From NCBI GenBank assembly GCA_000467715.1, contig AJFK01000332.1, forward strand, positions 1 through 63,975: a stretch of DNA of 63,975 nt, in the 5' to 3' direction. The DNA comes from Hysterium pulicare CBS 123377 (Eukaryota > Ascomycota > Dothideomycetes > Hysteriales > Hysteriaceae). The first letter of the stretch is position 1, and every line of letters starts with the position of its first letter. Shown here one piece after another: positions 1 through 63,975 of this stretch. Below the pieces are notes generated by a model that was not told the DNA's origin, did no database searches, and saw nothing but the letters and a program-made list of their open reading frames with translations. Position numbers and translations under genes: made by a program.

Positions 1-948
1 ACTGTGTATCGTATCATGGTATACCCGGGCTTGTACAAAAAGATGACGTTCGTTGGAGTAAGCCCAGACATTGTTGCTTCACTACTGCGCGCGGTGTGAG
101 GCCGCCGACTCTTGGAAATTATTACATCTGAAGGTATTCAAAGTGTTTAGCCTAACTTGAAGATGACCTTTGTCGTTCTACATAATCAAGGGATCACGGA
201 TTCAGTCAACATAGTTATTCATGGATTACAGGTTTAGCTATTCCTATTTCAACTCTCCGACTTCCAGAAAAGGGTAGAAGTACAATGGAGTATGTTAGAG
301 AAAGATAGAATGGCTTTGTGTACTTACTTAAGCGCCTTACCTAAGGACTTGATGATGGCAACCAGCTTTGATGACCTTCACCAAGTCTGAATGATCTATG
401 TAGACCGCTAGTCTATCACTGGATGTGGGGCAGACATACTAGAGCCACATTTCACGTCTTTCACATAGGCGCTTAAAGTTATAAGGCTTAGAAGATACGC
501 CATTTATTGTAGAGATAAGGACTTCTAACGTACCCCGATAAAGATCGTGCATTTGAAGGGAGAGGTGAGATCTTACAAGGCACAATTCGTCCTTTGTGCC
601 CCGCCTGATCCTTCAAAGGCAGCTTCCAATCGGAACGAGGGACAGATTGGGCTACCTGCTGACTGCATCTTCATCCTGATACCAAGCATCCTTCCAGAAG
701 TCGTGGGATACTCTTTATGAGGAAAGGATTCGTGATACACCTAACGCTGATAATCGTGCCGCATTGGGGCTATGCTCGACTCATAAAGGCCGTTGTGTGA
801 CCGCAACCATATCCTATGCTGATCGTACGCTTACTCTGGAGCAAAATTCGACTGCCATTTCTCATATACAGCGCATCTATACCAATCGATCTTCATTTCC
901 TCCGAAGTTGAGTGTAAAGCCAATCCTCTCGATATTCAAACCGTCAGT
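1..948. other. Gene-free left edge
   Basis: No reading frame here has a recognisable domain or coding character. The stretch is the presumed promoter and 5' leader of the monooxygenase gene that starts at 949. An ORF from about 764 overlaps that start in another frame and begins at a TTG, so it is treated as chance. Confidence 0.5.
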
Positions 949-2921
949 ATGCCACTCGTTGCGGAAAAACAACAAGACCCTCTCCCTCAACACTCGTACC
1001 TGGACTTCAGAAATCCCCTTCCTCGACTCTCGGAGCAGCACCAACCTATCGGACCGAATGGTCAGAAACGTTATGAAGTAATTGTGGTTGGTGCAGGGCC
1101 AGCAGGCCTTTTCTTAACGATGATTCTCGCTCGATACGGCCTCTCTAGTTCTTCGCTCCTCTGTATAGATCAGAAAGCAAGCCAGACCCGTGCAGGTCAC
1201 GCAGACGGCGTGAATGCACGGACTTTGGAGATTCTGGCCACCTTGGGGCTTTATGAGCAACTTAAAAGAATTAGCAACTCATTTTCTGAATTCACGAGGT
1301 GGAGTCGTGACTCGGAGAACCCAGACATCTTAGTCAAAAGCCAACACGCCCCCTTTTACTTTTCGCCGGCAAGATTCGAACAGCTTTTGACAATGCACCA
1401 GGGTCATCTAGAAAGGGCGTTCAAGGAAGACCTTTCGAAGTCTCAGCATGATGGTGTGAAGTACAATACGAAGCTTGTGAGCCTAAAGATGGATGAAATG
1501 GCTGATTCGGAATATCCCGTTTCTGCTATCATCGAATGTAACGGGGAGAGGAAGGCTGTGAGAACCAAATATCTCGTTGGAGCCGATGGCGCTCGTTCAG
1601 CTGTGAGAGGGTTCATGGGCGTGGAACAAGACGGTGATATGACCGACCAGTTATGGGGTGTTATGGACCTGGTCGTAGATTCGAACTTCCCTGATGTTCG
1701 GAGGCAATCGAGCCTAATCGATCGCTTTGGTGAGAGAAAAGGCAGTGCATTTATCGTCCCACGAGAGAGACTACCAAGTGGAGAGTATTTGACAAGACTG
1801 TACTTAGATATGTCTGTCGATACGGAGGACGAGGAAGGTGCTATAGATGAGGTAGTAGCGGAAGAACAACGCAGGAAAACAAAAGAGATGAGAAAGAAAA
1901 TCACGGCGGAAACCATCTTGCAGAGGGCAACGGAAGTCTTCCGTCCGTTTCGATTTCGAGTTAAGGCTGGGACCGAGATTAAGTGGTGGGCTGCATATGG
2001 ACTTGGCCAGCGTGTAGCCAAGCAATTCTCTTTGAAGGACTCGAAGGGTGAGCCGAGAATGTTCATCGTAGGAGATGGTGAGTCTTCTTTCCTGGGTTCA
2101 GCTGAGATGAATTAACACTGCTAGCCTGCCACACACATTCTCCTCATCAAGGTCAAGGCTTGAACGTCAGTATTCAAGATTCTTACAACCTATCTTGGAA
2201 ACTTGCCTGGGTTCTGTCAGGACTAACGCCGGATCCGGTGGCCATCCTGAATAGCTACGACGAGGAGCGACGTCCAAATGCAGAGGATCTTATCTACTTT
2301 GACAAACGGTGGAATCAAGAAGGAACATCTCCTGAACAAAGGATGAGTGAAATGCAGCATTTTGTCCTCAGCTGTGGCATTGAATATCGACCGGGACTCC
2401 TTATCGAGAGGAGAACAGAGGAGAGAACGAGATCACAGGAGGAGTACCTAGGAGGAGTCTTGCTCGCTGGCCGCCGTTTATTCAACGTGAAAGTCCAACG
2501 TTTTGCTGATGGCGTTCTGAAAGACCTTCACGATGATATACGTTCAGATGGGCGGTGTAGCATCATCGTGATTGCTTCTGATGATCTATTAGATGCCGAA
2601 GGTCGCTCAGTAAAAGCCTTGAAGGAGGTGTGTGGGCGATTTGTCGACATATTCCCGAAAAGTCTCCTGGATACTATTGTCCTACATCCTTTACCCCAAG
2701 ATTCGTTTCAGTGGACAGATGTTCCGGATTGCGTGAAGGAAAAGGCGGAAATGCAACTGTATAGTTCGTCGGCGGAGGTGTACAAGACATTTGGGGTCAA
2801 CATTGCTGAAGGCTCAATTGTCATGGTCCGACCTGATGGAGTCGTTGGGTTGGTCTCGCGGCTAGAAGATACGGGACGGATGGAAACATTTCTCGGCCGA
2901 TTCTTGAAGAGCTTCAGTTGA
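949..2921 (+). CDS. FAD-dependent aromatic monooxygenase (phenol 2-monooxygenase-like)
   Basis: Two exons, 949-2077 and 2125-2921, join across a 47 bp GT-AG intron and give 641 codons. The join restores the conserved GD-A-CHTHSP motif (about residues 374-383). The N-terminal Rossmann motif GAGPAG lies at residues 48-53 and a VGADG(A)RS motif sits mid-protein. Together these are the three FAD/NAD(P)H signatures of class A flavin hydroxylases. The C-terminal 180 residues match the thioredoxin-like dimerisation domain of phenol hydroxylase in length and style. Such enzymes put one oxygen atom on a phenolic ring using NAD(P)H and O2, usually in the cytosol. The substrate cannot be told from sequence. 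The ATG at 949 is the first in frame and leaves a roughly 42-residue extension before the FAD motif. No secondary-metabolite gene lies next to it. Confidence 0.88.
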
Positions 2922-4540
2922 GTGTCCCGGGAACACGCCTGAATTCTATATAATAGACGCATGACCCTACCAGAGAGTGGGGTTCATGGCAAACGCATTT
3001 TAGTTGGCGTTGAACTGTCTTCGTGCATCTCTTGGGCCGAGTCGCTGTACTGGTTGCTTAGCAAGCACGGGATTCTGCCACCCTCCAAAACGCAGCTCGG
3101 AAGGGATTTGGAACGCGGCAGTCGAGTTGCTCAAGAGCCTCCTCGCTTCTGGGAGATCAATCGCAGACGTCACAATCAAAGGACGGAGCATGCGCGGGCG
3201 AACCCCTTAGGTGCTGCACCTGCTCCTCGACTGCCCCCCAGTGTGGTCTCAAGAGTTTGCGCAGGCGGCTAAGTCATGATAGAGCTGCTTAAAATAAGTG
3301 GCAATCCAGATGCGGAGGACACGTAGGGACCTGCACTCACGCAGGGCAGCGTCACAGGCAATCGACCCAGTGTACGGTGCATCGTCATCACAGTTACACA
3401 AGATGAGGCGAGATGCCGCCCATTTTACGCTCTGGACTTGTAAAGAGAGCGGAGTAATTATAGAGGTGACCCTGGGGAGACTAGCCGAGTCATTGAATCA
3501 CACAGTTCTCTCCTGTTTCTATGCCACTACAGCATTCGAGGTCTCAGTTGTTTCCTTCAAACGAGTTCAGCGCGTCATCCTCAACAGAGCTTCCCGAGGG
3601 GTCGTTAGCCGGATCAACAGCAACCTTGGCAACTGGATCACCGTAGCAATAGGCATTTGGGTGAGGAACTTTTTGAAAGCCGATGTTGAGATTGGCGACA
3701 TGACGAAAAGATGCGATCTATGCAAAATCAGCCGCAGAGTGACAGCAAGAATTGATATTGGGAGAGCCTTTACAATGAAACTCTTCGTCAAGCAGCGCAA
3801 AGTCCAAAATGAACTGATGAACGAGGGTCTAGACGTCGTACCGTGAGCGATAAGATATCAAAGAGGTCGAACAATTGCGGCAATGAACAGTATGAATGAA
3901 AATGCCTGACTATCCGGGTGCCGTACTTATACACTTTATTGAATTGCCAAAAAGAAATCCTGCTTTCTTTTCCAAGTCTGCATAAACATGCAAAACCCGC
4001 CCCTGCAACACGATTGAAGGAGCATGGCCAAGACGCATGCAGCTTCAGCGCTTCAATAAACATCCACTCGTTATCAGATGAACACAGTCGAGGGTCAAGT
4101 AGCTCGGAGCGGGGAAAGAGAAATGGATTATCTAAGGGCACCCAGTAACTTAGTAATCAGGTAGTGTTAACGTGCTCCACAAGCGAGCTAATTACACAAC
4201 TGAACTAAACAAAAAGGAAGATAATATTGCTGTTATCAAGTTGTAACGTTTATGCACATGTCGCGTGGTAGAGCTAACTAGCTCGCTTCCCTATGGAACA
4301 CAATTCCAAGGTTCGCGGAATGCCATGGCACGTGACCAATTAATGTCAGATATCGAGACCTGACATGTTATGCTCGAGCCGAGTCTTCTCATCCCCCCTG
4401 CAGCCCTCCTCTTCGTCAATTTCGTCACTCTCAATTTTTCCTCTGCTTTCAAGTTCGTAAGACCCATGCGAGTCCTTGTGATTAAAGATCTCGTGCAGTC
4501 TCGTCACATCTCTCTCAAACCCCCGGGCTGCACTCGTATA
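2922..4540. other. Intergenic region without a supported gene
   Basis: Several ORFs of 60-180 codons overlap on both strands here, the longest at 3298-3846 (+). None has a recognisable domain and none is clearly coding. On the minus strand between about 3570 and 3780 a reading rich in paired cysteines and Asp/Asn-Pro, with one in-frame TAG, looks weakly protein-like. It may be a decayed small secreted protein. The last 200 bases before 4541 are the presumed leader of the kinase gene. Confidence 0.4.
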
Positions 4541-6288
4541 ATGTCATCTTGCAGCCCGACCGAGAACGAGCAGCTCTTCAGCTATACCAGTGGCCGTTGG
4601 CTCTGGAATGAAAAGCCGCAATTGGATGCCCGCTACCGACATTTCAACATCTCGAGTCTCAAAAGGCTTGCGTGTGAGGTAATGGGATCGACAGGATGCA
4701 TCTCACTAGAGAAGATCGGGGAAGGAAACTACAACAAGGCATTTCGCCTTGTTATGCAGAATAGCAAGAACCTCATCGTCAAGATTCCCAACCCCAACGC
4801 TGACCCCACCAGGCATACGACTGCCTCGGAAGTGGCTACTATGGAGTTTGGCAGGACCGTACTGAATCTTCCTGTCCCCAAAGTGCTAGCTTGGAGCGCA
4901 ATGAGTCAGAATCCAGTCGAGTCCGAATACATCATCATGGAGGAAGCAAGCGGGTTTCAGCTTCACACCGTCTGGCCGGAATTGGAACTCAGGGCTAAGC
5001 GGGATATTGTTCACCAGATTATCGATATTGAGAAGAAGATGCTCTCCGTGTCATTCGATAAGTGGGGTTGGCTCTGGCTAATAGAGCCTCCTTAAAGTGC
5101 CGCGGATCTAACTTGCCTTATAGGATCGGGTCGCTGTATTTCAAAGACAGTGGACTTTCGAAATGCGAGCCGGTAAAGGCTACGGCATCATCGCGAGAGG
5201 TAGAGGACAATATCGAATCACGCTTCTCCATCGGACCGATTGTCCGAAGGGAGTTCTGGGTAGGAGAACGAAGCGATATGCACCATTACCACGGCCCATG
5301 TACGTTTCGCCTAACAACCTGACCGCGTTGTTCACGTAATGATTTGGTATAGGGAAATCAGCCAGGCAGTACCTGGAATCCATCGCCAAGCGCGAGATTG
5401 ACTGGATAAGTAGACATGCCGTCGCTGACAAGACGGCCCATAACCCATGGCAGTACACGTCTGACACACAAAACTCTCCGGAGGCTCATGTGTCGTCGCT
5501 GCGCAAGTTCATCTCAGCCGTCCCCAGCATCATTCCAAGGGATCCCGCTCTCTCCTCTCCCCGCTTCTGGCACCCAGACTTTCACTCTGGCAACATATAC
5601 GTCGACGAGAATGGCACAATATCAAGCATCATCGACTGGCAGGGTGCGTGGACAGCGCCACTGTTCATTGGAGCTAATCCACCTATGCTTTTGGATTACT
5701 CTATCGAGATGATGATGAAGCTGCCCGGCAACTTTAAGCAGCTCGACCAGACTACAAAAGACCATTGGCGATATCAAGTCGCCCAGTCAATCCTGATCCA
5801 CTCGTATGAGACGCGAATTGCCAAGGAAAACCCTCTCATGCACAAGGTCATGAGGCATCCGCAAGGGAAGACACTGAAGCAGCTCGAGGCTTTCGCCAAC
5901 GCTACTTGGGACAATTGTTTATTCCCGTTTCGAGAGTGCTTGGTTCGAATGCGAAGGCAAGTCTCTGAAGAATCTTCTACGCGGATACGCTAACGCATAC
6001 CACAGAGAATGGGACGACTTTGACGTGGATGGACCATGTCCGTACCAGTTTTCAGACGAGGAGATCCGAAAGCACCAAGAAGAAGGTGCGGCATTCAATG
6101 AAAGCCAAGAGTTTTGGGAATCGATGGGCAACATTGTTAGTGATGAGGGATATACTTCTAAAGAGGATTTTGGGAGAGCCGTTGAGCTGTTTCGATGCTT
6201 GCGGGAAGAAGGTTTAACTGCCCTGCATGGCGAAGAACGAGAGCTATTTGAGAAGCAAACCCGCTGGGTCGTGGATATTAAGACTTGA
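4541..6288 (+). CDS. APH-fold phosphotransferase, AIM9-like
   Basis: Four exons: 4541-5061, 5124-5299, 5353-5956 and 6006-6288 (527 codons). The third intron (5957-6005) is a GC-AG intron with the strong donor AG|GCAAGT. Using it restores an R-R-E-W-D-D stretch typical of the family. The N-lobe has GEGNYNKAF followed by the VKIP lysine strand. The catalytic loop is HPDFHSGN and the metal-binding aspartate is in IDWQ, so the kinase-like active site is complete. This is the fungal aminoglycoside/choline-kinase-like family that includes Aim9. Its natural substrate is unknown. An in-frame ATG at 4370 would add 57 residues, some of them basic, which could be a mitochondrial presequence as in Aim9. 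I chose 4541 because family similarity begins just after it. Which start is used is unresolved. Confidence 0.8.
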
Positions 6289-6289
6289 G

Positions 6290-6673
6290 ACGCGTCAACC
6301 ATCTCTTTATGTGTGGCGGCAGACTTAACAGTGGCCAGCGGATCCGGCCGTCAAAGAGTGGATATGGCGGGCCTCGACAACTCAAGACTTAACAGCCGCT
6401 GGGGGAAGGCTCTTCAAACGTACACTCAAGCCGGCGGGTCCAACGCCGGACGAGTTGCTGTCGACTCTTTGTATGGAAAAGAATATCAATCAAACCTTAG
6501 CCCCGAACCTACCATTATATATTACCGCCCAGCATTTTCCGGTATTGTCCGAAAGAATCGAGCTCATTGCAACAGATCTCAAAGCTTGCCGGCCTTGCTC
6601 AGTGGGCGAACTTCTTCATAATCGACGTGATAAACTGCAGTACTGGACTTTCTGGCTTGTTTCCATCATTTAG
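6290..6673 (+). pseudogene. C-terminal relic of an unidentified fungal protein
   Basis: Directly after the kinase stop, one frame reads as convincing protein for about 125 codons but has no start and carries a TAA at 6326-6328. It contains W-R-Q-T, a W-P-A-D-P-A-V-K-E-W segment and ends in a tryptophan- and isoleucine-rich hydrophobic run (Y-W-T-F-W-L-V-S-I-I) before TAG. This recalls the C-terminal part of fungal proteins that end with a membrane-anchoring segment. I cannot name the family. The lack of a start, the internal stop and the abrupt end point to a truncated copy. Confidence 0.45.
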
Positions 6674-7733
6674 CCCGCGGCGGTCGAGTTGTTCAGCGTT
6701 ACTCAGCGATCATTGGATTTAACACGCCCTGAAACTTGGACAACATCACCAACCATTCCCAGAGCCACCGCAAATGGCCTAGTCGTGGATCCTCATGCAC
6801 TGTCCTCTCGAGATGCTACTTCGATCGTGGAGAAACTCGATGAGAAGTCCAATAATCACAATGAGAGCGGCTGTGGCATAAGCTGAGTTCATGTCGATCG
6901 ATCCCCTAACCAGAATCGGCTAGGTATACGATGAGGTTTGAAGTATCTTCGGGACACGAAACTAACTACGTACCTAGGCATTTGCCTGTACTTCCGCCAG
7001 GGTTCGGAAACATTGTCCATTACCACATGCGCAACGTAGACAGCCGCCCTTGGATGGAGGCCAATCTTCATCGTTAGGGCATCGTGATATCCTCGGCGAA
7101 TCGCCTCTGCTCATGTGAGTTCGAGGCAAGGCTCAGGACCGCGCCACAGCAAGGCGTATTTGCCCAGCAGTTTCACCATACCAGCCCGGTGGAGATAAAA
7201 AGACGTGGGATGGGACGTTCAGCCGGTGGTGGCTTTATCGAAATGCCGCCACTTTCCTGCTTTCATCAATTGCCGTCTATCAGTTGCATTCCCCATCAAT
7301 GCTTGGATAGGTCAGCCTTGCCAAGGCTATGTCTCTCATCCTGCAAGGCGTTCTTCTTCAATGAGACTTCACCGTTCTCTCGAAGTCTACTCACTCTCAA
7401 TTCGTCAATTCCTACTGCCACCAACTGATTCCGTTAGCAGATACGTCGTTACTGCAGTGACGCCGCATGGGCCAACTTGAGTCCATCAACCGATTGGAGA
7501 TTGTAACATAGTCGAAAACGCGGGTAAACTATCTCTTGAGCTAATTTCGTCATCAAGATGCTGCCTCTCTATCTCCGTCTACCTCGTGGACGTTAAAATC
7601 ATCCAATGAACCCGGGAGGATACGTAACCTTGTGTATCCTGACTTGACATGGCTTGCCGGCTTAGTCCAGATCCGGCCTCTTTTTGAATCTCTGGAAGGC
7701 TTGACCGTTTGGTGTCAAGGAGGTATATACTGA
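6674..7733. other. Intergenic region, nothing recognised
   Basis: Short overlapping ORFs only, none with a domain. It could hold the missing 5' exon of the decayed membrane protein that follows, but no convincing start plus donor was found. Confidence 0.4.
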
Positions 7734-8815
7734 CCCGAACCTTGCTATCAGACAGCCTACAAGTATCTCTCTCGGTGGAAGCAGAAGACGCACGGATATC
7801 TCGAGGCACCGTTTTCAGAATCATCAATTATACGTCTTTTGTTTCTCCTCTTTATTGCTTGCAACTATGTGAAAGATGCTGCTCCCCCGCCATTACCTGG
7901 AGCTGCAGTGACTGAACCAGCGTTACTTCCCAGACAGGAGTCAGCTATCTCATCGGATGCGAGATATCAAACGTTTGCCTGGTATTCAGGTGGTGGAAAT
8001 AATGGAACCACTTATTGTGAGTCTTGACATCTGAGAAGTGAAGTGCTACTTCTAGTATGCTGACATTGTGATACACCTTGCAGGGGCACCTCTGACCTAT
8101 CACACTACGGACTATACCTACACATCGTCAGGTGACTATTACCAATCCTGCTTCATATCTGATCTGTGCCCGATATAGACTACTTGTTCCAGTGGCTGGA
8201 TCGTTGCGCAAACGACCTCTTCGTTCTGGTAAGAGCCAACCAACTGTACACCCGACGTATACATAATAATCTTTAGAGGCGTTTCTAGTGTAAATGGTGG
8301 ATACGCGTGCAGTAGTGATCTGTTATATTCATCCTTTGGGGCATTTGAAGCAATTACCAATGTTTGGTGTGAACCCTCGGGTTTTAAAGGCTCAAACCTT
8401 TATCGGGTGCGCCCAATTGTGTCCGGTAAGATACTGCTGCCTCTATGGAAGATGTGCTATCGCTGATCACAGCACAGTGGGAACTCCGAGCTGGACCCGG
8501 GCAAGTACCTCAGCCACAACAACCCCGAATCCGGCTTCGCCTCCAACTACTCCTACCCCGACAGCAATCACATCAGCATCTACTACAGCCAAAGTCCCCT
8601 CATCCCTAAGTGGTGGGGGTAACAAGGATACCGGAGTTATTGCCGGGAGCGTGGTTGGCGGAGTTGCAGTTCTTGGTGCAATTGGCGTCGCAGTTCTTTT
8701 CATACTAAGACGTAATCCTCGACACGAGCCTGCACCTACATTTAGTCCTTATCAGGGAATGAGTTTCGAGAATCAGCCAGAAAAAGTAGGAGGAACTGGG
8801 TTAACTACAGAGTAG
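7734..8815 (+). pseudogene. Decayed single-pass membrane protein with Cys-rich ectodomain
   Basis: Coding segments at about 7734-8016, 8084-8228, 8277-8425 and 8478-8815 share one frame across GT-AG introns. The product would be a hydrophobic leader, a cysteine-containing ectodomain, a Ser/Thr/Pro-rich stalk, one transmembrane helix (V-I-A-G-S-V-V-G-G-V-A-V-L-G-A-I-G) with a basic RR stop-transfer, and a short cytosolic tail. Fungal surface proteins of this layout are common. Two defects were found: an in-frame TAG at 8176-8178, and a TGA made when 8228 is joined to 8277. No ATG precedes the leader in frame. Removing the TAG as part of a small intron (8132-8178) leaves the following exon out of frame. 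A live gene with unusual splicing remains possible. Confidence 0.5.
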
Positions 8816-9673
8816 GATCCGCGAATCCAGCGGATGTATCGCCAGTACCGCGGTATCCCAGCGGAAATAGGAATGAAGTATCTGGAGTGCGCTCACCACA
8901 TTGAGCAGCAAGGGTTTCGCGTGGTGCTTGACGCAATCGGCGAGCAGACTTAGATCGTCCTCCGTTGGTAGCTGCTATCAAACTGCGGCGCTACGTAACC
9001 TACGTTTACATACAAGGGTGTTTCTCCCTTATTCAAGTTGTGGTCATGAATCATCATCATCTTAGTATCTTTTCGGGCCGCATATTTCCTTATCTGAAGG
9101 TTTTGCCAGGCCGCAATGCCCTTTTTTTGGTTGCGGAGAAACATTCTAATCCCTTTTCGGTGCATTCTGAAGACCTAGGGAGGGGCTTAAGAGGTCTCTT
9201 GTTGGTGATCACATCGATCTCAAGAACACGGCGACCTATGCATTCGAGTTCATTCACGGGTCTTTGGGAGGGTTGGTTAACTGGTTGGATGGTTTCAGAT
9301 GACGGTAATAAAAAAAACTTACCCTAAATGAGTGCAACTACGACTCTATCGATCTCACTACTTCCCCTTACCTGATCGAAATGATCGCAGAAAGAAGATG
9401 CTATCAGTTTGAAAAACAATGGAGATCCCAAGAGCGCTTCATTAATACACTCGTGTTAGATACCTGATGACTGGGGTCTTCCTCGGTTAGATCGGTCTCG
9501 CTCCGGTTGCAATTTCTAACCCCATTGTCGGCCTCTAGACCACAGCGTATACAACAACTCACTCTTGGGGTCGGGAATGAAGCAAATTTCGCTATCACTC
9601 GTTGCTGCATCACCTTCGATGTTTGTCCTACACAAACGAATATGAGTTGGCGGATATCTTCGTAGATTCGTGA
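8816..9673. other. Intergenic region, nothing recognised
   Basis: No coding sequence could be recognised. The right part may hold further remains of the HET relic that begins to be readable at 9674. Confidence 0.4.
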
Positions 9674-10099
9674 AAATTTCACCCCCTCAAGGCTCACATT
9701 CAAGAAGACCAACCTGAAGACACAGTCCTGATCAATCATGGAAGCTTCGGAGTCCTCTACCGAACTAATCCCCTTGATGATAGCCGCCGGACCAGAAACG
9801 AGCTAGCAAACTCCGAATTCAACCAGTGGATCTCCAGGAACTTAGAAGCTTCGCTACAAGCATGGGCTGCACCCCGTAGATTCTGTCGGGCTACAAAAGG
9901 AAGACCAGGTTGCGTACCTCATGCTACAGCGGTTGGGGATCTTATATGCGCATTCCAAGGATCAACTGTTCCACATGTTATTCGTCGCCAGGAAGATGGA
10001 CCATTCAAGGTCGTGGGAGAATGCTACGTCCACGGCTTGATGCAGGGAGAAGCTTTTGCATGTAGCAGGAACGTCCGCGAGGTGTTCAGAGTGTGCTAA
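9674..10099 (+). pseudogene. HET protein C-terminal relic
   Basis: An open frame of about 141 codons, with no start codon near its beginning, ends with TAA at 10097-10099. Its second half has the signature tail of fungal HET proteins: R-R-F-C-R-A-T-K-G, then GDLICAFQGSTVPHVIR, then VVGECYVHGLMQGEAF. In this family that segment follows the N-terminal HET domain at the extreme C-terminus. No HET domain could be read upstream, so this is a truncated copy. It differs clearly from the tail of the HET pseudogene at 22.8 kb, so the two are not recent duplicates. Confidence 0.65.
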
Positions 10100-10434
10100 C
10101 GCATGTTTTTTCTTTGATCGGCAGTTTCCAGATCTGATTTCTTTGCCGGTTTGGGATGGCATAGATTTTGATGCTCCTTGAAGGATGATGCCTGTGGGCG
10201 TTTCACAGGTAGCTCTACGGCTTTTCACTCGTTCTCCGCCATACATTTGAGCCGTGCTGAGCTCATCAAATCCAAGTCCCCGGAGTAAGCGTGCCTAGTC
10301 TCTCTTCCCTTCCAGATTTTCCTTCAATTACACTTCTCTCAACCTCTTAGATTCACGCTCTGTTAACCTCCTTCTTGCCAGCTCACCTGAATAGACTATT
10401 ATATGCGTTCTCGACCTTTTCTTCGAGTTGAATC
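10100..10434. other. Intergenic region
   Basis: No gene or RNA recognised. The end is pyrimidine-rich, as often seen just upstream of fungal start codons. Confidence 0.4.
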
Positions 10435-10791
10435 ATGCCTTGGCCCTTTACGGATCTTCTTCTAAGCCTAACCCATCGACTTTCCACTCATCACCATAGA
10501 CAAGCACTTCTCCAGGAAGATGCCAATTCCTTCGACGACAACAACGTTGATGAGGAGGCATGGTTAAATAGTCATGGACCTTCGCAAACGCCACCACGGT
10601 TGTCCGCAGTCGTCACATATCAGCCGTCAACCAACTCCTCCTTCCAAAATGTTCCGGCTCGGAAAGCACCCTTCAGTGAGCCAAATTCAGAGTTCGAGAC
10701 TTCACATATTGCGGACGGCGAAGAACGACTTCTCCATTCAAGGTATCCGGCTCCAGCCAAGATCGGTGAACATCTACTCTCGGTGTTTTAA
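10435..10791 (+). CDS. Hypothetical small protein (doubtful)
   Basis: An ATG-started frame of 118 codons follows a pyrimidine-rich leader. The predicted protein is Ser/Pro/His-rich with an acidic patch (E-D-A-N-S-F-D-D-N-N) and no domain I know. It may be real, a first exon, or chance. Nothing around it helps. Confidence 0.22.
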   Translation: MPWPFTDLLLSLTHRLSTHHHRQALLQEDANSFDDNNVDEEAWLNSHGPSQTPPRLSAVVTYQPSTNSSFQNVPARKAPFSEPNSEFETSHIADGEERLLHSRYPAPAKIGEHLLSVF

Positions 10792-10799
10792 TACTCAAC

Positions 10800-11816
10800 A
10801 TCGACGATGGTAGTGACTTGTTACGGTCATGAGAGAGCTAGTCTAGACTCAAGGCCTCACAGAACGTCACGGCATCAACTCCCATCGGAAAGTATTTAGC
10901 AAGCTCAGTTTTTCGTTGGAAGCAATCGCGTTCTATCATGCCCGATCAATAACCCTGCCAATTTTTACTAGAAATAACTTACTATTCGCGGATCCTTACA
11001 CGCATTCACCCATCCTTGCTTTCGCCGATGGCAGCCACGAGGCAGACATTGTTCAGGATTTGAAGCAGGTGAAGATTTTAAATCCTAAATCCCATTTTTT
11101 TTGAGGCTAAAGGCTAGACCAAAGCAGCTTTTAGGACCTTTGCCGACATGATCAACGAAATCCATTTTTGAGTCCGGCATGGAGTTTGTTGGTTTCCTTT
11201 GCTTCAAAATACAGATTAGACAAAATCAAATAGAGCGTTTTGGTTTTGAAGCCCGTGAAAATTCAATCGTGACACCGTGATGCTTTACGCCTCGGAGGGG
11301 CGTCAAGTAGAGGTATGTAGTTGAGAGAAGCGCCCATCAACAGCCCGTTTTGGGTCATGACTGCGTCGAAGTGCCGCTTGGAACAAGTCTGGAGCATTGG
11401 GTTCGATCAAAGAGGCAGATTCGGCGGTGGAAGGAAGAGTCCCCTACAGCTGGCATTAAGGAGAACGTCCAGGTCATCATGTTGCAAGTAATTGTATTTG
11501 TTCCATCCACATACAAATGTACCTAAGTACCACAGAAAGGCCAATCGTACCAACGAAGAGCAAGCAAAAAAGTGCTTAATCTATTATTCCCAAGTCCAAA
11601 TCCATTTAAAGGGAGCGGGGGCAACCAAAACCATAAAAGTGGCCTTCCTACTCCATCAATACTCCTCGCCCATATGTTGTTGCGCCGATAAAAGTCGTGT
11701 ACGTTTAAAATCCTTTTCTTGCGCGATGCAGTGTGCGTAATATGTTATAAAACCAATGTGGTTGAGCAAGACCGGCTCAATTTGCTGATGCGAAGTGAAA
11801 GCGGGCATAGAATGTA
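10800..11816. other. Intergenic region, 3' side of the TM9SF gene
   Basis: Only short ORFs in the forward direction, none convincing. It contains the presumed 3' UTR and polyadenylation region of the minus-strand TM9SF gene. Confidence 0.45.
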
Positions 11817-14150
11817 CTAATCCGCTTTGATAGCGCTGGAGTTAGGTCCGTTAGTCTCATACCATATGGAGAGGGATAGAAGCTTCAACATACCCGTATA
11901 TCCTCCTAACAAATGCATATGCAGACAAGAACCCAATCGTGCCCGTAAGCAGGCCATAAACGGCACAAGCCAAGAAGCCGTAGGAAAAGAACAGCATGCT
12001 GGATACGAAGCCAGTGATATGTAGCTTAGTGAAGTAATACCAAGCTAGGTAGCCAAAAATCCAGATGCTACTACTGCCGCCGATGATGAAAGATTGCCAC
12101 CACCAGTGATAGTTCTACAAGTGATTAGTTCCATGATTGACGGGGTGGGGATGATGAATGGACGTACCTCCGAGCACAATTGCACATAAGTAGCTACAAT
12201 CGTAACCTCAATTACCGTGACGACAAGAATAACACTCACGACAGCCAAAAATCCAAATACGTAGTAATACCCACTCTTGTCTTGCCACAAACTCTTGAAA
12301 ACGAACATCAATTCAATGAAGATAACAGCAAAAGGGATGAAGCCCGCAAGGAGAATGGTTTGAATACTCTTTGTGTACCATGATTGCACGGGAATCTGTC
12401 GGGGGATGACGTTGGCTTTGATGGGATGGTTCCAAGCTCCGACAATAACGAAACCATACCAACCACCGATATAGACTAACGGCAATTGAATAAGAAGCCA
12501 TAAGGCGAGAAGTCCGATAAGGGTACCAAACGGAATCGCGGTACTAGAAGCTTGAGCCCAGACGAAAAGGTTGAGTATGAACACAGTAGCGAATAGAAGT
12601 CCAGGAATTAGTGTTCCAGTCTACAATGCTGGTCAGCTCTACGTTCGAAGATGTAATAAAGAATGGTAACTTACCACAAGCACATTCTTCTGCCACAGCT
12701 GCCCGCCAAACGTCTTGTAGACGCGGGAGGAGAAATAGCCGGAGAATAGACCAGCAACGACGAACAAGCCCGTTCCCACACTCACATATCCACCTCGGAA
12801 ACTTGGGTTGAGGATACCGAGAGAGCTGAGAACCAAGAGGCCAGTGGCCATGAAGAGGAGTTGCATTCCGGAGCCGACAAGAGGAGCGAGCAGTCCACCG
12901 TATGAAGGGGCACGAAACACGTCGCCGTGTACCAACTTCCATCCAGTGATGTCTTCAATCGATTCCTCATCTGAGGAGATGTCGGCGTCGCCTTCGAGAT
13001 CCCCAAGCTGTTCCAAGAGACCACTGTTTTTTTCAGCACTCTTCCTCGGTGACTTCGTCCCCCTGCTCCTCTTCATCCTAGACTTGCTATCGTCTATTCC
13101 ACTCTCCTTGTATCCTTTGATATCGCCACGGATGGTACGAGCAAGAATGACGGCAACAACAGCGGTGAGAAGTCCGGAAATAATCAACGAGTTGACAATC
13201 GCGAGCCAGTGGATATTAGAGCTTTCGTCTTGTGCAACAAAGTACATATCCCAGCGATTTTGCCATGCCAAATGCTCTTCTTCGCGGAAGTAAACGGAGT
13301 ACGTGTATGGAATGGTGAGGATGTCATTTGCACTCTCCTCAACCTCGGATCCATCTGCATTCGTTGTATTGGGTTTGGCTAGAAGTTCCAAGCCGTTTTC
13401 GACGTTCTGGATATCAGCAGGTAGACCAGTCTCGTTGCGGTTACCAGCCTCAATGCTCTTCGGGAAGACCTCGAATCCGACAATGACCTTCTTTCCCATA
13501 CCCCCGTCTTTTCCTGGCGCTCGGTGATATCGAATGACCAAGGTGACATGGTTGTTGATGAAGTATCGAGGTTCCGCGTTCGGAGACTCGTAAACCTCGC
13601 CAATCTTGAATCCGGCCGCGTAATATTTGCGTGTCTTTTCCGTGTTGATGAAGCTGGTAGCCCCAGGAAGATTGTCCACAATCCACTCCGCAACATATTT
13701 GTCCTTTATGAGTTCCTTCGCTCTCTTCACGCCAGCCCTATCTACTGTGTGACTACAAAGATATCGGGCTTCTTCGTCATTTCCCATGACTAACTCATAA
13801 TCTGACACGGTAATTCGATCGCCGCGGAGGACCTCGCCCAGATTAAGTGACAAACTGGCTCCGCTCATGAAACGGCCAGTATGGGCTCGGCCGTTAGGGG
13901 GGCAAACGAAGGGTAGTTCGGAATAAGCATACTGCAGCTCGCTGTTATCGGAGTAGACTTTGTTCACGAAAAGCGGGATGGTCTCGCCGTCTCGATAGCT
14001 TTTGATGGAGAAACCTGAGAATGGAATGTCAGTATTTCTGTATTCCTTCAGAGTATAAGCGGATTGTCTGGCCATACCGGGGATATAAAATGCGTGCGAA
14101 AGTGCCAGGAAAGAGCAGAAGAGGGCACTTCTTCTCACGTCGGCGTGCAT
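11817..14150 (-). CDS. Transmembrane 9 superfamily (EMP70/TM9SF) protein
   Basis: Five exons on the minus strand: 14150-14078, 14014-12675, 12620-12168, 12114-11894 and 11835-11817 (701 codons), with introns of 53-63 bp. The product has a signal peptide ending before FYIPG, a long lumenal domain with GETIPLFVNK and LPFVCPP, then one membrane helix, a cytosolic loop with a basic and acidic linker, and about eight C-terminal helices. This is the EMP70/nonaspanin layout and the usual length. The 19-base last exon encodes G-A-I-K-A-D, giving the K-x-D tail that holds TM9SF proteins in the Golgi through COPI. The family works in endosome/Golgi sorting of membrane proteins. The first intron is a multiple of three, so unspliced RNA would still be open. 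The ATG at 14150 starts the signal peptide. Confidence 0.93.
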
Positions 14151-15593
14151 TGTGATAGGTGGGGACTGCGGAACGCGAATGATGCCGTGACGGGATTGCC
14201 CACGGAAAGGATCTGTGAGACGAAGAGATAAAGGAAGGCCAAGAAGCGAGGATCGGGGTCGAGGATAAGGTTGCAGAGGCAGACAGCACGAGTCAGACAC
14301 GGAGGCTGAGGCTGATGCTTGGTCCGAGAGGGTAGACCTGAGCTGAGGCTGGACAGACAACAAGGAAAAGCGAGTGTAATTGGCACAGAGTGCCTATATT
14401 CTAGCGCTGACAGGAAGAGGTGAAGTCAGATGGAGGGTGTTTGATCGAGGGCCAAGGAGGGTGTTGAGAAGGAAGATTCGGGCGGCCAAGGACCACGGCC
14501 GCTAAGCACCCCCGGCCCTCCTCCTGAACGGCTTATCTCGCCGCTATTCCCCATGCTGCACCGAGAATGGGTGCAATGCATTGCTGCCAAGGAGACGTTT
14601 GCTGGTAAGATTGTAAGCACCTGTCATCTTCGCCCAAACCTTCCGTCGCGGTTTAGTCATGCTTGTTCTGGCGGTTGAGTGGGTGCTGAGGCTTGAGGGT
14701 TACGCAACTCTCCAAACCCTCTCCAAATCCATACGAGCTCCACACAACTGCCTTGCGTCTTCCATGATGACTCGATATCGAATATGAGCCAAGCACCTTC
14801 ATCTATGGGATCCACTCATGCAATCGCTTTCAGCTGTCTGTCTTCCTCAGCAATCTGGGGAAAAGCCGGTCGGATATTATGGTTTGGACCTCGATAACCC
14901 CCAGCACACACAAATTGTATCGCCAAGCCAGAGGCAATAAACATGCAGATGCAGGCAACACCCAGCCGCTACTACATACATACATACATACATACATACA
15001 TGTAACCCAACCACACACACTTCTCCGTGGACTGCGCAACAATCCATGCGCTGATCAATTTGTATCTCCAGATTGATCTCCCATCTCGACCCCCCGACTT
15101 GCATCACACGGTCAAGCTCGCAAGCCCAACACTTAAGGCCAACAGCAGCTCGTTAAGAAGCTGCATTAGCGACGCCAACGATTGATCTCTCGTCTTACGT
15201 AGTGAGTGTCGAGTGAGACGAACACAATTCGCGCGACAAGCGACCACGAACACACGTCATTTGGCTTCATCCGAAAATTGTATGAAAGAAGCTATACGTC
15301 TCACTGCTAGAAAATTAGTCCCATAAAAAGGCCTGAGACGGGGTATCAAGATACAAGTAAGCCACATAATACACCACATTGTCCAAACACCATTACATAG
15401 ACCCTTGGGACTTGAAATCCCCTCCTATGCAGTCCCATCCATTAAGCCAAGTGACCATGCCTTCCCACTTTCTTGTTCATTTCTTGTTTCTATTTGAAGA
15501 TACATCGATGACGAAACTTCCTTGTTCCTCGCGCTTGGCTCGGACTGGCGATAGATGTCTTGATGATCAAGTTCCTCTTTCAATTCGAACGGT
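14151..15593. other. Intergenic region between TM9SF promoter and mosaic-gene 3' end
   Basis: It holds the promoter and leader of the minus-strand TM9SF gene on the left and the 3' flank of the mosaic gene on the right. Apart from the tetranucleotide repeat at 14973-15002, nothing was recognised. Confidence 0.45.
14973..15002. repeat. (CATA)n microsatellite
   Basis: About seven uninterrupted CATA units in non-coding DNA. Confidence 0.9.
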
Positions 15594-18500
15594 TTACTTG
15601 AGCTGCCATGCACGACTAGGTGACCGGACGTTAACTACTGTATCCATCGTCAAACGGAGGCAATAGTAGTGAAAACTTACGCGAGCCTATTTGGCGATGC
15701 TTTTGAAGATCTACTCTGCTTTCACAATCTTTCGAAAGTGATTCCGAGAATCCTTTGCAACAAAACTCCTCCTTGGTGTTTTGCTGCGGCCGGCTGTGCA
15801 CTGATTCCCAAAGCAGCGGCGGAAGTCCGCGCGGAAAGGTTTCGGACGCTTTGAGTTCGTTACATTCCCAATACATCTGTTCACCTAAGTGAAGGAGACG
15901 TTTAGAAAGCAAGCGCTCTTGAAGGGCCCATGGCCGACTACCCGAGACGAAGCCGTCAGCTACCTCATCGATTGTCGGCGTAGGATCAGCATGTTGTGAG
16001 CTTATGCCGCCAGAGGCAGACTCAGTCACAATTGTAAGGATCGCATTGCGGTACACGTGTGCCAGCTTCGCGGATTCCTTTTGTCTGTCCTCTTGTGAGT
16101 CCTGGACGATGCAGAGCGAATCGATCCAGAGGTAGCGAGTGCCGAGTTGCCGAGAGACGGACATCGCATCTGTGATTGCTTGGGGGAGATCTTTGCCTGG
16201 GATCACGTTCAGCATGCTTTGTAGACTCTCTGTTGTGAGTTTAGGGATCTCGTCTTTACCCCAACTCCAACTGAGAGCGATATAGTCAGTGGTTGAGGGT
16301 AGATCCAAAGTGGTAACAAGGCGGCTGTCAAATGATCCGTTCAAGCCAGCTTTAAGGTCGATGAGTCGGCTGGGAAGTAAAGTCATGTTGACTTTATGAG
16401 ATTGGCAGCCAGCATGCTCAGCAGAGCATTCCAGGAGCCAGAGCTTGGCTTGTTGGAGGGGATCGTTTGCTTGTTGAGAAAATTGATCCAAAAGATCGGC
16501 GAACCGATTGGCAGAGCAACCTTTGTGCACATCGAGTCTGTTTTCAAGAAGGCCATCAAGCTCCTCGTGGCTTGCGTTATCTGCAAAATGGTCAGACAAG
16601 CCACCAATGGCGATCTTGTCGTTTTGAGTTTGTCCAGTAACCCCGTTCTGTGAGTTGAGTAGGACTCCCGCCAATGCTTCCTTTTCCTCCAAGGGTCCTG
16701 GGAAGGATACGTTTTCGTTTGGCCAAGACTGACAGCAAGGCGCAGGCGTGAAAATCAGCGTCAAAACCTCCGCTTCGGGGCGCTTAGTAGGATCTGCGTT
16801 CAGCATTGTTTGAACAGTCTGAAGCACGACGCTCTCCCTTGGAGTGTTTGCCTGCTCCTGGAAGCTATGGAGCCATGAACACAAGCGGGGCACGTCCTCC
16901 CAGTAACTGGCCTTGCTGTACTCTTTCTGGAACTCCTTTGAATCGTGTCCAATAAGTACCATTTCTAGGAATACGCAGCCAAGCGACCAGATGTCAGCAG
17001 CTGACCCTCGTGACATGGACTCTGCGACTTCGGGGGCAGCATATTTGCGAGTCAGGGGTCCCGATCCCGAGCCTACTGGGCCATCTTCTGACATCTGAGA
17101 TATCCCGAAGTCAGTGAGGATGAGGTGGACTGATCCTTTTTCGCCTTGCTTGACAAGAATGTTCTGAGGTTTAATGTCCATGTGCTTGACAACTGGGCGT
17201 TGTTCGTGAAGATACCTGACCGCAGATGAGAGGCACCCAAAGAGTTTGAATATGCTCTCTTCAATCCCTTCGGGCTTTTTCGCCAGGCAATTGTCCAGCC
17301 AAACGGCCAAGGTAGTATCAGCCACGGGAGATAGAAGTATACTCATCTTCTCTCCACGCGAATACGCTCCAAGGAAACGAATAACGTGTGGGTGGCGAAG
17401 TTTCTGCAGAATTTGCATTTCTTTGTGGAGTTCATCCAGCGCAGACTTCTCGCGGTTCTTCAACGTCTTCCGGCATATTCTCAAGTTTGTTACACGGTCG
17501 ATGACTTCATCTACTGTAGAAAATCCACCTGTTCCAAGGAGCTTTACACTGAGGAATGATGGCGAACCACCAAGCAATGCGCATGAAGCCTGAAAGATTG
17601 CTATCTGCGAAGAAGATGTCGAAGTAGTTCGTCCTAAGGATGAGATCCACTTTAATCTCCCATCGTCTGTTGGAGAATGGACGGATGTGAGATAGCGTTT
17701 GAAGATGTCAGCACGACTGAAAAGCTTTTCGACCGTTGAGCCGGAGTTCAGACAAAAGGTGTCGACCGTGGTGCCTTTGTATTGGGTCCACGTATGTCTG
17801 CTCTGGTCATACTTTCGTGTAAACCCTTTGGGTTTATACTCGCACGAGCCAATGGGGCACTTCTCCGATCGCTGGGTTTGATGGGTAAGCATATGCGCCT
17901 TCATGTCCTTGATAATGCGTCCGCATTCTGGAATGGGGCAGAGAACTCTGCCATGAGATAAGTGTACCCGGTCCAGCGGTTGCCACCTAAAACCATCGAA
18001 GTTGGAATCTCCTTGAGTTCGAAGATATGGAGACTGGTCATCTGCTTTCCTTGATCCTTCACAGCTAGAGTCATTTTGTACATTTCCGAAGCGTTTCAGA
18101 TCATCTGAGCTTCTCGGATGTGTCAAGTCTCCGAAGAGATGAGTCGGGGTGATCCTTTCAGGATCACTATCCAAATGGCTTCCAGAGTTCTCTAGAGCCT
18201 CATAAGTAACTTCAAGAATTTGTCGCTGCTGAGGATCCAATGACATGGTTTTTGTACGAGATTTGCCGAAGAAATCTACGTCGAAGGCTTCAAATGTCTG
18301 TTTCGAAAAATAGTGGTGCATGGCTTTGGAGCCTGTCCCTTTCTCCTCTTTGGTGTTTCGGCTTGATCTCCCGCGATGCTCTTGGTTTTGGTCTTGTTCA
18401 TCGTACTTTGCTTGTCCGGATGATATGAATTCACAGAAAGCTTCTTTGTCGAAGCTCATAAGGTTTTGATTAAGACCAATGATGGCAATACGTGAGCCTC

Positions 18501-20158
18501 CTTGACCATTGTCATCATCTCCGCCATCACCATCCGAGGCAGGTCCAAAGTCAGGTCCTTGTGTACGCCTGTCGGATCCTTTGCTACCTGTGGGACTATC
18601 ATCCCCAGGTGTGTCGTCGTCAGGCTTGTCGTCATCCGGCTTATCGTCGTCATCATCGTCGAAGACATGGGTATCATTATCATTGTTCCAATCTAACATA
18701 CACTTGCCTTTGCGGAAATGGTCAGAAATGTGGTCAATACGCTCATTTCGGGAGGTAAAGCGCTTTGGGCAGAACCCGCAGCTCCTTGGGAACGCAGTAT
18801 CCAATTGGACCAGGCTGTCAGCTTCAAAATCTGCTGAAGAGAGGCCAGGATGGATATTGTTGAACTATATCTGATTAGCAGTTAATCATCCCTGAGAAGG
18901 CTCAAGACTCACATGTTGGGTGAAATGATATCTGCGATAACAAGGTCGAACTCGGTCCACTCCCGTACCTACACACAAGCTACATAGCCAGTGCTTTGCA
19001 GGATACCCTTCCTCTTCATTCCGTCTCCAGTCACACTTCTTTCCGTACCGTTTCCCACAGCCTCGCGTACACTGATATATCTTATTCTCATCCCTCTTTA
19101 ACAAATCACGGTTATTCGTCGGGGAACACGTCTTTTTCCCGGATTGCACCGCCCTCCTCGCAGACTTCCGGGTAGTGTTGGAGTTCATGCTCTGGTCTAT
19201 CGTAGGCCCATGACAGATCTCAGTCGTCTGGTTCTGCGGAGATGTTCGAGATTCCGCCATAGTTGACTGGGATTTGTACGCAGAGTCATGGCCAACCATT
19301 CCTTGCTTTAGCATCTGACCGAACCAGTGTCTGATTGCAATTGGTGAGGCTTTCGTAAGATGGCTTAAGGCATTGATGTCTTGATCGCTGGGCAACACTG
19401 CGTATCTCTTGCTAAACCAGGTCGCGCAGACATCAGCAGCATCCTCGTCGAGACCTATGTCAACTTCGAAGCTCTGAGAAGGGGATGTCTGAGGTGTCTC
19501 TCCAGACCACATTGAGTCGGATATAGCGGATGGCAAGGTTGATGCAAAAGGAGAATAGCCTTGATGATCAGCGATCACTTGACGTTTTGATTGGGGAAGA
19601 TCGCAAGTGCTATTTTGGATAGGCCTTTTGTGGGAGCTGCCAGATTGGTGGCTACAGTATGTTGGGGACACATCCAAGGTTGATGGAGGCACAAGACCAC
19701 CGAGACTATCTCCCGTGTAGGGGCTCAGGTTCTGGATTCATCAGCATAAGTCTTTGAGCAGAAAGGACCAAGCTTACTAGATCTTGTGGTGCAGAGAATA
19801 AATTCGGATCAATCAGTCCGAAAGAATCCATCGATGGCTGACAAGGTTGTTGCGCGTCTCCCATGACATGGAAACTGCTTTGGCGAGCAGTCGTCGGAAA
19901 AGAAAACGATGGATTGGCATCACTCTCTGTGGAAATTGCCTCATCATCCATGAAGTCTGCGAAGAAGCTTGAATCATAATTCGAATCGGTGGGCTTTGCT
20001 AATGCCTGATTATGCGCCGTAGAGTGGAAGCTGTTCTGATATTGGGATACTGCGGATGGAACATCGGCGGAATACCCGAAACTCGCTTCGTCCATTGGCA
20101 ACGCATAGTTCGCAAAGTCCGTCCCATCATACTCATTGCTTCGGAATTGAGAATCCAT
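15594..20158 (-). CDS. Mosaic homeodomain-C2H2-kinase-HET protein with ketosynthase-like pieces
   Basis: Exons on the minus strand: 20158-19778, 19731-18913, 18864-15681 and 15637-15594 (1,475 codons). If the last intron is kept, the frame ends at 15631 (1,477 codons). Order, in residues: Ser-rich N-terminus; homeodomain-like block with IRHWFGQ (about 200-240); C2H2-type fingers (about 330-460), one spanning the exon 2/3 join; Asp-rich linker; a ketosynthase-like piece (about 525-633) with LDPQQRQILEVTYEALEN; more Cys/His finger motifs (705-800); a full protein kinase (838-1110) with GTGGFS, catalytic HMDIKPQN and DFG; a second short ketosynthase-like piece (1150-1190); and a HET domain (about 1215-1400) with LWIDSLCIVQDS and WALQERLLS. 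The first part resembles a known fungal homeobox/C2H2 factor family. Kinase catalytic residues are intact, but the usual HRD is HMD. The ketosynthase pieces lack the active-site Cys. Location and partners are unknown. A HET pseudogene lies head to head with it. Confidence 0.75.
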
Positions 20159-21162
20159 ATTTGGAGGCACTGTGATAAAGATAGATGGGAGACTAGGACT
20201 GACCTCACCGTGCGAAGGCAGGCAGAAGATTCCTTGAGACTTGCCCTCAAGAGGTGTGAGTCAATGTAGAGGTTGGAGGAGATTCTACGGAGGATGTTAG
20301 CCCATCTGAATAATTGCAGCATTGCCTGTTTTTCAAGGCGTGGATTTGAGTCATACTACCTTCAGCCGCCCTTTCGCGAAGAAGGGCGCCGAAGGCAGAC
20401 GTAATAGACAGAATTGGTGAAACGATCACATTGACAGAATTGATAACGCAGTTTCCAGCAACTCTTCGTTCAATGGACTGTTCTACCACCATTTCGGCTT
20501 GTGGGCCGAGTATGTATATTCCAACAGTCTGTAGATCTAAGCTATAGCTTGATCACGCTCCATTCTTGCCAAAAGCACTGCATTACGTAATGCATCTCGC
20601 CAAATTTACCGCTGACTTTCAAACACAGAACCTCCCTACTCACGAAAGGGCTGTGTCTGCATACATCCTTAAACGACATGGCTCCCGCATGTCGTATCTG
20701 CAATATGGATCCTGCATTGGGACTTTACAAGGTTAGCTTCAGACCTGCCGATTCAACTTTTGAGGTGAAAAGAACTGCCCGTGTTGGCCATTTTAAATGT
20801 CTGTTGTAGGTTGTACGGCCGGATAGGCCGACATGACAGTAGGAGAGAGTTATCACAAAGTTGGGGGTGGAGGTGAAGTTCTTGCACTCAGGTTAAAGTT
20901 CCATCCTTTTTCATCCCAACTTCGACTCCCTCCTCGTAAGAACGCTTGCATAGATCCTATCTCGTCATCTGATCCTTCCAGTACGGAATATCTCCAAATA
21001 ACAGAGCAAACATATGGAAAAGCACTTGGAAACATGGAGTCGTCTTTTCGATCTCGCATTAAAATACACCGCCACAATGGCCTATGAGGCTGAGCAGTGC
21101 TGAAAGCTTGGTGGAAAACAACGCAGTCGCACGTTTTACTTTCATCCATCAATTCAAGTACA
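20159..21162. other. Divergent intergenic region between mosaic gene and HET pseudogene
   Basis: Shared upstream space of the minus-strand mosaic gene and the plus-strand HET pseudogene. Only short ORFs on both strands. No further exon of the mosaic gene could be joined in frame here. Confidence 0.45.
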
Positions 21163-22982
21163 ATGGAGCTATTTACTTCGAACCTATGTGACGATGGGCT
21201 CCAAAGTCATCTCTACCAAGATCTCGTCTTCCAAGACTCAATCAAACTCCTCGGGCTTCATCCTGGAACCGGCGATGACCCTATAAGCGTCAGTACCCGC
21301 ATGGCTCGGCTTGAAGGAGATTTTCCAAATTATGAAGCTCTGTCCTGTGTCTGGGGCTCACCATCAGATACGCACTCCCTTCAGTGCGGTAGCCAGACTC
21401 TTCGGGTCACGACGAATCTCTACAAAGCCTTGAGAAGACTCCGTAAGCCTAATGAGCGACGGATCGTATGGGTCGATGCTATCTGCATCAGCCAATGCAA
21501 TGTCCATGAACGGAACCACCAAGTAGGGTCATGCGAGAAATTTACAGTCGAGCTGAGAGGGGCCTAATATGGCTTGGTCCAGATCCAAATGAGAAAGCCA
21601 TCGAAGCTTTTTCACTTGTCTGCTGTCTCGTCAACAACTATGATCAGGAGATGCAATACCCCCGCCCGGCCCAGTTCCGCAGCAGTGCCTCATCTTCTTT
21701 GGAAACTAATACAGAAGAAGTGGTTCCAGATATAAATTCCCTCTGCTGGGAGTCTGTGAAGGCGCTCTTCGATAGTCCGTGGTTCACTCGCATTTGAGTC
21801 GTCCAAGAAGTTCTATTGTCTCAGTCCGCTATCGCAATATGGGGTGAAGCGGAAATAGACTATGTGTACATATCCCTCACCACTAGAAAACTATCTTGGA
21901 ATGTCGAACATTGGCAACGATTATGTACTTGGGGTGTCTGCATGGCTTTCGATATCCACCTCAACCGCCCAGATCGACAATCAAGGTCATCGCCTACCAA
22001 TTACGGGTTTCTATGGCTATTGGCCAGCTTTCGTTATTAGGAGGTTATAGATCCAAGGGACAAAATTTATGGATTGCTGGAAATTCTCGGATCGAGGCAC
22101 TGGGGCGAACTTGCTCTGCCTGAAATACTAATAGAACCGGACTATGGCCTTCCATGGTCGGAACTCTACACGACGGTTGCCAGGAGGATTATTACCCAAG
22201 AGCAAAGCCTCGATATATCGGGCCTTGCAACTCGTGTCCCTCCGTATCAAACGTACGATAACCTCCCATCTTGGGTTCCCGACTGGCGGCAGAGCAAAAG
22301 TGTAAGTAAGCTTGCCGGCTTCTACATTGGGGATGAGTTTAGTGTTGGTACAAAAAGGCATCTGGCGCTCAAAGACGTTGCCGATAACCGAATTCTGATA
22401 GCTTGTGGGCTGAAGCTCTTCACTATTTCCGAACATTGCATCTATCCTGTGTCCAACTCTCCTACCGACGTTGGCGCCTGCATCACCAAGTACTTTTCAC
22501 GCGGCGGCGGAGACCTTGGGTTGCTTTCTAAAACACTCACAGCCGGAAGAAACGATGCTGGTCGATGTATCACCTCTGAGTCTGGGCACTTATCCGATTT
22601 CGCAGCATATCTCCTCACACGTCCACCGTCAATCCTGCAATCGCTCCAGAACATCAACAAGGAAGAATTGGAGCGACGAGCAAAGACAGGGAATGGATTG
22701 AAAGAATATTACGAAGAGGCGCTGGAATACCACTTTAGATACCGGACGCTATTTTGGACGGAAAATGGAAAGATGGGATTAGGTCTAGAGACTATGAGGA
22801 AGGGTGACAAGGTCGTTGTGCTTTTCGGGAGTCAGGTCCCCTACGTTCTTCGACCTCATGATGGGTTCTACACTGTACTTGGGGCATGTTATGTGGATGG
22901 AATCATGTTTGGGGAGGTTTTCAAGGAAGGACAAGGTGGTGCTTCTCAGAAGTTTGAGGAAAAGTGGTTGGAAGTTCATTGA
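21163..22982 (+). pseudogene. HET domain protein, broken by one frameshift and two stops
   Basis: The frame opens at ATG 21163 and shows the HET domain: YEALSCVWGSP, then VWVDAICISQ and, after a break, MREIYSRAERGLIWLGPD. Between 21530 and 21531 the frame changes by one base, as if one base were lost just before MREIY. Downstream one frame runs to TGA 22980-22982 but holds TGA at 21795-21797, where W of the usual R-x-W-V-V-Q-E is expected, and TAG at 22038-22040 just before VIDPRDKIYGLL. The tail, GDKVVVLFGSQVPYVLR and CYVDGIMFGEV, is typical of the family. The breaks lie inside conserved motifs, so introns cannot explain them. Known HET proteins trigger programmed cell death on non-self recognition. 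This copy should be dead. Confidence 0.85.
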
Positions 22983-23636
22983 GAGAAGGAGTATAGTGGC
23001 ATACAGGTTGCATGCTGATGCTTAGGTAGATATGAGACCGTATGGTCAACAACTTGTTGTCTATCCCTTACACTGCACTATAGTTCAGCTGTAGTTTCAT
23101 TCGACTTTACATTCTCTATTACTCTTCACCAGCTAACTACTTGTTGGAAGGTGCCCAAGGCATCAACTTATTGAGACGACAGCCCAGCGTAGTAGCGACT
23201 AGACTAGACGAGTGATCGAGAAGAAAGCTCAATATGTTCTTTGAGGTATAGCAAGAAGCGCGGAGTCTGCACTATGAATATGAAATTGAAAAGTGTGGTG
23301 GGCGGTAGTAAGGAAAGCTTCTTATTCGTAGTCTAGTTCTACATAGTAAATAAAATAGATAACTATATATATATATATATATAATAAGTAAGTACTTTTT
23401 CTATTATAGTAAACTAAAGATAGGATTCAATGCTTTCTCTTCCTATGCTAACATAACTCTAGCCATTTTCCATCCCGAAACCAAGTCCAATACCCCTCTG
23501 GAATGCGCCCACATCTTGAGGATGAGCCACCGATCAAGTCGAAACCTCACGAAAACCCCATAGCTCCCAGGACGTCGCATTACTACTTTCTCTTCTCAGC
23601 GAAAAAAAAAACACAATTTCACCAACTCCAAAATCC
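22983..23636. other. Intergenic region
   Basis: AT-rich spacer between the HET pseudogene and the convergent nuclease gene, with a (TA)n run. A forward ORF at 23503-23940 overlaps the nuclease gene antisense and is taken as chance. Confidence 0.5.
23364..23384. repeat. (TA)n run
   Basis: About ten uninterrupted TA units in an AT-rich spacer. Confidence 0.85.
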
Positions 23637-25992
23637 TCACAATTCCACCTCCTCTCCGGCATCCATCCTAGCAGATATCAGACCTCCAAGCTCAGCCCAG
23701 CTCAATCCCAAACCAAGAGCAGCTTTGTATGCCAGATCGCGAGTCATGGAGCTTGATTCTATAGTGTGCTCTGGAGCTGGAGAAGGTGGAGGAGAAGAGG
23801 AAGTCGATTTGGAATTTGTGGCGATTGAGTCCGGTACGGGAGGAAGAGTTATAATAGGTAACTGCGCATTGGCAGGACCGTCAGCGATTGGGATCACAGT
23901 CTCTTCGATTATACCCGGGGTGAAGAACTCGGTGGAATGAATCGAAGGAGAAGCTGGCTCGGCCTGGCTGCTACCGCGCCATGGTATGACCGTTACCTGG
24001 GAATCTGAATCCTGCGTGGTTTGGGTCTTTCCCGAACTGTCCGCTCGACCACGCTTGGTGATTTTCGATCTTTCTTCTCGCTCCTCGTATAACATCATCA
24101 TTTCAGTGTCATGACGAAAGGTGTCAGAACTGCAAAGATGACCGAAGAGAGAGCGAATGCTGAGAGCTGGTGTCCAAATATTACGGTCCACTGCACAGGG
24201 ATATATATCGCGTGGTTTAAAAGCGTCGACCAGAGTGCAGAGCTCGGAATATGAAGAGTGACGAGAATAAGGAAAGGTGATGCGGCGGCTTTGATCTCGA
24301 TCTTGAGTCCGTAGAGCATCCGTCACTGAGACATGCGACGAAAGTATCGAAATGAGTGTCTGCAATGATAATTTATCTCCCTTACCGTCAATTTCACCCT
24401 CTAAGATCTGACTCGGAACATTGCCTTGAAGCGATAACGAGGCATTCGCATCATTGATTGAAGACGCAAGTAGCGCGAGCACTTTGGCTAACAACTCTGC
24501 ATCTTGGATTTTATCCACGCACAGCTGCATCAATCGCCCTATAACGTCTGCATCTCGGGTTTCGAGATCAACAGATTGATCTAGATCACCCTTGCCACCT
24601 CCCGCACCGAGTTCGGCAATTTCAGATCCATTGGCTCGGGTGACGATCGGTATGATGTGTACGACATTTTCGTTCCCGTCAATCACGGGGCACGACATCC
24701 CTTGTTCGCAGCTGTGCAGACGGACGTTGGGCTGTTCGGTCAAGCAACCTGGGTTGAAGTGGTTACCAAAGGAGAACCCACATAGCGCTGGTGCTTCTCT
24801 AGCAATGAGAGCCGTGTCCTTGGTCGAGATTGACTTGTAGATGCGCCAGCGATATCTGTCAAGGTGAATTTGACATTGAAGAAATGAAGATAGCGCAATC
24901 CAGACATTCTCGTAACCGAATGTCCATGAGTGAAAGTAGAAGATTGTGTCTTCGGGATATTTGTCCACTTTCTCTAGTATCTCGCGAATGCCCTCAGCTT
25001 TGGAAGGGAACTCTCTGTATGGTTCTGCTTTGGTTGCGAAGGTGGTGTCCAGATAGATGCAGTCTAAATATCGTCCAGGAAGAGTATACTGGACCAATAT
25101 CGGATTTTGTACGAGCGAGTTCACCCACCATGTTTCTGCTCTTATATCTCCTGTATAGAGTATAGCATTCCCACTGCCTTCTATGAGAAACATAACAGCT
25201 CCTACACAATGATTAGCATCGAAAAGAGTCACCCGTATGCTATTTCTTGGAGCAAGCTCAATCGTTGTGGGCGTTTCTAATGGAAGGACTTTGAGGATAG
25301 GTTTCAAGCGTCTGTAATCCCATTCGTGGCATTCTAATATTCCATTCGAGAGGTTCAGACGAGTATGATATTTCTCAAGGCGCAGCAAGATCTGGAAGCT
25401 ATTAGTGAATCGTCTTAGACTGCGTAGCTAGGTACTGTTCAGAGGTCGCAAATCTAGATGTAAAGTTGACGGATGATTTTGACACTGTGATACTGTCTAA
25501 ATGGCGACAGCTCACCATGGCGACTTCGGCGTCTAGGGCGGTCAGGTAATGTCTTCGCGGGTCATTGTAAGATGCTACTCGTGTAACGACCTGTAACAGC
25601 GGGGACTCGATGCAGAGCCCCAAAACTGGAGCCTTCGACCCAATGGCATCTTCTTCAAGGATGAAATCAAAGTGTGATTCGAGCCACGACTGAATGATGA
25701 ATCTGCAGGAGGCTGCAATTGGGTGCATAATTTTCGATCTCAACCAATCGACTCACCTCCCGCGTGGCCGACGAACAGTACACGAAGGGACTTCTCATCG
25801 CGGCCAGACCTGTAAGATGGTCGCTATGAACATGGCTTAAGAAGCAAGCAAGTGGAGGTCTATTGTCGAGGATGCGAAAATGATCGATACCTCAAACACC
25901 ACGTCAGGCCTTTGTCTCGCCTGGAAGAGTTGCGGGCAATCAATCTTACGGATATCTGGGAACTCCGATACGATGCCATTGAACGTTGACAT
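23637..25992 (-). CDS. SNM1/Artemis-type metallo-beta-lactamase DNA repair nuclease
   Basis: Exons on the minus strand: 25992-25950, 25890-25757 and 25391-23637 (643 codons). The start MSTFNGIVSEFPDI is a typical opening of fungal Artemis-like proteins. The metal-binding HVHSDHL (H34, H36, D38, H39) lies in exon 2. DANHCVGA (H120) and YTGDIR (D141) follow in exon 3, then the beta-CASP motif FHSWTFGYENVW. The usual DANHCPG has V for P. The C-terminal 300 residues are Ser-rich and poorly conserved. Such enzymes trim crosslinked or hairpin DNA ends in the nucleus. The second intron, 25392-25756, is about 365 bp, far longer than any other here, and holds a 114-codon open frame. Its splice ends are set by the family match on both sides. 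Confidence 0.85.
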
Positions 25993-27481
25993 TGCGGGCG
26001 CCGCTAGAGCAGGAGTACGGTAGGACCAACCAACGATGGGAGAACACAGGATGACATTGGCGGCAGATGGGGATGTTGGTGGTGGCGGAGGAAGTTTCTT
26101 TGAGAGAGATGAGGCGGTTCAGATGGTACCTAAAAACGCGACATCGCCAGGTCATGTGCAGTCCACTCTGTCTTTCGCGAGGTGGATCGAAAAGAGCTTC
26201 CTGTTCCTGCAAATGGGTCCCGAGTCCTTTGGCAGCTGGGCTTCGCATGCGGCAAATGGCGGCGTTTTCTATCCGTTTGCCTTGGCCTGCAGTGCACATG
26301 TACAAGAATCGGACACTGGACTACGTCCCTGCCCAGCCAAAAGACCATTGCTAGCATTCATTTCGAATATGGTCGAGTCTGCGGCCATGTCCACCAACTA
26401 CAGCCAATCCATGCGGCGATACCGAGACTCCATGGCCAGCAAGTCAGGGAACGGGCTATTCGTAGCCACTCAGCGGCTCAAGCATTTGTCCGCCGGGGGT
26501 CAGATGGCATTCGTTAGTTTGACATGTTGGACACACCACCTCACTACTAAGACACCGAATTTGCTCTCTTGCATCTGATGCCCATATGATAGGCGTTGGA
26601 AGCTGGTCAACACATGCAGCAGTCATGGCCAGCCGATGGTGAATGGAGGCGGGGTGGGCGGGAGAGAGGAGCATCCAACGGCTCTCTCTGCCTAGGTTGA
26701 AGAGGGTCTAGGCATGCACCACCACCACTGCACGCAAGAAAAAGGGCCGCCCTCTGCTGGGGTCTCTTGCTGCAGCGATGCGCCTAGTCGGGTCCCATCG
26801 TTCCCCCCGGCGCATTGAGGATGATATTCCTGATGGATTATAAGTCCAAGGCGGTGTACCTGATGCCATTTCCCGCTCCCCTTCTTTTTCTTCCCGAGTG
26901 CTGGTGGCTGCCCTGACTCTCCGCCGCCGCGCCCTGCATACCCTCCCTCTCTCCTTTTTGCAACTCTGGGACGGCCAGCCGCAGCTTTATATTACTCCAT
27001 CCGCCGACACGGCACCGAAACCACCAAGGCTGCCGTCCTTTGGTCCTGCTGAAACGTCGACGCGAGCCAGCACCACTGCGAGAGTCTACGCTTCATAATA
27101 GCCCCATTCCAGAAGCCTGAAGGACACGAACCTCCGTTCGAACGACATCTCTTCGTTTCACCTACCTGGGCACAGTCAGCTCGGGTGAAGTGGGATTCTG
27201 GTGCAGCCGCGTTGCCATCATTTACCAGAAGCAAAATCTGCCAGAAAGATCCGGGTGACAAAGCTGAGGCTGGGAAAGCAAGCAACGCGTTCATCCAAGA
27301 CGAGACACGAGTCACGTTCCAAAGCTCCATCAGGACCGGAACCCACAACCAAGTAACCTTGGAACGCACCTTCCAGTCCTTTCCGTTAGGCAATCGTATT
27401 TCAGCTCTGCAATCAAAGCCGCATTTCCGCCCATAATTCGACACCAACCCTCAACACCACGTCGGCCTCCACCATTTCGAG
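25993..27481. other. Divergent intergenic region
   Basis: It lies between the nuclease start (minus) and the next gene (plus). Many overlapping ORFs occur in GC-richer DNA, but none has a recognisable domain. It is taken as two promoters and leaders. Confidence 0.45.
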
Positions 27482-28273
27482 ATGCACCGCAAACACCCGA
27501 TCAGCGTCTTAGTCTACAACGAGCTTTTCCCCAATCCTCGTCCCGAAGATCCAACCTCCTTCTCCGCACATCTCAGCAAGAACCTCGTCGGCGAAGTCCG
27601 CATCGAAACAGCCACCTTCTACGGTTCTCTCGACACTATCGAAGCCCGCTACCCGGGCCTCAACTACGCCTACACACCTCATCGCAAGCGACTAGGGCGA
27701 TTCCCGCACCACGCTCGACTCTTCAAGGCATTCGACAATCTAGGCTTGACGGACCACGAAATCCAGGGCTTCTGCAGATGGGAGGGCACACTATGGGCGC
27801 GGGAAAGATATGAGCGGGATGAGGGCGTCAAAGTTAGGGATACAACAGGCATGGAGATCGGAGAGTGGGTTGACAGGCGAAGGACCCGAGCACCACAGAA
27901 TAAATCCATAAATGTGAAGACAGATATCGAGGTTGCGATTGAGGAGGTGCCTTCTCAGCAGCACCAACATTCCGCGGATCAAATGATGGATGAACAGATG
28001 TTGGATGAAGAGGAGGAAGAAAGTGACGACGAAGGCGAAAGCGTCGGATACGAGCTCAATCAGAGACTCATTGAAGCGGCTGCGATGCGTGAACAGGGCG
28101 TCTCTGTGGTCATGGATCCGCTTTGGGAACAATATCTGAAGGAGGCGCAGGAAAGAGGGGAATTGGGGATTCCCACCGCGAGACCTCAGCTTGTGGGTGC
28201 TGGTGTTGGACAGACGCAGACGAGTCCTATGCCGTTAAGTCAGCATTTTGGTCCGCCTGCTGCGTCGGCCTAG
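27482..28273 (+). CDS. Conserved fungal hypothetical protein
   Basis: One exon, 263 codons, from the ATG at 27482. The first 130 residues look globular and ordered, with blocks such as FKAFDNLGLTDHEI and CRWEGTLWARERYERDEG, followed by RDTTGMEIG. That style is familiar from uncharacterised Pezizomycotina proteins. Residues 150-190 are Gln/Met-rich and then strongly acidic (a run of Glu and Asp). A second ordered block follows, WEQYLKEAQERGELG. No signal peptide or membrane helix is present. I cannot assign a function. Coding character is clear from frame length and conserved-looking blocks. Confidence 0.75.
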   Translation: MHRKHPISVLVYNELFPNPRPEDPTSFSAHLSKNLVGEVRIETATFYGSLDTIEARYPGLNYAYTPHRKRLGRFPHHARLFKAFDNLGLTDHEIQGFCRWEGTLWARERYERDEGVKVRDTTGMEIGEWVDRRRTRAPQNKSINVKTDIEVAIEEVPSQQHQHSADQMMDEQMLDEEEEESDDEGESVGYELNQRLIEAAAMREQGVSVVMDPLWEQYLKEAQERGELGIPTARPQLVGAGVGQTQTSPMPLSQHFGPPAASA

Positions 28274-28586
28274 CACTCCCTCCATCTCCTTCTCTTCATT
28301 TCTCTGAATATTCTCGTTTCGATGCATGAGGCATACGCCCTTTTCCTTTACCCGTTCTACACACTTATTTGGTAATGATTACCCAATATGTTTTCATGGC
28401 ATTTGAGGATGCACAAGCACATTAAATTTGCGTTAGCACACGGGGTTCATCCACGAAATCGAATTCTGCTTCCACTTCCACATGGGCCAACCACAACGGA
28501 GTTCTGGAACATGGCATATGAAGCAAAGGAGTAATACCCGGTTATGGGCTCTGTTCGGCTTCGGGAGCGCTTTTTTGGGGGGCTTC

Positions 28587-28610
28587 AGCCTAGGTAGGAG
28601 CCTAGGTAGG
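28587..28610. repeat. Tandem 12-mer AGCCTAGGTAGG x2
   Basis: Two perfect adjacent copies of AGCCTAGGTAGG. The core CCTAGGTA also occurs near 43040 and, in part, elsewhere in the window. Confidence 0.85.
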
Positions 28611-29209
28611 ATCGGGTAGTATTGTAGATAGTTGAAGCTGAGATAGAGACAAACTTGGAATGTTCTTATTTTCATGGTGGGACACCTTGACATTTGGGAA
28701 AATACAACTTGGTATGATGGTATGTGAAGCCAGTCAGGTCTCCTATGCACCCATCGTTCACAATATTTACACGTCCGTCGTTCACACTTTCCCCTTCATT
28801 TCGATGCTCGTCCACCATGTCAAATAACGCGACATATGTCAAACTGACCTGAGGAGAGATCTCTTTATCTCTTTTGCTCTATTCATAGAAGCAGCTAATC
28901 ATCATTGATGAGAAAGATAACCTCTACGAGCTTTTTATTGGTAAACTTCCTACTGACAACTTCTCAACAGCTGAGCGCGGCACAAAGCACTTGCTACTGC
29001 TGTCAAAGAGAACAAGACCGTTAATCGTACGCTCCGCTCAAGACAAAACCCAGCAAGCTTCAGCGAATTTATCGGCACGTTGTAAGACGAGCACAGATAG
29101 AGCTTGCTGCAAATGGAGCAATTACGATCTCATTCTCCCGGGTCCATCTCCAAAGCCATGGTCTCTGAGTCTACTTGCCAGCTCGGCAGAGATCCCTAAG
29201 GACCTCCCT

Positions 29210-29345
29210 CTAATCGTTAGCATTGCGAGCGTCTCTACGACCATCCCTTCAATAACCAGCATCGCGAACATCCCTACGACCGCCAGCATCCCGAGTCTCC
29301 CTTCAATCTCGAACTTTACGAGCGTCCCTTCGATTGAGACATCGC
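29210..29345. repeat. Imperfect tandem repeat of about 27 bases
   Basis: Units built on GCGA(A/G)C(A/G)TCxCTACGACC and CATCCCTTCAATxxCCAGC recur several times. In the plus strand they read as Ser/Ile/Thr/Pro-rich periodic peptide, in the minus strand as hydrophobic. No gene is tied to it. Confidence 0.5.
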
Positions 29346-29639
29346 GAAGGAGCGAACAACCTTTCTGCAAATAACGAAGGAGGGGACATGATTGGCGAAG
29401 GGGCGAATACCTTTTCCAAAGAAGGGAACAATCTGCGAGGTATTCGGATGTGGGATGCTCAACGGTATCTCTACTATCGGGTTGGAGATGCCATTATCGT
29501 CTATACGACATTCTAGAGTCCCAAGTACAGGCCAAAGAAACCGACCACTCGATTCGAGATCACCGAGCTATGGACGCTGAACCCACGATGGCAACAGTTG
29601 ATCTCGTCGTCGCTGCCGAATCCGCCGAGGCACAGGCAC

Positions 29640-30248
29640 ATGGAGATTGTCAGGACTAAAATCAAGAAAGATTTGGAGCAATACTCCGATAGAGCAAAGC
29701 GCAACAAAACACGCTGTAAGTATTCCCAACCCCCATCTCCAATTCTGATTCCTTGCTAATCCCGTTGCAAGATGTAACTGTCGACTTCGCCAGGCACGAA
29801 TCAAGGCTCTCGGCTACTCTCAGAGCTTTCAAGCTTTTTTTACCCAGGTAGATTTCTTCAAAAAGCACCAGGCACTAATTCCTACGCGGGATGGAAATGC
29901 TCGAAGTGTCTCCGTGCTGGAAAGGATCCAAAGGAACATTGGGAGGATGTTCATCGTGGTGAGCGTGATGAGGTAATGCTAGTATCTTCCATGCCACAAT
30001 ATAAAAATCTACATCTCCTCATCCTCCAACCACTTATAACTCAGAGGAGCTGCAGCACATACTCGAAATCCCTCGTTCTACGGTGCCTTCTTCCTGCATA
30101 TCGCAATGCACCTCTGCACCCCCTTTCGAAGCCACTTCGCATCACTAAACCAAGCCAGTGCCCATACCCTGCAGCATACTCCTACCCTGCATACCTTGGC
30201 ATGGATATAGTAATAAATCTTTTTGATGCGGTTAAGAAGTCGATTTGA
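29640..30248 (+). CDS. Possible small protein with a Cys2-His2-like motif
   Basis: ATG at 29640; exons 29640-29715 and 29794-30248 join in frame through a 78 bp intron with donor GTAAGT and acceptor CCAG, giving 176 codons. The frame is also open upstream to 29517, so the true 5' end may lie further out. The first part is basic (RTKIKKDLEQYSDRAKR). Near 29889-29950 it reads G-W-K-C-S-K-C-L-R-A-G with H-W-E-D-V-H soon after, a C-x2-C ... H-x4-H arrangement that could bind zinc. The last 90 residues are not convincing and an earlier end by splicing is possible. Function is unknown. Confidence 0.3.
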
Positions 30249-32298
30249 AGGAGTTGATAATAAGGGATTAGGCCGAATCTCCATAGTTCTGTAAGTACAG
30301 TTAGCTTGATATCTCTGCAAATCTAAAGTCGCCGATGTAAGGCCCCTGCGAAAGGAAGATTGGAAGTATTTGGCTTTCCACATGACTAGTACTGCCGCTT
30401 TCAAAGAGCAATCGACTGCTGTACTAATAGTGTAGAAGTACCTCTGATGACTGCCGATATCGCAATAGCCCGACTTCCTCAGCATCCGTCCACCACATTG
30501 TTGCATACCAAATGTTCTAATATCGGCGGGGCAGCTACCCGTCCAACTTTAGCTTGAGAACTTAGATATTGAAGCAGATTAGTATTGAGAGGTCTACAAT
30601 ATATCATGCGTATTAATTCCTTCTTAATAGAAATATCTAAGATTCTTCCCATTCAATATCATGGGTAAATCAAAAGGTATTCTAAATAGATTTGATAGGG
30701 ATTGGAAAGCCATTTGCGTCTCTTTGCTGAGCTCAAACGCGTTCCGCAGACCGCGGTAAACATATCTTTGGCAATATAGCTTAGACAGCGGGGCTCGGGG
30801 CCTGCGTAAGCTATTGTAGCCTCCAAGTATTTACAACTGTAGAACTATTGGTCTTGGGCTCTCTGCTGTTATAATGGCTTTGGTGTCAATCCGGGTGACC
30901 CTTCCGTATCAAGTACCTCCTCCTTCCAATTCCTAAACTTGGGTGTTATGTTGGGTCCTAACGCCGTGGGTACGGTCGAAAATATGTAGTCCTACGCTAC
31001 TGTACGGATCAGCATTGCAGAGAACCGTGGTTGTGAGATAGCATATAGAAGGTTGTAGTTAAAAGTGACCGTGGACGGGGAGTACCTTAGTATTTGCCTT
31101 GACGTACATAAAAGTCTATAATCTATGTCAATATAGATTTAGGGAGGATACTTTACAACCTGTAGAGCTGGACCGGGTTGCGTGACGTGAACTGTCTTCG
31201 GGAGGGCGCGTAGAGGTCAATTGTGATATGCTGGAACCTTGGGTCCTGAAGGCCTGGATTTATGCCCGCCACCATGATTAGTTTTTCAGTGCCGGTGTAA
31301 ATAGCTGAGAGACTTACCTAGTTTGGCGCGCTGAGTCTATGACAGATGGGGAAGATGAAGAGTAATCGGGAGCTACACATTTCCTCTGGTATAAGAATGC
31401 ATGCCCGCTCTCATCTAGATACTTAAAGAAGCTTATAGTCTTAGCTCAAGCCTGTTGTGAAGTCTTTCAGGGTCTCCATATCTTGCTTCTAGGCTCCAGT
31501 TGTATTTCTCATGTGGATCAGTAAGAAGAATAGGACCCTTTTTATTCATACCTAGTACATACAAACTAGAGTTATGCTTCGTGAATGTTTGGAGTTATGC
31601 TTACTCCTAGAAAGGTTCTTATGCTACCTCTGCACAGCTCAATTGAACTCGGTGAGAAGGCTTCAAAGTGAAAGCGTGCTTGATGTCCAACTTGATTTTA
31701 ACTTTAGATGATAACTTAGTTTAGGGCATATAAGAAAAAGAAAAAAATATAAATATAGTATATTAGTAATTAACATGTAGTTGTTTGTATGCAAAGGACT
31801 ATATGTACAGTCCGCTTTCGGATGCCAAACTTTCCTACGTGGAATTGAGAGACTACTCTTGACTATAATTAAAGCCACAGGCTTACAAATCTGTCACGAA
31901 TATTACTAGCAACTAACAAGCGTACGGGCTTCAGAACTATGAAGGTAGACTTCTTCAATGCTAATTCTATTCGACGACAGATGAGTGTTCTACTTGATTA
32001 CCACCCATGCCTTTACTAGGCAGGTAACCTCTGCCACAGCTCTGGCCAGTTTATCCCATACCAATACCTTCTTCGCCAGTTGTTTCCTGAGTCTTCGCAA
32101 AGACCCACACTTGTCATCCAGACTGAGAAGGTGCGCGATATTGCTGAGCTTCCTCTTCGACGATTTTACCATATGAGGCCCCAGGTTCCTAATTCAGAAC
32201 TGTTAGCCAGAAACCAGACAGCAACTCTTGCCCGACCGTCTGTCCGATATGCTCATATATCCATCATTTCATCGAAATATCCCTTAGATGGCACCGTC
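30249..32298. other. Gene-free, AT-rich stretch
   Basis: Two kilobases without a supported gene. ORFs are short and stops are dense in all frames, with TA-rich tracts (for example around 31680-31780). It may be an old mutated mobile element, but no transposase or reverse-transcriptase motif could be read. Confidence 0.45.
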
Positions 32299-33178
32299 TC
32301 AAAGCCTCCGGCCCCCTAAGCCAGCCAACCCAGAGCCTCTCTTCGCGCTTCGGACCCACCTACCGGTACTCTCCTGATCAACATCCATAGCATCACCGCC
32401 CTGTCCGTCATCTCCGTAGCCTGCGCCGCGCTTGCCAGATCCCTTTTCTTCGAGGGCCGCCATCGTAATTTCGAGTCCTCTGTCTCGCTTCCGTCGCTCT
32501 TTCTCCCGCTGTACAGCTGCCTTTTTGACTGCTGCCATCTGCTTGTCAAGATCTGTGAGGGCGTCTTCGCATCGTTGGCTCCAAGTCGTGAGAGTTGATT
32601 GCAGGGCTGGTAAGCTACCGGGGGCGAGGTCTCGGAGGGGGGCGACGGAGGTGACATTTACATTGCCATGGGCTGGGTCAAGAGTTGCAGTCAAAAGGGA
32701 AGAGTAGATCGCTTTTGTGACGAGCTCTTCGAGGGCTCGTGGTGAGGGGAGCGATAAGGCAGTCATGAGGTGGTTGTATGTGAGGGTGCTGTGGGAGCGG
32801 GCGAGTGGTAGTAATGAGAGGAGAAGAAGCTTCTGTTGCTGAACTGCACTGAGTTTTGGTAACGATGGGTTTGCTGAATTGCCACGTCAGCCTTGGTGGC
32901 CCAAAACTTAACATGTGCAGTCAGTCTGGAGCTCGCTCACATTTGTAGTCCGACCATGTTCCCCAAGCAAATATCTCTAGAAGAGCGAGGTAAGGAGAAT
33001 ATTCTTCAGACTTTCTTAATGATTGAATGTTCGGCGTCTGTAGTAGTTCGGCGAAGACATATGTATTTGGTGCTGAGGTAGCTTGGGTGACCAGGTCGGC
33101 TGCGGCGCGGGGTGAATTTGCGGATTTGGAGAGAGCTACGAAAGGCTCTAGAGCATTGAGAGCACGTGTCTGCTCCAT
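32299..33178 (-). CDS. csn7: COP9 signalosome subunit 7 (PCI domain)
   Basis: Exons on the minus strand: 33178-32941 and 32873-32299 (270 codons); the 67 bp intron join gives W-S-D-Y-K-S-N-P-S-L-P-K-L. Features are an N-terminal helical repeat with LLEIFAWGTWSDY, the PCI winged-helix segment L-P-K-L-S-x-V-Q-Q-Q-K-L with YNHLMTALSLPSPRALEELV, then a coiled coil (about 190-225, K/E/R-rich) and a Gly-rich tail. These match CSN7, a subunit of the COP9 complex that removes Nedd8 from cullins and, in fungi, links light and development. The ATG at 33178 was chosen because family similarity starts there. A frame extension upstream starts at a TTG. Confidence 0.82.
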
Positions 33179-34664
33179 GATAGCCTCGAAGCTGGAGTTT
33201 TCTGTGGGCTGGTTCGTAGAGAGTTTCAATGGAGTGGAGTGGAGTGTAGTGGCTTTCGCGGTTGTGGGATGTATTTCAGTCAACAGCTGCCCGTCACAAA
33301 GATGGCCTTGGCGCTATCGGCCGGAGATGAGATTAGATTAGATCTTTTTCACGTGCTTCATCCTATACAATACAGTTCACTTGTTCTGGTTGGCACAACT
33401 TCCAGCATGTTGTGAGAGTCTGAGATGATGGGGCTATCTGAGCAGTTTTTCTGATATTCTTATCTCTGCTCATATCATAACAGTTCACCTTAGTGCATGA
33501 TTGTTTCCTTTGCAACCTTGGAACCAGGACAAAGGAAAGCCACTGTTGCTGCTACTCAATTCCGCATCTCGTATAAGCTTGAACATCGAGCTGGTAAAAG
33601 CCAAGAATGGGTCTTGCGCGGTAGGCTTCACGAGGACTTCATGTCTTAACCTCTGCTAAAACAGGCCGGAGCTGGCCTAACTGTGGATTCGTATTCTCTA
33701 CAGGACTCGGTGTCCGAGCCTTGACAGTCTCGGCAACTGTTCAGCAATGATGTTCAGCAATGATAGCTCGTTCCTCTCTGCGCCCGTTCATAGAAAGCGC
33801 ATGGTGGCGCTGCCGCAGATAACGATGCCTGTCAATTGTGTAACCCGGGCTTGTTGGACATCTGCTTCTCCGGTCTTGAAACATCTCGACATACAAAGGG
33901 AGGTCGAACCAGCATTGACGATCACGGAAGATTGGGAGAACTACTTGATCAAAGCAGAAGACAGATAGCAGTGGTCCAGAAGAGGGCCAGGCGCAGGGCC
34001 CCTTGTAGTGATAGTGTTGGTACCTGCAGCTGGGAGTGTCGAGTTCGAGGTGCAGCGCCAAAAGACAGCGGTGCTGAGACGAAGGAGGTAGGAAATCATA
34101 CGTTGGTAAAACACGTCCCGGTTTCGCCTGCGGTGGGATAAGCCAAGCCTAAAACAAAGCTTGGATCGCTTGTCCTTCTTGGAGAAGTGATAAATCAAAG
34201 CCGGTGACAATTCTTTTGGCCTCACGAGAAGCCTCATTCTTCTTTGCATCCTTCATCCAATTCTTTCTCAGGTGCAGCTGGCTGTCAAGCGGCGCTGGTC
34301 AGGTCACCGTAAACCCCTTTCGTTTCTAGCGGGGCCTGTAGTTCCGGCATCAAATCGGTTCCCCGACCAAGGTGGCTTATTGAACACTTCTATTATTACT
34401 GTCGTGATCCTACGCCCCGGAAGCTGGCCTTCTTTGCTTGTTGATATCCTTAATTCTTACCCTCATCCATCATTTCTCTCGCTGCTTTCTCGCGCTCGCG
34501 CCATCGCTCCTTTGTAACCTACTGTCTTTGTAATCGCTCAACCCTGCGCCATATATAATCACAATATCCTTCCGCCACTCCGTACCAAATCTGGCAACTA
34601 TAGAGTAAGACAAGCCCTTTGTGGGCCACAGTACTCCACCCTCCATCCGACAAACCTCGCCATC
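33179..34664. other. Divergent intergenic region
   Basis: It lies between CSN7 (minus) and the copper ATPase (plus). Short ORFs only. The final 300 bases are pyrimidine-rich and are the likely ATPase promoter and leader. Confidence 0.45.
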
Positions 34665-37600
34665 ATGGCTCCGTCGTACCTACCTGTGTCGAATCGCGAT
34701 ATCGACACATCTCTATCCCGCAACCCCCGAGCGCAGCCTTCGAGCAAAGGGCAAACTGCCCACATGGCCACGACGACTCTCAAAGTCGAGGGTATGACCT
34801 GCGGAGCTTGTACTTCTTCTATCGAGACGGGCTTCCAAGGTGTCGACGGTGTTGGAAATGTGTCCATCAGTTTGGTCATGGAGCGTGCTGTCGTTTCTCA
34901 CGATCCAAATAGGCTGTCGGCAGAACAGATCAAGGAGATAATAGAAGATCGCGGATTCGATGCGGACGTTCTGTCGACAGATCTTGCGAGTGTGCCACAA
35001 GATGCGGAGGATCATTTCTTGAGCGATTCGGAGGATGAAGGCGTGGACGAACCACAAACTTCTACCACAACCTTGTCTGTTGGAGGCATGACATGCGGCG
35101 CATGCACTTCCGCGATCGAGGGTGCGTTCAAGAATGTCGCAGGGATCAAATCATTCAGCATATCACTTCTATCGGAAAGGGCCGTTATTGAACATGATTC
35201 TAAGGAGATCTCCCCAGAACAGCTGGCAGAAACTATCGAAGATACAGGCTTCGACGCAAAAGTCCTGGATACGGCGACTACTTCGCCGTCAAAACCAAAG
35301 ACCCGTCGTAGTTCGAAAGGGAAAACACTCACAACAACTGTTGCGGTTGAGGGCATGACGTGCGGCGCTTGCACCTCAGCAATCGAGTCTGGATTCAAAG
35401 ATGTAGACGGCGTTTTCCAATTCAATATCAGTCTACTTGCGAACCGAGCAGTTATCGTTCATGATCCCACGAAGCTTTCCGAAGCGCAGATAGTGGAAAC
35501 CATCGAGGATCGAGGATTCGACGCCAAAGTGATATCATCAGTAGATGGAAGTGCACAGACTGTATCATCGAACGCACCGATACACCTGAAGATATACGGA
35601 TTGCCGAATATGAAATCTGCCTCAGAACTAGAGTCTTTGATCCGAGCTGTTCCAGGCGTCTCAACAGCAAGCGTTAACTTCAATACCTCGCGTGCCACCA
35701 TTACACGTCAACCCGCAATTGTCGGGCTTCGCGCAATTGTCGAGGCTATTGAAGAGACTGGATACAACGCCTTGGTAGCCGACTCAGACGACAATAATGC
35801 CCAATTAGAATCTCTCGCTAAGACTAAGGAGATCCAGGAGTGGCGGCGCGCATTCAGGACTTCAGCGATGTTTGCTTTACCCGTCTTCTTGACAAGCATG
35901 GTTTTCCCAATGGTTCTCCCATTCCTCGATTATGGCTCTATTCCCATTATACATGGCATCTGGCTTGGTGACGTCGTATGTCTCATCCTCACTCTTCCTG
36001 TACAATTCGGCATTGGCAGACGCTTTTACAAATCTGCATTCAAATCTATGAAGCATGGCTCACCTACCATGGATGTCCTTGTTGTTCTAGGCACGTCAGC
36101 AGCATTCTTTTTCAGCGTCGCATCTATGCTTGTCTCTGTTTTTGTTCCGCCGCATACAAGGCCTACAACCTTATTCGACACGAGCACTATGCTCATTACG
36201 TTTATTTCTCTGGGAAGATATTTAGAGAACAGGGCAAAGGGCCAAACCTCCAAAGCCCTATCCCGCCTGATGTCTTTGGCTCCTTCCATGGCTACCATCT
36301 ACGCAGATCCCATCGCTGCTGCAAAGGCAGCTGAAGGGTGGGACATGTCTGACGAGAAGAGCGGCAATGATGATATGAATGGCCATGCCGCGGAAGAAAA
36401 AGTCATCGCAACCGAACTTATCGAGGTCGGAGATGTAGTCATCCTCAAACCTGGAGACAAAATACCGGCTGATGGAACAGTCACACGCGGCGAAAGTTAC
36501 ATTGATGAGAGTATGGTCACTGGGGAGGCTATGCCGATTCTCAAGAAGAAAGGAATGCTTTTGATGGCCGGAACGGTGAACGGAGCTGGTCGGCTGGATT
36601 TTGTTGTCACTCGAGCAGGGCGGGACACACAACTCAGCCAGATTGTGCGATTAGTTCAGGAGGCCCAAACAAGCCGTGCTCCCATTCAGCGACTTGCCGA
36701 CACTGTCGCTGGATACTTCGTCCCCATTATCATCACCTTGGGTCTCGCTACTTTCGTCGCTTGGATGGTCCTCAGCCATGTTCTTCCATATCCTCCGAAG
36801 GTTTTCCTCGATCATGCCAGTGGCGGGAAATTGATGGTCTGCGTCAAGCTTTGCATCGCTGTCATTGTCTTCGCCTGTCCTTGTGCACTTGGCCTCGCTA
36901 CACCTACCGCCGTCATGGTTGGTACTGGTGTTGGAGCCGAGCAAGGAATTCTGGTCAAAGGTGGTGCAGCGCTGGAAACGGCCACGTCGATCAATCACGT
37001 CGTGTTGGATAAGACCGGTACTCTCACTGTCGGGAAAATGAGTGTCTCAAAGGCAGACATTCGAGGAGGTTGGACCAGCGACGCTGCCAAAACTCGTCTT
37101 TGGTGGACGCTCATCGGTCTTGCTGAGAATAGCAGCGAACATCCTATTGCTAAAGCAATCGTCCGTGCAGCCAAGGATCATCTTGGACTCGGCCCGGAGG
37201 CAGGTCTTGATGGCAGTGTAGGCGATTTCGAAGCTGTCGTAGGCAAAGGCATCGCGGCGTCTGTCGAAGCTGCCATTTCCCCTGAACGAAAACGTTACCG
37301 CGTCCTCATCGGAAATGCAACCTATCTTTCATCTGAAGGCGTTTCTGTGCCTCAGACTCTGGATGAAGTCCCCATCACGCCCGTAGGCACCGCCAATCCC
37401 AGATCCGTGCCTCAGAACCGCTCCGCAGGCATCACAACCATACACACGGCCATCGGTACTACATATACCGGGTCCTTGGCCCTATCCGACACTATTAAAC
37501 CATCCGCTCGTGCCATGGTCCTCGCCCTCTCTCGTCTCGGCATATCGGCATCCATCGTAACAGGTGATACCAGTTCTTCGGCCCTTGTTGTTGCCTCTCA

Positions 37601-38243
37601 AGTCGGTATCGATGCCGCCAATGTCCATGCTTCGGCCACTCCCTCCGACAAAAAAGAAATCATCGCCGACCTTCAATCCCGCGGTCGCGTCGTCGCTATG
37701 GTAGGAGATGGCATCAACGACTCTCCCGCTCTCGCATCCGCCGACATCGGTATCGCCCTTTCGACTGGTACGGATGTCGCTATGGAAGCTGCAAGCATCG
37801 TTCTCATGAGCACAACCGACCTCCTTGCCATCCCAGCTTCTCTGATCCTCTCGAAGAGTATCTTCAATAGGATAAAGCTGAACCTGGCCTGGGCATGCAT
37901 GTACAACCTCATTGGTCTTCCCTTCGCCATGGGGTTCTTCCTTCCCTGGGGTCTCTCGCTTCATCCTATGGCCGCTGGCTTCGCCATGGCCTGTTCATCC
38001 GTTAGTGTGGTAGCTTCTTCATTACATTTGAAGTGGTGGAAGAGACCTAAGTGGTTGAAGGTTGCCGTGTTGGACCCTGGCGCTGAATTAAGCAACGAAG
38101 AAAGAGAGCGAGAGATGAGGGTGCATAGTGGCGAGAGTATGGTCAGGAAAGTTCGGGAGTGGGTGGGTGAGAAGATTAGGGAGAGGGGGAGGAAGAGGGA
38201 AGACGTTGAGTATACGCCATTGAGGGATATGGGGGAGGTGTGA
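34665..38243 (+). CDS. CCC2: Copper-transporting P1B-type ATPase (CCC2/ATP7-like)
   Basis: A single exon of 1,192 codons. Three N-terminal heavy-metal domains carry GMTCGACTS, with CxxC at 46/49, 144/147 and 233/236. A fourth ferredoxin-like repeat (about 295-365) lacks the cysteines. The membrane part has eight helices with the CPC copper site (738-740) in ACPCALGLATP. Catalytic motifs are TGEAMP in the actuator domain, D782-KTGT for phosphorylation, SEHPIAKAI in the nucleotide domain and GDGINDSP (from 1014). CCC2-type pumps move Cu(I) into the late Golgi to load multicopper oxidases such as Fet3-type ferroxidases and laccases. Length and motifs are complete. The start is the first ATG, 34 residues before the first ordered domain. 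Confidence 0.95.
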   Translation: MAPSYLPVSNRDIDTSLSRNPRAQPSSKGQTAHMATTTLKVEGMTCGACTSSIETGFQGVDGVGNVSISLVMERAVVSHDPNRLSAEQIKEIIEDRGFDADVLSTDLASVPQDAEDHFLSDSEDEGVDEPQTSTTTLSVGGMTCGACTSAIEGAFKNVAGIKSFSISLLSERAVIEHDSKEISPEQLAETIEDTGFDAKVLDTATTSPSKPKTRRSSKGKTLTTTVAVEGMTCGACTSAIESGFKDVDGVFQFNISLLANRAVIVHDPTKLSEAQIVETIEDRGFDAKVISSVDGSAQTVSSNAPIHLKIYGLPNMKSASELESLIRAVPGVSTASVNFNTSRATITRQPAIVGLRAIVEAIEETGYNALVADSDDNNAQLESLAKTKEIQEWRRAFRTSAMFALPVFLTSMVFPMVLPFLDYGSIPIIHGIWLGDVVCLILTLPVQFGIGRRFYKSAFKSMKHGSPTMDVLVVLGTSAAFFFSVASMLVSVFVPPHTRPTTLFDTSTMLITFISLGRYLENRAKGQTSKALSRLMSLAPSMATIYADPIAAAKAAEGWDMSDEKSGNDDMNGHAAEEKVIATELIEVGDVVILKPGDKIPADGTVTRGESYIDESMVTGEAMPILKKKGMLLMAGTVNGAGRLDFVVTRAGRDTQLSQIVRLVQEAQTSRAPIQRLADTVAGYFVPIIITLGLATFVAWMVLSHVLPYPPKVFLDHASGGKLMVCVKLCIAVIVFACPCALGLATPTAVMVGTGVGAEQGILVKGGAALETATSINHVVLDKTGTLTVGKMSVSKADIRGGWTSDAAKTRLWWTLIGLAENSSEHPIAKAIVRAAKDHLGLGPEAGLDGSVGDFEAVVGKGIAASVEAAISPERKRYRVLIGNATYLSSEGVSVPQTLDEVPITPVGTANPRSVPQNRSAGITTIHTAIGTTYTGSLALSDTIKPSARAMVLALSRLGISASIVTGDTSSSALVVASQVGIDAANVHASATPSDKKEIIADLQSRGRVVAMVGDGINDSPALASADIGIALSTGTDVAMEAASIVLMSTTDLLAIPASLILSKSIFNRIKLNLAWACMYNLIGLPFAMGFFLPWGLSLHPMAAGFAMACSSVSVVASSLHLKWWKRPKWLKVAVLDPGAELSNEEREREMRVHSGESMVRKVREWVGEKIRERGRKREDVEYTPLRDMGEV

Positions 38244-38570
38244 GAGGCGAGTTATTGTCTTCTGTATGAATTTTGGTTTTTGGAGTTAGTCGGGAGGGAA
38301 GAATACCAAAGAACGTTTTCTTTCGCCACTGTTCATAGCTTCGTTTCCTTGGGTAGAAAGTTCTCCATAGGTACATATATGTCAATATCAATATTGAATC
38401 TACCAGTAGATGATGTCCATGGTCTAATTGTGTGAATGCCAATGTCCTCTAATGCCTACGGTCTAGGATATCAGATGCACCGCTAATATGTGTCAAGTCT
38501 ATATTCCTCCATGCTTTGCCAATAAAACAACCAAAACGCCAGACCCTACCGGAATCCAAGCTCACAGTCT
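38244..38570. other. Convergent 3' spacer
   Basis: It lies between the ends of the copper ATPase and the lipase gene. No gene. Confidence 0.6.
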
Positions 38571-40161
38571 CTACTGTTCGAGCATCTCACCTAGGCTACT
38601 GCCCTCAACTGTGATATCCGAAGGTTTCCCTTCCAAACCGGGAATATTACCAGGCTCCGGGTCGACGGTCAACGCAACCCAGCCTCTCACAGTGCCGGCC
38701 TGTGTCGTCAATATCTTCCAGTCCTGCTCTTTGGTCTTCGAAACAACTCCTTCTATATCGCCCAAATTCTCATCATCTTCCAAGTCCTTCGCAGTCGTGT
38801 CCGCAACCTCAATGCCACTGTTCCTCATAACTTGAAGTGTCGCCCGGGTATTGAGCTTCAACACTCTCTCCGGCTCTTTGGAGCCGAGAAACTTCATTGT
38901 CACCCACGGAAACAAGATTCCGAAATCTGACTGTGAAAGATGAGCCGAAGCAATTGGGTAGAAGAAGTGCGGTCCGGGCTTTGTATGCAGCGGTTTGCTT
39001 GAGCTCGGGGATTCGGAGAGGATACGTTTGGTTTCTTGAAAATGGGACTCCCATTTGTAGAAGGCTTCGCTGAGGATAGCAAGGAGACTGGTGCCCCCGC
39101 GAGAAGAGGCATAGCAGGGCATGGGCTTATCCCGAAGCCATGCTGTGGAAGGGCTCTGGATGGGGAGGCACCACATGTCAAGCATTATGACTGGATTATT
39201 TGGTGTGATCTGCCGCACGATACTCGAAGATGGCGATGGAGTGAACAGAGGTGTGTACCCTTCCTTTTCTTCGTTAAACTCGTGATAGAAAGTAGATTTA
39301 ACGAGTTGGACCATTGTAGAGGCGCCAAAAGAGTGTCCCGCAAATGAGATAGAACCCGGTTCATGTACATTCAATTGATTCTGGAATCTTGACAAAACAT
39401 CTACGGGCTCTTTCTTTCTTGTATTAGGATCAAGATTCTTAACTGTAATCCCCTTGTCGATCTTCAGGAGTGCATCGTAAATAAGGCCAAGTTCCCACAA
39501 TCTGATCTTCAACTGTCCGTCTCTGCCCCCGTACACTTCGGGGCTGGGTTTATGAGGATATCTGTTGTAGCCTATGGTTTTTGCCTCGGTAGTATCTGTT
39601 TTACGAAGGTAGGAGATGGGAGAGCTGCCGTCTCGGTGATCTGGTGCAATGACAACGACTCCGTGACTCGATATAGACCCACAGATGTGGGAGTAGGCAT
39701 TTCTAGAACCACCTAACCCATGCGAGAACAGCATGACGGGCCATCTCTGTGATTGTGTTGGTGCTTCATCTAGTTGAGCATTGCGGTGGACTGGTATGGT
39801 GGTATAGTAGAGCAACTGCGGCGTAAATCTTCGACAGATCAGTTTCCATGAAGCCAAAACAGGGAGACATAGCGCCTTACGTGAATAAATCAGTTAAAGT
39901 CGAATTGGCTCCCAGAAATCGGGCATAGGCTCCCAAGTAGCCTCGCTGTGGACTTGGGATCCATCTTACTGGCCTCTCACGAGATTCTTGGGCGCAAGGG
40001 TAGAAAACGCGGAATGCTACAGTGGATATGTCGTCGGTAGGAGCAGGGCTTGGGGGATCCAGGTCGGCAACTGGGATTTCTACGTCTACAGTGCCCACTC
40101 TGTATTTTCCGGCATATGGCGGAAAGGACGGAGTCGGGTTGAGGCGTGAAAACCAGGCCAT
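38571..40161 (-). CDS. Platelet-activating-factor acetylhydrolase-like lipase
   Basis: Exons on the minus strand: 40161-39881 and 39828-38571 (512 codons). This is an alpha/beta hydrolase. It has the N-terminal GKYRVGTVDVEIP of the PAF-AH (group VII phospholipase A2) family and an oxyanion region LFSHGLGGSR. The nucleophile is S260 in GHSFGAS, followed by the acid D311 in IMLDMW and the base H390 in AHLSQSDF. Fungal members cleave short or oxidised acyl chains from phospholipids. No clear signal peptide, so it is probably intracellular. The last 90 residues are less conserved, with an acidic stretch. The ATG at 40161 was preferred to an upstream in-frame codon because MAWFSRLNP leads directly into the family start. 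Confidence 0.85.
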
Positions 40162-40871
40162 GTCGACTCGTCTATGCTTTGCAGCGGAGCGAAGGAGTTG
40201 CAAGAACAGCTTGCCAGCCGTCGGGATGGTGGCGTTGGTGAGAAGCAGCCTCAGGGGGAAATACTTTTATACGTGGTCGCGTGCTTGCCTTCCGGTCAAG
40301 CCATGACGTCGATTGTATCAGCATTGCCTCCAGGTACGAAATGTCAACCAGCATCTTGGTTCTGCTGATGGCCATGGGAATTCGAATCGTCCATGCTTGG
40401 AAGCATGAGAAACAAGCTTCTGCCAAACATGATGGATTCAGTTTGCAGAAAGTACAGCTTCGTATGCGGCGGCTACAGGCTAATGCTGGCCTAAACGGAG
40501 ACCAAATGCCCCTTCTGCACCATGAGGCTTACGTTAGAGGTCCTGATTGTAGATGCATCGGCTTCTGATTCATCAAATAAACCGCGGGCCAGTAGCAAGT
40601 ACCTAGGCATCTTAAACACAGAATGCTTCGTGCTTCGTGCGACAATCAAGCTCCGTATTCAAATCCAGCATGGCTCTAGCCTTCTCCGATGTTTGGTTCA
40701 AGGCTCCTCGACTGCTACCGTCATCTCCACCTCTACTGACTTCGAACTTCGACATGGTTTTGTGTTGATATCTTTGCACACCCGCATTTACTACTTGTTT
40801 TTCACATGGACGTGCCTTAAGTACAGAGTCGTTTAGAAAACTTCTCCAAAATCCTTATCGTCTTCCTCATC
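40162..40871. other. Divergent intergenic region
   Basis: It lies between the lipase (minus) and the Rab gene (plus). No gene recognised. Confidence 0.5.
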
Positions 40872-42120
40872 ATGGTCCGCCAACGAGCGCTGTCAACGGC
40901 ATCCACCAATTCTGGGTCCAATACTGCAACCGTAGGGGACCAGGTATGGATTACCGCGACTGTAAATATAGCCCTTGGAGTCTGACGGCCTTCTAGGAAC
41001 TTGGTAGCATGTACGATTATCTAGCCAAAATAATTCTGCTGGGACCCAGCGGCTGTGGAAAGTACGCCGTGTCTCACTCCCTCCGTAAACCTCATACTGT
41101 AACTTTAACGCCTGCAAACGTTTAGATCCTGTATCCTCCACCGCTTCATAAAAAACGAATGTAGGCATACTTCTAATATACGGCCCTGCCTCCTTCCTGC
41201 GCCCAGCCACTTTCCTCTGTATCTCACCCTATCCCCGAAACCCTCGCATACTCATCAAATCCCCAGGGCGCATCCTCTCCTCCCAAACCATCGGCGTAGA
41301 ATTCTCTAGCAAAATCGTCCGCATCGGCTCTCCCTCCTCCCGATCTCCTCCCAAACGCATTAAACTCCAGCTCTGGGACACAGCCGGCACAGAACGCTTC
41401 CGTAGCGTGTCGCGCTCCTATTACCGCGGCGCAGCGGGTGCAATCCTCGTCTACGACATCGCTTCGTACAACAGCTTCCAAAGTCTAGGGACATTCTTGG
41501 ATGATGCGCGTGCGCTCGCAAGTCCGAATCTGACGGTCATATTGGCCGGTAATAAAGTCGATGTGGAGGACGCCGGGAGTGGGAGCACGGCTGCTGGCAC
41601 TGGGACAGGAGAAAGCCTGGATGGCGCATTCGGCCTCGGAATACCAGCAACACCGTCCTCCTTCTCCTCTCGCTCGTCCATTCCCCCAAGTCGCGATCGA
41701 TCCAGCACAATCGGCCTGGGATCCCAATCGACTGCAACCCTCGCTCCCGAAGGGCGTGAAGTACCCACCGAAACTGCCTCCCGCTGGGCCTCCTCCCACG
41801 GCATTCCCGTCTCCGTCGAAGTTTCAGCGCTCTCGGGCGATAATGTTGACGAGCTATTTAATCGGCTGGCGAGAACCATACTAACAAAGATTGAACTAGG
41901 GGAAATTGACCCCGATGATCCTGCGAGTGGGATACAATATGGGGATAGCGGAGGATGGGGAGGCTTTGATGATGGGGCTAGTGTGAAGAGTGGTGTTGAT
42001 GGCGGGGAGGGCGCTAGACGGAGGAGAGGGAAGAAAGGAAGAGGTGCTGGTGGTGGAGGCTTGACGGAGTGGGAGGAGGTATTCAGGATTTCGGGACGGA
42101 GGAGGGGAGGTTGTTGTTGA
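40872..42120 (+). CDS. ypt4: Rab GTPase, Rab4/Ypt4 type
   Basis: Exons 40872-40943, 40997-41061, 41126-41160 and 41267-42120 (341 codons). The 35-base third exon and three short introns were placed by protein match: GPSGCGKSC (P-loop), then [18 protein letters not shown] (switch I), [11 protein letters not shown] (switch II), GNKVD and a diverged S-A-L base motif. The order of short exons through the P-loop is usual for fungal Rabs. The C-terminus GGCC fits double geranylgeranylation. Switch I and the Rab4-like SQTIGVEF place it nearest Rab4/Ypt4, which acts in early endosome recycling. An insertion of about 60 Ser/Thr/Gly-rich residues sits between GNKVD and the next conserved strand, making it longer than the usual 200-220. 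Confidence 0.85.
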
Positions 42121-43580
42121 AAAACGGACGGGTAATGGTTCTAGTGGAGCGTTTGAGCGCCGTTGGATTGAGAATATGAGATAAGATGAGATGATCTGGA
42201 GTTTCATGCATAGCCGCGGCGTTTTGAGGTTTACGTCCTTGGAGATGTTCCTTTCTAGTTCGTGAAGACATGCAACGACACTCGTGCCTTTAGGGCTCGA
42301 TGCGTTCACTGGGATCCACCACAACGTAGTAATCATAATTCGTAATTCTTCATCTCATTTAGAAATGCGGCGCAGTTTAACTCTAGGGATAACGTCGAGG
42401 AACTCTATCTATCTATTATCTAGTTCTCTATGGAGTAAAATATCATCTTATCATGTTATTAGATAGGGAAGTAAAGATGAGTCTTTCAGGTCTTAGCTAG
42501 AGTAAGTTAAGTTTGAGGGCATGAGTTATAGGCTTTTCACTAAGTCTAATTTCTCCTCCCAAACAAAAACTATTCAATCTACTAACGAAGATTGGAACAT
42601 CTTAACCTTTACACAGATGAAAATTAAAACATGGTAGGAGCCATGTCATGTAGGTATCGCACAAAGCAACATATTAGACATTCAATCACTGTTACAGGCC
42701 GGGCTTGCATATCTAGCCATAGATCCGTCAAACACTCCTATTCCGACATCAGAGACTAAGAAGCGCACACTAGGTATAAGCAAATGCAGAAAACTGGGCT
42801 ACATATCAACCTCGTAACTACTCCTCTTGCTCTTCCTATAGGTAAACTGTTTGATGTTGGTAATGTGACTCTACGAGAGTATATGGCTCTCAGCTGATGT
42901 CAAATTATCGCCCGCCTAGCCAGCTGTCATTGTACTTGCAGGGAAAATGAAAGCTCAACCTGCTAAATTACTTGTTGTTAAATCTACCAGTTCCCAGAAG
43001 CGGTTTCACGCTGTCACGTGCAGATAAGATATTTATCTACCTAGGTAGCTTGTTTACCACTCAGCACGCACCTTTACTTTCACAATCACCGCACACACTG
43101 ACTCAACTCAAGCGTTTCTGCCAGCGAAGTTGCAGTGTCCACCAAACTTGTCTGCTGATCTGCAATATTTCAATCAAACAAGCAGACAGGTTAGTGTCAA
43201 CCCTTTTTTACGTTAGGTGAAGCATCTCTACGAGCACACCTACCTAGGAGTTTTGAGATTGAGATATTGGTGGCAAACCGCCAACCACGAACAACGCCAA
43301 CCACCTCACCTTCTGCTAACCATTGCCATTCCAACGGCTGTTACAGCTGTTCGCAAAGCCCATCTCATTCCGTTGTACTGAGGTTGTTGTAAACGGCTAC
43401 GGCTATCCAGCTTCGCCTATAAGCATTCCAGCCAATCGAACACTCCCAGTACCTTCAAGGAAGTCTGCTCTGCTGGTCAAAGTGCCAACTTCACCACAAC
43501 TTGAGGCTTCATTCTTCGATTGCATTCTCTTACTCTTACCTTTTCTTCTTCTTACAAACGCCCTCAAATCAGAAGATAAA
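42121..43580. other. Intergenic region, AT-rich on the left
   Basis: The left 800 bases are AT-rich with dense stops and TAG/CTA-rich words. The right part is the presumed promoter and leader of the SRA gene; the frame of that gene is open upstream to 43323 but starts there at a non-ATG codon. Confidence 0.45.
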
Positions 43581-45330
43581 ATGGGTTACGAATTCGACGC
43601 CGAAATGGAGAAGCTTCGTGAAGAAGAGCGAGCTGGCTACGCAAAATACATGCAGTGGATGAAAGCTCAAGACCTAGCAAAGCAACAAGCACATGAGCGA
43701 GAATTGCGCGGTGAAGCACCCGTTCCTCGAACCCTCAATACTGAGATGGATCACCTCTCTGTAGATCCACGTCAATCTGACATCAAGCAGCGAAAGCGTC
43801 ATAGGAGCCCTTCTGCCGACTCTGTTATACCTGACGAGCATGAGGACGGAGAGCTTTTGAGGAGCCTAACAGAAATAGCTTCTCCGCACTCCAACGCCAA
43901 TACCGGGTCGCGAGTCACCAAGAAGCCAAGAGAGGGATCTCGTTTCGACATTCTCCCTTCAGAGTTTCGACTCTCTTCAGCTGCTCCTCAGCGTCCCTCT
44001 CGTCAGGGTAGCATCGCAACTGAGGCTCGTCCGCAAGAACAACAACGCGCCTCTCGCCCAGAGAGAAACGCATCAGAAGTCCGCCCACAGGAGTCTCGTC
44101 GAGCTTCTCGTCAAGAAGAACCACGCCGTGCGTCCCATCAAGACAATATCACCACTGTCGATGTAGTTCCAGCTCAAACGCAGCGCGCCTCTGAGGGACG
44201 CGTTTTACCAGAATGGTATACGAAAATGAACATTCTTGGCCACATGGCACAAGCATTGCTTCGGGACTCATCAGTTTCGGAAACCCAAACAACTTTATCT
44301 AGTTTCAAAGAATGCATGAAACGATGCCAGGAGACTCGGCGCGGTGTGGAACTTAAGGGTCTGTTCGACGAACTACGCATCAAACTTCATAGGCTCGAAT
44401 TCCGTGAGGTCAATGCGGCCATCGTCAAAAAGGCTCGCATGCTCGAGAACAAGATTGGTTTGCCTAAGATCTTCGATTTCAAATGCAGCGAAGGCGTGAA
44501 TTACCCGTGGGATGTGCGTGCCGACGCTGAACAGTTGTACAACCGCTGGGTACTTCAAGTCTTCTCCGTTGACCTTATGCGGGGTATTGTCATTGCAAAG
44601 GGAAAAGGAAAGGCGGCCAAGCGGAACGCAGATAGTATCGACAAGTCATTCATTGGCAGACAGTCTGCCAAATACTATGGGCAAGGTTACTTGGTCAATG
44701 GTCAATGGTGGCCAACTCAGCTCTGCACTGTCCGTGATGGTGCCCACGGTTCCGCTCAAGGTGGTATCTTCGGTGAGACAGGCAAAGGTTGTTATTCTAT
44801 TGTTCTGTCCGGTGGCAATCACTACGGCGATATCGATAACGGAAATGAAATTTGGTATCGGGGCACTGATTCTACTGACGAGAATCTCACAGAGGTATTT
44901 GCCGCATTCTAATTATCTGATTTTCGTACTGATTACTGACATCTATAAAGAATACAAAGCGTATGATGGAGACAGTCGAGACGCCGCAGAATGATCGCCA
45001 ACCCGTCAGGTATATTTGTTTCCTCTCCTCGTTCACCTGCTCAGGGAGACCGCTAACGCTTGCTTAAGGGTCATTCGCTCGTGGAACCTTAGCAAAGACC
45101 AAAACGTCTACCGCCCTGTCCGTGGCTTTCGCTACGATGGTCTATACGACGTCATCAGCTACAAGATTCTCGACGCTTCCAAAGCCATTCACAGCTTTCA
45201 ACTTATCCGCCGGCCGGGTCAAGACCCCATCCGCTACAGAGGCATGGAGGCTCGACCCACTCAGGAAGAAATTGACGCCTACGATGACCTGATAAAGTCG
45301 CAGCGGGGCGTTGGAAGCGACGCTTGGTGA
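43581..45330 (+). CDS. SRA (SAD/YDG) domain protein
   Basis: Exons 43581-44894, 44951-45009 and 45069-45330 (544 codons). The C-terminal SRA domain (about 357-530) has VRDGAHGSAQGGIFG, YSIVLSGG, YGDIDNG, WYRGTD, then R-x-x-R-V-I-R-S-W and YDGLYDV; exon 2 supplies the NTKRMMETVET stretch. SRA domains bind methylated or hemimethylated DNA in UHRF1 and plant SUVH proteins. Here no RING, PHD or SET domain is attached. The N-terminus starts with a charged coiled coil (MGYEFDAEMEKLREEERAG), then a Ser/Arg/Gln-rich segment with degenerate repeats of R-P-Q-E...R-A-S-R, then a helical region (about 215-300). Likely nuclear. It could read DNA methylation in a fungus with repeat-directed methylation, but that is inference. 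Confidence 0.85.
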
Positions 45331-46343
45331 CAGTGACTTCGCACAGAGTCCTAAAACTGTTGCATGCATATCTAACGACGTGACGACTTTCTCAACGGCG
45401 CTTTAGCGGTTCAGAAGCGAATCGCAAAAGTTGATAGGGAGCGACTCGCATCCTTTGGGATAGCATATTGGTTCCTTCTGGATATTACACATGTTTTCGG
45501 TTTTCGGTATGCTTAGTACCCGTTGGTTTGCGAAAGGTCGTCAAATGATCTAAAGTAGGCTCACTAGGAACAGCTGTTCGGTTTTCTTTAGTTGTTGTTC
45601 TCGATGTGCTAGAAAGGGGCTTCTACTTTGTCCTCCTTGATGCACGATACCACTCTCTTAAAAGTTTCGAAAGAAACATCAGACGGGCTTGTCTGCATTG
45701 CGGATTGGCATGTGCCCGTAAAAGCCTATGCTTCTCCCTTACTAGGTACGGACTCCATTGAAGTCTTCTAGTTAGGTATCAAATTTCGAATGTATTGTAA
45801 AACACCCTTTCAGCTATCGCAATACGGTCAGAATGACAGATCAAAAGTGCGTTCGAAATTCAGATTCAAAAGACCGTTTATCAAGTATTTTCGTGACATC
45901 TTTCAATCTCATGTGATGCACATCTTCATTGTCTTGCACAAATGATCAACACAATTGTAACATTCTGTCTCTAGTTAGATTCGAGAGCGATGTCATAAGA
46001 GTCTAATATATTTCAGAATGAGAACTGTAATACCCAGGCTAAGGTCAGCAAGGTTCGTTCACCAGATGAATTGCGGCTGTGGGAGATCTAACCTCAGAAA
46101 GTGACAGTCATATAAGTTTTCCGCCGCATTTAGATGTCGGAGTGCCCGAAGAGCTTACCCTAGCTCATATTCTCGAGTCGCCATTACCATTTCATGATGA
46201 TTCTGCGTAGCCGATAACAGTAGGATCGATATTCAGCGTCCGTAGCATCATGTCCATGGTAAAAGACTACGATTGACAGTTAGCAATAAATTCGACGCAA
46301 GCCAGAGCACCCTTAAACCACCTCCTCTTCCATTCCCATTCAT
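45331..46343. other. Convergent intergenic region
   Basis: One kilobase without a gene between two convergent genes, AT-rich with short ORFs only. Confidence 0.5.
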
Positions 46344-47072
46344 CTAAAGCTCAATACTCACGTCGTCATCCGCACCCAATACCTCCTTTTCATCTCTCCG
46401 TTCTTCCTCCTCATCCCCCTCATACTCCCCTCTATCCCCGACCTCCGCATCTCCATTGGCGGGCATTTTCTGCATGTCCTCCCTATCCCACTTTCCCCTC
46501 CACTCCCTCTGTTCCCTTTCCCTCTCCCTCCAAGCCCCCACCCCGCCCATCCTATTCACTCGATCCCTCGTCCCAGCAAACACTTCCTCAGCTGCTGCTC
46601 TAGATGCCATCCTCCATTTGTCAATCAGCCGCTCGAGGTCTGTATCTGTGGGCGTCGTAGCGAGAGTATGGGCTTGTGTGAGGGTTTGGATTTCGGTGCG
46701 CAGGTGGAGGATTTGACGGGTGGTGCTGGGTGAGGAGGTGCTGTGAGTGTGGGAGGAGGTGAGACGTGAGCGGAAGGGTGGGTTCTTGGCTCTCGGCTTT
46801 GTTGGGTGGAGAGCGCGAGTTGGTGGGTTACTTGCGGATGGGGTTTCCGAGGTTGAACCTAGACGTGCAGTCTCTATCGTTGACTTGCCACCTACGACGG
46901 CATCTAAAGAAACTTGTGTAGATTGAATTTGAGTTTGAGAGATTGCTTGGTTTGGGCTAGCCTCGGCGTCCTGGGAATGCTTCAATGGTGTGCGAAAGGG
47001 CGATTTGAATGGTTTGTGGAGCGCATTGGACGCATCGCCTATTCGGCGGCGTTTGGATGCTGGTGTGGACAT
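46344..47072 (-). CDS. Mei5/Sfr1/Dds20-like recombination accessory protein
   Basis: A single exon of 242 codons. The N-terminus is basic with KRRRIGD and KPFKSPFRTP, typical of Sfr1/Mei5. A disordered Ser/Thr region follows, then a helical part with LHLRTEIQTLTQA, DLERLIDKWRMASRAAAEEVF and RVNRMGGVGAWRERER, and an acidic tail. These match the fungal DNA repair Dds20/Mei5 pattern. With Swi5/Sae3 this family loads Rad51 or Dmc1 on single-stranded DNA in homologous recombination and meiosis. The protein is nuclear by role. Its start lies about 240 bases from the end of GWT1, in tandem on the same strand. Assignment rests on motif memory. Confidence 0.65.
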   Translation of the reverse strand: MSTPASKRRRIGDASNALHKPFKSPFRTPLKHSQDAEASPNQAISQTQIQSTQVSLDAVVGGKSTIETARLGSTSETPSASNPPTRALHPTKPRAKNPPFRSRLTSSHTHSTSSPSTTRQILHLRTEIQTLTQAHTLATTPTDTDLERLIDKWRMASRAAAEEVFAGTRDRVNRMGGVGAWREREREQREWRGKWDREDMQKMPANGDAEVGDRGEYEGDEEEERRDEKEVLGADDDVSIEL

Positions 47073-47312
47073 ATTGGTAGCTGTGTTAGCTAGAGATTTA
47101 GTTCAGAATCGTGTAACATGGAACATCAAAAGACTTCGTGCCCATGCCATTGTGGGTGTCGTGTATTGCAGGAGTTGAAGAGGACCAGGTGCGGAAGTGC
47201 AGGCTTGGCACACTGGGAGATTGTGACATCAAAAACCACAACATGTACAAACTGCATTATTCAATATATGGTAGGCGACTGATGTCGTTATGCATGTCAT
47301 TGAGTCTTTATT

Positions 47313-48834
47313 CTACAACTTGATGGAAATGTTCTTCCAATCAAGACCGATGGCAATAGCGCATATGGCAGAAATATAAGCCATTAAGACAGCCATGGAT
47401 TCCATCCTCCCCATATGCAACGTCGGCAGAGTCAAGTTGACCAGACCGGTGAGCAAATTGGCTACTAAGAAAATGGCCAGGCCATTCCGATTGAAGGCAT
47501 GAAGAATACAACTTGTAGCTTCTTTACATGTCCGCGTCTCTGTTGCCTTGTCCGCGGCTTTGTGAATGTCAGGGAAGCACAGCGTCTCAATTGCACAGCA
47601 TAGAGTGATTTGTCCACTGCTGAAGGCTGCCACCCAGAGAAAATACGGTAAGTTTGCTAGGCGTCGAGATACGACGAGGCCTGGTCCGTAGTAGCTAGTG
47701 GAGAAGAGGAAAAGCGCAGACCATATAATCGTGGATGCGGCGAGTTGTGCTAGAATGGACTGCTGGAGTATCTCTAGTTTGGAGGCTCCTTTACGAATTC
47801 GTTGCTGCCTTGGAAGCACATAGTGTCCTACTGATTGTCCAGCAATGAATATTGCTAAGTAGCCCAGAAATGAGAAGATTCCTTCTCGATTTTGTGACAG
47901 GAGGTTAGTGCGAGGTGCGGTTAAGATGAATGCCTTCAAATCTGTGGAGTTCAGAAAGATCTCATAGGTTGTGCCCAGCATGCATGAAAGAACAGCATAT
48001 GAAGGGATGGTGTTGAAGGCGGACTGAAACATCGCGACGAAGGGTGGAAGGAAACCGAGGGTAAAGAAGAAGTTCCAATGCACACCATATTCGGAGACAT
48101 GCTCGGCGTAATCGAGGCCTTTGACAGAGAGGAGCCGAATAATCCCTAGCACCAAGAGAGGAAACGAATGTCTCATAGAATCAATCAGTCTACGAGATAG
48201 CGTAGAGGACCTGCCGGCCATTCTATCTTTCAATATGGACCGCACCGACACAACTCCGGATGAAAACACGAATGATCCAACACCCAAGTCCATCAGCGAT
48301 GTGCCCCAATTCTCCACCTTGGCGAAGCGTCTCGGGAAGATTCGGAAATCAACTGCAAGTATTGCTACACAAGTAGTGACAATCATAGACCCCCGATAGT
48401 GGGTTATGAACGGCTTGACAGGGAGTGGCTCCTGGCTCGATGCCCCAACTCCGTCCGGTTTTTCTGGAGGCCTAGATTGCCTGCGTCCCGGCCGATTGGT
48501 GGAATATATATAGATTGCGGGCAAAAGGAGGAGGCCATTGAGCAGTGATGGTCCAGAAGAGTATAGGGTTGTTGCGAACAAGATTGTAGTGCAATTAAGG
48601 AGGAAATCGACTAAAGCGGCGGCTGGGGTATAAGGAGTAAACAGGCGTGATCTTGACTGAAGGGCTGACCACAAAAACACCGAAGACTGAAAATCAACTT
48701 AGCAGTGCCGTTCTCAGACGCGTAGAGGGTGTGCATACGGACGCGACAAGAACGACATTGTTGATTTCCCAGACCGAGCCTCCAGTCAGGTTGGACACAA
48801 AGGCCTCTTTCTGGGCTTTGTGGCTGTTTTCCAT
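47313..48834 (-). CDS. GWT1: GPI-anchor inositol acyltransferase GWT1
   Basis: Exons on the minus strand: 48834-48739 and 48686-47313 (489 codons). The first exon encodes K-E-A-F-V-S-N-L-T-G-G-S, the conserved N-terminus of GWT1/PIG-W. About thirteen hydrophobic helices follow. Conserved blocks are DFRIFPRRFAKVENWGTSLMDLGVGSFVFSSG (family core, two overlapping stretches), HWNFFFTLGFLPPF and NREGIFSFLGYLAIF. The enzyme adds palmitate to inositol in glucosaminyl-PI in the ER membrane, an early step in GPI-anchor synthesis and the target of the antifungal class that includes fosmanogepix. Length fits the family and no defect was seen. Confidence 0.93.
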
Positions 48835-50066
48835 GGTGAGTCGGGTCTATGAAGCCATGTATTCAGGACCGTCGGTATTCCAAAGTTAAATTGATGATTT
48901 GAAATGGCCAGAGGTTAGGTTCTTAGTATCGTAAGTATTAGGAGCGGTTTATCGTTTCTCCGACCCATGCCGCCTAAGTACTTCAAAGCTCTCGGAAATA
49001 AGTGCAGCAAGATTCAGCATCCCAACCCTTGGAATGGAACGGCATTTCCTTCATCATCTTTCCTTTTCTAAACGTCAAACCAGGAAAAGAGCATCGGTAC
49101 TACTAATCTTTTCTCATAGTGTGAAATCCACGACTTCTTTTCCAACACCGCACATTTCTAATACACTGAAATACCTTCGAGCTTTCTGCCCTCATAGCCA
49201 CATCCCTCTTTCTCTTCCTCCCCCGAGCTTGAATATAGTGTTCCTAACGGAGGAAAGGGAGAATAAGCGCATTTGATCATGTCCTAGTCTTCGAGGTCCG
49301 CCTCTCTTCTTTGCATGTGGTGAATTATTTAGTATCAAAATACTTGTTTCTATCTTCAGTCCTCCCAAGTATGCATTCTCACACATGTCTTACTCTGAAT
49401 CTACCTCATGGGGAGTAGAGAAGAACTAGCACAGTGGTCCACTGCCCTTCTGAGGCTTTCCTCTTTTAACTACAACCCAACCCAGAGAGAGCACCTCAAC
49501 TATCCCGGCTTAGACTCGACCCAGTGAGTAGCATTCACGCAAAGTCTCAAATAGCCACGACCAGATGTATCATGATCAAAATGCTACTTTATAAACAGAC
49601 AAAGTGATCTCCATCAAAATTAAAACCGGTCATATAGTGCTTTAGGTGAAGTGGAACAGTGGCAACCTCGTTTCAATGTCCTGAGCAAAGCTCAAATGTT
49701 TCATGCGGACGCCGACAGTACCATTTCGGTACGTAAAATGGGACTATCATCCTCCCATTGATCTCATACTAGAGTAAATGTCTTTCGCGTAAGATATTAG
49801 CTCTGAAATGTCACGGTGAATAGATCACGTGAGGTAAATGTGGGCCTATATCATTCACCATTGAAAGTTGCCTGATTTATCTATAGATCTTACGATTTTT
49901 TTTCCGGTACCGAGAAACGCGAACAGGCACAAAAGAATCACCGTGACGTGACCGCGTTTAGTGAGGGCAGCCGAACGCGTGAGCTCAAACACAACACAAA
50001 GTTCGTTCATCGCCGGTTTCTCTCTCCTTTCTCTCACTTCATCTTTCCTCCAATTCAACCGGAATT
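48835..50066. other. Divergent intergenic region
   Basis: It lies between GWT1 (minus) and the next gene (plus). No supported gene. The last 100 bases are pyrimidine-rich leader. Confidence 0.5.
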
Positions 50067-52895
50067 ATGGCCTCAATGCCATCAAAGCTTCCGCGTCCGC
50101 CTGGAGCAGCCACAGTGCCAAATGGCACTAAGAAGAGCTGGATTCATACAGCTGGCCACAGAACCGGATTGCCCACGCCCGTCCAACCAACACGGCCGCC
50201 TCCACCCTCAAGAAACGCAACACCAGTTTCGCTGGATAAACCACTTCCAAGCCCACCAGTCCTCCAGATTAGCTCAACGGTCAGCCCGCTGAAGCCTAGT
50301 CGTACTCTCCTCGATGCTGGAGATAGACCTCTGAAAGTGGGGGCCGGTACGCCAGAGGAACAAGAATGGCCAACGCTTCAGCCTGAGAAGACTTCGCCGC
50401 CTGAGGTTTTGCCCAAGTCTACAAACAACAATCTGTTTCAGCAGCCTCCCGTCTACGGCAATACAACGTCTTTCACATCGAGAGCGCTATTGGCCAATAA
50501 CAACCTTTCTGCCAATAGGACCAAATCTGCAAAAACTAACATGCCAGCGAAGAGATTCCCCGCGATGTCGCATAAAGAGATCATCCAGTTCAAGGTATTT
50601 GAATTCCCTCAGTTCATACGTTACTCACCATTGCATCATACAAAGACAAATTTGAATTCGACTAACTCTTTGGCAGACAAACGCATCACATCCACCGAGG
50701 ACCTCCTCTTTGGGCGAGCGTGCCTCACGTGAACCACTCACAACCGCAACCAAGATGCCCGTCAAAGAGCCACCCGCGAGCCGCTGCAGTTCTCCAGGGG
50801 AAAGTGTGACTTCACTCTCAACGCGAGCTAAACGAAGCTCCATTCCAATTCCTGCGCCTCTGTCAATGTCTAGCAAGCCTCTGCCATCTGCTCCGCGTCC
50901 AAATAACATGTCTAAAAGCGCAACAGTATGGCCACTACTCAACAACAAAGCTTCCTTTGACTCTGATACCAAGTCTCCTATTCAGGACTATGGCCTTCAG
51001 ATCAAGCAGAACGATGTCTTAACCGAAGTCGCTACCATGCGCGGGGGCCCGAATCGCTCTTCAGAGTACCTCACCAATGTAGAAGCGCAGAAGTTGCGGC
51101 CTCAGTCTTGCGAGCCATTTACCTCTCCGCAAACGAAAAACCTTACTACCGAAGTGGAGGAAGGCGTGGAACGCCGTGCGAGCCTTGACTCGGGCGTTCG
51201 GGTCAAACATCTTTCCGCACACGCTGTACACACTGGGTTAGGTCCAACACTCAGAATCCAAGAGGAGGCAGATGAGGTTCTAGTGGGTGATCGTCATAGC
51301 CCTGAAATCCTGCCGCTGCGGATTAATGTTGATCGCCGAGCATCTATAAAGCAGACCTTCCGAATCGAATCCTTACGTACAGGGCGCCTACCTTCTCAGG
51401 AGCAAACAGCTGAACATTCCTCCACCAGCTCCCGATTCGGTGCGCCTCAGGTTGTACAAGCCCGCGTCATTAGTAAAGGCGACAGTGACAGCTCACGAGA
51501 TATGAATGTTGAGACCTCGTCTCAAGCGAGGTCCGAGAGGTCCTTCAAGGGACCCACTCCTGAACCTACGAAGCGACAAGAAGAGTTCCGACATCGCCGA
51601 GTACCACAACCTCAACACAGGCGCGTCAGCAATTCAAAGAATATCTCTTCACTTGCAGCTCGCACTGGAAGTGTCGGGCTACGCAATTTGGCGAACAAGG
51701 TAAGCGATCTAGCTACGATCTGTCGCTCGTCCTTTTGTAGGTAACTGACGATAACACTAGTCTTCGCCATCCACGAAAGGAGCTGCACCTCCCCCTACGC
51801 CTGTCCGGTCTTCGAATGCAATGCGCCTTGAGAGGACTTCAAACATTGAGTACTATGCACCGGTGGGCAGAGATTTTGTTACGGTCTCTTCTTCCCCAAG
51901 AAACAAATTCGCAGACAGTTCCCAGGAAGAAAACACCGGTGATGCCTCGCCGGAAAATAAGGTCGAGATCGTCTCCGAAAAGGATAAGTACAAGTACATC
52001 TCCCATAACGACAAGCACGAGGATACCTCCAAGAAAGGAGGAAGCCCCAATCAGGTTCCATCCGGAGAACTAGCTTCGGATAGAACTCATCCTCTTACGC
52101 AAGGCCCAGATGTGAAGAAGTTGGGCCGGCAGACGTATCGACCATCCCTCAAATCTGGCGAACGGTCCATGCGCTCGCGCATTTCAACTGATTCCAGGAA
52201 GAGAAACCTAAAGAGCAAAGACTCCGTAAGTGAACCTCTAACATCTCAAAGTCTATCGGACGTTAACCTTTGGTCCAAACCAAGTTCGGCAAGAGTATTC
52301 GTAACCTCTTTCAAAAGCGTGACAGCAAAGGCACATTGAATCCAAGTAGCATTCCGAAAGCTTTTGAAAGCAGCAGTAGCGTAAGTCCATCCCACAATGT
52401 AAGACTGTTCTCTAGAGATTACTAACAAATATCCTACGATCGAAGTTAAATCGCGCTGTTACCCTTCAAGAAACGACCGCACCGAGCACACCAAGCGGAG
52501 CGCCCCCATCTACGATGCTACCTCTTATCCAGGAGATCCGCGACATGGCAAGCAGTCTTCCCGAAGATTCTGCTGAGAGGTTAAAGATGACGCAACTTGT
52601 CACGGTACGTGGTTGTTCTCTTCTCAACCGCTATTCTGCTAACTTTCAAAACCAGCTTGCATTAGAGATCACCAGGTCCACGAAGGAAGCGGAATTACAC
52701 GCACGGCAAGCACAGAGGCATGCGATGGAGGCCAATCATTCGTTCCAGATGGCCCGAGTTGCCGAGGAACACATCCTCAAGTTGATGCGCAAGAACACCC
52801 GCACCCTGGAAGGACTCAGAGGCGTCCTTCGCCTATCTGACCCGCAGGCTGGAAATGGTTCTACGTCTAGGTTTCGACGCAATGACAATCGATGA
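50067..52895 (+). CDS. Large low-complexity fungal protein with C-terminal coiled coil
   Basis: Six exons: 50067-50594, 50677-51699, 51761-52225, 52285-52380, 52446-52604 and 52656-52895 (836 codons). All joins are in frame with good donors. The first 620 residues are Ser/Pro/Thr/Arg-rich and look disordered, with many S-P and R-R-x-S sites. Exon 4 encodes a compact basic block, FGKSIRNLFQKRD. Exons 5-6 give a helical region, LIQEIRDMASSLPEDSAERLKMTQ and then TRSTKEAELHARQAQRHA, a probable coiled coil. The pattern is known to me from uncharacterised Pezizomycotina proteins. No named domain. The last intron (51 bp) is a multiple of three and open, so its retention would add 17 residues. Function unknown. 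Confidence 0.72.
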
Positions 52896-52990
52896 GCGAT
52901 CTTACGTCTACGTTGATATCATCTTCGGTCACGTATTCATGTGACGACCAAGTAAAAGTTGACAAGGTACGTACGACTGCTTTTTGGGGT

Positions 52991-53010
52991 CCCATTGTTC
53001 CCACAATGGG
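52991..53010. repeat. Perfect 8-base inverted repeat
   Basis: CCCATTGT and its complement ACAATGGG flank a four-base loop about 95 bases after the stop of the upstream gene. It could form a hairpin in the 3' UTR. Role unknown. Confidence 0.6.
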
Positions 53011-53034
53011 ACTTCACTTTCTTTTTGCATTTTT

Positions 53035-53060
53035 TGCCCACTTCTGCCCACTTCTGCCCA
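53035..53060. repeat. 10-base tandem repeat TGCCCACTTC
   Basis: About 2.6 adjacent copies of TGCCCACTTC in the 3' spacer. Confidence 0.8.
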
Positions 53061-53817
53061 CAAATGTTGCTCAAAAAAGCGCAACCAAAAATCGTGCTCG
53101 AACCGTTGGGATGTCCGAATCTGTTGAAGTCTGTTTGAATCGGATGACTATGATGGTAAGTCTGGACGACTGAACTGCTGGATATTTGACTGGTGGAGAC
53201 TATTCTCTTGGTGGAACTGGTCTGCCCTGAGAACAGTTACGAAGCTGTTTATCTTCGACTTTGTTTCTTTTTCCTTATTCCTTTCTTCTTTTCTGGGTTT
53301 TTTCTGTCTTTCTTTCTTTTCTTCCAACATCAGCCTGGTATCATGAGTATTCCCATGAACCAGCACACTCTCTTTATGTTTTATCCTTCGCCTTGGTTTC
53401 AAACTTGATGGACTATCAGTACCCTTGGCGATGGTGCAACCTCGCGAGGTTAAGGGGGACTAGAGGCACCTTCTAAAGGATACTCAAAGTACTTGACAAA
53501 CTCCACCGATGTGCGAATCACACATGTACAATATTTTCATGCGAACCCCGATTGAAATATGCATATCCTCCTATACCCAAACCACCAAAGCTGTCTATGA
53601 GTAGAGAAAAGACCTTTTCCAAGTGGTTAAAGGATGTAGACCGTCCTATACAATACAATATGCTGAACTTGAATTGAGCCTTTACGCCATCGAAATCAGC
53701 CCAAACACTTGTTGATATATCCACACACCGCAACATTCTTTTTTTGGGACTCAATCACGATGATTTCATGTCGACTATTGCAGGTGACGCTGAAGTCAAT
53801 GCACCACCTCCCATTGA

Positions 53818-54210
53818 TTACATGCCACCGAACATTCCACCTCCTCCTCCTCCTCCTCCTCCTCCTCTATTCTGAGCAGCTTCTCCCTGCATTTTCTCGC
53901 TGACTTTGACGTTGACTTCGAAGAACTTTGAGACGCAACGATCCAAGCAGACGGACTCGCCTTTGTTGAGGTCGGGTTCGCGGTAATCTTTGTCGAGACA
54001 CTTTTTCGAGCAGGACTGGACTAGTCTATATGAAAAGGTCAGTCAAAATACTTGAGGAAAGAGAAAATCCTGCTAGAAGCATCTTCGAAAGAAGGGGCTG
54101 TTAGAGGCATACCGGCTGAACATGTCGGAGACCATGTCAATCTCGGCTTCCGCCTGAGCAATCTTCTGCTCCGAAGAGAGTTTGGGTTGGCCACCGAAGA
54201 GAAACGACAT
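53818..54210 (-). CDS. TIM10: Mitochondrial import chaperone Tim10
   Basis: Exons on the minus strand: 54210-54113 and 54025-53818 (101 codons), with an 87 bp intron inside the first helix. The start MSFLFGG and the twin C-x3-C motif, C-S-K-K-C and C-L-D-R-C with 16 residues between, are those of small Tim proteins. [11 protein letters not shown] in the loop is typical of Tim10. With Tim9 it forms the ring that carries hydrophobic precursors across the intermembrane space. The C-terminus is a run of nine glycines and MFGGM, encoded by a GGA/GGT repeat, somewhat longer than usual. The start of MSK1 lies 388 bases away on the other strand. Confidence 0.93.
53840..53868. repeat. (CTC)n microsatellite inside TIM10
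   Basis: About nine CTC/CCT units (GGA/GAG on the coding strand) encode the poly-Gly run before the C-terminus of Tim10. Length change would alter the glycine count without a frameshift. Confidence 0.85.
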
Positions 54211-54598
54211 TTTGGAAGTTGCTGGGCCTGAAGATTGAAATTGGGGTGTAAATAATGGATGCCGGTAAAGGAACCTGTGTAGATGTTCCTGAATGAAATT
54301 TGGAGCTTGGACCGCGGACGCACGTGCTTCGGAAATCTCTAAGCTCATCAATCGACGTCTCCTTGGTTTCCTCAATCGACCAACGGTACTTGGCTATGGG
54401 ACAGGTATGCCATAATTTCCTACATTTCTTATGTTAATTGGATTGAATGATGCTACTTTCAAGAACCGTTGCGAATGACGCTCATTCAAGCGTTTGATTT
54501 CAACCACTCATTATTACTTCTGACAATATTTTACTTCACTCTCAATATATGCCAGATTGGTTTCCAAGTCTGCTCAGCATAAGCTAATAGGCACAAGC
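54211..54598. promoter_or_regulatory. Shared divergent promoter region of TIM10 and MSK1
   Basis: 388 bases separate the start codons of two divergent genes for mitochondrial proteins. No TATA box or known operator was recognised. It is short enough that the two leaders and promoters must be close together or overlap. Confidence 0.5.
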
Positions 54599-56386
54599 AT
54601 GAGCAGGACTGCCTGTCGGTTTCTCCGACCTTACCTTTACCGAAGGTTCAATCCTACGACACACCCTGAGTATGCTCAAGTTTATCGCGTCGTCCAAAGA
54701 CGATTTGCAGGAAGCGCAGTACTTGACGCCAAGGCATCCCTTCCCTCGACCCACGATGTCGAACGACGCATATCTCAGCTCGAGAATGTGAAACCCCTCC
54801 GAGAGTACCATCCTCGTCTGGCAGAAAAGCCCAGAATAACACAGTTATCACCTAAGGACTTCATCGATCAGTATAGTGAGACACGCGAGCTGAGAGAGGA
54901 TACAAAGGTCGAGGTTTTTGGTAAAAGCCATCAGCCTAATTAGCGCAGAGTACCGCTGATGACCCCAGGAAGAGTCCGCTCGGTGCGGTTTGCAGGATCC
55001 AAGCTAATCTTCGTTGACATCGAGCGTCAACATCGAAAGCTACAAGTTCTATGCAACTTTAGAATACTATCCAACAATGGGATAAGTTCCGATCAGTACA
55101 AAGAGTTCAAGCAAATACTACGAAGAGGCGATTGGATCTGTGAGTCTTCACGTCTGGTTCAGAAATAAAGCGGCTAATTGCCAGAAGCAATCACCGGGCA
55201 CCCTACGCGGAGCACAACTCAGGAGCTCTCCATACTTGCGGTTGAGCTTCCGAAGCTTCTCTCGCCTTCTTTACATCAAGTTCCTGAAACGGTTGAGGAC
55301 TCCGAGACACTGGCACGGCATCCTCATGTACATCAGCTGATTAATCGCCAACCCGGAGATATATTACGCCTGAGGGCTTGTATATCTCAGACAGTTCGCG
55401 AATTTCTCATTGAAGATGGCTTCATGGAAGTGGAAACACCGATGTTCAACGTTGGGGCTGGAGGAGCCATTGCCAGACCTTTCGAGACTGTGGCGAACGA
55501 AATGTCTAATACGTCGTTAAGGCTTAGAATTGCCCCAGAACTGTTTCTCAAGCGATTGATTGTAGGAGGGAATGAGAGAATATTCGAGTTAGGCCGAGTC
55601 TTCCGAAACGAGGGCGTCGATACGACACACAACCCAGAGTTCACAATTTGTGAATTTTACGAAGTCGGCGCAACACTAGAAGACCTCATTTCAAGAACAG
55701 AGCGGTTATTCCAGCATCTTGCGGCTTTAACTAGAGAGAGAAGAGAGCACGACTTTCCCTCCATCTCACCGCCAAACATCGATTTCAATTCTCCGTTCCA
55801 GCGTGTCCCTTTCATCCCAACTATCGAGAAGGCTCTCGGCCGCCCTCTGCCTGATCTTTCCTCTCCTGATGCTGCCGCCAACCTCTCTGTTCTCTTTTCG
55901 GACGCGGGTATTGTACTGCCTCCGAATCCAACCCTGCCGCGCTTGCTAGACATTCTTGCTCAAACGTATATCGAACCCCTCTGTGAGCGTCCCAGCTTTG
56001 TCATAAATCATCCAGAGGCCCTCTCGCCTCTGTCCAAATCTTTTGTTGATCCTCTCTCTGGCCAACATGTGGCAGCCCGTGTGGAGCTCTTTATCGGTTG
56101 CCGCGAGTTCGTCAATGCTTACGAGGAAGAGAATTCCCCCTTTGAGCAACGGAGGAAGTTCGAAAAGCAATTGAGCTATCAAGAAGGAAAAGCCGTGGTC
56201 GAGTTTGGTGTTGATGAAAGCTATATTGAGGCTCTGGAGTGGGGTATGCCGCCCACAGGTGGCTGGGGTTGCGGCATGGATAGGTTGGTGATGCTGTTCT
56301 CTGGTGCGAGGAGGATCGCGGATGTTTTACCGTTTGGCACCTTAAGGAATGTTGTTGCAATTGCTAAGAATGGACGGAAGTCTTAA
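54599..56386 (+). CDS. MSK1: Mitochondrial lysyl-tRNA synthetase
   Basis: Exons 54599-54920, 54969-55139 and 55188-56386 (563 codons). An N-terminal Arg-rich, acid-poor stretch (MSRTACRFLRPYLYRRF) looks like a mitochondrial presequence. The OB-fold anticodon domain follows (G-R-V-R-S-V-R-F-A-G), then the class II core: motif 1 in EVETPMFNVGAGGAIARPF, motif 2 as GRVFRNEGVDTTHNPEF and motif 3 as GWGCGMDRLVMLF. The pattern is that of LysRS and fits fungal Msk1, which charges tRNA-Lys in the matrix. At the second intron the acceptor AGAAG at 55183-55187 is used, because the AG three bases earlier would create a stop. An in-frame extension upstream starts at TTG and is left out. Confidence 0.9.
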
Positions 56387-57101
56387 GTCTGATCCTGATG
56401 ACTGGAGGCCTTGTTCCCACTGTATAAACGGATACTTGGTAGCGCTGTGGAGTTTCGACGAGATGATAAGGTCGGCCCGTGCCATATGTACAAATATACG
56501 TTGTATAATATTTGACAGGTTTCTAATGCCTGTGAATTGCGGTTATGTCGCTTTGAATCCTTCCCTGGTCCCTTTCGTTCACGATGGCGCAGATGAACGC
56601 TGTTCCCGAAATCCCACAAAGGATTTCCCAACATAGAAAAAGAACAGTCCTATGCCGAGTTCTCGGTGCAGACGACAAAATAGACACTTCCAGTTGTAGC
56701 ATGGACAAGAGAATATGCACAGTGTATAGTCCAGTTACCGTGGGTACTAATAGAACGCGTGAAGTCACTCTTCAAGGCACGTTATCTTGAAGGCGACATG
56801 CCTTGGATGGGGTGTTAGCCTTGTTAATTACAGAGGAGGTCTTCACACGGACGTTGGATGATCACATGTCCTGCATGTTTTGAGGAGAGGTTGGCTACAG
56901 GAACTTGATAGAGCTACCTGACCACTATATTTTCCAATATTGTTGCACGTCCTATCCTTGACATCACTTAAGTAACAGTAGCCAAAAATTCAACCAAAAC
57001 TCCCGCGCTATGCCCTTAAAGCTTTGAGGCCCAATAATACTCTACATGGAGCATCGGGCAAAAGGGGTATAATTAAGTCCATGATATGGAGGAGATCTAA
57101 A
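56387..57101. other. Convergent 3' spacer
   Basis: No gene recognised between the ends of MSK1 and the small membrane protein gene. Confidence 0.55.
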
Positions 57102-57642
57102 TCAGGCCATTCCCCGCCTTGCCCCACGCTTTGGCAGTGTCCATGGCTCAGCACAAACAATCTATACAACATGTCAGTGACTATTTCTAGCATTTTAAGC
57201 TCACAAATCTCACCTCGCCCTCACTATATGCCCAGAAGTATACGCCCATTCCGATCAGATAATATAGTGCCGCATTGGTTGACTGGTATTGGAGGACGGC
57301 CGCGAGAGCAAAGAGAGGGAACACAATGAGGCGTGCTTCAATAGATCGGTGGATGGCAGATCCGGCAATAAAGGACAATGGCCATTCGTAAGCCAAGGCC
57401 CCAATGCCCATGAGGAGGTTGATGATTTGGAGGGCAGGTATGGGCTTAACGGCGCCGTCAAGGTTCTTAGTGAGGAAGTCCCAGAATATCTTGGGCCAGA
57501 AGAAGCCTTCAACAGCGGCAGCTATTTGATCTGTGCATACAGTTAGAACTTGATATCTCGATATATGAAGTGAGGAGCACGAACATGCAGCAGCCGACAA
57601 GATGATGAGGCGGGCCCAGTGGTTCTTGATTAACTTTCCCAT
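57102..57642 (-). CDS. Small conserved fungal four-helix membrane protein
   Basis: Exons on the minus strand: 57642-57585, 57530-57214 and 57161-57102 (144 codons). The first donor is GTTCGT, not GTRAGT. The start MGKLIKNHWARLI, the stretch VEGFFWPKIFWDFLTKNLDG, HRSIEARLIVFPL and the end W-A-Y-S-E-G-E-I-V-C-A-E-P-W-T-L-P-K-R-G form a pattern I know from many ascomycetes as an uncharacterised membrane family. Four hydrophobic segments. The 60-base last exon restores the conserved EIVCAxPWTLPKRG tail. Location and function are unknown. Confidence 0.8.
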
Positions 57643-60600
57643 TGTGATTGAAGTAGTATAGAATAAGGATGGATTGATGTGAAGAGCGAGAGGACGATTG
57701 ACCGACCCGGCGGTAGATCTCTCAATGAAGCAGAATCCGAATGGAGAACGACTGTGAAGATATCGAGCTCACCAGTAGCTACCGAGAAAGCATGCTACGG
57801 GCGGCCGGGCAGGGTTTTGTTATACAATCGTACGATGGCTCTCACTCCGGGGTAGGTTCGCTGTCTGAGGCAATGACAATGTCGATGCGACGATGGAGAG
57901 GCTTCGAGGTGTCAGGACGACGACATCGAACTTCAAGCGTGTCAGCGGTCAAGGCATGAAGTACTCGTGGTTTATGCGCTCCACTTTCGGCGCAGTGGCT
58001 ATCCATTGCGAGCCGGGGGTGCTGCTGGTAGCGTGGTGGTGCGAGAGAGGTGGCATTGAACGCCCAGCAATTAACCGCCCTGCCATCTCGGGTCGAATCA
58101 GTGCGCAGTGCAGCAGATCTGCTCCCGCGCCCGCAGTGCGCACCGACGCCAGCGCACCGTCGCACCCTGGCGCGAGGGTGATACGCCGCATCATTGGCGA
58201 TCAAGCATGCAGTGTCCCAGCCTCTTGCCTGTCCTCTTTGCTGCTGGGCGCCTCGGCGAGGAATGCTCGAACTTAGCGGGGCTTTGATGGCGCCCAGAAG
58301 CTGTGATGAGCACACTGCAGAACATTGCTGCCGGCTCTCCGCCAGGACAACGGCCACGCTCGCCTGGCAGATGATAATGGCGTCCGTCGACAGCAACAAG
58401 CCATGAGGCGAGAGGAAGAGGGGGATTGTCAAAGACTGCCTCTCGAGCTTCAATACCTGCGTCGCATTACTGCTCACCGCCTGTTATTCATCGTCGTCAT
58501 TTCCATAGTCTGCGACAGAGATGGCGGTTACAGAAATCCCTTTTCAAACCTCTACTTTTCGGATATCGAATTTCCAGATTCGATTGATATAGATATCGAT
58601 AACGACTGCCAAGCGAGCTGGGATAGCGTGCCGAATTCCATGGCCTTTGCGCGAAGAACCACCAGCGGTTAACTCTTGCTCTTGATGATGATTGTGATAG
58701 TGACAACTTGCAGATGAGCCCTACTGCAAGGTCTTTCAAGAACATCACAGCCCACGCAGTCCTGGACCGCCACAGTCATAGTCTCACGATAGCATGCCAT
58801 CCAAAACGGGCGGCATATCACATGGCGCTCAATGGCACATTCGCCATCCAGCTTATGGTGCGGCGATTCTAGCATTCACCAATCTGATAACGGCCTCTCG
58901 AGATTTGAAAGCAATACTCGGGTCGGGTTATTGTTGTCTGAGAATGCCAGTCCACTCCACTTTGGAGGATTTGAGCTGTGTTCTCAGGAAGGGAGAGTTG
59001 ACCCTCCACTCGAAGCTCTCATTCGAAGGCTTCTGGCCAACTAAATACTTGAACGAAGGAACGAGGCTGCGCCGGCTTGTGCAAGCAGTGGCGAGAGCGG
59101 AGCACCAGAAATAGCTTTGCGTGACCTCGTGGGAGTCACTGGAGGAGTTTTGGGATGATGATCTGGCGGACCTCTCTCGGCGCTTCGAGGGCGGGGTGGA
59201 TTGGCTGGGAGGCGGTTGCAGTCAGTGCTTCCTGGCAGCGCGGGTCAATCGCAGGAGAGCGGATTGTGCGACGCTGAGCCCAACCGCCAACCACGGTGCT
59301 CAAGGCCGCTTCGCTGCCACGCCCCCGGGCGGCTGCGCTGCACGCGTTAGGCCCAGAGGGAGTGATAAAGTTCCGCGCCGTACATGTGCAGCGGAGCTCT
59401 AGGCACGCCGGCTCGCATCGCTTCCAATATCGACTTCCATGTGTCTTCAAAGTTCAAGCTTCCCAAGCCCTCCTACGCCCACCCATCTTTCGCCTTGTGT
59501 GACTTTCGTCCTTCAACTTCGTCTCTCGCATCTTCTGCAATTGCATTCTTCCATCGTAAAGCAACTCCTTCTCCTGACCCCTTCGCTGTGACCTGTCTGC
59601 TCTGCTGTCGGAATTCGGTTGGTCCAAACGTGCAGTGTCTTGAACAGCAACCCCTGCGTATCAGATTCCCCCACGACAGCCCCAAGTCCGCATCGAAGAC
59701 TCGAGAAGAGCAAAAAAATCTAGCATCAGGTGACGAAGCTGTAGCAATAGAGAAAGTATCAATTGGTTCGGCATCTCGTCATTGGAAATAGATAATTGGA
59801 CTTTGCGCACAGCTTCCGCAACCTTCGCGGTGCTCGATATCATCCTCGCCGCAAATCCTCGCCACGAGCGAATCTTAGCAATCGCATAAAATCGCATCAC
59901 TAGCCTCGCAAAAAGCACTTGCGACCGCAGTCGCCTGGGGCATCCGGCAGCCTGACCCCCCGAAGGACAGCCTTACAGCTAGCTTATACGCACCATGATG
60001 CTTCGTCGGCTGGCGCTACAATTCTGAGACGCTTGTCCGACATCCGTCTGTGCCTCGCATACAAGCACATCCTCGATATCAGATAATCTCCCGTCGCTCG
60101 TCATTCCACGTTCCAAGTCTACCTGATCTTCCACCATCCATTGTCTTTTGGGGAAGGCGAAAACTGTCACCTATCTTGGCGCTCCAAAGTAGCCAGGAAG
60201 AAAGCCGGCACGCAGTTTGAGCCACTCAACCGATTTGCTGAATTGGTTTCACAACCACGTTGCCAACCACCAAAGCCGTTAACAGCATATCCGTGCAGGC
60301 TCCGATCTACGTCTGAACCACTGACGGTCCCGAGAAGCTTGCCCTCATTAACCCTTGGTCCCCTGGAAAGCTTGGTTAACATCACGCCACTTCTACGTCT
60401 CGACCCTCTCTCGACACCTACACTCTTTCACTTCTCCATCTGGCTGGCCGGGCTGAACTCTACACTGGACTCGACACTCTCCTTTCTGGTGTAGAGAATT
60501 TTTTTTCCATTACGCTCTTTAATTCTAATCGAATTGGTTCTCCCGTTGAACGGCGGGCCATTCCTTTCATGATATTGACCACTGGCTGGAACTAAACTCT

Positions 60601-60661
60601 CTTTTTGATTCAAACTTCTGGTCAAATTACATTCTCTACCAAACTCTACAAGATTTTAAAC
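57643..60661. other. 3 kb upstream region of noxA, no supported gene
   Basis: Many overlapping ORFs up to about 210 codons occur, most in GC-richer DNA, but none has a domain or coding style. The last 1.2 kb is rich in CT tracts and small upstream ATG frames. This fits a long regulated promoter plus a long, possibly spliced leader of noxA. No sharper feature could be supported. Confidence 0.45.
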
Positions 60662-62466
60662 ATGTCGGCCTCAACACCATGGAAGAGGTACTTCACGCCG
60701 AAGAAGGCCCTGTTCTACATCATTTTCTGGGGCTTCCACTGGGGAATCTTTGCGGTTGGATGGTAAGATGTCCTGATGCCGCCCGAGTTGTCTTGGTACT
60801 GACCGAAATAGGTACAAACAAGCCGCTGATATACGCCTCAAAGCACTCAATGGATTGAAGTTCTCCGTCTGGATCTCGCGAGGAGCTGGTCTGATCTTGT
60901 CGGTGGACGTTCTCATGATTCTTCTTCCCATGTGCAGGAACATCCTGCGAGTTATTCGACCAAAAATTCGATTTCTTCCGCTTGATGAGTCGATATGGTT
61001 TCACAGACAGGTAGCATACGCACTGCTTCTGTTCACTATCGTCCACACAGCTGCACATTATGTTAAGTAAGTCAAGTGACATCTAGATGCGGATGACGAT
61101 ACTGACTTCACAGCTTCTTCAACGTTGAGAAGACACAAGTCCGCCCGGAAATTGCTCTTCAAATTCATTACACCCAAGCTGGAGGAATTACGGGACATAT
61201 CATGCTGCTTTGCATGTTACTAATGTACACCACCGCACACCACCGTATCAGGCAACAATCCTTCGAAACCTTCTGGTACACGCATCATCTCTTCATTCCG
61301 TTTTTGTTAGGAATGTACACTCACGCCACTAACTGCTTCGTCCGTGACTCCGTCAATTCCTATTCTCCGTTCGCTGGAGCTCCTTTCTGGAAACACTGTA
61401 TCGGTTACGAGGGATGGCGCTGGGAGTTGTTCGGTGGTGGCCTCTATCTTATTGAAAGACTGTACCGAGAGATTAGGGTACGAAGAGACACTCAAATCGT
61501 AAAGGTCGTCAAGCACCCCTATGGTAAGAAGACGTTTTGTCACTACTTCTTCAATGATATGAAACTGATCGTGTTGTAGATGCGGTGGAAATTCAATTTA
61601 CCAAGCCTTCTATGAAGTACAAGGCCGGACAATGGCTGTTCCTCAACTGCCCAGACGTGTCATATTACCAGTGGCATCCGTTTACGATTACCTCCTGTCC
61701 ATATGACCCATATGTCTCCGTCCACGTCCGACAAGTCGGTGACTTCACTCGATCTTTGGCAGATGCACTAGGTGCCGGTCAGTCCCAGGCCAAGCTTTAC
61801 GATGAGCTGGACCCAATGGGGATGTACGAGATCGCTCTTCAACACGGCCAAAAGATGCCAAGACTCAGGATCGACGGACCTTACGGAGCCCCCGCTGAGG
61901 ATGTGTTCGAGAACGAAATCGCTGTGCTTATTGGTACCGGTATTGGAGTCACTCCATGGGCTGCCATTCTCAAGAACATCTACCACATGCGCCTGTCACC
62001 AAACCCGCCTAAACGACTACGCAGGGTTGAATTCATCTGGGTCAGCAAAGACACTACTTCCTTCGAGTGGTTCCAAACTTTGCTATCCTCTCTCGAGGCT
62101 CAGTCTTTGGGTGCTCCAGGAGCTGAGGGCTCTGAATTCTTGCGTATCCACACATATCTGACTCAGAAGATGGACGTCAACACTGCCAACAATATTGTGC
62201 TGAACTCAGTTGGAACGGATAAGGACCCGCTTACCGAGCTCAAGTCACGGACCAACTTCGGCCGTCCAGATTTCGGACGCCTCCTGTGTGGAATGCGAGA
62301 CGGTATTCTGGACCGCAGCTACATGGCTGGTCTAGAGAGCTCCTTGAGGACAGATGTAGGTGTGTATTTCTGTGGTCCAAGCGTTGCGGCGAGAGATATC
62401 AAGAAGGCATGCCAAGCGGCCGCTTGCCAGGAGGTCAACTTCAAGTTTTGGAAGGAGCATTTTTAG
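60662..62466 (+). CDS. noxA: NADPH oxidase NoxA (Nox1)
   Basis: Exons 60662-60762, 60812-61066, 61114-61523 and 61580-62466 (550 codons, the normal NoxA length). It has six membrane helices. The heme ligands are H98 and H112 on the third helix (spacing 14) and H176 and H189 on the fifth (spacing 13), as in gp91phox. FAD is bound by HPFTITSCP, NADPH by GTGIGVTPW and the C-terminal CGP motif. The last residues, N-F-K-F-W-K-E-H-F, are the invariant Nox tail. No EF-hand is present, so it is not NoxC. NoxA makes superoxide at membranes and, with NoxR and Rac, governs sexual development, hyphal fusion and infection structures in filamentous fungi. No defect was seen. Confidence 0.97.
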
Positions 62467-63093
62467 GTGTCCTGTTCCGTTGTTGTTGTTGGAGGATTCG
62501 CATCGAATCGAATGAAATCGAAATCGAAATCGAAGGGCGCTAAGATTTTTGGAGTGTTGGTCAAGGGATTGTATCAAATGAAGTGTTTGGGAATTTTTCC
62601 GAGTCGTCTCTCATAAGCTATGTTTAGCCAGTGACACCATATGTCATTTTAGAAGACAAATATCCAATAAACCCGATTTGCTCTAAACGAGAATCTTTCG
62701 AGAATGGATATCCAATTGCAATGTGGGCGCTACTCGAAATGTGAACTGCATGAAGATGTTATCATCCTTTATTCCGGGGCCTCGGGAGGTGGCTGTGTTC
62801 ATGGGTTCGTGGCGCTAGATGAGGTGAAGCGTTACCGGGTGGACACCGATGTGGAATCCTTGGGCGCGTGCTGTTACTTGATGTCTTATCAGATCCACTA
62901 CTCTGGTCCTTCATCAGCATCCAATGAATAGAAGCTTAGCACTCCACATATTGGAAGGCATTCAAGCATTTCGATTGACTTGTACTATGCTTAGTTAGGT
63001 ACCATAGGTTGCATGCATACATGTCAATTTATGCAAGAACATCGGTCGTATGTGGACCCAGCCCGAAAACCCCTCATAGCTAGAAATCTTGAT
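62467..63093. other. Convergent 3' spacer
   Basis: No supported gene. Near its left end lies an (AAATCG)n repeat. A forward ORF at 62704-62931 has no domain and is taken as chance. Confidence 0.5.
62503..62534. repeat. (AAATCG)n degenerate repeat
   Basis: About five units of AATCGA/AAATCG in the noxA 3' UTR. Confidence 0.75.
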
Positions 63094-63975
63094 TTAGATC
63101 TTCTTAGCACATTCCGCACACCGAATCCCCTCGTCTGCGGGCCCCTCTATCAATATCTTAATTCCCTTTCCAGCTTTTACTTCTTTGAAAGCACTCTCGG
63201 CTTCCTCGAACCTCACCTTCCCTGTTATCAGCTCCTTTACGCCGATTCGGCCGGTCGCTACCATATCGACTGCGGTTCTGTAGTCACCACTCCCATACCT
63301 AAAGCTGCCTTTCAAATTAAGCTCCTTTGTGCACATGGCCATAATCGGGAAGTTGATATCTGGCTTTCCCATACCTCCCTAAGCACAATCAGATCCGTTC
63401 CCTCATTCGGGCGCATCGTGCAAGAACGTACCTGTACATATGTCCCACCCGTTCTTAGCGCGTGGATTGCAGTCTGAATGCATGGCTCCGCACCAGTCGC
63501 ATCGATAATCACATCCGCTCCGAGACCCAGCTCACAATCCTTAATCATTCTCTTCGCACTCTCCTCCGCACTCTCCTTTTGACTCTTGAAGGAGAGCGTA
63601 GCAGCATATTTCAGTGCGAACTGCAATCTCTCTTCATTGATATCTACGGTGACGACCTTTGAGGCTCCATATGCCTTGGCAACTGCACAACAAAGCAAGC
63701 CCACGGGGCCAGCGCCGAATACCACAACACTGTCCCCTGGGTTGACGGCTGCTTGTCTACAAATGTGCACGGCAACGCTCGTGGGCTCAATTAACGCTCC
63801 TTCCTCGAGACTCATGTGCTCAGGAAGTTTATAGCAAAAATCTTCAGGGAGGGAATAATATCTTGCGAGAGTGCCATCGTAGGGTGGGGTAGCAGCAAAT
63901 GCCATATCAGCACACAGATTGTATTTTCCTTCTTTGCATCGTATGCAGCGGCGACATGGAACCCCTGGTTCCATG
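63094..63975 (-). CDS. xdhA: Xylitol/sorbitol dehydrogenase-type zinc MDR enzyme, 5' end outside window
   Basis: Partial gene on the minus strand: exon part 63975-63432 and last exon 63378-63094, joined across a 53 bp intron. The visible part starts in the structural zinc loop (C-R-R-C-I-R-C-K-E-G-K-Y-N-L-C) and continues with YDGTLARYYSLPEDFCYKLP and the NAD motif GAGPVG. After the join come GGMGKPDINFPIM and GSFRYGSGDY. These are typical of fungal D-xylulose reductase (xylitol dehydrogenase), close to L-arabinitol dehydrogenase and sorbitol dehydrogenase. It would oxidise xylitol to D-xylulose with NAD+ in the cytosol. The catalytic zinc ligands and the start lie beyond the right edge. The tail (...EGIRCAECAKKI) is a little longer than usual. 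The exact polyol is not certain. Confidence 0.82.

Follow-up and report, generated by a model that had tools for sequence, protein, structure and literature searches.

The window, that is, the whole stretch of 63,975 nt analysed here, corresponds to contig C259 of the Hysterium pulicare CBS 123377 assembly (37.2 Mb in 596 contigs) and contains a minus-strand gene in which pieces resembling several different proteins are joined in one reading frame. The features of this gene, in the order in which they are read, are as follows.

15594 to 20158, minus strand: whole gene; exons 20158-19778, 19731-18913, 18864-15681, and 15637-15594; 1,475 aa, from splice signals, frame, and translation
19732 to 19777, minus strand: intron 1, 46 nt, GT-AG, phase 0
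19297 to 19431, minus strand: homeodomain-like block, about aa 228-272; very weak match (local HMM, 7.8 bits), recognition-helix residues not kept
18688 to 19080, minus strand: first C2H2 block, aa 345-459, spanning intron 2; finger 1 without both His, fingers 2 and 3 keeping their ligands
18865 to 18912, minus strand: intron 2, 48 nt, GT-AG, phase 0
18505 to 18660, minus strand: acidic low-complexity stretch, aa 469-520; the relative on contig C63 has one at the same place
18166 to 18492, minus strand: ketosynthase (KS) N-terminal fragment, aa 525-633; PF00109 positions 3-110 of 252, the region of the active-site Cys being absent
17677 to 18042, minus strand: putatively captured fragment of a C2H2 transcription factor, aa 675-796; three of its zinc ligands altered
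16768 to 17547, minus strand: protein kinase domain, aa 840-1099; beta-3 Lys, HMD, DFG, and APE present
15817 to 16509, minus strand: HET module, aa 1186-1416; WL..C..H..C segment, HET core (16284-16006), and WALQERLL/YWEC block; C-terminal part missing
15638 to 15680, minus strand: intron 3 (optional), 43 nt, GT-AG

The first-pass annotation had described a single gene with short introns and an open exon of 3.2 kb, and this description is borne out by a four-exon model with three GT-AG introns, which runs from an ATG at 20158 to a stop codon ending at 15594. Exon 3 lies inside an uninterrupted open frame of 1,077 codons, for which the chance of a stop-free run is approximately 10^-23 (calculated at a GC content of 0.49). 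Finger 3 of the first C2H2 block, the acidic stretch, the KS piece, the transcription-factor fragment, the kinase, and the HET module are all encoded in this same unspliced frame, while the joining of exons 1, 2, and 3 is based on splice signals and frame only. If intron 3 is retained, the frame stops at 15631 and the protein has 1,477 aa, the last 14 residues being uncertain. In codon usage, the reading frame is the best of the three in 11 out of 12 segments, the exception being a stretch of 95 nt before the kinase; synonymous-only codon bias was also tried and was set aside, being too weak in this genome to be informative. There are no N letters between 15,000 and 21,000. On this sequence evidence, the gene is real.

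The surroundings are gene-rich and otherwise ordinary. Among the 20 further open frames scanned in the window, there is no polyketide synthase, and the neighbours include EMP70, a heavy-metal P-type ATPase, GWT1, a class II tRNA synthetase, and a Ras-like GTPase. A second HET gene lies upstream in divergent orientation (21163-22982), and its coding sequence shifts frame and has two in-frame stops. A head-to-head HET pair, such as the sensor/helper pairs of plants, was considered and rejected on account of this damage. RIP was likewise rejected as a source of changes, based on the index values: one out of 64 one-kb windows passes both thresholds (31001-32000), and it is not in the gene.

At the N-terminus, the homeodomain-like block claimed by the first-pass annotation is barely detectable. 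There is no Pfam homeobox match in the spliced protein at E<=10, and this contig's block is absent from the 15 PF05920 (Homeobox_KN) matches found in the genome at the same threshold. The claim retains some standing from a local HMM, built from eight of the nine over-cut-off homeodomains of the same genome (one was left out for an internal stop): among 1,002 sequences, 1,000 of them shuffles, the window block ranks first (7.8 bits) and the C63 block second (6.8 bits), with the best shuffle at 6.1 bits. This ranking is suggestive of homeodomain kinship, and is not firm. Read by eye, the recognition helix ends in WFGQML in the window block, as against WF.N.R in most of the homeodomain rows compared. 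A functional homeodomain DNA binder was rejected, there being no profile match and only a weak rank with the local HMM.

The C2H2 fingers that had been claimed can be recognized as a triplet by alignment with seven proteins of the same genome, although none in the whole protein exceeds the Pfam cut-off (best 14.1 against 27 bits). In finger 1, both His are kept in all seven of these relatives, and neither is present in the window protein. By eye, three fingers have lost some of their ligands, while the second and third fingers of the first block and finger 1 of the second block keep theirs. From these alignments, the homeodomain-like block and the C2H2 fingers are judged to be degenerate. DNA binding by the N-terminal parts is doubtful, since the homeodomain-like block is barely detectable and ends in WFGQML, the His of finger 1 are lost, and three zinc ligands of the second block are changed.

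Behind the acidic stretch is a fragment of a ketosynthase. The match to ketoacyl-synt (PF00109) at aa 525-633 has an E value of 2.8e-9 and 37.4 bits, against a cut-off of 20.8. When aa 521-664 were searched against the PDB, polyketide and fatty acid synthases made up most of the 49 distinct sequences obtained at E<=0.1 (best 8.9e-7). In the genome itself, 26 other places match the KS piece at E<=1, the best with 40% identity over 79 residues. The active-site DTACSSS stretch of two synthases from the same genome (L052 and L053) has no counterpart in the window protein, and no further polyketide synthase (PKS) domain was found in it by Pfam. Neither this KS fragment nor the separate origin of the second transcription-factor piece had been noticed in the first reading.

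The second C2H2 block starts about 40 residues after the KS fragment, ahead of the kinase. It is 56% identical over 131 residues to a protein on contig C528 and 55% identical over 97 residues to one on contig C18. The genes on these two contigs encode full C2H2 proteins and have further sequence in common that is absent from the window gene. These comparisons trace the second C2H2 block to another transcription factor. Across 88 core columns, 52 are common to all three sequences, 15 are changed in the window protein only, one in C528 only, and 11 in C18 only, while nine differ in all three. In a relative-rate count with C18 as the third row, the 15 changes of the window fragment against one in C528 give a chi-square of 12.25; the zinc ligands account for three out of the 15 window-only changes. 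Between the window fragment and C528, dN is 0.17 and dS is 1.94. The latter is almost saturated, and some of the divergence may be older than the capture. Taken together, dN/dS and the column counts indicate that the captured copy is changing quickly at positions where the original is conserved, yet nonsynonymous change is slower than synonymous change.

The next two parts are those most readily identified. On the spliced protein, four Pfam families match at E<=10: Pkinase, the related PK_Tyr_Ser-Thr, HET, and ketoacyl-synt; there is no NACHT or NB-ARC domain at this threshold. The kinase, claimed to be complete, matches Pkinase at aa 840-1099 above the cut-off (E 5.2e-41, 141.2 bits) and keeps the glycine loop in addition to the beta-3 Lys, HMD, DFG, and APE motifs. 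The HET domain (PF06985) matches at aa 1261-1353 with an E value of 4.7e-22 and 79.3 bits against a cut-off of 22.5, over profile positions 1-91 of 146. Outside this match, the third HET block (R.W..QE) is present as SRPWALQERLL, which lines up with the corresponding stretch in three HET ORFs from this genome. The module is 35-37% identical to these three ORFs and contains all three HET blocks, and the WL..C..H..C segment at its start is also found in ordinary HET ORFs.

The HET domain with its WALQERLL signature, as noted in the first-pass annotation, is thus present, but it lacks the C-terminal part that ordinary HET proteins have, a truncation overlooked in the first reading. The module stops near FPRGLPP, and its alignment to the HET protein L034 does not go beyond residue 250 of 534, leaving out about 284 residues of a protein of this type. 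No remnant of the missing tail was found downstream: with 12 HET ORFs in tblastn against 12000-16300, there was nothing outside the module better than E 0.30. The HET part, as judged from these alignments, is the front of a HET protein only.

Within the genome, the best other match to the N-terminal part is on C63, with 25% identity over aa 244-453 (E 2.3e-12). It is followed on the same strand by a kinase with 43% identity to that of the window gene. The order on C63 is homeodomain-like block, C2H2 (PF00096 above the cut-off), acidic stretch, and kinase, as in the window gene; it is read as two adjacent open frames 24 nt apart, taken to be a single gene split by a short intron. The C63 gene therefore resembles the window gene in the order of its parts, in the C2H2 pattern, and in having a related kinase, but has no KS piece, shows no second C2H2 block, and is only 25% identical in the N-terminal block. 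None of the HET places listed for the genome is on C63. The N-terminal-plus-kinase chassis, to go by this comparison, is not unique to the window gene. The C63 and window kinases are mutual best BLAST matches among 20 other kinases, with a margin of only 1-2 bits. Tree building was set aside as evidence for kinship of the two kinases, the window kinase having no supported sister in a tree of 20 of the 21 kinase places of the genome that match it (C70, for which there was no locus, was left out). Kinship with the C63 kinase is accordingly weak.

The link between kinase and HET is supported by the single frame that joins them, and is rare. Of 150 listed HET places, compared with 133 listed kinase places, this is the only one that has a kinase on the same strand no more than 5 kb away; the uniqueness holds for the listed places, 150 of the 226 HET and 121 of the 244 kinase first-look candidates having been scored. 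Ten HET ORFs were scanned, nine with HET alone and one with ankyrin repeats and HET, and HET is absent from all 15 of the other kinase ORFs scanned. Literature searches turned up no protein of this domain order.

The protein is, from its sequence relationships, a mosaic HET protein, with degenerate homeodomain-like and C2H2 parts, an acidic linker, a KS fragment, a C2H2 fragment, a kinase, and the front of a HET protein in one frame. A gene like that on C63, with homeodomain-like block, C2H2, and kinase, would have gained two fragments before the kinase and, after it, a HET module. The reading tentatively preferred here, with somewhat less than even confidence, is that of a chimeric HET protein with integrated domains, in which the N-terminal pieces may be baits and HET the output. 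The N-terminal pieces would no longer be mainly DNA binders or parts of an enzyme, but protein surfaces that resemble cellular targets, namely transcription factors and a polyketide synthase. The kinase would sense a disturbance or act as a switch, and the C-terminal, TIR-like HET would be the output, with a defence or death response on modification or clustering. As regards baits, the transcription-factor fragment is related to another protein of its own genome, that on C528. HET has been described as sufficient for death and as TIR-related (PMC10197012), and zinc-finger and kinase domains are reported among the putative integrated decoys of NLRs in the Sordariales (PMC12258605); a zinc finger in a Podospora NLR has also been suggested to be an integrated decoy (PMC5658179). 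Counting against this reading are the lack of a NACHT or NB-ARC domain and of a repeat sensor, the truncation of HET, the nearly saturated dS, and the weak kinship of the kinase with that on C63; the small share of HET loci with a known allorecognition role in Podospora anserina (PMC10197012) also weighs against it. The first-pass annotation had proposed a switch from signal to death or from signal to transcription. The death half of this proposal still stands as a candidate, while the transcription half is weakened by the doubt about DNA binding. What the first-pass annotation observed is confirmed in part, and its interpretation is supported in part.

A kinase-controlled HET switch without baits, in which the KS and transcription-factor pieces are linkers left by rearrangement, is an unlikely reading that nevertheless carries some weight. 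The N-terminal part would place the protein in the nucleus or at chromatin, and the kinase would phosphorylate itself or a partner, after which HET would be released. The presence of the kinase motifs is consistent with this, as are the pairing of the N-terminal block with a kinase on C63 without inserts and the fact that sensor-output fusions are usual in this genome, some kinases being coupled to TPR or ankyrin repeats and one of the 10 HET ORFs to ankyrin repeats. However, about 280 aa of foreign fragments with an open frame, and with dN well below dS in the second, would be left unexplained. This switch is close to the view taken in the first reading.

It is unlikely that the gene is a chimera of little or no function, made when a rearrangement fused neighbouring fragments, with the open frame being due to a recent or tolerated fusion. 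The loss of zinc ligands, the shortening of both HET and KS, and the decayed HET gene adjoining would fit such an origin. The 1,077-codon frame is free of stops, however, even though its pieces have diverged to 25-56% identity with their relatives, the core motifs of the kinase and HET are kept, and there is no RIP signature over the gene. An artefact, whether exons 1 and 2 come from a separate transcript or unrelated sequences have been joined in the contig, is highly improbable, for while intron 3 is optional and the homeodomain part very weak, finger 3 through HET is in one unspliced frame, introns 1 and 2 are in phase 0 with GT-AG ends, C63 shows the same N-terminal order, and the region contains no N.

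Returning to the chimeric HET protein with integrated domains, a HET protein in which parts of other cellular proteins can be recognized provides candidates for its triggers. The HET family has been called an obvious gap in knowledge of fungal immunity, with most genes having no known role and few having assigned architectures, and in Podospora anserina an allorecognition role is given as known for only five out of 125 HET loci (PMC10197012). If the reading is true, the integrated-decoy idea would extend beyond NLRs, to HET proteins that have no nucleotide-binding domain. It is conceivable, as a more speculative and quite improbable step, that the protein is a non-NLR immune receptor in which several baits at once (the degenerate homeodomain/C2H2 block, the polyketide-synthase piece, the second transcription-factor piece, and the kinase) are wired directly to a HET death domain, so that a single molecule would guard both the nucleus and secondary metabolism. 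Should the bait idea fail, the gene would still show mosaic building, in which the original functional residues change fast while the frame stays open.

Each part can be compared with a known system. Fungal proteins with Homeobox_KN and C2H2, here encoded on contigs C557, C87, and C78, share the C2H2 triplet pattern, but have a homeobox above the cut-off, which the window gene does not; in Colletotrichum, proteins combining a homeobox and two or three C2H2 fingers are described as common (PMC8406175). To the ketosynthase of type I polyketide synthases (PF00109), the likeness is in the N-terminal KS stretch around the DPQQR motif, of which the window gene has a fragment only, with neither the active-site Cys region nor another PKS domain. 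The HET core, with YIALSW, LWIDSLC, and WALQER blocks, is that of fungal HET-domain proteins (PF06985), but here it is C-terminal, shortened, and placed behind a kinase. Fungal NLRs with proposed decoys have a NACHT or NB-ARC domain or a repeat sensor, unlike the window protein. The integrated-decoy NLRs, known from plants and proposed in the Sordariales (PMC12258605), differ in their nucleotide-binding domain, and for the window protein the bait role is putative. Having no nucleotide-binding domain, the protein would at most work like such receptors and would not be one of them; what it has in common with them is that its output domain is linked to zinc-finger and kinase domains with relatives among the other proteins of its own genome.

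The genome assembly of this strain (37.2 Mb) contains at least 150 matches to HET, the fungal cell-death domain PF06985, with 150 of the 226 first-look candidates scored, and its HET repertoire is large. One further HET gene is present in the window, in divergent orientation to the focal gene, and the window also holds a frame of a different kind.

21163-22982, + strand, second HET gene
43320-44909, + strand, open frame with a partial SAD/SRA domain at its end (PF02182, 41.3 bits)

The reading frame of the second HET gene shifts near 21.5 kb and, based on this frame change and the presence of two in-frame stops, it looks like a decayed HET gene. The SAD/SRA frame adjoins housekeeping genes, which is an unusual setting. 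Across the window, both RIP index thresholds were passed by only one of the 64 one-kb segments, 31001-32000 (TpA/ApT 1.22, substrate 1.00, GC 0.41).

Elsewhere in the genome, contig C63 carries two adjacent frames that are presumed to belong to one gene.

L041:898-2601 and L013:1387-2907, presumed single gene in which a homeodomain-like block and C2H2 fingers are joined to an acidic segment and a kinase

Among the genome HET matches listed, none is on C63. The frame downstream of this presumed gene (L013:2918-3610) is rich in Cys. Kinases are also coupled to TPR repeats at two loci (L012 and L032) and to ankyrin repeats at another (L024); these three are candidates for further sensor-kinase fusions.
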